Shown here: positions 1-33,583 of the stretch, one piece after another
Numbering within the stretch: position 1 is the first letter of the stretch
Layout: each line of letters begins with the position of its first letter
Assembly: GCA_018335195.1 (NCBI GenBank)
Contig: JAGXKN010000034.1
Span: 1 to 33,583, forward strand
Length of the DNA stretch: 33,583 nt
DNA from: Desulfobacterales bacterium
GTDB taxonomy: Bacteria > Desulfobacterota > Desulfobacteria > Desulfobacterales > Desulfosalsimonadaceae
Direction of reading: 5' to 3'
Made by a program: the position numbers and the translations under genes
The notes under the pieces: model-generated
Database searches by the model: none
What the model was told of the DNA's origin: nothing
What the model saw: the letters and a program-made list of their open reading frames with translations, nothing else

Positions 1-1006
1 CGATAACCAGGCAGTTGAGCCCTTCCGGGATCGGCTCGTCTGAGAGGTTGACCTGCTTGATGGTGTATGTCTGAGAAGCCAGCTGGTGGAAATTTCCGAT
101 TGACTGGCGTTGCTGCTTGTTCATTCGGGAACGGCGCCGCGAAAAAAGCTCCAGGGTGCCGTGATCGGCCAAATATCCCAGATCCTGCTGCGGGGCGCAT
201 CCCAGGGTAACCCCGAGCGCGTCGGCCTCGGCGTTTTCCTGGAGATGCACGGCTTGCACGCCCTGCACGGATTCGAGCCGGTTGCGCACGCTTTGGGCAT
301 CCGCGTTTTTCAGGGTCAGGTGAAGCGCGGGGCCCTGCTGGGCTCCCTGTTTTAAGGCCTCCGTGGCGTCGTCTGCCACGATTTTGCCCTGGTCGATAAT
401 CATGATCCGATCGCAGGTGGCCTCGGCCTCGCTTAAAATGTGGGTGGAAAAGATCACGGTTTTTTCCGCGCCGATCTCTTTGATCAGGCTGCGGATCTCC
501 ACGATTTGGTTGGGGTCCAGGCCCTGGGTGGGCTCGTCTAAAATCAGGATTTCCGGATCGCTCATCATGGCATGGGCCAGGCCCACCCGCTGGTTTAATC
601 CCTTGGAAAGCTCGCCCACGGCCTTGTGCATGACTTCGGAAAGGCCGCACAGCCCGGCCAGGTCCTTGAGGCGATCCGGGATGTCGCCCGCTGTAATGCC
701 GCGCACGGCAGCGACGTAGCCCAAGTAGTCATATACCAGCATGTCCCGGTAAAACGGGGAGGATTCCGGCAGGTAGCCGAGCATCTGCTTGATTTCCAGC
801 GGATTTTTTGCGACGCTCAGGTCCTTGATCCGGATGTCGCCGCGGGTGGGCGGGAAAAAGCCGGTGAGCATTTTCAATGTGGTGGTTTTGCCCGCCCCGT
901 TGGGGCCGAGCAGGCCCAGGATTTCCCCCCGGCTGACGTCAAAATTGATATGATCCACCGCGCAGAAATCATGGTAATACTTTGTGAGGTCCTCCACATG
1001 GATCAT
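1..1006 (-). CDS. ABC transporter ATPase (GldA-like), apparently fused to a GldG-like segment; C-terminus outside window
   Basis: This is the nucleotide-binding subunit of an ABC-2/gliding-type exporter, which hydrolyses ATP on the cytoplasmic face. The start is ATG at 1006, preceded by AAGGAGAAAA. Visible motifs are Walker A GPNGAGKT (residues 34-41), an ABC signature LSKGLNQRVGLA, Walker B ILILDEPTQGLDP and the H-loop FSTHIL. The reading frame stays open to base 1. After about residue 272 the sequence no longer resembles the usual ATPase C-terminus. It reads GYLADHGTLELF and then YTIKQVNLSDEPIPEG followed by NCLVI, which resembles the middle of GldG-family proteins (HGE-like motif, then a P..LVIAGP segment). 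A normal locus would have a complete ATPase, a permease and GldG, so this looks like an in-frame deletion, a fusion or an assembly join. The ATPase call is firm; the fusion call rests on motif memory. Confidence 0.85.
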   Translation of the reverse strand, partial: MIHVEDLTKYYHDFCAVDHINFDVSRGEILGLLGPNGAGKTTTLKMLTGFFPPTRGDIRIKDLSVAKNPLEIKQMLGYLPESSPFYRDMLVYDYLGYVAAVRGITAGDIPDRLKDLAGLCGLSEVMHKAVGELSKGLNQRVGLAHAMMSDPEILILDEPTQGLDPNQIVEIRSLIKEIGAEKTVIFSTHILSEAEATCDRIMIIDQGKIVADDATEALKQGAQQGPALHLTLKNADAQSVRNRLESVQGVQAVHLQENAEADALGVTLGCAPQQDLGYLADHGTLELFSRRRSRMNKQQRQSIGNFHQLASQTYTIKQVNLSDEPIPEGLNCLVI

Positions 1007-1250
1007 GGGTTTTCTCCTTGGTTGACAAAGTTTGCCGAATGTCGTGGATAATGTGATTTTTCAGCAGGTAAGGCGTTTGCTCTGCAATTACAGGCGTATA
1101 AAAGAAAAACCCGCCCTTGTAAAGAGCGAATTTAAAGGGCATGCCTGCGCGCTGGCGTGAGTTTGGCCGGGATTTGTCAACACGTAGTTCACCAAGCGCA
1201 TAAAACGGAATAAATCAAAAATTAATAACTTCGTGTCCTTCGTGGTTGTT

Positions 1251-1403
1251 GCGGTATTTTTGCAGAAAGGAAAACCGAGAGCGCCCTGGCTGACCGGTGG
1301 CCGCGAAAAAGGCGTTTCCTCGCTCCAGGAACCTCTTCGAGCCTCAATTTCCGCTCGGAAAAACGCTTTTCCGCGGCCGCCGGTCAGGAAACCGAAGTAC
1401 AAT
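1251..1403. repeat. Long palindromic intergenic repeat, copy 1
   Basis: This non-coding repeat lies just upstream of mazG and is matched by a second copy at 30845-30986. Both begin GCGGTATTTTTGCAGAAAGG and end near CGAAGT(A/G)CAAT. Inside, bases 1290-1387 form an imperfect inverted repeat: CTGACCGG at the left pairs with CCGGTCAG at the right, and GCGAAAAAGGCGTTTCC pairs roughly with GGAAAAACGCTTTTCCGC. Differences between the copies tend to fall on both sides of the stem, which suggests a selected hairpin. It resembles REP or MITE-type elements; no transposase is nearby. Confidence 0.8.
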
Positions 1404-1416
1404 AAAGGTGAGCACA

Positions 1417-2190
1417 ATGAAAGAAATGGACCGTTTGGTGCATATTATGGAAACCCTGCGCGCCCCGGGCGGCTGTCCCTGGGATGCGCGGCAGAATCAC
1501 AAAAGCCTGGTGCCCAGCCTGATCGAAGAGGCCTACGAGCTCGTGGAGGCCATTGAAAAAGACGATGCCGATGCCATGGCAGAAGAGCTCGGCGATGTCC
1601 TGCTCCAGGTGGTGTTTCACAGCATCATTGCCGGGGAAGACGGGCAGTTTACCTTTGCCGAAGTGGCAGACCGGCTTGCAGACAAGCTGGTGTACCGCCA
1701 TCCCCATGTTTTCGGCAACACCGAAGTCGCCGATGCCGCTGAAGTCACCCGCAACTGGGATCAGCTCAAGGGCGCGGAAAACGGCAAGTCGGAGCGCGAT
1801 TCCATTGCCGACGGCATCCCCGCAAGCATGCCGGCGCTGCTTTATGCATTAAAATTGCAGTCCCGCGCCCAAAGAGCCGGGTTTGACTGGGATAATGCCG
1901 AAGGGGTCATTGAAAAACTCCGGGAGGAAGTCGATGAACTTGATGCCGCGGTAAAAAGTCGGGATGCGGCGGCTGTTGCCGACGAAATCGGGGATCTGGT
2001 TTTTTCCGCGGTCAATCTGGCCCGAAAGCTGGATGTGGATCCGGAGGCCGCCGTGCACCGCGTAAACCGTCGGTTTGTCGGGCGGTTTGCCCATATTGAA
2101 AAGGCCGCCCGAAAGCAGGGTGTTGCCGTCTCCGAGTTGTCCATGGCCGAAAAGGAGCGCATCTGGCAGCGGGCCAAAAACTCGGACTGA
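1417..2190 (+). CDS. mazG: Nucleoside triphosphate pyrophosphohydrolase MazG
   Basis: MazG hydrolyses (d)NTPs to the monophosphate and pyrophosphate in the cytoplasm and is thought to clean up aberrant nucleotides. The 257-residue protein has the full two-domain form. The N-terminal domain has CPWD (20-23), EEAYE (from 37) and EELGD (56-60), which are the E-E-x-x-E and E-x-x-D metal ligands. The second domain repeats the pattern as REEVDEL and DEIGDLVF. I chose ATG 1417 because AAAGGTG lies just upstream and the family normally begins with a short leader before the CPWD motif. The frame is open upstream to 1297, but that part runs through the palindromic repeat. The gene stands alone, transcribed away from the ABC ATPase gene. 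Confidence 0.95.
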   Translation: MKEMDRLVHIMETLRAPGGCPWDARQNHKSLVPSLIEEAYELVEAIEKDDADAMAEELGDVLLQVVFHSIIAGEDGQFTFAEVADRLADKLVYRHPHVFGNTEVADAAEVTRNWDQLKGAENGKSERDSIADGIPASMPALLYALKLQSRAQRAGFDWDNAEGVIEKLREEVDELDAAVKSRDAAAVADEIGDLVFSAVNLARKLDVDPEAAVHRVNRRFVGRFAHIEKAARKQGVAVSELSMAEKERIWQRAKNSD

Positions 2191-2752
2191 ACACCGCGTT
2201 CCGGGTTGCATTCTGCGATTGCCAAACCGGACGGGGGGTGGTAAGGGTGGCTTTTCCGTATGCAGAAACTGTGGTTGAGGGTTGCCGGGCCGATTCCGAG
2301 GCATAAGCTTTTCCTTTAAAAACAGGACCTTGTTTGTCATCCGGGTTTTCCGGCAAATGATGGTTTCAGCCCGGAAAGCTTACCTGGCAGGGATTGGCCC
2401 GAAATTTTTTGAAATGAGCATTTACTTAAAATCTCAAATGTTATGCGAATGCGGAAAATTTTTCGTTTTTGCAGTCTTGACAAGCTGTTGTGTCGGTGTT
2501 TTTATACAGTCTTTTTTAATGGGATCTGATGTAACCTATCAGAATATATAAAAATTGTAAACAATTGCAGGTCAGCGCAGTGAAACGCCGACGTAATGGT
2601 CGCAAACCCGATCCCCCCCTTTTCCGGCAGACCCTGTCGATTTCCGGTTCGTGTCGTATGGTTTCATATAATTTCAGTTTATCGGGTTTTGTTTGTTTTG
2701 CGCCGTGCCTGTGGGGCTTAAGGATAACTGCCTTAAATAACGAGGGATAATT
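2191..2752. other. Intergenic region upstream of the MetF/HdrA cluster
   Basis: I find no convincing gene in these 562 bases. Short open frames at 2282-2551 and 2565-2750 lack family features. The right half is AT-rich and holds a promoter-like sequence at 2477-2506 and a small dyad, CTGAT-7-ATCAG, at 2526-2542 that could bind a regulator. Transcription starting there would give a leader of roughly 240 bases before the first cluster gene at 2753. No recognisable riboswitch was seen. Confidence 0.5.
2477..2506 (+). promoter_or_regulatory. Possible sigma-70 promoter for the MetF/HdrA cluster
   Basis: A perfect TTGACA (2477-2482) is followed after 18 bases by TTTATA (2501-2506). It lies in AT-rich intergenic DNA upstream of the long co-directional gene set. 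The -10 match is only moderate, and the leader would be long. Confidence 0.35.
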
Positions 2753-3625
2753 ATGAGTTTAAAAAAGAAGCTGTCAGCCGCCGAATTCGTGGTGCTCGCC
2801 GAGATGAATACCCCCAAGGGGGTGGATATCTCGGAACTCGTGACCAACGCCAGACGTTTAAAAGGACGGGTCGATGGCGTGTTGATTCCGGATATGGACA
2901 ACGGCGTCATGCGGATGAGTGCCCTGGGCGGAGGTGCGTTAATGCGCAGGGAAGGCCTGGAAACCGTGGTTCACGTTTACGGCCGGGATAAAAACCGCAT
3001 GGCCCTGCAGGGCGATATCCTGGCGGCAAACGTGCTGGGGATCCAGCATCTGCTGGTGGCCCCGGCCGAGCCCATGGCCAACGGCGACCACCGGGATGCC
3101 GCGGTTGTGGACGATCTTGATGAATCCGGCATTCTGAAGATGATCCGCTCTTTGTCCGAAGGCGTGGACCTGGCCGGTTTTGAGCTTCGGGGTCTCCCGG
3201 AGTTCACGGTGGGATGTGCCATGGCGCCGGTGGCAGATGATGCCGCACTTGCCCGCGAAGTGGAAAACCTCGGCCAAAAGGTTGCCGCGGGCGCGCAGTA
3301 CATTGTGACGCCGCCGGTTTTTGATCTTGAAGCCTACGGCAAGATGCTCGAATCGCTCAAAGAGTTTGACGTCCCGGTGATCGCCACCGTGTTTCTGCTC
3401 AAAAACGTCGGCATGGCGCGATACATGTCCATTCACGAGCCCGGTTCCTGCATCTCCGAGGATATGATCCGGCGCATCCGCAAGGCGCCAGACCGGGAGG
3501 CGGAATGCATCCGGATGGCCGGAGAGGCGGCAGCAGAATTAAAAAAGATGGTCCAGGGCGTCAAGATTACCACACTGGGCTGGGAACACCGGCTGCCGGA
3601 TATCCTTTCGAGCGCGGGACTGTAG
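2753..3625 (+). CDS. Divergent MetF-family (methylenetetrahydrofolate reductase-like) protein
   Basis: This 290-residue protein has the length and TIM-barrel pattern of MetF, the FAD enzyme that interconverts methylene-THF and methyl-THF. ATG 2753 follows GAGGGATAATT, a good ribosome site. The family Glu is present in LAEMNTPKG (E17). The usual LxGD motif that supplies the flavin/folate-binding Asp reads LVAPAEP (A103-P107), and the TQ motif that supplies the folate-binding Gln reads VTPP, with P187 at the Gln position. The second MetF at 8032 keeps both. This copy therefore may bind a different pterin or C1 substrate, or serve as a non-catalytic partner. It is the first gene of the cluster, 78 bases before hdrA. 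The fold assignment is firm; the change of function is inferred from by-eye alignment. Confidence 0.75.
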   Translation: MSLKKKLSAAEFVVLAEMNTPKGVDISELVTNARRLKGRVDGVLIPDMDNGVMRMSALGGGALMRREGLETVVHVYGRDKNRMALQGDILAANVLGIQHLLVAPAEPMANGDHRDAAVVDDLDESGILKMIRSLSEGVDLAGFELRGLPEFTVGCAMAPVADDAALAREVENLGQKVAAGAQYIVTPPVFDLEAYGKMLESLKEFDVPVIATVFLLKNVGMARYMSIHEPGSCISEDMIRRIRKAPDREAECIRMAGEAAAELKKMVQGVKITTLGWEHRLPDILSSAGL

Positions 3626-3703
3626 GCGACCCGCCCGGGCGGATCATCCGCGTGCGGGTGCACGCAATGCGGCAAGCCAAATTATGCGATAAATGGGGAC
3701 CCC

Positions 3704-6700
3704 ATGCAAGAATACAATGATATCTATACCGAAGATCAAGGCAATCAGGCCGTGCTCGTGATCGGCGGGGGGATGGGGGGCATTCGTGCGGCCCTGGACC
3801 TGGCCGAATCGCGCAGGGATGTTGTGCTCATTGACAAGTCATATGCCATCGGCGGGCTCATGACCCAGCTGGACCGCACCTTTCCCACCAACAACTGCGA
3901 CTTGTGCACCATTTCGCCGCATCTCTCCGAAAGCGGCAGGCAGCTGCGCATGGAGCTCAAGCCCATGACCGTGGTTGAAAAGGTGGAAGGCGAGGCCGGC
4001 AACTTTCAGGTCACCGTCAAGCGCATGCCCCGTTACATTGATGTGGACAAGTGCACGGCATGTGGGGAATGCGCGGAAAAGTTCCCGGAATGGGTCCGGT
4101 TTACACCGGGCCTGGATCCCCGGGCGCCCACGTGCATGCGCTATCCCCAGGCAACACCCTATGCGTTTTCCATTGACGCGGAAAAAGTCACCGATTTTGA
4201 CGCCCTGCAGCAGGTGTGCAAGGCCGGGGCCATAGTTCCCGACGACTGCGAGAAAACCGAAACCCTGTCCGTGGCCTCGATTGTGCTTTCCACCGGCGGC
4301 GAGCTTTTTGATCCGTCGGTGCTGGATAATTTCGGGGGCGGAGAATACGCCAACGTGGTCACAGGGCTGCAATACGAGCGGATCATGTCCGCATCCGGCC
4401 CGACCCAGGGCAGTCTGGTCCGGCCATCGGACAACAAGCGCCCCCGGCGCGTGGCCTGGATCCAGTGCGTGGGCTCAAGGGGGATCAACCGAGCGGATGT
4501 GCCGTATTGTTCCAGTGTGTGCTGCATGTACGCGCTCAAGGAGGCCATTGTCACCCGGGAGCGCTTTGCCGACGACATTGAAACATCCATTTTTTACATG
4601 GACATGCGCACATTCGGCAAGGACTATGAATCCTACCTCAACCGGGCGGTGGACGAATACGGGGTCAACCTGATCCGGAGCCGGCCGCACTCGATAATCG
4701 AAAATCCGGAAACCGGGGACTTGTCCATTACGTACGCCACGGATGACGAGCTTTTTCATAAGACCGAGGTTTTTGACATGGTGGTGCTTTCCACCGGTTT
4801 TCGCATCAGTGCCGAGAACATGGAGCTGGCACGCCGCCTGGGCATTGACCTGAACGCGCACGGTTTTGCCAAAACCGGCGGTTTCGCCCCGGTGGCCACT
4901 TCCAGGCCCGGCATATACGTCTGCGGGGTCTGCGAAAGCCCCAAGGACATCCCGGAGACCATGATCCAGGCCTCGGCCGCAGCCGCCGCGGCCGGCAGCG
5001 ATACCCCCGTGTCCGGCGCTGCTGTCGAAGAAGAGGAAATCTTTGCGCCCGAGCGCGATGTTTCCGCAGAGCCGCCCAAAATCGGGGTGTTTGTATGCGA
5101 GTGCGGGGCCGAAATCGGCGGCGTGATCTCAGTGGAAAAATTGGTGGCGCAGGCCCGTGCCATTCCCGGCGTGGAGGTGGCTGAAGCCGTGGGTTACGGC
5201 TGCAGCGGTGATTCCATTTCCCATATTGAACAGCAGGTGGCCGGCCACGGCTTAAACCGGGTGGTTGTGGGCGGCTGTTCACCCCGGACCCATGAAATCA
5301 AGTTCCAGGACATGATGCGCAGGTGCGGGCTCAACAAGTACCTGGTGGACATCGTCAATCTACGGGACCAGGATACCTGGCCGCACATGAATCAGCCCGA
5401 AGCGGCCCAGGATAAGGCCTATAAGCTTGTGGAGATGGGCGCCCACGGGGTCAGCAAGGCACATCCCCTTGCCGAGCACACCCTGCCCATGAATCAGAAC
5501 GTGCTGGTGGTCGGCGGCGGCGTGGCCGGGATGAATTCCGCGCTGGTGCTGGCCGACCAGGGCTTCCGGGTCTACCTGGTGGAGCGCAACGCCGCACTCG
5601 GCGGCCTGGCCCGCAATATCCGGAAGACGCTCCAGGGAGAGGACGTGGGCGCATACATGGACGAGCTGATCGAAAGGACCGGGTCCCACGACAACATCCA
5701 GGTGCTGACCCGGTCGATCATCGTGGATCACGCGGGCATGCCCGGGCGTTACACAACCGGCCTGCAGACCGGCCCGCGCATGCATTACATGCAGATCGAG
5801 CACGGCGTCACCATTCTTGCAACCGGGGCCCTTGCCCACCGGCCGCCGCAGTATCTGCTTGGCGAACATGAAAGCGTGATGACCCAGCTGGACCTGGACG
5901 CGCAAATCGCGGATAATCCCGAATCCATTGAAAAACTCGAGCAGGTGGTGATGATTCAGTGCGTCGGCTCCCGGGAGCCGGGCAATCCCAATTGTTCGCG
6001 CATCTGCTGCCAGAGCGCCATCAAGAACGCGCTGCGGATGAAGGACATCAACCCGGATATGCAGATTTACGTGCTGTACCGGGATATCCGGACATACGGC
6101 TTTGATGAGGATTATTACCGGGAAGCCAGAAAACGCGGGATCAAGTTCATCCGGTATGAAACCGACAACCGGCCCGAAGTTCGCGACACCGGAGACGGCC
6201 TGGAAGTGGGCGTATATGACCCCATCCTGGGCAGAAACCTGGAAATCGCAGCAGACCGCGTGATTCTGAGTACCGGTTTTGCCGCAGACGATGAAACCAC
6301 AGAGGATCTGTCCGTGCTGTTTCATCTCACGCGCTCGGATGACGGATATTTCCTGGAGGATCATGTCAAACTGCGGCCAACGGACATGTCGGTCCGCGGC
6401 TTTTTCCTGGCGGGCACGGCCCATTCGCCCAAGTCCATCCGGGAAAGCATCACCCAGGGTCAGGCCGCCGCGGGCCGGGCCCGATCCCTTCTGACCAGCC
6501 GATTTATCAACCTGGGCGCTGCAGTGGCCAAGGTGGACGGAGATAAGTGCGCGGCCTGCCTGATATGCGTTCGGGCCTGTCCCTTTCATGTCCCCTATAT
6601 CAACGCCGAGGGCTATTCGGAAATCGACCCGGCCCTGTGCCACGGCTGCGGGACATGTGCGGCCGAGTGCCCGGCCCGCGCCATACAGCTCATGCAGTAT

Positions 6701-6754
6701 GAAGACGATCATATTCTGGCCAAACTCGACGGTCTGTTTGAGAGGATGAACTGA
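3704..6754 (+). CDS. hdrA: Double-length HdrA-like FAD/iron-sulfur electron-transfer subunit
   Basis: HdrA is the flavin subunit of heterodisulfide reductase-type complexes and the site of flavin-based electron bifurcation. This 1016-residue protein holds two modules. Module 1 (about 15-440) has an FAD Rossmann motif GGGMGG (21-26) and the HdrA hallmark TFPTNNCDLC. Its ferredoxin motifs are damaged: C117, C120 and C123 are followed by F127 instead of the fourth Cys, and the second motif keeps only C172. Module 2 starts with the HdrA N-terminal domain (CEC at 465-467), then FAD motif GGGVAG (604-609), and ends with two intact [4Fe-4S] motifs (C949/952/955/959 and C979/982/985/989). An acidic, Ala-rich linker lies near 440-460. 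The stop overlaps the mvhD start as TGATG, implying translational coupling. Similar proteins are QmoA/QmoB; the MvhD and MetV neighbours favour an HdrA of a MetFV complex. Confidence 0.9.
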   Translation: MQEYNDIYTEDQGNQAVLVIGGGMGGIRAALDLAESRRDVVLIDKSYAIGGLMTQLDRTFPTNNCDLCTISPHLSESGRQLRMELKPMTVVEKVEGEAGNFQVTVKRMPRYIDVDKCTACGECAEKFPEWVRFTPGLDPRAPTCMRYPQATPYAFSIDAEKVTDFDALQQVCKAGAIVPDDCEKTETLSVASIVLSTGGELFDPSVLDNFGGGEYANVVTGLQYERIMSASGPTQGSLVRPSDNKRPRRVAWIQCVGSRGINRADVPYCSSVCCMYALKEAIVTRERFADDIETSIFYMDMRTFGKDYESYLNRAVDEYGVNLIRSRPHSIIENPETGDLSITYATDDELFHKTEVFDMVVLSTGFRISAENMELARRLGIDLNAHGFAKTGGFAPVATSRPGIYVCGVCESPKDIPETMIQASAAAAAAGSDTPVSGAAVEEEEIFAPERDVSAEPPKIGVFVCECGAEIGGVISVEKLVAQARAIPGVEVAEAVGYGCSGDSISHIEQQVAGHGLNRVVVGGCSPRTHEIKFQDMMRRCGLNKYLVDIVNLRDQDTWPHMNQPEAAQDKAYKLVEMGAHGVSKAHPLAEHTLPMNQNVLVVGGGVAGMNSALVLADQGFRVYLVERNAALGGLARNIRKTLQGEDVGAYMDELIERTGSHDNIQVLTRSIIVDHAGMPGRYTTGLQTGPRMHYMQIEHGVTILATGALAHRPPQYLLGEHESVMTQLDLDAQIADNPESIEKLEQVVMIQCVGSREPGNPNCSRICCQSAIKNALRMKDINPDMQIYVLYRDIRTYGFDEDYYREARKRGIKFIRYETDNRPEVRDTGDGLEVGVYDPILGRNLEIAADRVILSTGFAADDETTEDLSVLFHLTRSDDGYFLEDHVKLRPTDMSVRGFFLAGTAHSPKSIRESITQGQAAAGRARSLLTSRFINLGAAVAKVDGDKCAACLICVRACPFHVPYINAEGYSEIDPALCHGCGTCAAECPARAIQLMQYEDDHILAKLDGLFERMN

Positions 6755-7200
6755 TGACAAAAGCATTTGAACCGGAAATCGTTGCGTTCTGCTGCCATTA
6801 CTGCGCCTATACGGCCGCGGACATGGCCGGCAGCAAACGGCTTTCCTACCCGGCCAACGTGAAGATTATCCGCGTGCCATGCACCGGAAAGGTGGACCCC
6901 ATCCACATTATGAAGGCCCTGCACAAGGGCGCTGACGGCGTTTATGTCGCCGGCTGCCTGGAAGGCGACTGCCATTTCAAGACCGGCAATATCCGGGCGG
7001 CCCACCGGGTCCGCCGCGTGCAGGCGCTGCTCGAGGAGATCGGATGGGACAGCCGGCGGGTGGAAATGATTACCATGTCTGCGGGCATGGGAGAGCGTTT
7101 TGCGCAGACCGCCCGCGAATTTACGGAAAAGATCCGCGAGCTCGGCCCCAGCCCGGTTTCCCGGGCTGGCCAGGAGGCCGGCCGGCAGGCGGTGAGTTAA
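6754..7200 (+). CDS. mvhD: MvhD-type [2Fe-2S] electron-transfer subunit
   Basis: MvhD passes electrons between HdrA and a partner dehydrogenase or hydrogenase. The 148-residue protein carries the family cysteines in order: FCCHYC (C13, C14, C17), PCTGKVD (C43) and GCLEGDCHF (C68, C73), which ligate one [2Fe-2S] cluster. ATG 6754 shares its first base with the hdrA stop codon. No Mvh or other hydrogenase gene is in the window, so its donor is more likely MetF/MetV or another cytoplasmic oxidoreductase. A perfect hairpin follows the stop codon. Confidence 0.93.
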   Translation: MTKAFEPEIVAFCCHYCAYTAADMAGSKRLSYPANVKIIRVPCTGKVDPIHIMKALHKGADGVYVAGCLEGDCHFKTGNIRAAHRVRRVQALLEEIGWDSRRVEMITMSAGMGERFAQTAREFTEKIRELGPSPVSRAGQEAGRQAVS

Positions 7201-7218
7201 TCACTGAAATATGACCAG

Positions 7219-7242
7219 CCTGTAAAAAGTCCTTTTTACAGG
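7219..7242. repeat. Perfect hairpin after mvhD
   Basis: CCTGTAAAAAG (7219-7229) and CTTTTTACAGG (7232-7242) are exact inverted copies separated by two bases. It could end or attenuate transcription between mvhD and metV, although the stem is not GC-rich and no clean T-run follows. Its AAAAAGTCC portion is also the inverse of GGACTTTTT at 7325-7333, so the pair may mark the ends of a small repeat element of about 110 bases. Confidence 0.6.
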
Positions 7243-7247
7243 CAGTG

Positions 7248-7276
7248 TTAAGTTTTAAGTGATTAAGTGGTTAAGT
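7248..7276 (+). repeat. Four TTAAGT direct repeats
   Basis: TTAAGT occurs at 7248, 7255, 7263 and 7271, at intervals of 7, 8 and 8 bases, in the gap between mvhD and metV. Regular short direct repeats of this kind can be binding arrays for a regulator, but they may equally be part of a small intergenic repeat element. Confidence 0.5.
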
Positions 7277-7324
7277 AAAATCGGAAACTTATCATTTTAT
7301 TGTCTGGCGATTATAATGGTTTCA

Positions 7325-7346
7325 GGACTTTTTGCGAAACCGTCAA
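7325..7346 (+). repeat. 22-base intergenic repeat, copy A
   Basis: GGACTTTTTGCGAAACCGTC plus AA here matches 31068-31089 at 20 of 22 positions. In both places it lies a short distance before the ribosome site of a plus-strand gene (metV here, a PNPOx-like gene there). It is probably the end of a dispersed intergenic element. Confidence 0.6.
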
Positions 7347-7366
7347 ATATAACTTGGAGATAAAAC

Positions 7367-8035
7367 ATGATTACGGCTGTACGAAAACCCATGGAAGAAA
7401 TTATTGCGTGTGTGGCGCCTTATGACCGGATTCTTCTGGTCGGGTGCAACGAGTGCGTCAGTGTCTGCTCCGTGGGGGGGCGAAAAGAAGTGGCGCTTCT
7501 GGCCTCGGCCCTGCAGATGCATTTTCTCAAGCAGGGCAAAACAATGGACATCAAGGAGATTACCCTGGAGCGCCAGTGTGACCCGGAATACGTCGAGGAG
7601 CTGGTCAATCTTACGGACGGCGCAGATGCCATCCTGTCCATGGCCTGCGGATGCGGCGTGCAGACGATTGCGGGGCGCTACCGGGAAAAGCCCGTATTCC
7701 CGGCGGTAAACACCACCTTCATGGGCGCATCCGAGCGGCAGGGCGTATGGTCCGAGCGCTGTCAGGGGTGCGGCGACTGCGTGCTGGGCATCACGGGGGG
7801 CATCTGCCCCATTGCCCGCTGTTCCAAACGGCTGATGAACGGGCCTTGCGGCGGTTCCTCAAACGGGAAATGCGAAATTGATCCCAATATTGACTGCGCG
7901 TGGCAGTTGATCTGGGACCGGTTAAAAGCCCTGGGCCTGGAAAGACGCATTGAAGACATCATGGAAGCCAAGGACTGGCGAACCAGCCGGGACGGCGGCC
8001 CCCGGAAAATTGTAAGAGAGGATCTGGCATCATGA
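7367..8035 (+). CDS. metV: MetV, cysteine-rich partner of methylenetetrahydrofolate reductase
   Basis: MetV (the 'MTHFR C-terminal' family) forms a heteromeric reductase with MetF in acetogens and related anaerobes, supplying iron-sulfur and zinc sites for electron transfer to or from the MetF flavin. The 222-residue protein has an N-terminal group C27, C30, C34 and a C-terminal group C132, C135, C138, C147, C152, C161 and C169, with the family stretch NGPCGG. ATG 7367 follows TTGGAGATAAAAC. Its stop overlaps the next start as ATGA, so MetV and MetF are probably made in equal amounts. The order hdrA-mvhD-metV-metF matches the Moorella-type MetFV-HdrABC-MvhD complex. Confidence 0.92.
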   Translation: MITAVRKPMEEIIACVAPYDRILLVGCNECVSVCSVGGRKEVALLASALQMHFLKQGKTMDIKEITLERQCDPEYVEELVNLTDGADAILSMACGCGVQTIAGRYREKPVFPAVNTTFMGASERQGVWSERCQGCGDCVLGITGGICPIARCSKRLMNGPCGGSSNGKCEIDPNIDCAWQLIWDRLKALGLERRIEDIMEAKDWRTSRDGGPRKIVREDLAS

Positions 8036-8955
8036 AAACCGAAAGCAGACTGGAGAAAGTACTGGCCTCGGGTGCGCTGGCGGTCACCTCGGAGTGCGGC
8101 CCGCCCAGGGGCGTCGTGCCCGATAAGGTCAAGGAGAAGGCGGAACTGTTGCGGGGATATGTGGATGCCGTTAACGTGACAGACAACCAGACGGCCATGG
8201 TGCGGATGTCGAGCTGGGCCGCAAGCATCCTGCTCAAACAGATCGGAATTGATCCGGTCTTCCAGATGGTGACCCGGGACCGCAACCGGCTGGCCATGCA
8301 GGCAGACATCATCGGGGCCTATTCCCACGGGGTCAACACCATGCTGTGCCTGTCGGGCGATCATCCGCATTTCGGCGACCATCCCATGGCCGCCAATGTC
8401 TATGACCTGGACTCGGTCCAGTTGATTCAGGCAGTGGTCAAAATGCGGGATGAAGGCAAGTTCCAGGGCGGAAAGGATATTGATCATCCGCCGAAAATGT
8501 TCGTGGGCGCGGCTGCCAATCCTTTTGCCGATCCGTTTGAACTGCGCGTAATGCGGCTTGCAAAAAAGGTCCGCGCGGGTGTAGATTTCATTCAGACCCA
8601 GTGCATCTACAACCTGGACAAGTTTGCCCGGTGGATGGACGGGGTGTGCGAGCGGGGCCTGCACGAGAAGGTCCACATCCTGGCCGGCATCACTCCCATG
8701 AAATCGGCCGGGATGGCCCGGTACATGAAAAACCGGGTGCCGGGCATGGACGTGCCCGATGACATTGTCAAGCGCATGGAGGGTGTGCCCAAGGAAAAGC
8801 AGCCCGAAGAGGGCATTAAGATTGCTGTGGAATCCATAGAGCGCTTAAAAGAAATGGAAGGCGTGCATGGTTTCCATATCATGGCCATCGAGTGGGAGGA
8901 GAAAGTTCCTGAAATCGTGGAAAAAGCGGGTCTGCTGCCCCGCCCCGAAATTTAG
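8032..8955 (+). CDS. metF: Methylenetetrahydrofolate reductase MetF
   Basis: MetF interconverts 5,10-methylene-THF and 5-methyl-THF through FAD. In a complete oxidiser the reaction runs from methyl-THF, in an acetogen toward it. The 307-residue protein keeps the catalytic-site pattern: E21 in TSECGPP, D110 in LSGDHP and Q190 in QTQCIYN. It overlaps metV by four bases (ATGA). No NADH-binding extension is visible, which agrees with electrons passing through MetV, MvhD and HdrA. It is the canonical copy; the paralogue at 2753 is altered at the Asp and Gln positions. Confidence 0.94.
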   Translation: MKTESRLEKVLASGALAVTSECGPPRGVVPDKVKEKAELLRGYVDAVNVTDNQTAMVRMSSWAASILLKQIGIDPVFQMVTRDRNRLAMQADIIGAYSHGVNTMLCLSGDHPHFGDHPMAANVYDLDSVQLIQAVVKMRDEGKFQGGKDIDHPPKMFVGAAANPFADPFELRVMRLAKKVRAGVDFIQTQCIYNLDKFARWMDGVCERGLHEKVHILAGITPMKSAGMARYMKNRVPGMDVPDDIVKRMEGVPKEKQPEEGIKIAVESIERLKEMEGVHGFHIMAIEWEEKVPEIVEKAGLLPRPEI

Positions 8956-9021
8956 GGACCGGTATCAACCGTAAACCATAAGAATCAGGCAGAAAAAATT
9001 CAGCAACAAGGAGCCGTGCAT

Positions 9022-9411
9022 ATGAGCGAGAAGAAACTCGTGATGGTGGTAGATGACGATCCGGACCTGGTGGAGGCTGTTTCCATGAAGCTCGAATCTA
9101 AAGATTTCCGGGTGGCCAAGGCTTATGACGGCCAGGAGGCCATGGAAAAGATCCAGGCCGAAAAGCCGGCCCTGGTGATCCTGGACGTCATGATGCCGCG
9201 AAAGAACGGATGGGTCGTCTGCGATGAGATCAAAAAGGATGAAGGGCTCAAAGACATCAGCGTGGTCATGCTCACGGCCGTCGGGGATGCCGTGCCGAGC
9301 ACGAGCTACACCCACCATGACGGCAAAACCACGCTGGCAGATGATTATGTTCCCAAGCCCATTGACATGGGTAAGCTCATGGAAATCGTGGATGATCATC
9401 TGGGGTCCTGA
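9022..9411 (+). CDS. Single-domain response regulator (receiver only)
   Basis: This 129-residue CheY-like protein consists only of a receiver domain: acidic pocket DDD (11-13), phospho-acceptor D55 in ILDVMMP, T in VVMLTAVGD and K in YVPKPID. I chose ATG 9022 because AAGGAG (9008-9013) is then correctly spaced; the GTG at 9016 is too close. It has no output domain, so it must act by protein contact or as a phosphorelay intermediate. It lies 66 bases after metF and immediately before an ACT-domain gene and two histidine kinases, its probable partners. Confidence 0.9.
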   Translation: MSEKKLVMVVDDDPDLVEAVSMKLESKDFRVAKAYDGQEAMEKIQAEKPALVILDVMMPRKNGWVVCDEIKKDEGLKDISVVMLTAVGDAVPSTSYTHHDGKTTLADDYVPKPIDMGKLMEIVDDHLGS

Positions 9412-9435
9412 CCTCCGCGCCGGGACGTGATTTCC

Positions 9436-10449
9436 ATGCAGATGAACGGTCTACGCGTGAGCGACCGGCTTGTCCGGCTGGAGCAGGTTTTTACCGACCA
9501 GTGGGATCCGCGGCTTGTTCCCTTGTACCGGAAGCTTGCCGCAGACCGGATCAATATTTCGTTTTTATACCTGAATTACCTGGTGCCGGCCAAGCAGATC
9601 AGCTGCCTGGTTGAGCCCGAAACCCTGACCCGGCTGACCCGGGATTCGGTGCCGGGCGGCGTCGAACCCGTAAAGCCGGATGCGTCCGCCGCCGCAGGCC
9701 TGGTCTCGGCGTTTCCCCATCGTTTCGACCCGGCGGCCATAGGCACCATGCTTCGCGCCGTGGCTCAAACGGAAATCGAGTGGCATTGCATGGCAAGCTC
9801 GGGCTCCATGCTGGCAATTGCCACGGATTATGCGACACAAAAACAGGCGGTCGATGCCGTTGCCGGCGGCATCGGACTTCCGGAAAACCATGTTCCGGTT
9901 TTCCCGGGTCAGGACTATGATCCCATTGCCAGGTCACTGAAGACCGCCCCGGAAACCGTGGCCCGGTATGTGGAGTCTAAAATCAAGACTTACGGCATCC
10001 AGGTTTATACCGGGCTGACACTCTGCAGCCTCCGGTTACGAGCAGATGCGCTGGAAAAGTGGAGCCGGGCCGTTTCGGAAAAAGGATGCCGGTTTTTTTA
10101 CGCCTGTGCGGCGCCGATGGAAAATGAGCGGGTGAACCTGGAGGTGCTGCTGGATGCCGGAGAACCGGAAACGCGGGATTTTGATATTGCCGCGGATACA
10201 CCCTGCGCTGATACGAGCCCGGACAATTCGGCGACAGTCCGCGAAAAAGCAGAAATGATCTGTTTTCACGGTCCCCATTTCGGCGATCGCTACGGCATTG
10301 CAGACAAGGCCCTGGGCCGGATCGCACAGGCGGGCGTGCCGGTATGGCTGGCCGGATGCGTGGGTGCGACCGTTTCCATCGTCCTGCCGCCGCATGCGGC
10401 GAAAAAGGCAACAAAAGCCCTTTCCGCGGCTTTTGAGATGCCGGATTAA
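9436..10449 (+). CDS. ACT-domain-like protein of unknown function
   Basis: I do not recognise a named family for the whole protein (337 residues from ATG 9436; GTG 9427 is an alternative start). It appears built of about four ACT-like segments, the small ligand-binding fold used by aspartokinase and other amino-acid-regulated enzymes. The clearest is the last, beginning MICFHGPHFGDRYGIADKAL and ending in an SIVLPP strand and an AFEMP terminus, very like an aspartokinase ACT pair. Earlier segments around 15-60, 100-150 and 185-240 show the same strand-helix rhythm (ISCLVEPE, MLAIATD, CSLRLRAD). No enzyme domain, signal peptide or membrane segment is visible. Its position between a receiver protein and a kinase suggests a ligand-sensing or adaptor role. 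That role is inference. Confidence 0.7.
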   Translation: MQMNGLRVSDRLVRLEQVFTDQWDPRLVPLYRKLAADRINISFLYLNYLVPAKQISCLVEPETLTRLTRDSVPGGVEPVKPDASAAAGLVSAFPHRFDPAAIGTMLRAVAQTEIEWHCMASSGSMLAIATDYATQKQAVDAVAGGIGLPENHVPVFPGQDYDPIARSLKTAPETVARYVESKIKTYGIQVYTGLTLCSLRLRADALEKWSRAVSEKGCRFFYACAAPMENERVNLEVLLDAGEPETRDFDIAADTPCADTSPDNSATVREKAEMICFHGPHFGDRYGIADKALGRIAQAGVPVWLAGCVGATVSIVLPPHAAKKATKALSAAFEMPD

Positions 10450-10473
10450 ATACGGGTAATCGGATGAAGATTT

Positions 10474-11964
10474 ATGCAGGAAGCCGCACATAAAGAGGAA
10501 ACCGATTGGCGCTATCGGGTGTTTGATTCTCTTTCTTATCCCACGCTGATTCTCAAGCCCGATTACACCATCGTCAGTGCAAACCGGAAATTTTTGGAAC
10601 TCTTTGACCAGCGGCTCGAGGATCTCAAGGGGATGCGGTGCTATAATTTCTTTTATGGCGCCCACGTCCCCTGTGATACCGGAAACTGTCCGCTTGTGCG
10701 GGTGCTTCGCACCCGGCAGGGCCAGACCCTGCCCTGGAAGAAGGGAAACCGCTGGGAGGACCGGGTTTTTTCGCCCATCCTGGATGACAACGGGGATGTG
10801 GCTTATGTCATTGAAAGCATCCGGGATGTAACTCGGGTCAAGCAGCTCGAAAGCGAGCTGTCCGATATCAAGGAGATGATCAGCCGGGTGGTGCACAGCT
10901 CTGCCAGCGCCATTGTGGCTGCAGACAGGCAGGGCCGCATTCAGTTAATGAACCCGGCGGCAAAAGAACTGTTCAAAGTGGCAGACCGGCAAGCCTGGAT
11001 GATTGAAAATGCCGCGGACCTTTACCCGGAAGGCAAGGCCCGGGAGATCATGCGGATGCTGCGCGATGAGAACATGGGCGGCGGCAAGGGAAAGCTTTCG
11101 GGCGTGCCCACCACAATTGTGGCTGCCGACGGCGAGGAGATCCCGGTGGAAATGAGCGCGGCCATTGTTTATGACGATGATGACCAGGAAGCGGCCACAA
11201 TGGCCATTTACAATGATCTGCGCAAAAAGCTGGAAATTGAAAAACAGCTCAAGGACGCCCAGAAGCAGCTCGCCCAGTCCGAGAAAATGGCTTCCCTGGG
11301 GCAGCTGGCCGCGGGCGTGGCCCACGAAATCAACAACCCCCTGACCGGCATCCTGCTGTATGCCAGTTTTATCATGGAGCAGATCGATCCGGACAGCCCG
11401 GTTAAAAAAGACTTGGAATGCATTGTGGAGGACGCCAACCGGTGCAAGGAGATCGTCAAGAGCCTGCTGGTATACAGCCGGAGCACGGACTCGCGCAGAA
11501 GCATTATCCATGTCAATGAACTGGTGGAGCAGAGCTTCAAGCTCACCCGGGACCAGAAGACCTTCAGAAATATTGAGATCAACAAGCAGCTCTCAGATGA
11601 AATGATGCTGCTTAACGTGGACACCAACAAGCTGAGCCAGGTCATTATCAACCTGGTGATGAATGCCGCAGATGCCATGGACGGAAAGGGAACGCTCACG
11701 GTGCGCACCTACCGGAACAAGGCCGCCCAGAAGGTCTATCTGGAAATATCGGATACCGGCTGCGGCATTGCCGAGGAAAACGTCTCCAAAATCTTTGATC
11801 CCTTTTTTTCCACCAAGGCCAAGGGCAAGGGTACCGGCCTGGGCTTGAGTATTGCCTACGGCATCGTGGAGGAACACGGGGGGCGCATTTCCGTCAAGGA
11901 GACCGGGCCCGGGGGCACCACGTTTCTCCTGGAACTGCCGCAATATATTCCGGCAGAGGAATAA
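10474..11964 (+). CDS. Soluble PAS-PAS sensor histidine kinase
   Basis: This 496-residue cytoplasmic kinase has no membrane segment. Domains in order are PAS 1 (about 15-125), PAS 2 (about 135-250), a short coiled linker, HisKA with phospho-acceptor H284 in [10 protein letters not shown], and an HATPase domain with N-box [11 protein letters not shown]1 DTGCGIAEE and G2 [12 protein letters not shown] 1 contains the cysteine pattern RCYNFFYG followed by PCDTGNCP, often seen in PAS sensors of anaerobes and possibly redox- or metal-responsive. ATG 10474 lies 24 bases after the ACT gene. The likely phosphate acceptors are the receiver at 9022 and the receiver of the following hybrid. The stimulus is unknown; cytoplasmic redox state or a metabolite sensed with the ACT protein is plausible. 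Confidence 0.92.
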
Positions 11965-11974
11965 AGGGGGCTTT

Positions 11975-13546
11975 ATGAGCGCCGATCAGGACAATCAACA
12001 GGACCGTCAGCAGACGCAGATCCCGGATTCATCCCCTGAGCAGGAATCCGGGGCGGACAAGTCCATCCGGGAAAGTGTGGAGGATATTTTTTTCCAGCCG
12101 CGGGTATTGGTCGTCGACGATGAGCAGAGAATCCGGGATGCCTGTCAGCGGATGCTGTCCGAAGAAGGCTTTTCCGTGGCATGCACGCAGAACGGGGAAG
12201 ACGGCCTTGACATGCTCGAGCAGACGCATTTTGACATCATCCTGCTGGATTTGATGATGACCGGGCTGTCCGGATTTGACGTGCTCTCCCGGGTCAAGTC
12301 GCTTCACCCGGATACCGTGGTGATCGTGATTACCGGGTATGCCACCATTGAGCACTCCATTGAGGCAATGAAAAAAGGGGCCTTTGATTTTCTGCCCAAG
12401 CCGTTTTCCCCGCAGGATCTGCGGCTAGTGGTGCGCAAGGCCATTGAGTTCATCCGCACACTCCAGGATATCGCCACGGAGAAGTCCCGGATGCGGGTGC
12501 TGATCAACCTGCTGTCCGACGGGGTGCTGACCACGGACAACCAGAAAAACGTGGCGCTGGCAAACCCCGCATTTCTGCGGATGATCCGCTCCACCAAAAC
12601 CAACGTCCAAGGGAACGAGGCCCGGGAAGTGGTTTCCAACTCCCGGCTGCTGGAGATGATTGACGAGGCCATGGTCCAGCCGGCAGACAGTTTTGCGGAA
12701 ATCGCAGACGAGATCACAGTGGACGGCGAGGATGAAAGCGAAGCCACGATTCTCGGGGCCAGGTGCATTCCGTTTCGCGACCGGCTTCAGCGCAAACTCG
12801 GCACGGTTACCGTGTTAAACGACATCACGGCCCTGAAGAAACTCGATCAGGTCAAGTCCGATTTTGTCTCCATGGTGGCCCACGAGATCAAGGGACCGCT
12901 CAATTCGATCCTGATGCTGCTAAACAACGTGCAGTCCGGGGTGGCCGGAGAACTCAACGAAAAGCAGAGCGAAATCCTGGGGCGCGTGGCAGACCGGATC
13001 CAGTCTCTGACCAGCCTGTCTTCGGAGCTGCTGGACCTGGCCAAGATTGAATCCGGCCTGATCACCCAGGAAAAAGAGGAACTGGATCTCTGCGAGATGC
13101 TGGACAACCAGGTGGCGCTTTACCGGGATAAGGCTTCCGCCAAATCCATTGACCTGGATATGCAGCAATCCGGCCAGTCCGTGCCGGTCATGGGCAACCG
13201 CACCAATCTCGAGGAACTGATTTCCAATCTGATTTCCAATGCGATTCGCTATACCCCGGAAGGCGGCCGGGTCCGGGTTTCGGCGGGAATTGACGGAAAT
13301 TACGCGCTGCTGGAAGTCTCAGATACCGGCTACGGCATTCCCGAGGAGGAGCAGGAGCACATTTTCCAGCGGTTTTACCGGGTGAAAAATGAAAAAACCC
13401 GCTTTATCAGCGGTACCGGCCTGGGGCTGGCCATTGTCAAAAGCATCGTGGATGCGCACAAGGGCATTATCCAGGTGGACAGCAAGCCGGATACGGGCAC
13501 CGCTTTCCGGATCTATCTGCCCACCCTGCAGGAAGGGAAGGCTTAA
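11975..13546 (+). CDS. Receiver-PAS-histidine kinase hybrid
   Basis: This 523-residue soluble protein starts with a Gln/Asp-rich tail of about 40 residues. It then has a receiver domain (D92 in LLDLMMTG, K in FLPKPFSP), a PAS-like region (about 175-290), HisKA with H303 in VAHEIKGPL, and HATPase with G1 DTGYGIPEE and G2 SGTGLGLA. ATG 11975 follows AAAGGGGG; the open frame extends upstream only as overlap with the preceding kinase. The receiver-first order suggests that it is phosphorylated by the upstream kinase and then controls its own kinase activity. No DNA-binding domain is present in it or in its neighbours, so the pathway's final output is not encoded between 9022 and 13546. Confidence 0.92.
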   Translation: MSADQDNQQDRQQTQIPDSSPEQESGADKSIRESVEDIFFQPRVLVVDDEQRIRDACQRMLSEEGFSVACTQNGEDGLDMLEQTHFDIILLDLMMTGLSGFDVLSRVKSLHPDTVVIVITGYATIEHSIEAMKKGAFDFLPKPFSPQDLRLVVRKAIEFIRTLQDIATEKSRMRVLINLLSDGVLTTDNQKNVALANPAFLRMIRSTKTNVQGNEAREVVSNSRLLEMIDEAMVQPADSFAEIADEITVDGEDESEATILGARCIPFRDRLQRKLGTVTVLNDITALKKLDQVKSDFVSMVAHEIKGPLNSILMLLNNVQSGVAGELNEKQSEILGRVADRIQSLTSLSSELLDLAKIESGLITQEKEELDLCEMLDNQVALYRDKASAKSIDLDMQQSGQSVPVMGNRTNLEELISNLISNAIRYTPEGGRVRVSAGIDGNYALLEVSDTGYGIPEEEQEHIFQRFYRVKNEKTRFISGTGLGLAIVKSIVDAHKGIIQVDSKPDTGTAFRIYLPTLQEGKA

Positions 13547-13612
13547 ATACATATGCCTGCCTGTGCAGGTACCAAACCCGATTGATTGAATTCAACATTT
13601 GGAGGAGACAAT

Positions 13613-14449
13613 ATGTTCAGGATCGTCAGACGAGAAACCATGGCCGATGACACGATCATTTTAAATGAAATCGAGGCGCCGAAGATCGCGGCCAAGGCAA
13701 AACCCGGCCAGTTTGTGATCTTAAAGGCCAATGAAACCGGCGAGCGCATTCCGTTGACCATTTCGGACCTGGATGCCGAGCGCGGCACCATTACCGTGAT
13801 CTACATGGTTGTGGGCAAATCCACCGCCCTGTTTAAGACCCTGGCCGAAGGCGACGGATACCAGAATGTGATCGGCCCGCTGGGCAAGCCCACGGATATT
13901 GAAAAACTCGGCAGGGTCGTGTGCGTGGGCGGGGGCACGGGCATTGCCGTGCTGTTTCCCATCACGAGAGCTTTTAAGGAAGCCGGAAACGAGGTCATCA
14001 GCATAATCGGCGCCAGAAACAAGGACCTGCTCATACTGGAGGAGAAAATGGGCGCGGTCTCGGATGCACTGCACGTGTGCACTGATGACGGTTCCTACGG
14101 GCGAAAGGGTTTTGTCACCGAGGTGCTAAAAGAGGTCCTGGACAACAACAAGGTGGATCAGGTGGTGGCCATCGGCCCGGTGCCCATGATGAAGTTCGTT
14201 TCCAAAATGACGTATGACTACAATGTAAAGACGATGGTGAGCCTGAATCCGATCATGATCGACGGAACAGGCATGTGCGGCGGATGCCGCGTTTCGGTGG
14301 GCGATGAAACCAAGTTTGCATGTGTCGACGGACCGGAGTTTGACGGCCACAAGGTGGATTACGACAACCTAATGCAGCGGCTCCGGGCGTATGAAGAAGA
14401 TGAGAAAAAAGCATACGAAGAATACTGCAAAGCGCAGGGATACAAATAA
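13613..14449 (+). CDS. nfnA: NfnA / sulfide dehydrogenase beta subunit (FAD, [2Fe-2S])
   Basis: NfnA is the small subunit of NADH-dependent reduced ferredoxin:NADP+ oxidoreductase, which bifurcates electrons between NADPH, NAD+ and ferredoxin. The 278-residue protein has an FAD-binding barrel (RIPLTISD), a nucleotide-binding GGGTGIA (107-113) and the [2Fe-2S] site D217 with MCGGC (C222, C225) and C237. Aspartate as a fourth ligand is typical of NfnA and helps separate it from dihydroorotate dehydrogenase PyrK. ATG 13613 follows a strong GGAGGAG. nfnB follows after 32 bases. It was first named sulfide dehydrogenase (SudB) in Pyrococcus. Confidence 0.92.
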   Translation: MFRIVRRETMADDTIILNEIEAPKIAAKAKPGQFVILKANETGERIPLTISDLDAERGTITVIYMVVGKSTALFKTLAEGDGYQNVIGPLGKPTDIEKLGRVVCVGGGTGIAVLFPITRAFKEAGNEVISIIGARNKDLLILEEKMGAVSDALHVCTDDGSYGRKGFVTEVLKEVLDNNKVDQVVAIGPVPMMKFVSKMTYDYNVKTMVSLNPIMIDGTGMCGGCRVSVGDETKFACVDGPEFDGHKVDYDNLMQRLRAYEEDEKKAYEEYCKAQGYK

Positions 14450-14481
14450 GGACGGCAACCGGATAAGCGACGGAGGGAAAC

Positions 14482-15894
14482 ATGACGGAAAAGACGAGCA
14501 AAAAAGAAAAGATTCCACGCCAGCCGATGCCCGAGCAGGCTCCGGATTTGCGCAGCCGCAATTTTGATGAGGTTCCCCTGGGATACAGCCGGGAAACTGC
14601 CGTAAAAGAGGCAGAGCGCTGCCTGCAATGCAAGAAACCCGCCTGCGTCAACGGCTGCCCGGTGCAGGTTGATATTCCCGGCTTTGTCAAGCAGATCGCG
14701 CAGGGCGATGTTGAAAGCGCCATCCAGACCATTTGGGGGAAAAACAGTCTGCCGGCCATTTGCGGACGGGTCTGCCCCCAGGAAATTCAGTGCGAGGGCG
14801 AGTGCATCCTGGGCAGAAAAGACGAACCCCTGGCCATCGGGAATCTGGAGCGGTTTGCAGCGGATTTTGCCCGGGAGCAGGGCGGCTGTGAATTTCCCGA
14901 AAAAGCCCCGCCCACGGGCAAAAAGGTGGCCATTGTCGGATCCGGTCCCTCCGGGCTGACCGTGGCCAGCGACTTGCTGTTAAAAGGCCATGATGTGACC
15001 CTGTTTGAAGCCTTTCATCAGCCCGGCGGGGTGCTGGTCTACGGCATACCGGAGTTTCGGCTGCCAAAGGAGATTGTGTCATGTGAAATTGCCGGACTGG
15101 AAGCACTCGGCCTCCGCATTGAGTGCGACAATGTGGTCGGACGGACCGTGAGCCTAGATGAACTGTTTGAAGAAGGATATGATGCCATCTATATCGGGGT
15201 GGGGGCCGGGCTGCCCAAATTTCTCAATATTCCCGGTGAAAACCTGATCGGCATTTATACGGCCAATGAATATCTGACCCGGGCCAACCTGATGAAGGCC
15301 TACCGGTTCCCGGAGTATGATACCCCGCTTGTCAAGGGGAAAAACGTTGCGGTGCTGGGCGCGGGCAATGTGGCCATGGATTCGGCCCGGACGGCCATGC
15401 GCCTGGGTGCCGAGCGCGTACGTATCGTTTACCGCCGGTCCAGGGAGGAAATGCCGGCCCGGGCCGCGGAAATCCACCATGCCGAAGAAGAAGGCATTGA
15501 ATTTTATCTGCTGACCAACCCGATCCGGTTTATCGGGGATGAAAACGGCCGGGTGACCCAGATGGCGTGCCTGAAAATGGAACTGGGCGAACCCGACGAA
15601 TCTGGCCGCAGAAGACCCGTACCCGTGGAGGGCTCCGAGTTCATCCTGGACTGTGATCTTGCCGTGGTCGCGGTGGGCGCCGGGGCCAATCCCGTGCTGA
15701 CCCAGTCCGATCCCGAGCTCGAGCTCACCTCCAGAGGATATATCGCTGCGGACCCGAAAACCGGCAAAACCACCAAGAAAGGCGTCTGGGCAGGCGGCGA
15801 CATCGTCACCGGCCAGGCCACGGTCATCCTGGCCATGGGCGCGGGCAGAGACGCGGCAGACTCTATACACGATTACCTGCGGATCGGCTGGTAA
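14482..15894 (+). CDS. nfnB: NfnB / sulfide dehydrogenase alpha subunit (glutamate synthase small-chain-like)
   Basis: NfnB carries the bifurcating FAD and two [4Fe-4S] clusters and exchanges electrons with NADPH and ferredoxin. The 470-residue protein shows cluster motif 1 (C47, C50, C55, C59), motif 2 (C94, C98, C104, C108), FAD motif GSGPSG (153-158) and NADPH motif GAGNVA (293-298), ending with the family WAGGDIVTG stretch. Length and order fit NfnB; the adjacent NfnA and absence of a glutamate synthase large subunit argue against GltD. ATG 14482 follows CGGAGGG. A strong hairpin lies downstream. In this cluster it would link the ferredoxin pool to NADPH. Confidence 0.93.
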   Translation: MTEKTSKKEKIPRQPMPEQAPDLRSRNFDEVPLGYSRETAVKEAERCLQCKKPACVNGCPVQVDIPGFVKQIAQGDVESAIQTIWGKNSLPAICGRVCPQEIQCEGECILGRKDEPLAIGNLERFAADFAREQGGCEFPEKAPPTGKKVAIVGSGPSGLTVASDLLLKGHDVTLFEAFHQPGGVLVYGIPEFRLPKEIVSCEIAGLEALGLRIECDNVVGRTVSLDELFEEGYDAIYIGVGAGLPKFLNIPGENLIGIYTANEYLTRANLMKAYRFPEYDTPLVKGKNVAVLGAGNVAMDSARTAMRLGAERVRIVYRRSREEMPARAAEIHHAEEEGIEFYLLTNPIRFIGDENGRVTQMACLKMELGEPDESGRRRPVPVEGSEFILDCDLAVVAVGAGANPVLTQSDPELELTSRGYIAADPKTGKTTKKGVWAGGDIVTGQATVILAMGAGRDAADSIHDYLRIGW

Positions 15895-15960
15895 GCCCGT
15901 TTCTGCGGTTAAATGCAAAAGCCTTCTTGATTTTGTAAAAAAATCGGTTATGCCCCCCAC

Positions 15961-16003
15961 GAATCCCGGTATTCCCGGCCAAGCCGGGAAACCGGGATTC
16001 TTT
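15961..16003 (+). terminator. Strong hairpin downstream of nfnB
   Basis: GAATCCCGGT plus TTCCCGGC pair with GCCGGGAA plus ACCGGGATTC (15961-16000), with one bulged A and a loop of about three bases. Only TTT follows, so termination may be partial or the element may be a repeat or processing signal. GGGAATCGGG just after it repeats part of the arm. It divides nfnAB from the membrane protein gene. Confidence 0.6.
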
Positions 16004-16068
16004 GGGAATCGGGTTTGAAAATTTGCCTGTATTGAATAAAAATATTTGACCCACAGGGAATCTCGTCT

Positions 16069-17739
16069 GTGTTTTTTACATATACATTTTACGCGGCATG
16101 CCTGGTTTGCGTGCTTGGCATGATCTACAAGCTTCGGCCCTGGTTTTCATACCGGATCGGACCGCCGGAACCGGGATATTCGGCATGGCAGCGCATCTGG
16201 CACGCCCTGCGGGCCGTGGTGCGGACCGTTTTCAGCTTCCGGATTTTCAGGCTCGCCTTCAGCCTGGTATATGACGTCATCCTGCAGGCACACATTCTGC
16301 GAAAAGACCCGCTCAGGTGGGGCATGCACTTTTTTATTTTTGCCGGGTTCATGGCGCTGCTGTTGATGCACGCCCTGGAGGACCAGGTTTCCCGCGAGCT
16401 GTTTTCCGGCTATCATTCAACGGTCAACCCGTTTATGTTTCTGCGCAACCTGTTCGGCCTGCTCGTACTTGTCGGCCTGGGCATTGCCATATACCGCAGG
16501 CGGGCCAGCCGGACCTTGAGGCGGATCACCACCCGGGCCGACCGGATTGCCATTGCCCTGCTGCTGGTGATCATGACCTCCGGATTTCTGCTCGAGGGCG
16601 CAAAGATCATTTCGCCCTCGGTATTCGGGTCCATGCTCCGGGATTATTCGGGTTATTCCATGGCCTCGGAAGACAGTGATCCGATCAAGACCTACTGGCA
16701 GGCGCATTACGGCGTGGCTTTTCCCGGCGAAGACCTGCCCGAGACCCCGGAGATGATGGAGCAGGGCAGGTTCATGCATGTCAATTACTGCGCCTATTGC
16801 CATGATCGGCCGGAGTGGGCGTTTGTCTCCTATCCCGCCTCCAGGGTGATGTATCCGGCGGCCGGATTGCTCGACCGCTTCCGGATGGACGTGATTCTGT
16901 GGTACTTGCATTTCCTGGCCTGTTTTATCGGGCTGGCCCTGCTGCCGTTTACCAAGTTTTTCCATGTGATCACAACGCCCCTGAGCCTGCTGGTCAAATC
17001 CGCGGGCCTGCCGGCCCGGGGGGAAACCGCCGAGCGCCTCAACCGCCGGGCCATGGAGCTGGATGCATGCACCAGCTGCGGCACCTGCAGCTTGCACTGC
17101 TCCGTGGCGCCGATGTTTGCCAGAATTGAAAACCGGTATATTCTCCCATCTGAACGTTTGTCGGCCTTGAAAAATCTTGCCGCCGGAAAGACTATGACGC
17201 CGGGCCAGCTTCAGCAAATCGTCGAAGGCGGGCAGATATGTACAAAGTGCTATCGCTGCACCCGGCTTTGCCCCGCAGGCATCGATCTGCAGGATATCTG
17301 GCTGGCTGCTGAAGCCCAGTTCGCACAACAGGGATACAACCCGGCGGCCAGATGGATTCCCGATTCATTTGCCCGGGATCTGCCGTCTGCACACCAGAAA
17401 CTCTCAAGCGATGCCGATCTCCTGGGGGGCCTGGCAGCGGTTTCGGTTCATCAGGAGGACTTTTCCGGGTGTTTGAAATGCAAGACCTGCACAAATGCGT
17501 GTCCTGTGGTGGATGCCGCCGATGACCCACTGGGCGATCTGGATCTGTTGCCGCACCAGATGATGCATGCCCTGAGCCTGGGGATGCGGGATGAAGTGCT
17601 GAGCTCGCGCATGATCTGGGCGTGTGCCACGTGCTACCTGTGCCAGGAGCACTGCCCCCAGGGTGTCAGAATTACAGACATTTTTTACGGCCTGAAAAAT
17701 CTTGCCTACAGGCAGACAAACAAGTATCCGCCGAATTAA
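16069..17739 (+). CDS. NarI/DsrM-like membrane cytochrome b fused to HdrC-type iron-sulfur domain, with a CxxCH haem c motif
   Basis: This 556-residue protein probably exchanges electrons between the quinone pool and a cytoplasmic HdrB-type site. Five hydrophobic segments lie near 4-20, 86-103, 128-143, 160-178 and 275-297. Basic residues after segments 1 and 3 (RRR, LRR) place those loops inside. The loop between segments 4 and 5 would therefore be periplasmic, and it contains CAYCH (C241, C244, H245), a covalent haem c motif. The C-terminal half has four [4Fe-4S] motifs starting at C334, C391, C468 and C519, on the cytoplasmic side. The start is GTG 16069, eight bases after AGGGAA. hdrB follows after 16 bases. 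Related architectures are DsrM, HdrE and HdrC; this exact combination is not one I can name. Confidence 0.8.
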   Translation: MFFTYTFYAACLVCVLGMIYKLRPWFSYRIGPPEPGYSAWQRIWHALRAVVRTVFSFRIFRLAFSLVYDVILQAHILRKDPLRWGMHFFIFAGFMALLLMHALEDQVSRELFSGYHSTVNPFMFLRNLFGLLVLVGLGIAIYRRRASRTLRRITTRADRIAIALLLVIMTSGFLLEGAKIISPSVFGSMLRDYSGYSMASEDSDPIKTYWQAHYGVAFPGEDLPETPEMMEQGRFMHVNYCAYCHDRPEWAFVSYPASRVMYPAAGLLDRFRMDVILWYLHFLACFIGLALLPFTKFFHVITTPLSLLVKSAGLPARGETAERLNRRAMELDACTSCGTCSLHCSVAPMFARIENRYILPSERLSALKNLAAGKTMTPGQLQQIVEGGQICTKCYRCTRLCPAGIDLQDIWLAAEAQFAQQGYNPAARWIPDSFARDLPSAHQKLSSDADLLGGLAAVSVHQEDFSGCLKCKTCTNACPVVDAADDPLGDLDLLPHQMMHALSLGMRDEVLSSRMIWACATCYLCQEHCPQGVRITDIFYGLKNLAYRQTNKYPPN

Positions 17740-17755
17740 AAGGAATGAATCAGAT

Positions 17756-18598
17756 ATGACGCTGGCGTTTTTTCCGGGCTGCAAGATCCCGTATTTTTGT
17801 GCCCATTACGGGACCTCCGCAAAGGCGGTTTTAAAGTCGCTGGGGGTCGATTTTGCTGAACCGGAGTTCAACTGCTGCGGTTATCCCATGCGCAATTTCG
17901 ACCTGAAGGCCTTTGTTCTCCAGTCGGCGCGCAATTTTGCTATCGCCGAGCAGCGCGGCATGGATATTGTCACGCCGTGTAAATGCTGCTTCGGCAGCAT
18001 GGCCCACGCCCGGCACATACTCGATGAGAATCACGTGCTGCGCGCGGAGATCAATCAGATGCTTGCAGCCGAGAAGCGAAAATACACAGGGGTCTCCCGG
18101 GTCCGCCATTTGCTATCCGTGCTTGCCGAGGACGTGGGCGCTGCGCAAATCGGCGCGCATGTCCGCAAGCCGTACCACGGAATGAAAGTCGCGGCACATT
18201 ACGGCTGCCATGCACTGCGACCCAGTTCAGTGGTGCAATTTGACAATCCCTTTTCGCCCACCATATTTGAAAGCTTGATCCGGGTGACCGGTGCCGAATG
18301 TGTGGACTGGGAAAAGCGCCTGGAATGCTGCGGCCAGCCGCTGGCCGAAGGCAGCCCCCAGCTTTCGCGCAGGCTGGCTGAGCGCAAAATTACCAGTGCC
18401 GTGGATTCCGGGGCGGATCTCATATGTTCGGCATGCACCTACTGCCAGATTCAGTTTGCAGCCATGCCTGAAACCGCAATTCCCAACATTTTGTATCCCC
18501 AGCTGCTGGGACTGAGCATGGGACTTTCCGGCCGCAGGCTCGGACTGGACCGCACCACTGTCACACGGGAAAAACTGGAGCGGTTTATCGCAGCATAA
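17756..18598 (+). CDS. hdrB: HdrB-type heterodisulfide reductase subunit with two CCG domains
   Basis: HdrB holds two non-cubane [4Fe-4S] clusters that reduce disulfides in methanogens; bacterial homologues act on unknown thiols or as electron carriers. The 280-residue protein has two complete CCG motifs: C9, C40-C41 and C75/C78, then C151, C191-C192 and C224/C227. ATG 17756 follows AAAAGGAATG, 16 bases behind the membrane protein gene, so the pair likely forms one complex like DsrMK or HdrDE. Its final 14 bases overlap the end of nadA on the other strand. The substrate is unknown: a MetF/HdrA partner or a DsrC-like protein are alternatives. Confidence 0.9.
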   Translation: MTLAFFPGCKIPYFCAHYGTSAKAVLKSLGVDFAEPEFNCCGYPMRNFDLKAFVLQSARNFAIAEQRGMDIVTPCKCCFGSMAHARHILDENHVLRAEINQMLAAEKRKYTGVSRVRHLLSVLAEDVGAAQIGAHVRKPYHGMKVAAHYGCHALRPSSVVQFDNPFSPTIFESLIRVTGAECVDWEKRLECCGQPLAEGSPQLSRRLAERKITSAVDSGADLICSACTYCQIQFAAMPETAIPNILYPQLLGLSMGLSGRRLGLDRTTVTREKLERFIAA

Positions 18599-19490
18599 GC
18601 ATTTTCTTTACTGCTGATAGCGCCGGCACCCGAACGTCTTCCGGAACCCGGACTTCCCCGGAGAGCTGCTCAAGGCTCCGGGCCACATCGGCAAGTGTGA
18701 TTTTTTTCATGTCCGCACAATACATCCGATCCGAGGCCGGGTAAAAGGATTTGCCGGGGGAGGCTTTTCCCAGCGGGTAAATCAGGCCCACTTCCGTGCC
18801 CACGATAAACTCCGAATGGTCCGATTGGTTTGCAAAATTGAGCATGCCCGAGGTGCTTGTCACCACGTCGGCCATGGCGGTGACTTCCGGGCGGCATTCC
18901 GGGTGGGCCATGAACAGGGCGTTTGGATGCGCCTGCCGGACCTGCCGGACCATTTCCGGGGTGAGCCGTTCATGGTACGGGCAGCAGCCGTCCCAGCAAT
19001 GGACGGTTTTGTCGGTATGGGCGGCGGTGTAGGCTGCCAGGTTACGGTCCGGCACCATCAGGATTTCGCCGGCATCCAGGCTGTTTGCGACCTTTACGGA
19101 GTTGGCAGAGGTGCAGCAGACCGTGGAGATGGCCTTGACCGCCGCGGGCGAGTTTACATAAGTGATTACCGGTACGCCGGTCAGGGATCGGTTTTTTTCC
19201 TTCAGTGCCTCCGGGGTGACCATGTCTGCCATGGGGCAGCCGGCATCCGCCCGGGGCAGAAGCACTTTTTTCTCCGGGCAGAGAATCGAGGCGGTTTCCG
19301 CCATGAAGTGTACGCCGCAGAAAACCAGCACCCCGGCCTCGGTTTCTGCGGCCTTTATGCTCAGTTCCAGGGAATCGCCGCACATGTCGGCTATCCCCTG
19401 GATCTCCGGCGGCTGGTAGTTGTGCGCCAGGATCAGGGCGTTTTGCTTTTGGGCGAGCCTTTTGATTTGATCTGCAATTGCCTGGTTCAT
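18585..19490 (-). CDS. nadA: Quinolinate synthase A
   Basis: NadA condenses iminoaspartate with dihydroxyacetone phosphate to quinolinate for NAD synthesis, using an oxygen-sensitive [4Fe-4S] cluster. The 301-residue protein has the family start LAHNYQPPEIQ and cluster cysteines matching those of Thermotoga NadA: C85 in AGCPMAD, C170 in GCCPYH and C258 in MYCADMKK. TSANSVKV and HPECRPEV are also typical. ATG 19490 lies 11 bases after the lolA stop, with GGGGGCGG as ribosome site, so the two genes form an operon. Neither nadB nor nadC is in the window. The 3' end overlaps hdrB tail to tail. Confidence 0.96.
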   Translation of the reverse strand: MNQAIADQIKRLAQKQNALILAHNYQPPEIQGIADMCGDSLELSIKAAETEAGVLVFCGVHFMAETASILCPEKKVLLPRADAGCPMADMVTPEALKEKNRSLTGVPVITYVNSPAAVKAISTVCCTSANSVKVANSLDAGEILMVPDRNLAAYTAAHTDKTVHCWDGCCPYHERLTPEMVRQVRQAHPNALFMAHPECRPEVTAMADVVTSTSGMLNFANQSDHSEFIVGTEVGLIYPLGKASPGKSFYPASDRMYCADMKKITLADVARSLEQLSGEVRVPEDVRVPALSAVKKMLMLR

Positions 19491-19501
19491 GGACCGCCCC
19501 C

Positions 19502-20176
19502 TTATTGTTCGTCCATCTCGATTACATCCGCGCCCTGCGGAATCCGGAAATCAAACAGCTTGTCTTTCATGTCCGGGTGAAATTCCGGGTTGTCCAGATA
19601 AATCCGGGTGATATCGCCGTAGGCGTTTTCAGTGACCACCTCCGTGATATCCAGGGGCTGCCGGTTTACCTCCAGGTAAATCGCGCTGAGATCGATCTGT
19701 TTTTCTTCGGGCACCAGCTTGAGGCGCCAGTGGTTTTCTTCCGCCTTTTCCATAGAGACGTCAAAAGCTTCCCGGATCAGCGTGAAATCGGCCAGGAAAC
19801 TCGCCCCCTTGCCGGTTCCGAAGTATTTCGCGGCATCGCCGATAATCACCTGGTTGTCCGCAGGCCGATATATCCAGAGGGTTTCGCCGTCAGAGATGAT
19901 CACGTGCTGTTCGGGCTCCTGATATTCCCAGCGCATCTTGCCCGGATGCTTGAACCAGGCCTGCCCCGAGGCGGTGTCCGTGATGTCCATGGCTTTCAGG
20001 GTGGACTCCTGGCGGAAGTCCGCTGAAAAGTTCCGGCCGGCATACCGGTCTTCCAGGCCTTCGAGAATGTCTTCGGCCCCGGCCGCCTGCCCTTGATTTT
20101 CCGCTGCAATGCCGGCCGTGGCCGATATTGCCGCGAATCCGGCGATCAGGCAGAATAAAACGGTTTTGCGCATCAT
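19502..20176 (-). CDS. lolA: Outer-membrane lipoprotein carrier protein LolA-like
   Basis: LolA carries lipoproteins across the periplasm from LolCDE to the outer membrane. The 224-residue protein begins with a signal peptide (MMRKT, hydrophobic core, Ala-rich cleavage region near residue 25). It then shows the family pattern: FSADFRQES, AWFKHPGKMRWEY, ISDGETLWIY, and a C-terminal DITRIYLDNPEF. These suit a LolA or LolA-like DUF fold. AAGGAA precedes the paired ATG codons at 20176 and 20173. The gene is first in a lolA-nadA operon that diverges from the fatty-acid genes. No LolB is present, as is usual outside beta/gamma-proteobacteria. Confidence 0.85.
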   Translation of the reverse strand: MMRKTVLFCLIAGFAAISATAGIAAENQGQAAGAEDILEGLEDRYAGRNFSADFRQESTLKAMDITDTASGQAWFKHPGKMRWEYQEPEQHVIISDGETLWIYRPADNQVIIGDAAKYFGTGKGASFLADFTLIREAFDVSMEKAEENHWRLKLVPEEKQIDLSAIYLEVNRQPLDITEVVTENAYGDITRIYLDNPEFHPDMKDKLFDFRIPQGADVIEMDEQ

Positions 20177-20388
20177 TTCCTTCTTTCTTCCTTGATTATC
20201 CGCATGTGTAAAACTTGAGGCGCTTTTATTTTCAGAAGCCTACCAAATAGAAAAAGCCGGCAAATGTCAACCCGATTCTTTCGGGATTTCGATCCTTGAT
20301 GCCGGGGCAAGCCTTTTTCGCGGGCGCGGAATGCCGAACATTTTGAAATTTAAATTATTTTTAATTGATTGCCCCGCCTGCTTTTTGC

Positions 20389-20416
20389 TTGACAGATAAT
20401 TTGGCTCTTTGATAAT
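20389..20416 (+). promoter_or_regulatory. Sigma-70 promoter of the beta-oxidation operon
   Basis: TTGACA (20389-20394), a 16-base spacer and GATAAT (20411-20416) give a near-consensus promoter. Transcription would start near 20423, leaving a leader of about 128 bases before the ATG at 20551. Confidence 0.7.
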
Positions 20417-20457
20417 TAATACGTTTTCCCGATTTCAACATCCTTGGTTTCGTGTGG

Positions 20458-20504
20458 AAATCACAATCTTTCAGCCGACCTGCAAACGTTGTAAGTTGTG
20501 ATTT
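20458..20504 (+). promoter_or_regulatory. Inverted repeat in the fatty-acid operon leader
   Basis: AAATCACAA (20458-20466) and TTGTGATTT (20496-20504) are exact inverse copies 29 bases apart, downstream of the predicted start of transcription. Each half contains TGTGA, the core of CRP/FNR-family half-sites, but the spacing is not that of one dimer site. It could be a paired operator (DNA loop) or an RNA stem in the leader. Confidence 0.45.
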
Positions 20505-20550
20505 GGTTTATTCCCGTTTTGGTTTTAACTTATATAGTCAGGAGGTAATC

Positions 20551-22959
20551 ATGCAAAAAAGGATCACCAAGGCAGCCGTTATCGGTTCCGGGATAATGGG
20601 GGGCGGAATCGCCGCCCTGCTGGCCGGTGCAGGCATCAAAACCCTGCTCCTGGACATTGTTCCCTTTGATTTGTCCGATGAGGAAAAAAACGATCCCAAG
20701 GCGCGCAACCGGATCGTGGAAAAAGGGCTTCAGGACGCCATCAATTCCAAGCCCCCGCTGTTTATGGACAAGAAGAGCGACCCCCAGCTCATCACCACGG
20801 GCAACCTCGAAGACGACATTGACAAGCTCGCAGACTGCGACTGGATCGTCGAGGTGGTCGTGGAAAACGTGAAAATCAAGCAGGAGCTGTTTTCAAAAGT
20901 CGAAAAGGTCCGGAAAAAAGGGACAATCGTCAGTTCCAACACCTCCGGCATTCCGCTCAAGGACATGTCCGGTCACCTGAGTGATGAATTCCAGCAGCAT
21001 TTCCTGGGCACCCACTTTTTCAACCCGGTGCGCTACATGCACCTGCTCGAAATCATCCCCGGGCCCAAGACCGACAAAGCCGTGCTCGACTTTATGGCCG
21101 ACTTCTGTGAAAAATACCTGGGCAAGGGCATTGTCTGGGCCAAGGACACGCCGAATTTCATCGGCAACCGCATCGGCATCCAGGGCATGGGCAAGGCCAT
21201 GAATGCCATGCTCGAACACGGGCTGAGCATCCCCGAGGTGGACGCCATTTTCGGTGCGCCCATGGGCCGCCCCAAAACCGCCATGTTCAAGACTTCGGAC
21301 CTGGTCGGCCTGGATACCATGTATCACGTGGCCAAGAATTGCTACGACATGTGTCCCGACGATGAGATGCGCGACACCATGGCCCTGCCCGAATTTGTCG
21401 GGAAAATGGTCGAAAACAACATGCTCGGCAACAAGACCAAGGGCGGATTTTATAAAAAGGAACTCACCGAGGAGTGGAAGACCATCCGCAAGGTCATCAA
21501 TCCGGAGACCATGGAGTACGGGGAATACGGTAAGGCCGATTTCCCCTGCCTCCAGGAAGCCAAGAAAAAATCCGCGCTGTCCGAAAAAGTGCGAGCCATC
21601 GTCTACGGAGACGACAAGGGCGCCAAGTACGCCTGGGATGTCACGGCCACCGGCCTGATTTATGCCGCCAACCGGATTCCGGAGATTTCCGATACCATCG
21701 TGGATATCGATAATGCCATGAAATGGGGCTACAACTTTGAAATGGGCCCGTTTGAGACCTGGGATGCCATCGGTGTCAAGGAATCGGTGGAAAAGATGGA
21801 AAAAGAAGGCCGCACGGTTCCGGAAAAGATCAAGAAGTTTCTGGAAGCCGGCAACGAGACCTTCTACAAGATCGAGGGCGGCCAGCGGTACTTCTATGAT
21901 TTTGATTCCGGTGCCTACAAGCCGGTGCCGGTCAGTGAGAAACAGATCAGTCTCTATAATCTGCGCCAGGAAAACAAGGTGGTCAAGTCCTCGGGTTCCT
22001 GCTCGCTGATCGACCTGGGCGACGGCGTATTTGACATCGAGTTCCATTCCAAGATGAACGCGGTCAACCGGGAAATGATCGAGTTCATGATCGATGCGCA
22101 CGAATACGTCAGTAAAAACGGCGTCGGGGTTGTCGTGGGCAACCAGGCCTCGGGCATGCCCGCCCCGTTTTCCGCCGGCGGCGATCTGGCCTTCATGCTG
22201 GGCCTGGCCAAGGAGGGCAAGTTCTCGGAAATCGATGATTTCATCAAGACCGTGCACCAGAGCATCCTGGCCTCCAAGTACGCCCCCTACCCGGTGGTGG
22301 CCGCGCCTTTCGGCCTGGCCCTGGGCGGCGGATGCGAGGTCTGCCTGTCAGCCGACCGGGTGGTGGCCAACGCCGACCTGTTCATGGGCCTGGTGGAAGT
22401 TGGCGCCGGCCTGGTTCCGGGCGGCGGCGGCATGATGCACCTGTGGCAGAACTATATCCGGTATAAGCCCCAGGTGGCCAAAATCACGGATTATTCCGGC
22501 TTTTTTATCCAGGCCTTCATGCACGTGGCCCAGGCAAAAGTCTCCAATTCCGCAGCAGAGGCCAGAAACAGCGGCTTTCTCCGCCCGGCCGACCGGATTG
22601 TCTTTAACAAGGACCTGCTCATCGGCGAGGCCAAGAAGGAAGTCCTGAGAATGGTTGATGACTGCTACGTGCCCCCGCGCAAGGAGAAATTCCCGGTGTT
22701 CGGCCGCGAAGCCCAGGGCATGGTCTGGTCCGAGATGCTGAACATGAAAACCGGCGGCTATATCACGCCGCACATGGAAACCATCGCCAAGCGGGCCTGT
22801 TACTGCATGGCCGGCGGGGATGTGCCTCAGGGCACGCAGGTGAGCGAAGAATACCTGCTGAAACTGGAGCGCGAAGCCTTCGTGGATCTCTGGCGAACCG
22901 AGGAAACCCAGAAGATGGCCGAGCACATGATGAACACAGGCAAGCCTTTGTTCCTGTAA
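20551..22959 (+). CDS. fadN: 3-hydroxyacyl-CoA dehydrogenase / enoyl-CoA hydratase fusion (FadN-type)
   Basis: This 802-residue enzyme catalyses the hydration and NAD-dependent dehydrogenation steps of beta-oxidation. The dehydrogenase comes first: NAD motif GSGIMGGGIA near residue 12, NTSGIPL, catalytic H155 in GTHFFNPV, and KDTPNFIGNRI. The hydratase lies at about 480-700, with oxyanion segment AGGDLAFM and both catalytic glutamates visible in GGGCEVCL and GLVEVGAGLVPGGG. This order is that of Bacillus FadN, opposite to E. coli FadB/FadJ. ATG 20551 has a perfect AGGAGG before it; the frame is open further upstream but without a ribosome site. A thiolase follows after 35 bases. In this organism it would degrade fatty acids or aromatic-derived acyl-CoAs to acetyl-CoA. 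Confidence 0.94.
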   Translation: MQKRITKAAVIGSGIMGGGIAALLAGAGIKTLLLDIVPFDLSDEEKNDPKARNRIVEKGLQDAINSKPPLFMDKKSDPQLITTGNLEDDIDKLADCDWIVEVVVENVKIKQELFSKVEKVRKKGTIVSSNTSGIPLKDMSGHLSDEFQQHFLGTHFFNPVRYMHLLEIIPGPKTDKAVLDFMADFCEKYLGKGIVWAKDTPNFIGNRIGIQGMGKAMNAMLEHGLSIPEVDAIFGAPMGRPKTAMFKTSDLVGLDTMYHVAKNCYDMCPDDEMRDTMALPEFVGKMVENNMLGNKTKGGFYKKELTEEWKTIRKVINPETMEYGEYGKADFPCLQEAKKKSALSEKVRAIVYGDDKGAKYAWDVTATGLIYAANRIPEISDTIVDIDNAMKWGYNFEMGPFETWDAIGVKESVEKMEKEGRTVPEKIKKFLEAGNETFYKIEGGQRYFYDFDSGAYKPVPVSEKQISLYNLRQENKVVKSSGSCSLIDLGDGVFDIEFHSKMNAVNREMIEFMIDAHEYVSKNGVGVVVGNQASGMPAPFSAGGDLAFMLGLAKEGKFSEIDDFIKTVHQSILASKYAPYPVVAAPFGLALGGGCEVCLSADRVVANADLFMGLVEVGAGLVPGGGGMMHLWQNYIRYKPQVAKITDYSGFFIQAFMHVAQAKVSNSAAEARNSGFLRPADRIVFNKDLLIGEAKKEVLRMVDDCYVPPRKEKFPVFGREAQGMVWSEMLNMKTGGYITPHMETIAKRACYCMAGGDVPQGTQVSEEYLLKLEREAFVDLWRTEETQKMAEHMMNTGKPLFL

Positions 22960-22994
22960 TATAAATTACAACCGAAAGTTAGGAGGATATACAG

Positions 22995-24203
22995 ATGAAA
23001 GAAGCCTATATCGTCACATCGCTCCGTACGCCGGGTTGTCGGAGGGGCAAAGGGGCTTTCGCCCAGACCCGCCCGGAAGACCTTCTCAAAACGGTGATCA
23101 ATGAGGTGGTGGAGCAAACCGGCCTGGAAAAACAGGCCGTGGAGGACATAATGGTCGGCTGTTCATTTCCGGAGGCCGAACAGGGATTGAACATCGGCCG
23201 GGTTATTTCGCAGATGTGCGGTTTTCCGGACACCACCACCGGTGCCACCGTCAACCGCTTCTGCTCCTCCGGCCTGGAGGCCATTGCGCTGCAGGCCATG
23301 CGGATCAAGTCCGGTATGTGCGATGTCGCCATCGGCGGCGGCATTGAGTCCATGACCATTGTTCCCATGGGAGGCAACCTGCCGCGCCCCCATCCCCAGA
23401 TGGTCAAAGAAAATGCAGACGTGTACATCTCCATGGGCGCCACAGCGGAAAACGTGGCCAACCGGTACAACGTTACCCGGGAAATGCAGGACGAGTTTGC
23501 CTATCACTCCCAGATGAAGGCGGCCAACGCCAAGCAAAAAAACCTTTACAAGGAACTGGTGCCCACCCCTGCCACAAAGTGGGTGGAAGATGCCGAGGGC
23601 AGCTGGGCCCCGAAAACCTGGAACCAGGATTTTGACGACGGCATCCGGGAAAATACGACCATGGAAGGCTTGGGCAAGCTGCGGCCGGCTTTTGCGGCAA
23701 ACGGCTCGGTTACGGCAGGTAACTCTTCGCAGACCACTGACGGTGCAGCTGCCACCCTGATCATGAGCGAGGAGGCCGTAAAGAAATACAATGTAAAACC
23801 GATTGCCCGGTTGGCTTATTATACGGTTACCGGCGTGCGGGCTGATGAAATGGGCGTGGGTCCGGCCTATGCCATTCCCAAGCTGATGCGCGAGACCGGC
23901 ATGAAGCTCGAAGATGTCGGTATTTTCGAGGTCAACGAGGCATTCGCCTCCCAGGCCATTTATTGCCTCCAGCAGATGGGCATGTATGACGAAAAGAGCC
24001 TGTGGACCTCTGACAGCGACAAGCGGATCGTCAACGTCAACGGCGGCGCCATTGCCCTGGGCCACCCCCTGGGATGCACCGGCGCAAAGCTGTGTTCCCA
24101 GCTCATGACCGAGATGCAGGCGCGCGGCGTGAAATGGGGCGTGGAATCCATGTGCATCGGCGGCGGCATGGGTGCGGCCGGCCTGTTTGAACTAATGGAA
24201 TAG
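22995..24203 (+). CDS. fadA: Acetyl-CoA acyltransferase (3-ketoacyl-CoA thiolase)
   Basis: This thiolase cleaves 3-ketoacyl-CoA with CoA to acetyl-CoA and a shortened acyl-CoA. The 402-residue protein has the nucleophile C90 in RFCSSGLEAI, NEAFASQ, GGAIALGHPLGCTGAK with the active-site His, and the second catalytic Cys in CIGGGMGAAG. Length and motifs fit the FadA class rather than HMG-CoA synthase-like thiolases. ATG 22995 follows AGGAGGATATAC. It forms a two-gene operon with the upstream hydratase/dehydrogenase and is closed by a strong terminator. The acetyl-CoA formed could feed the oxidative Wood-Ljungdahl route that uses the MetF cluster. Confidence 0.95.
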   Translation: MKEAYIVTSLRTPGCRRGKGAFAQTRPEDLLKTVINEVVEQTGLEKQAVEDIMVGCSFPEAEQGLNIGRVISQMCGFPDTTTGATVNRFCSSGLEAIALQAMRIKSGMCDVAIGGGIESMTIVPMGGNLPRPHPQMVKENADVYISMGATAENVANRYNVTREMQDEFAYHSQMKAANAKQKNLYKELVPTPATKWVEDAEGSWAPKTWNQDFDDGIRENTTMEGLGKLRPAFAANGSVTAGNSSQTTDGAAATLIMSEEAVKKYNVKPIARLAYYTVTGVRADEMGVGPAYAIPKLMRETGMKLEDVGIFEVNEAFASQAIYCLQQMGMYDEKSLWTSDSDKRIVNVNGGAIALGHPLGCTGAKLCSQLMTEMQARGVKWGVESMCIGGGMGAAGLFELME

Positions 24204-24231
24204 CGCGAGGCTTTAAAACGCGAAGGAAATT

Positions 24232-24274
24232 AAAAAAGGGCCGTGGGATCTTCTTCCCGCGGCCCTTTTTGTTT
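24232..24274. terminator. Bidirectional terminator after fadA
   Basis: AAAAAGGGCCGTGGGA pairs with TCCCGCGGCCCTTTTT across a short loop, followed by TTTTTGTTT. The A-run on the left arm makes it work in both directions. It ends the fatty-acid operon and may also stop transcripts from the serC side. Confidence 0.9.
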
Positions 24275-24280
24275 AGCACA

Positions 24281-24420
24281 AATCCGAAATTCGAAACCCG
24301 AAATCCGAAACAATATCGAATCACCAAAAAAACAAATGACCGAAACGGATCAGACAATCTGTTTCGGTCATTTCAGCAATTCGGATTTGTTTCGGATTTC
24401 GATATTCGATATTCGGATTT
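24281..24420. repeat. Large AT-rich inverted repeat between fadA and serC
   Basis: The outer arms, 24281-24320 and about 24378-24420, are built from repeated (A)ATCCGAAA / ATTCGAAA / ATATCGAA words and are imperfect inverse copies. Inside is an exact stem, AAATGACCGAAAC (24334-24346) with GTTTCGGTCATTT (24361-24373), and a 14-base loop. Open frames across it are products of the repeat. It may be a degenerate MITE-like element or a cruciform. Confidence 0.75.
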
Positions 24421-24428
24421 TCCCCCAG

Positions 24429-25517
24429 TTATCCGTTTTTCTTCTCAAAATCCTTCATAAAGGAAACCAGTTTTTCCACAGCTTCCACTGTGGCGGCATT
24501 GTAAATCGAGGCCCGGCAGCCGCCCACGGAGCGATGGCCTTTTAAGCCGCCCAGCCCGTTTTGCGCGGCCTCGTCAATGAACTTCTTTTCCAGGTCCTCG
24601 CTGGGCAGCCGGAAAGTGACGTTCATCAGCGAGCGGCTGTCCTTGTCCGCGGTGCCCCGGTAAAAACTGCTTTCGTCCATGGCGGAATAAAGGATATCCG
24701 CCTTTTTGCGGTTGATCTTCTCCATTTCCCCCAGGCCGCCGATGGTTTCCTCCAGCCATTTTAGCACGAGCTGCACCGTGTATACGGCAAAGCAGGGCGG
24801 GGTGTTGTACATGGAATTTTTTTCCACGTGGGTCCGGTAATCCAGCATGGTGGGCAGCCCGTCGGGAATCAGTTTTAACATGTCGTCGCGTACGATCACC
24901 ATGCAGACGCCTGCCGGCCCGATGTTTTTCTGGGCGCCGGCATACACGAGCCCGAATCTGGACATATCGAACGGGCGGCACATGAAATCTGAAGACATGT
25001 CTGCGAACATGGGCACATTGCCGGTATCCGGAAACTGGTCCCACTGGGTGCCCTTGATGGTGTTGTTGGAGGTGATGTGCACGTATGCGGCATCCGGGGA
25101 AAATGAAAATTCCTTGGGGATGTAGGCGAAATTGCGGTCCTCGGAGGAGGCGGCCACATTGTGATTTTTATTCTGGATTTGCGCTTCCTTGATCGCCTTG
25201 GTGGACCAGGAGCCGGTGTTGAGATAGTCGGCCTTGCGGCCGCCTGCCAGAAAGTTCATCGGGATCATGGCAAACTGCATGCTGGCCCCGCCCTGCAGGA
25301 AAAGCACGTGGTAGTCATCTCCGATATTGAGCAGTCTTTTGGTGCGGGCAACCGCATCGTTGATCACGTTGTCAAAGTCTTTTGAGCGGTGGCTGATTTC
25401 CAGAATTGACATGCAGCAGTTCTGAAAATCAAGTACATTGGCCTGAAGTTCCTTTAATACCGGTTCCGGGAGGGCCGCGGGTCCCGCATTGAAATTGCAG
25501 ATACGGTTTTCAGCCAT
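24429..25517 (-). CDS. serC: Phosphoserine aminotransferase
   Basis: SerC is a PLP enzyme that makes 3-phosphoserine from 3-phosphohydroxypyruvate and glutamate in serine synthesis. The 362-residue protein shows the family start NFNAGPAALPEPVL, ISHRSKDF, LFLQGGASMQF and the PLP lysine K197 in YAGAQKNIGPAG. I placed the start at 25517, where AGGAG is seven bases upstream. An ATG two codons earlier is too close to that site, and the longer open frame to 25649 lacks family sequence. Serine supplies C1 units through glycine hydroxymethyltransferase, a loose link to folate metabolism. It diverges from hisD. Confidence 0.96.
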   Translation of the reverse strand: MAENRICNFNAGPAALPEPVLKELQANVLDFQNCCMSILEISHRSKDFDNVINDAVARTKRLLNIGDDYHVLFLQGGASMQFAMIPMNFLAGGRKADYLNTGSWSTKAIKEAQIQNKNHNVAASSEDRNFAYIPKEFSFSPDAAYVHITSNNTIKGTQWDQFPDTGNVPMFADMSSDFMCRPFDMSRFGLVYAGAQKNIGPAGVCMVIVRDDMLKLIPDGLPTMLDYRTHVEKNSMYNTPPCFAVYTVQLVLKWLEETIGGLGEMEKINRKKADILYSAMDESSFYRGTADKDSRSLMNVTFRLPSEDLEKKFIDEAAQNGLGGLKGHRSVGGCRASIYNAATVEAVEKLVSFMKDFEKKNG

Positions 25518-25608
25518 ATACATTCTCCTTTGATTGACGTTTTTAACCTCTTTCTTGTCACTGCAAAATTTAGAACCATGACAAATCAGTGGATAAAAGT
25601 CAATAGCC

Positions 25609-25626
25609 TTTGAGAATATGTCCAAA
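25609..25626. promoter_or_regulatory. Imperfect operator-like palindrome between serC and hisD
   Basis: TTTGAGAATATGTCCAAA matches the centre of the perfect palindrome upstream of the DUF134 gene (27069-27086) at 15 of 18 positions. It sits between divergent serC and hisD, about 90 bases before the serC start. It may be a second site for the same regulator, although one match could be chance. Confidence 0.35.
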
Positions 25627-25735
25627 TCTTCCGTGCGGACCATTGACATCGCGGGCTGTATCCCGTAATAGAGAAAAACCGTTGTTATTTTTTGGATAAA
25701 ATTTGTGCCACCCCAGCAAAACGGAGTGAAACCTG

Positions 25736-27049
25736 ATGGAAGTATGGACCTATCCGTCCGAATCTGCTGAAAATCGGATCAAGGCCATTCTCGGGCGCGG
25801 CCTGGACTATGGCACCGGGGATTACGAGAATGTATCGCGCATCGTCGACGATATCCGCCAAAATGGAGATGACGCGTTGATTCAATACGCCCGGAAGTTT
25901 GATGCCCCTGAAATGCGCGTTTCCATGCTTCGGGTTACCGACGCGGAGATGGCGGAAGCCGAAAAAAGCTTGGATGCGGAATTCATTTCCGCCCTGAACC
26001 GTGCGGCCTCCCGGATCGAAGCCTTTCATCGCCGCCAGTTGCGAAAATCCTGGTTCGCCGCGGACCGGGACGGGGTTTTTCTCGGTCAGCTTGTCAATGC
26101 CGTGGATGCGGCCGGCATTTATGTGCCCGGCGCGAAGGGGGGAACCACCCCGCTGGTTTCCTCTGTGCTCATGGGCGCGATTCCCGCGGCCATTGCCGGG
26201 GTGAAACGGGTGGTGATGGTCACGCCGCCCACGGCCGAGGGTTCGGTTGACCCCCACCTGCTGGCTGCGGCCCGGGCGGCCGGGGTGGATGAAATTTACA
26301 AGACCGGCAGCGCCTGGGCGATTGCCGCCCTGGCATACGGCACGCAAACCATTGCGCCGGTGGATGTGATCGTCGGACCCGGAAATATTTTTGTGACCCT
26401 GGCCAAGAAAATTGTTTCCGGCAAAGTGGGTATTGACATGATTGCCGGTCCCAGCGAAATCCTGGTGGTGGCAGATGGGGCGGCCAATCCGGCTTATGTG
26501 GCCTCAGACATGCTTTCCCAGGCAGAGCACGATCCCCTGTCGTCGGCGATACTGATTACCTCTTCGGCCGCCCTGGCAGAAGCCGCGGCCGGGCAGATCC
26601 GGGAGCAGCTTGCGCAACTGCGGCGAAAAGATATCGCCCAACAATCCCTGGCCGATTACGGGGCGGTTTTCGTGGTCCCGGATCTGGATACAGCAATGGA
26701 ACTGGCCAACCGTATTGCCCCGGAGCACCTGGAAATTCAGACGGCCGATCCGTTTTCACTGCTGGCATCCGTGAAAAATGCCGGAGCGGTGTTTCTGGGC
26801 GGATATACCCCGGAGCCGGTCGGGGACTATGTGGCCGGCCCCAATCACGTTTTGCCCACAGGCGGCAGCGCGCGCTTTTCCTCAGCCCTTTCGGTGGAGT
26901 GTTTCCTTAAGCAGACCAGTGTGGTATATTATTCCCAGACGGCATTTTGCCGGGAAGCCGCTGATATTATCAGGCTGGCGGAAATCGAGGGCCTGGACGC
27001 CCATGCCGGATCCGTAAAAAACCGGCTGGAAGACTTGACAAGAAAATAG
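25736..27049 (+). CDS. hisD: Histidinol dehydrogenase
   Basis: HisD oxidises histidinol to histidine in two NAD-dependent steps, the end of histidine synthesis. The 437-residue protein has the usual length and motifs: [45 protein letters not shown], the zinc-site stretch SQAEHDP and IAPEHLEI with the catalytic Glu-His pair. ATG 25736 follows ACGGAGTG. No other his gene is adjacent, so histidine genes are scattered here. A TTGACA at 25643-25648 may be part of its promoter but the matching -10 is poor. Its last codons contain the -35 of the next promoter. Confidence 0.97.
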
Positions 27050-27063
27050 ACAGGTCCTATTAT
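27035..27063 (+). promoter_or_regulatory. Sigma-70 promoter of the DUF134-mrp operon
   Basis: TTGACA (27035-27040), a 17-base spacer and TATTAT (27058-27063) form a near-consensus promoter that begins within the end of hisD. The predicted start of transcription falls at about 27070, inside the palindrome at 27068-27087, a good position for repression. Confidence 0.7.
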
Positions 27064-27067
27064 ATAA

Positions 27068-27087
27068 TTTTGAGAATATTCTCAAAA
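27068..27087. promoter_or_regulatory. Perfect 20-base palindromic operator upstream of DUF134
   Basis: TTTTGAGAATATTCTCAAAA is its own reverse complement. It covers the predicted transcription start and ends just before the AAGGAG ribosome site. The adjacent gene encodes a helix-turn-helix protein, so autoregulation is the simplest reading. A related site is at 25609-25626. Confidence 0.7.
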
Positions 27088-27097
27088 AAGGAGAGAT

Positions 27098-27529
27098 ATG
27101 GGCAGACCCCACAAAAAACGAAACGTTTCTTATAATCCGAATGTCAGCTATTTTAAGCCCCGCGGCATTCCCATGAAGGAACTGCTGGAAAGCCGTTTGA
27201 CAGTGGATGAGTGCGAGGCGATTCGTCTGGCCGACTACGAGGGGCTTTCCCATGAGGCCGCAGGCGAAAGCATGGGCGTGTCCCGGGCAACATTCGGCCG
27301 GATTATCGAGCAGGCAAGAAAGGTGGTCGCCGATGCCCTGATCAAAGGCAAGGCCATCCGGATTGAAGGCGGTGCGTATCAGTTTGTGGAAACCGAGCGC
27401 CGGTTTGCCTGCAAGTCATGCCGTCATCAATGGGTAGAGCCCTGCGGCACCGGCAGACCGTCGATTTGTCCGGAATGCGGGGTTGAAGCGGTGGGCCGTA
27501 TCCGCATGGGCAATGCCAAAGCCTGTTGA
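27098..27529 (+). CDS. DUF134 helix-turn-helix protein with C-terminal CxxC pairs
   Basis: This 143-residue protein belongs to the DUF134 family, typical of anaerobes and often next to Mrp ATPases or iron-molybdenum cofactor-type proteins. It opens with MGRP and then RGIPMKELL, and has a sigma-70 region 4-like helix-turn-helix at about 50-78 (GLSHEAAGESMGVSRATFGR). The C-terminal tail adds two CxxC pairs, C105/C108 and C124/C127, a likely zinc or iron site that many DUF134 proteins lack. ATG 27098 follows AAGGAGAGAT. It is the first gene of an operon with mrp. A role as a metal- or cluster-responsive regulator is inferred. Confidence 0.88.
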   Translation: MGRPHKKRNVSYNPNVSYFKPRGIPMKELLESRLTVDECEAIRLADYEGLSHEAAGESMGVSRATFGRIIEQARKVVADALIKGKAIRIEGGAYQFVETERRFACKSCRHQWVEPCGTGRPSICPECGVEAVGRIRMGNAKAC

Positions 27530-27606
27530 TGCGGATCTCCAATATCGTTGAAATCGGTACAAGGGTTTTTGAGTTGTCATCCAAGTTGATATAAGGAGTT
27601 GTAACC

Positions 27607-28482
27607 ATGGCAAATTGTGATCAGGGCGGCTGCAGCGCGCAAAACCCGCAGCAGCAGCAACAGCAAAAACAGCAGGAACAGCAGGAACAGTCTGTGAAAG
27701 AAACCCTGGCGCAGATCAAGCATAAGTTTCTGGTGATGAGCGGCAAGGGCGGCGTCGGAAAGACCAGCGTTTCCGTGAACCTGGCCATGGCCCTGGCGGA
27801 AAAAGGTTACCGCGTGGGAATTATGGACGTGGACGTCCATGGGCCGGATGTTCCGCGAATGCTCGGTTTGACAGGACTGCTTACCGGGGACGGCAAAAAG
27901 CTTTCCCCCATGCGCTATTCCGATAACCTGGCCGCCATATCCATTGAGGGACTAATGCCGGACAAGGATTCCGCGGTGATCTGGCGGGGGCCGTTGAAGC
28001 ATTCGGCCATAACCCAGTTCGTTTCTGACGTGGATTGGGGCTCCCTGGATTTTCTGATCGTGGACTCTCCCCCCGGCACCGGGGATGAGCCCATGAGCGT
28101 GGCCCAGACCATACCGGATGCCCAGGCCATCATCGTGACCACCCCCCAGGAAGTGGCACTTTCAGACGTGCGAAAGTCGATTAACTTTTGCAACAAGGTG
28201 CAGATTTCGGTTTTCGGGCTGATTGAGAATATGAGCGGTTATGTCTGCCCGCACTGCGGCGAGGCAATTGACCTGTTCGGCTCGGGCGGCGGCGAGAAGA
28301 CCGCCCAGCAGTTCGGGCTGACTTTTCTGGGCCGCATCCCGTTTGAACCCAACCTGGTCAAGGCCGGTGATGCCGGACAGTCCTATATGACGGCATATGC
28401 CGATTCCGCAGTGACAAAGGCACTGGATCAGATCGTGGACCGGATGGGGGACCTGGTTACGGTACAGGCAAACGCGGATTAA
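27607..28482 (+). CDS. mrp: Mrp/NBP35-type iron-sulfur carrier ATPase
   Basis: Mrp ATPases bind and transfer [4Fe-4S] clusters to apoproteins. The 291-residue protein has a Cys-bearing N-terminus (C4, C9), a Gln-rich linker at 15-28 made mostly of CAG/CAA codons, a deviant Walker A GKGGVGKTS (46-54), DVDVHGPDVPRMLG, VDSPPGTGDEP and the cluster-binding C214/C217 pair in VCPHCG. The N-terminal cysteines resemble the NBP35 type. ATG 27607 follows AAGGAGTTGTAACC. It lies 77 bases after the DUF134 gene and its stop overlaps that of pfp by four bases on the other strand. It would serve the many iron-sulfur proteins encoded here. Confidence 0.95.
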   Translation: MANCDQGGCSAQNPQQQQQQKQQEQQEQSVKETLAQIKHKFLVMSGKGGVGKTSVSVNLAMALAEKGYRVGIMDVDVHGPDVPRMLGLTGLLTGDGKKLSPMRYSDNLAAISIEGLMPDKDSAVIWRGPLKHSAITQFVSDVDWGSLDFLIVDSPPGTGDEPMSVAQTIPDAQAIIVTTPQEVALSDVRKSINFCNKVQISVFGLIENMSGYVCPHCGEAIDLFGSGGGEKTAQQFGLTFLGRIPFEPNLVKAGDAGQSYMTAYADSAVTKALDQIVDRMGDLVTVQANAD

Positions 28483-30578
28483 CCGCTGCGGGCCAGCTCG
28501 TTTAAAATCAGCGTGATGGGCCGGGCATCCTCGCTTTCCCCGGAATACCGGATGGGCCCGGGGCGCCGGTAGCAGTCCGCCCCGGGCTTATCTGCCAGCC
28601 ACTTGTCCCGCATGGCGGAAAACACCCGGAACGCCGGGGATTCGATGTCGACCAGGGACTTTTCCAGCACCAGGGAGAGTTTGCCCTGGCGTTCTTCCAG
28701 GTGCATCAGCGGGGCAATGGGGATCCCCAGGGGCTCCCAGTTGTCAAAGGTGCCCTCAAGATTCTTGATGGCCGCCATCTGGCCGGTGCACCCGTTTGCC
28801 ACCAGGGAAAAAACCGTGCGTCCCAGGTTGTAGGTATAGGTGCAGTCAAACCAGGTGGGATCATTGCCCCGGCCGTCATAGCCGTAGAAATGGTTCTGGG
28901 TCTTGAATTTCGGCACCGAGGCCTTGTATATTTTTTCAACCGCCCCGGGAATTTCCTGGTCATCTGTGATTGCGCCCGCTTTGGCCAGGGTCTGCTTTAA
29001 GGTTTTCATGGATACCACGGCTTCCCTGACCATCAGGAACCGGTCCTCTCCCGGATAGTTTCGAAACAGGGCAGGGCCGTAAGTTTCAGGGTCCAGGCCG
29101 CCTTTTTCCATGGTGCGCCGGTACCACCCGCGTTCAATCCCGACCTTGTAAACACCTCTTTCCGCGAGAATTTCCAGGTAGTCCCGGACCAGCCCCATGA
29201 TGACCTTGTCGGTTTCCACCTGGGAGAACTGGAAGTTGCCGTGGCTGTCGCGCTCCGTGAGCAGGCCTTCCTGGAAAAAGGGCGGCAGCACGTTAAACAG
29301 GTCGTCATCTCGGGTGTTCCATACCGAGAAGGTGTTGTTCTCCCTTGCCATCCGGGCCATGCGCCGCAGATAATCAAGCTTGTCGTCAAGCGTGGGAAAC
29401 TCGGAGTGAAAATCCGTGTCATGAGTCTGGTTATAGTCCGCGATAATGGTGTTGAGCTTGATGATAAAGACCTGGATCTCGTTGATGAATTCCAGCAAAC
29501 CCTCGGGCATGACAATCACGCCGTAATTCTTGCCCACTGCCGCCCGCCGCACGATGCCGTCGCAGATCAGGCGCGAGACGTGCCGAAGCGTCATGCCGTA
29601 GGCGGTGTAATCTGTGGTGCCCTGTTCTTCAGCTTTCCGGATGCGCTCGGTATCCACGAAATCCGCGACTTCCTCGCCGATCAGGGTGATATTGGGATGT
29701 ACCTGGAGCCCGACTTCCAGGGCCAGGTGGCTGGCCACCCGTCCCATGACCTTGCAGATGTGCCAATATTTCACGTCTGAACTGCAGTCTGCGCACAGGT
29801 TGCTGATGTTGTGGGAAAACGCCCGGGCCGCGGTATGAAATCCGAAGGACATGGCACAGAGCAGGTTGCTGTTTTTGTCCCGGACCTGGATATCGCCGTC
29901 AATGGTCTTTGGTACGCCGATAATCTGGATGCCGTCGTTGTAAAGCTCCTGGGCCAGGAATGCGGCGTTGGTGTTGGAATCATCCCCGCCCACGATCACC
30001 AGGGCGTCCAGGTTCAGCTGCCGGCAGTTTTCCCGGGCCCGGGCCATTTTAGCGGGGGTGTCGATCTTTGTCCGGCCGGTGCCGATCATGGTAAATCCGC
30101 CCAGGTTTCGGAATTCGTTGACTTTTTCCCTGGTGATTGCCGTGTAATTGTTTTCCAGGACCCCGTCTGGGCCCCAGAGAAATCCGAAAAGGCGGCTGTC
30201 GGCGTTTGCTTCGGACATGGCGTCAAACACGCCGGCAATTACGTTGTGCCCGCCGGGCGCCGGGCCGCCTGAAAACACGATGCCGACGTTTAATTGCCGG
30301 TCGTAGGGCTTTGCACCGGGTTCCGGGGAGGTGCCGCCGACAATGCGCTGCACGGGATTATCTATGATGTCGGGCAGTTTTTCCCGGGCCGAGGGGTGAA
30401 TCTTGAAACCATAGCCGGGTTCGGTTTCCAGGCGGGTATACGGCGTGGTAAACACTTCGCACAGGGGCGGAACAAACTGCAGCCGTTCGTTTAATACCGT
30501 ATTTTTATCACTGGTGGCCTTTTTTACTTCCGGGTGTTCCAGAAATCGGTCTGTGTCTGCAGGGTGCGCTTCGCTCAT
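28479..30578 (-). CDS. pfp: Pyrophosphate-dependent 6-phosphofructokinase (long form)
   Basis: This enzyme phosphorylates fructose 6-phosphate using PPi, reversibly, so it can work in glycolysis or gluconeogenesis. The PPi signature is clear: GGDD (197-200), where ATP enzymes have GGDG, and PKTIDGD (223-229). The 699-residue protein is longer than typical bacterial forms (about 400-550) and resembles the long plant-like group, with an extended C-terminal half. I chose ATG 30578, after GGAGAAAGGCG. A longer open frame starts at 30701, but that lies upstream of the promoter found at 30670-30697. Its stop overlaps that of mrp. PPi use fits a sulfate reducer, since sulfate activation releases PPi. 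Confidence 0.93.
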   Translation of the reverse strand: MSEAHPADTDRFLEHPEVKKATSDKNTVLNERLQFVPPLCEVFTTPYTRLETEPGYGFKIHPSAREKLPDIIDNPVQRIVGGTSPEPGAKPYDRQLNVGIVFSGGPAPGGHNVIAGVFDAMSEANADSRLFGFLWGPDGVLENNYTAITREKVNEFRNLGGFTMIGTGRTKIDTPAKMARARENCRQLNLDALVIVGGDDSNTNAAFLAQELYNDGIQIIGVPKTIDGDIQVRDKNSNLLCAMSFGFHTAARAFSHNISNLCADCSSDVKYWHICKVMGRVASHLALEVGLQVHPNITLIGEEVADFVDTERIRKAEEQGTTDYTAYGMTLRHVSRLICDGIVRRAAVGKNYGVIVMPEGLLEFINEIQVFIIKLNTIIADYNQTHDTDFHSEFPTLDDKLDYLRRMARMARENNTFSVWNTRDDDLFNVLPPFFQEGLLTERDSHGNFQFSQVETDKVIMGLVRDYLEILAERGVYKVGIERGWYRRTMEKGGLDPETYGPALFRNYPGEDRFLMVREAVVSMKTLKQTLAKAGAITDDQEIPGAVEKIYKASVPKFKTQNHFYGYDGRGNDPTWFDCTYTYNLGRTVFSLVANGCTGQMAAIKNLEGTFDNWEPLGIPIAPLMHLEERQGKLSLVLEKSLVDIESPAFRVFSAMRDKWLADKPGADCYRRPGPIRYSGESEDARPITLILNELARSG

Positions 30579-30669
30579 GTCGCCTTTCTCCGTATCGCTG
30601 TTTGATGAGAAAAACAATCCGGGCCGTTGGAAAATAAAGGCCGCGCAAAAAATATACGTAAATATGGGC

Positions 30670-30697
30670 AGTATATTCACAGGCGCCGGTGTGTCAA
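30670..30697 (-). promoter_or_regulatory. Sigma-70 promoter of pfp
   Basis: Read on the minus strand, TTGACA (30697-30692) is followed after 16 bases by TATACT (30675-30670). It lies about 90 bases before the pfp ATG and rules out the longer upstream start. Confidence 0.7.
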
Positions 30698-30844
30698 GCA
30701 AATCGTTTTCGGGGGAACCTTTCTTGTCATGCCCGAAAAGGAGACAGTTCGTTTGAAATTCGGCAAGAGTGCCGTTATTTTAAGTAAACGCGATTTGCCA
30801 ATCTAACCATGACAGTTGCGGAAAAAGCTGATTATACCGTCAGG

Positions 30845-30986
30845 GCGGTATTTTTGCAGAAAGGAATCCGCAGGGCTGATCGGCGGCGCGAAAAAGGCGT
30901 TTCCTCGCTCCAGGAGCCTCCTGGAGACTCAATTTCCGCTCGGAAACCCGCTTTTCCGCACCGCCGTCAGGGCAACGAAGTGCAAT
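30845..30986. repeat. Long palindromic intergenic repeat, copy 2
   Basis: This matches 1251-1403 in its ends and in the core GCGAAAAAGGCGTTTCCTCG and AATTTCCGCTCGGAAA. Its apex is a perfect inverted repeat, CTCCAGGAG-C-CTCCTGGAG (30908-30926), which is degenerate in copy 1. The outer arms pair GGCTGATCGGCGG with CCGCCGTCAGGGC. Both copies sit upstream of a plus-strand gene. Confidence 0.8.
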
Positions 30987-31067
30987 TTCGTGAGAGCGCA
31001 AATCCCGGGGAATGCATCGTTTTATCGTACGTGAAATTCCGCGGGGATGCAGCGCAACGTAGATCTT

Positions 31068-31089
31068 GGACTTTTTGCGAAGCCATCAA
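31068..31089 (+). repeat. 22-base intergenic repeat, copy B
   Basis: GGACTTTTTGCGAAGCCATC plus AA matches 7325-7346 at 20 of 22 bases and ends 24 bases before the next start codon, just ahead of its ribosome site. Confidence 0.6.
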
Positions 31090-31112
31090 CCATAACCAAA
31101 GGAGACGGAGAA

Positions 31113-31502
31113 ATGGAACAGGACTTGAAAAAGTATTTTGAAGAAACCGAGGGCACCGGTGTGCTGGCCACTGCCGGGGGAAACGGAGATGTCAATGCAG
31201 CCGTGTATGCCCGGCCGCATATATTCGAGGACGGCACCGCGGCCATGATCATGCGCAACCGCCTGACCCGGAAGTACCTGCAGGAAAATCCAAAGGCGGC
31301 CTTCCTGTTTATGGAAAAGGGACCGGGATACAAGGGCTGCCGGCTGTATCTGACAAAAACGGCCGAGGACACGGACCCGGAAAAGATCAAGGAGCTCAGG
31401 CGGCGGTGTCCGACAACGGACACGGATCCGGGCAATACGGAAATCTATCTGGTGACCTTCCGGGTGGACAAGGTTCTGCCGCTTGTGGGGCCGGGCGCAT
31501 AG
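31113..31502 (+). CDS. Pyridoxamine 5'-phosphate oxidase-like flavin-binding protein
   Basis: This 129-residue protein has the split-barrel pattern of the PNPOx-like family: GTGVLATAGGNGDVNAAVYA, MIMRNRLTRKYLQENP and AAFLFME. Small members usually bind FMN, F420 or haem and act as reductases, or have unknown roles. It is too short for true pyridoxamine phosphate oxidase. I placed the start at ATG 31113, after GGAGACGGAG; the open frame upstream runs into repeat sequence. A rubredoxin-like membrane protein follows after 36 bases, which suggests that the pair handles electrons or oxygen stress. Confidence 0.85.
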   Translation: MEQDLKKYFEETEGTGVLATAGGNGDVNAAVYARPHIFEDGTAAMIMRNRLTRKYLQENPKAAFLFMEKGPGYKGCRLYLTKTAEDTDPEKIKELRRRCPTTDTDPGNTEIYLVTFRVDKVLPLVGPGA

Positions 31503-31538
31503 CCGCGTATGGGATGAATTGGAAAGGAGATGCTTGAT

Positions 31539-32246
31539 ATGAAAAAGTGGCGTTGCACGGTATGCAATTATATTCACGAGGGAGCGGCGCCGCCGGAGAA
31601 GTGCCCGGTCTGCGGGGCGGATAAAAGCAAGTTCGTGGAAGTCTCCGAGCAGGAGGCCGCAGATATCCAGGCAGCCAAGACCGAAAAGCAGCTTGAGCGG
31701 GAACGCGCCATGGTGGAAAAGGCCCGCCACGCAGATCAGGGGCAGGAAAAACCCGGGAGTGTATCGGAGCCGGCTGCGGCTTCAAAACAAACGGCCCGGC
31801 CGGCGGGATGGATGGAATTTGCAAATGAGCAGATGATCAGGCATCATGCCCACCCCATGTCCGTGCACATCCCCAACGGGGTTTTACCGGTATCCGTGCT
31901 TTTCGTGCTGCTGGCAATCCTGGTTTCCGCGGAAACGCTTGCGGCAGCGGCGTTTTACAACAGCGTCGTGGTCCTGGTCTCCATGCCCGCGGTGCTTTAT
32001 ACCGGGTATAACGCCTGGCAGCACAAATTCGGCGGCAATCTGACGCCGATTTTTACGGCAAAGATTGCGGCTGCGGCGGTTGTGGCAGTCACTTGCCTGC
32101 TGGTGGTGCTGTGGTATTTGTTTAACCCGGAAATCCTGGCCGGCGGTGCGGCCCGCCAGGCCGGCTTCGTGCTGCTCAACCTGGTCATGCTGGCAGCCGC
32201 CATCGTGGCCGGCCTGATCGGCGGGAAGCTGGTGTTTAAGGATTAG
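31539..32246 (+). CDS. Rubredoxin-like domain fused to a four-helix membrane protein (DUF2231-like)
   Basis: The first 30 residues of this 235-residue protein are a rubredoxin-like iron site: [10 protein letters not shown] (C6, C9) and CPVCGA (C22, C25), as in rubrerythrin tails. A charged, helical linker (35-90) follows. Four hydrophobic segments at about 114-131, 140-158, 174-195 and 207-228 follow a His-rich stretch, [13 protein letters not shown] (102-114), typical of DUF2231 membrane proteins; these histidines could bind haem. I chose ATG 31539, nine bases after AGGAG; the ATG at 31530 abuts that site. It may pass electrons between the membrane and the neighbouring flavin protein. No transport or catalytic motif is visible. 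Confidence 0.8.
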
Positions 32247-32262
32247 GTGCACCGGCAGCTGC

Positions 32263-32287
32263 GGGGACAGATTTTAAATCTGTCCCC
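32263..32287. repeat. Perfect 25-base hairpin
   Basis: GGGGACAGATTT and AAATCTGTCCCC are exact inverse copies around a single T. It lies 16 bases after the rubredoxin-like gene. No T-run follows, so it could be an RNA-stabilising stem or repeat rather than a terminator by itself. Confidence 0.65.
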
Positions 32288-32312
32288 GGTGGCGCGCAGG
32301 ATCGGAAATAAA

Positions 32313-32352
32313 AAAGGCCCGGATTTCGAAACTTCTCGAAATCCGGGCTTTT
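32313..32352. terminator. Bidirectional terminator between the rubredoxin-like gene and the porin
   Basis: GCCCGGATTTCGA (32317-32329) pairs exactly with TCGAAATCCGGGC (32336-32348), with an A-run before and TTTT after. It can end transcripts of both convergent genes. Confidence 0.9.
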
Positions 32353-32390
32353 GCGCTTTGATTAAAGGATAATCGCTCTATCCTCTCGGC

Positions 32391-33583
32391 CTAGAAGTAA
32401 TAGCCGAAGTTGATGTTAAAGCGGTATTCCCATTCGTCTGTGGTATTTTCTCCGATACGGTTGCTTGTGAAGAAGGGGGCGCCAGAGGCTACATCGCCGG
32501 CAGTTAGATATCCGGCTTCGCCGCCGACAAAATCGTTGCCGTTGGAGAAAGCCAAGTCGGTGTAAATGTACCATCCACCCCGGGCCCAAGCAGAACCGAG
32601 CACGATCATCTCGCTGTCGTTATGAGCGCTTTCGTCCTTCATGATTGAGCTGTATTCCGCATAAGGAATCATGTAGTCGAGCCAGTCCACCTGCGGGGTT
32701 TCCAGGTAGTAGCTCAATGAGACGGCCGGGATCATGGCTTCCGCTGCAACCAGTGTCGGGAAGTCATAGGCTCCGAACTGAACCAGTTCTTCGCCCCTGG
32801 GGTCTTCATATTCTACGTCATATTCGTAGTAAGTCAACTGAGCTGCAAGTTTCCAGTTCCCTAACTGGTTGACCGCGTGGATGGATCCTGCCATGTGATC
32901 GCCGTCATCCTGCGGGCCGTTGCTTTTAAGCATACCATACTGCAGGGAAGCGCCGAGATCTGTTGTGATATCAACCATTTCAATGGGGTAAATCGCCCGG
33001 ATGTTGAACTGATGTTCTTCTTCGTATCCGTTTCCGCTTTCATCCACAACATCGTAGGAGTATCTTGTAGAATCCTTGCTGGATCCGAAATAATCGCCTT
33101 CACTCATTGCGTAATAACCAAAATCCAGGGTCAGCTTATCCATGGACATGGTGTATTTCGCACCCAGATCCATGTCGTCGGACAGGCCCACATAATAGTG
33201 CTGGTCAAATAACCAGCTCTGAGAGATCCCGTAAGCACCGGGGCCAAAGGGAACCCGGTTTACGCCCACCTGGAGCTGGCTTTCATCCTCGAAATTGTAG
33301 CCGACCCAGCCGGTGTGCAGGAAATGATATCCATTATAAAACCTGTATTCGGCTTTCCCGAGCCAGGGGCCCTGCTCATAATCCAGGTTGATGCGGAAAG
33401 TATCCAGTGAAAAATTTCCGCCGTCTTCTTCTGCGTTTGAGGGTTGACCCATTTCAGCATAATCCCCAATCGTGTAATTCGCCCGCATGGCGCCGCCGAT
33501 TGTCAGCGGGCCCAGGTCAATGCCTGCTGCGGCGGTCATGGGGAACCCCAACAGGAACACCAATAAACCGGTTAATAATAACT
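32391..33583 (-). CDS. Outer-membrane porin-like beta-barrel protein; N-terminus outside window
   Basis: This protein of at least 397 residues has a signal-peptide core that runs to the window edge (LLLTGLLVFLLGFPMTAAA), so the true start lies beyond 33583; the TTG at 33563 is not convincing. The mature part shows alternating aromatic and polar residues, many Tyr, Asp and Gly, strands such as KAEYRFYNGYHFL and YRFNINFGYYF, and a terminal Phe, the usual beta-barrel assembly signal. Large acidic loops are visible. It resembles porins of sulfate reducers with a DcaP- or OprP-like look, but I cannot name a substrate. A terminator lies directly behind it. Confidence 0.85.
   Translation of the reverse strand, partial: LLLTGLLVFLLGFPMTAAAGIDLGPLTIGGAMRANYTIGDYAEMGQPSNAEEDGGNFSLDTFRINLDYEQGPWLGKAEYRFYNGYHFLHTGWVGYNFEDESQLQVGVNRVPFGPGAYGISQSWLFDQHYYVGLSDDMDLGAKYTMSMDKLTLDFGYYAMSEGDYFGSSKDSTRYSYDVVDESGNGYEEEHQFNIRAIYPIEMVDITTDLGASLQYGMLKSNGPQDDGDHMAGSIHAVNQLGNWKLAAQLTYYEYDVEYEDPRGEELVQFGAYDFPTLVAAEAMIPAVSLSYYLETPQVDWLDYMIPYAEYSSIMKDESAHNDSEMIVLGSAWARGGWYIYTDLAFSNGNDFVGGEAGYLTAGDVASGAPFFTSNRIGENTTDEWEYRFNINFGYYF

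Follow-up and report, generated by a model that had tools for sequence, protein, structure and literature searches.

HdrF proteins with a haem c motif form a real, conserved and widespread family, in which a cytochrome b, a CxxCH motif and four iron-sulfur (FeS) motifs share one chain. The member described here lies, directly ahead of an HdrB gene, in a stretch of 33,583 nucleotides from a Desulfobacterales bacterium (contig JAGXKN010000034.1 of assembly GCA_018335195.1), referred to below as the window. The HdrF-HdrB pair probably takes the place of HdrBC as a module integral to the membrane, by which cytosolic flavo-dehydrogenases would be connected to menaquinone and/or a cytochrome of the periplasm. 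The features of the window that bear on this reading are as follows.

2753..3625, plus strand: MetF-like paralogue, first gene of the HdrA-MvhD-MetV-MetF cluster (PF02219, E 2.9e-17)
3704..6754, plus strand: HdrA-like flavoprotein, the candidate partner, without HdrB or HdrC beside it (HdrA2, E 6.2e-245, under cut-off)
6754..7200, plus strand: MvhD/FlpD-like iron-sulfur protein (PF02662, E 1.3e-52)
7367..8035, plus strand: MetV-like protein (PF12225, E 1.5e-38; the name MetV is the authors' reading)
8032..8955, plus strand: MetF, methylenetetrahydrofolate reductase (PF02219, E 3.2e-39)
13586..14449, plus strand: NfnA-like protein (PRK06222 or gltA model over cut-off; the name Nfn is the authors' reading)
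14482..15894, plus strand: NfnB-like protein (PRK06222 or gltA model over cut-off; the name Nfn is again the authors' reading)
16069..17739, plus strand: HdrF-type protein, GTG start, 556 aa (PF02665 and Fer4 matches)
16789..16803, plus strand: CAYCH, residues 241-245 of HdrF, the predicted haem c attachment site (from the sequence; 106 of 106 aligned rows)
17756..18598, plus strand: HdrB-like protein with two CCG domains, 280 aa (PF02754 in two stretches; TIGR03288)

The HdrF of the window begins with a NarI-like cytochrome b (residues 1-311), which carries the CxxCH in a predicted periplasmic loop (182-272). This is followed by a first FeS pair (C334 and C391) and a second, HdrC-like FeS pair (C468 and C519), these being the starts of the four CX2CX2CX3C motifs of the protein; several 4Fe-4S dicluster matches are also found with Pfam. 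The original prediction, made from the DNA alone, had counted one CAYCH and four such motifs, and both counts are right. The NarI family model PF02665 scores 32.9 bits, over its cut-off of 22.9, and the DsrM model NF038037 is absent from the 25 families listed for the protein. In DsrM of the DsrMKJOP complex, as in HdrF, a NarI-like cytochrome b has Hdr-like proteins as partners. The DsrM encoded in this genome, identified by NF038037 at 525 bits (cut-off 300), nevertheless contains neither CxxCH nor FeS motifs, in line with what had been claimed for DsrM at the outset. The same is true of the other two of the three further NarI-domain open reading frames (ORFs) of the genome, and on these controls a plain NarI/DsrM reading of HdrF was rejected.

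Relatives were gathered from genomes of the class and from the best 80 of at least 543 places in an 84,980-species collection, a sample that leans towards the close relatives of the window. The set comprises 121 ORFs, 110 of them distinct. The alignment contains 106 rows; the four distinct ORFs left out are all fragments, with CxxCH present in one half of the L066 protein and in L068, and absent from the other L066 half and the L087 piece. A match to HdrF at E <= 1e-60 occurs in 86 of 192 sampled genomes of the class, with identities of 34-50% (the window itself aside) and some matches of only partial length. At E <= 1e-50 a match is found in 49 of 395 genomes of the phylum, the window genome being included in both counts. 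All 29 relatives extracted from the class-wide search have one CxxCH at the same position together with four FeS motifs. One scan of viral contigs returned no viral relatives.

C241, C244 and H245 are identical in every aligned row, while the two middle residues of the motif are free to vary; loss of the CxxCH among close homologues, named beforehand as one of the observations that would refute the original prediction, was not seen. As only 0.023 CxxCH are expected by chance in shuffled HdrF composition and the three residues are invariant, the motif is, on statistical and conservation grounds, more than chance. Identity across all 106 rows extends to the candidate b-haem histidines H87, H101, H281 and H299 and to Met189, and the 16 FeS cysteines are identical in 105-106 rows. 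The histidines form two pairs in helices 2 and 5, as in NarI-like dihaem cytochromes b, and are predicted to bind haem. H281 and H299 in helix 5 are spaced by 18, as are H187 and H205 of NarI. Apart from H245, no Met, His or Lys of the loop 182-272 other than Met189 passes the 85% conservation mark, and for this reason Met189 is a candidate distal ligand of the putative haem c. In 10 of the 110 distinct rows there is a second CxxCH, but it shares residues with the second FeS motif, in the cytoplasmic part, and was dropped as a second haem c.

An AlphaFold2 model of HdrF (pLDDT 78.4, pTM 0.74) contains five long helices, at 2-26, 81-101, 123-146, 156-181 and 273-290, each compatible with a membrane span, matching the five hydrophobic segments first noted. 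With loop limits set from this model and charges averaged over the 106 rows, the loops predicted to be cytoplasmic have a mean net charge per 100 residues of +8.6, +24.3 and +3.3. The loops predicted to be periplasmic have -9.0 and -9.4, the last being the loop of CAYCH. Both the model and the charge bias thus support the original placing of CAYCH outside and the clusters inside. The same predicted arrangement, with CAYCH in the periplasm and the FeS part in the cytoplasm, is suggested by the position of the FeS part after the last helix and by the solubility of its partner HdrB.

It could be argued that CAYCH binds no haem c and is a metal-binding or structural motif, given that the haem is itself predicted and its distal ligand is a guess based on conservation. 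This is highly improbable in view of an exact CxxCH with free middle residues throughout the alignment, on the side of the membrane where c haems are attached, in a genome that encodes two cytochrome c assembly proteins.

The nearest solved fold to the model is, by far, that of mycobacterial EtfD, from M. smegmatis (9ojn; Z 24.4 over 336 residues, Foldseek E 3.4e-06). NarI is matched at a Z of about 10 over residues 1-319, and HdrC at a Z of 10.4 with 31% identity over residues 453-552. The PDB entries ranked below EtfD, HdrC, NarI and the SDHB/CODH-type ferredoxin folds are unrelated membrane or helical proteins and were set aside. EtfD (EMO) is described, in the available text of PMC13083937, as a wire that starts at a flavin and reaches menaquinone via two CCG-bound clusters, two cubane clusters and a single b haem. 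It shares with HdrF a NarI-like bundle followed by an FeS domain. In EtfD both CCG domains belong to the same chain, as far as that text covers them, whereas the HdrF of the window ends at residue 556 and the CCG domains are encoded by the next gene. HdrF has, in addition, one more His pair and one more FeS pair than EtfD, as well as the CxxCH.

As this best solved match ends at menaquinone (PMC13083937, in the portion available), HdrF may be an EtfD-like quinone reductase only, reducing menaquinone in the membrane, with a haem c that is structural or tunes the quinone site and takes no part in periplasmic transfer. This possibility is rather unlikely, as the two His pairs and the exact CxxCH, both invariant in the alignment, suggest an outer-face path that is missing from the one-b-haem EtfD.

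The second gene of the pair follows closely. The TAA stop of HdrF ends at 17739 and the ATG of HdrB is at 17756, leaving a gap of 16 bases; the two-CCG HdrB expected at that distance is confirmed by its start and by the two stretches of PF02754. Both proteins fall under the NCBIfam equivalog cut-offs for HdrC and HdrB of the CoB-CoM heterodisulfide reductase: HdrF with TIGR03290 (E 1.3e-21, 77.1 against 160) and HdrB with TIGR03288 (E 1.9e-58, 198 against 345.15). HdrB is the next gene after HdrF in 98 of the 101 loci with at least 900 bp downstream, the exceptions being L087, L122 and L150. The HdrB of the window has two full C-x30-39-CC-x33-34-CxxC motifs. Among 97 neighbouring HdrB proteins, scored with the authors' own pattern, two full motifs are found in 76, one in 20 and three in 1.

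The genes that accompany the pair in other genomes were labelled by BLAST against the authors' own clusters, of which Pfam and NCBIfam named only some members each; the names Flx, Nfn and Mvh are partly the authors' reading, and EtfAB was outside the neighbour reference set. Partners were scored in the 63 of 110 distinct loci with at least 4.5 kb downstream and 1.2 kb upstream. The input modules that adjoin HdrF-HdrB are HdrA-MvhD-MetV-MetF, NuoEF-HdrA, HdrA-Flx, HdrA-Mvh and GlpAB without HdrA. HdrA lies downstream of HdrF in 30 of the 63 loci, 6 of which have NuoE, 4 MetF upstream and 1 NfnAB upstream. In 17 loci GlpB is found upstream; 4 have NuoE downstream but no HdrA within 6 kb, and 1 has NfnAB alone. 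No scored partner is present in the remaining 11 with enough flank. The best NCBIfam model of the neighbouring HdrA-like proteins is HdrA2, below cut-off in all four tested. One GlpA-GlpB pair is over the NCBIfam equivalog cut-offs, NuoE- and NuoF-like proteins occur among the neighbours, and an FrhB-like protein with a 20-kDa NADH-dehydrogenase-type subunit was read as Mvh. Clusters of GlpAB with HdrF are also present in Spirochaetes metagenome genomes.

In four distinct loci (L043, L099, L136 and L145) HdrF-HdrB-HdrA-MvhD and then MetV-MetF are encoded on one strand, with an NfnB-like ORF inside the HdrF-to-MetF run of L099 and a MetF-like gene also 5' of HdrF in L136 and L145. The fifth MetVF locus, L066, has a rearranged order, and a stretch of N breaks up its HdrF. 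Partner labels are clustered on the HdrF tree, requiring 34 changes against a mean of 66.3 for shuffled labels, a number as low being reached in none of 200 shuffles. Glp requires a single change, while MetVF, a rare partner, needs 5 changes for 5 rows (of 106) and NuoEF 10 for 16; the idea of one partner per clade was therefore rejected. Since the labels cluster yet switch often, HdrF-HdrB is, judged from gene order and the tree, a module that changes partners. This gene company looks new, and such partner exchange was not found described in the literature searched.

The neighbourhoods also bear on where the wire ends. The anatomy, the topology and the idea of a wire fit the conservation, the charge bias, the model and the NarI controls. 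HdrB as its end point, the other part of the original prediction, fared less well: HdrB is probably not the terminus, because HdrF-HdrB often stands beside HdrA-type modules or GlpAB. It is more likely that the wire ends in cytosolic dehydrogenases, and it may run outward rather than inward.

An inward wire resembling TmcC-TmcB or DsrMK would take electrons from a periplasmic cytochrome to haem c, with HdrB reducing a cytosolic disulfide such as that of DsrC. The two full cysteine motifs of the window HdrB and of 76 of the 97 neighbours are in keeping with this, as are the DsrC and c3-type cytochromes encoded in the genome and the absence of a dehydrogenase partner from the nearest HdrF clade of the window. 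Such an inward wire to a disulfide is nevertheless unlikely, given that a cytosolic donor is present beside GlpAB, NuoEF or MetVF, that 20 of the 97 HdrB proteins have only one full motif by the authors' pattern, and that the GlpAB clusters extend to the Spirochaetes.

The preferred reading, a stand-in for HdrBC fed from the cytosol, raises the matter of the partner in this organism. The order in the window is MetF-like, HdrA, MvhD, MetV, MetF (2753-8955), regulators, NfnAB and HdrF-HdrB, which is the order of L136 with HdrF-HdrB shifted downstream. The HdrA-MvhD-MetV-MetF cluster lies 7 kb upstream of HdrF and contains no HdrB or HdrC. The nearest relative of its HdrA, at 61% identity, is the HdrA of L043, which sits in one contiguous cluster with HdrF and MetVF; the support of this fork (SH-aLRT 88) is under the mark of 95. 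The HdrF of the window itself groups with Desulfobacter-type copies in a clade of 8 rows (SH-aLRT 96), none of which has a scored partner, so its own partner could be something else.

A second HdrA-MvhD-MetV-MetF set is present on contig C32; the 19 kb examined there contain no match to HdrB or HdrC. Other HdrB relatives of the genome are found in an HdrABC set on C20, in a pair on C10 and as a 463-aa ORF on C71, and the canonical HdrBC of the C20 set could serve the HdrA of the window instead. The genome also encodes CODH/ACS and DsrA.

The NfnA-like and NfnB-like genes stand directly upstream of HdrF (13586..15894) and are a possible electron-input partner. Were NfnAB the partner in this organism, the complex would join NAD(P)H or ferredoxin to the membrane. 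The same genes precede HdrF in the 90-91% identical relative L078, and L120 has NfnAB before HdrF-HdrB-HdrA. NfnAB is a decidedly improbable partner here, however, as it lies 5' of HdrF in only 3 of 110 distinct loci and is separated from it in the window by 174 bases; on the same count of loci it was rejected as the usual partner of the family.

The name HdrF dates from 2009, when it was given in Desulfobacterium autotrophicum HRM2 (PMC2702500). In the available passages of that paper, HdrF is defined by membrane helices with HdrC- and HdrB-like domains in one or two genes, clustered with genes for electron-providing proteins. There, hdrF1 and hdrF2 are placed with glpAB and hdrF3 with etfAB, and proton pumping by HdrF is speculated on; these passages make no mention of haem c. 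The window protein has the domains of that definition (a NarI domain, an HdrC-like FeS pair and an adjacent HdrB) and is homologous to two ORFs of the genome taken as HRM2, both of which share its CxxCH and four FeS motifs. By these likenesses in sequence, it belongs to the already named HdrF family. One of the HRM2 ORFs has GlpA-GlpB upstream and HdrB downstream, whereas the pair in the window is not beside GlpAB. A third ORF, EtfD-like and 689 aa long, lacks CxxCH and carries two FeS motifs and one CCG motif; the authors read it as the etfAB-linked HdrF3.

The 'HdrF' of PMC8691401 is a different Geobacter subunit, and the window type is not described in the available parts of PMC5109826, PMC8691401 and PMC13416013. 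No haem c in an HdrF-like protein is named in the titles and abstracts searched, a set with subscription papers and bioRxiv mostly outside it, and this silence is weak evidence of novelty.

The Hdr-type methylene-THF reductase HdrCBA-MvhD-MetVF of Sporomusa ovata and Moorella has the same HdrA-MvhD-MetV-MetF genes, as presented in the available part of PMC9430772. HdrC and HdrB are ordinary subunits there, while here the HdrC part belongs to HdrF, in one chain with a cytochrome b that bears a haem c motif. MetVF-HdrCBA-MvhD of S. ovata is partly membrane-located, and its membrane-integral partner is reported in that part as not identified. According to the available sections of PMC10553843, HotSeep-1 has HdrA with a haem-c/CCG protein, a proposed cytochrome c oxidoreductase, and in Seep-SRB1g HdrABC adjoins metF. 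Compared by description only, the HotSeep-1 protein unites haem c and a CCG domain in one chain, unlike the HdrF/HdrB pair.

The domains, the conserved motifs and the gene associations are observed, whereas in the proposed mechanism the attachment of haem, the formation of a complex, the direction of flow and the partner in this genome are all predicted. Electrons would pass between HdrA complexes, or GlpAB directly, and a chain of HdrB and the four [4Fe-4S] clusters, with two b haems in the NarI-like bundle as the route through the membrane. On the periplasmic side the electrons would encounter menaquinone and/or a single haem c, held by His245 and perhaps Met189, and a periplasmic cytochrome could pick them up from this haem. 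The most likely path would be flavin (HdrA or GlpAB) - HdrB - four [4Fe-4S] - haem b - haem b - haem c and/or menaquinone, and flow along it may be in either direction. The HdrA-MvhD-MetV-MetF cluster upstream would be the likeliest input in this genome, by which methyl-THF oxidation (or methylene-THF reduction) would be tied to the membrane. Menaquinone has a potential near -74 mV, and a His/Met haem c is usually higher in potential than menaquinone. The methylene-THF/methyl-THF couple is quoted at -200 mV in the available text of PMC9430772. Between these two potentials, outward flow to menaquinone would be downhill.

The route by which anaerobes connect methyl-THF oxidation and other HdrA-linked reactions to the membrane is an unsettled question. 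With HdrC, cytochrome b and a probable periplasmic haem c in one protein, HdrF makes the link between methyl-THF and the membrane directly testable, since it stands in one run with HdrA, MvhD, MetV and MetF in the four loci described above. HdrF with a haem c motif is a variant that brings this standing question within reach of experiment, not a new kind of machine. A broader role is put forward tentatively, at somewhat less than even confidence: HdrF may be a general, haem-c-tipped transmembrane electron outlet for HdrA-type, possibly bifurcating, complexes, exchanged among methyl-THF, NADH, Flx, hydrogenase and glycerol-3-phosphate inputs. If this is true, it would fill the role of the missing membrane partner reported for Sporomusa ovata in the available part of PMC9430772, and the methyl branch of the Wood-Ljungdahl pathway would be tied straight to the quinone pool or the periplasm in sulfate reducers.

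The window's HdrA-MvhD-MetV-MetF cluster opens with a second MetF-like gene, and a further run of this kind is found elsewhere in the same genome, on contig C32 (stretch L224), additional to the cluster in the window. A 340-aa ORF lies among signalling genes of the window.

2753-3625, second MetF-like gene, first in the cluster
9427-10449, 340-aa ORF, with a response regulator gene on one side and two PAS histidine kinase genes on the other
L224:6881-13417, run of NfnB-like/HdrA, MvhD, MetV and MetF genes

No HdrB or HdrC match was found in the C32 stretch examined around this run. The 340-aa ORF had no match at E <= 0.001 in searches of Pfam and NCBIfam. A MetF-like gene is also located immediately 5′ of HdrF in two loci from relatives (L136 and L145).

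Further HdrF copies were recorded. The copy of genome G171 (L066:7863-9466), which adjoins MetV, appears as two pieces on either side of a run of N and may or may not be intact, and the genome taken as Desulfobacterium autotrophicum HRM2 (L170) contains a second HdrF ORF of the CxxCH type, of 628 aa.

The GlpA-GlpB-HdrF-HdrB arrangement is present in three Spirochaetes metagenome genomes (L083, L129 and L137). Their HdrF proteins form a single clade inside the family on the HdrF tree; the family therefore reaches outside the sulfate-reducer phylum.
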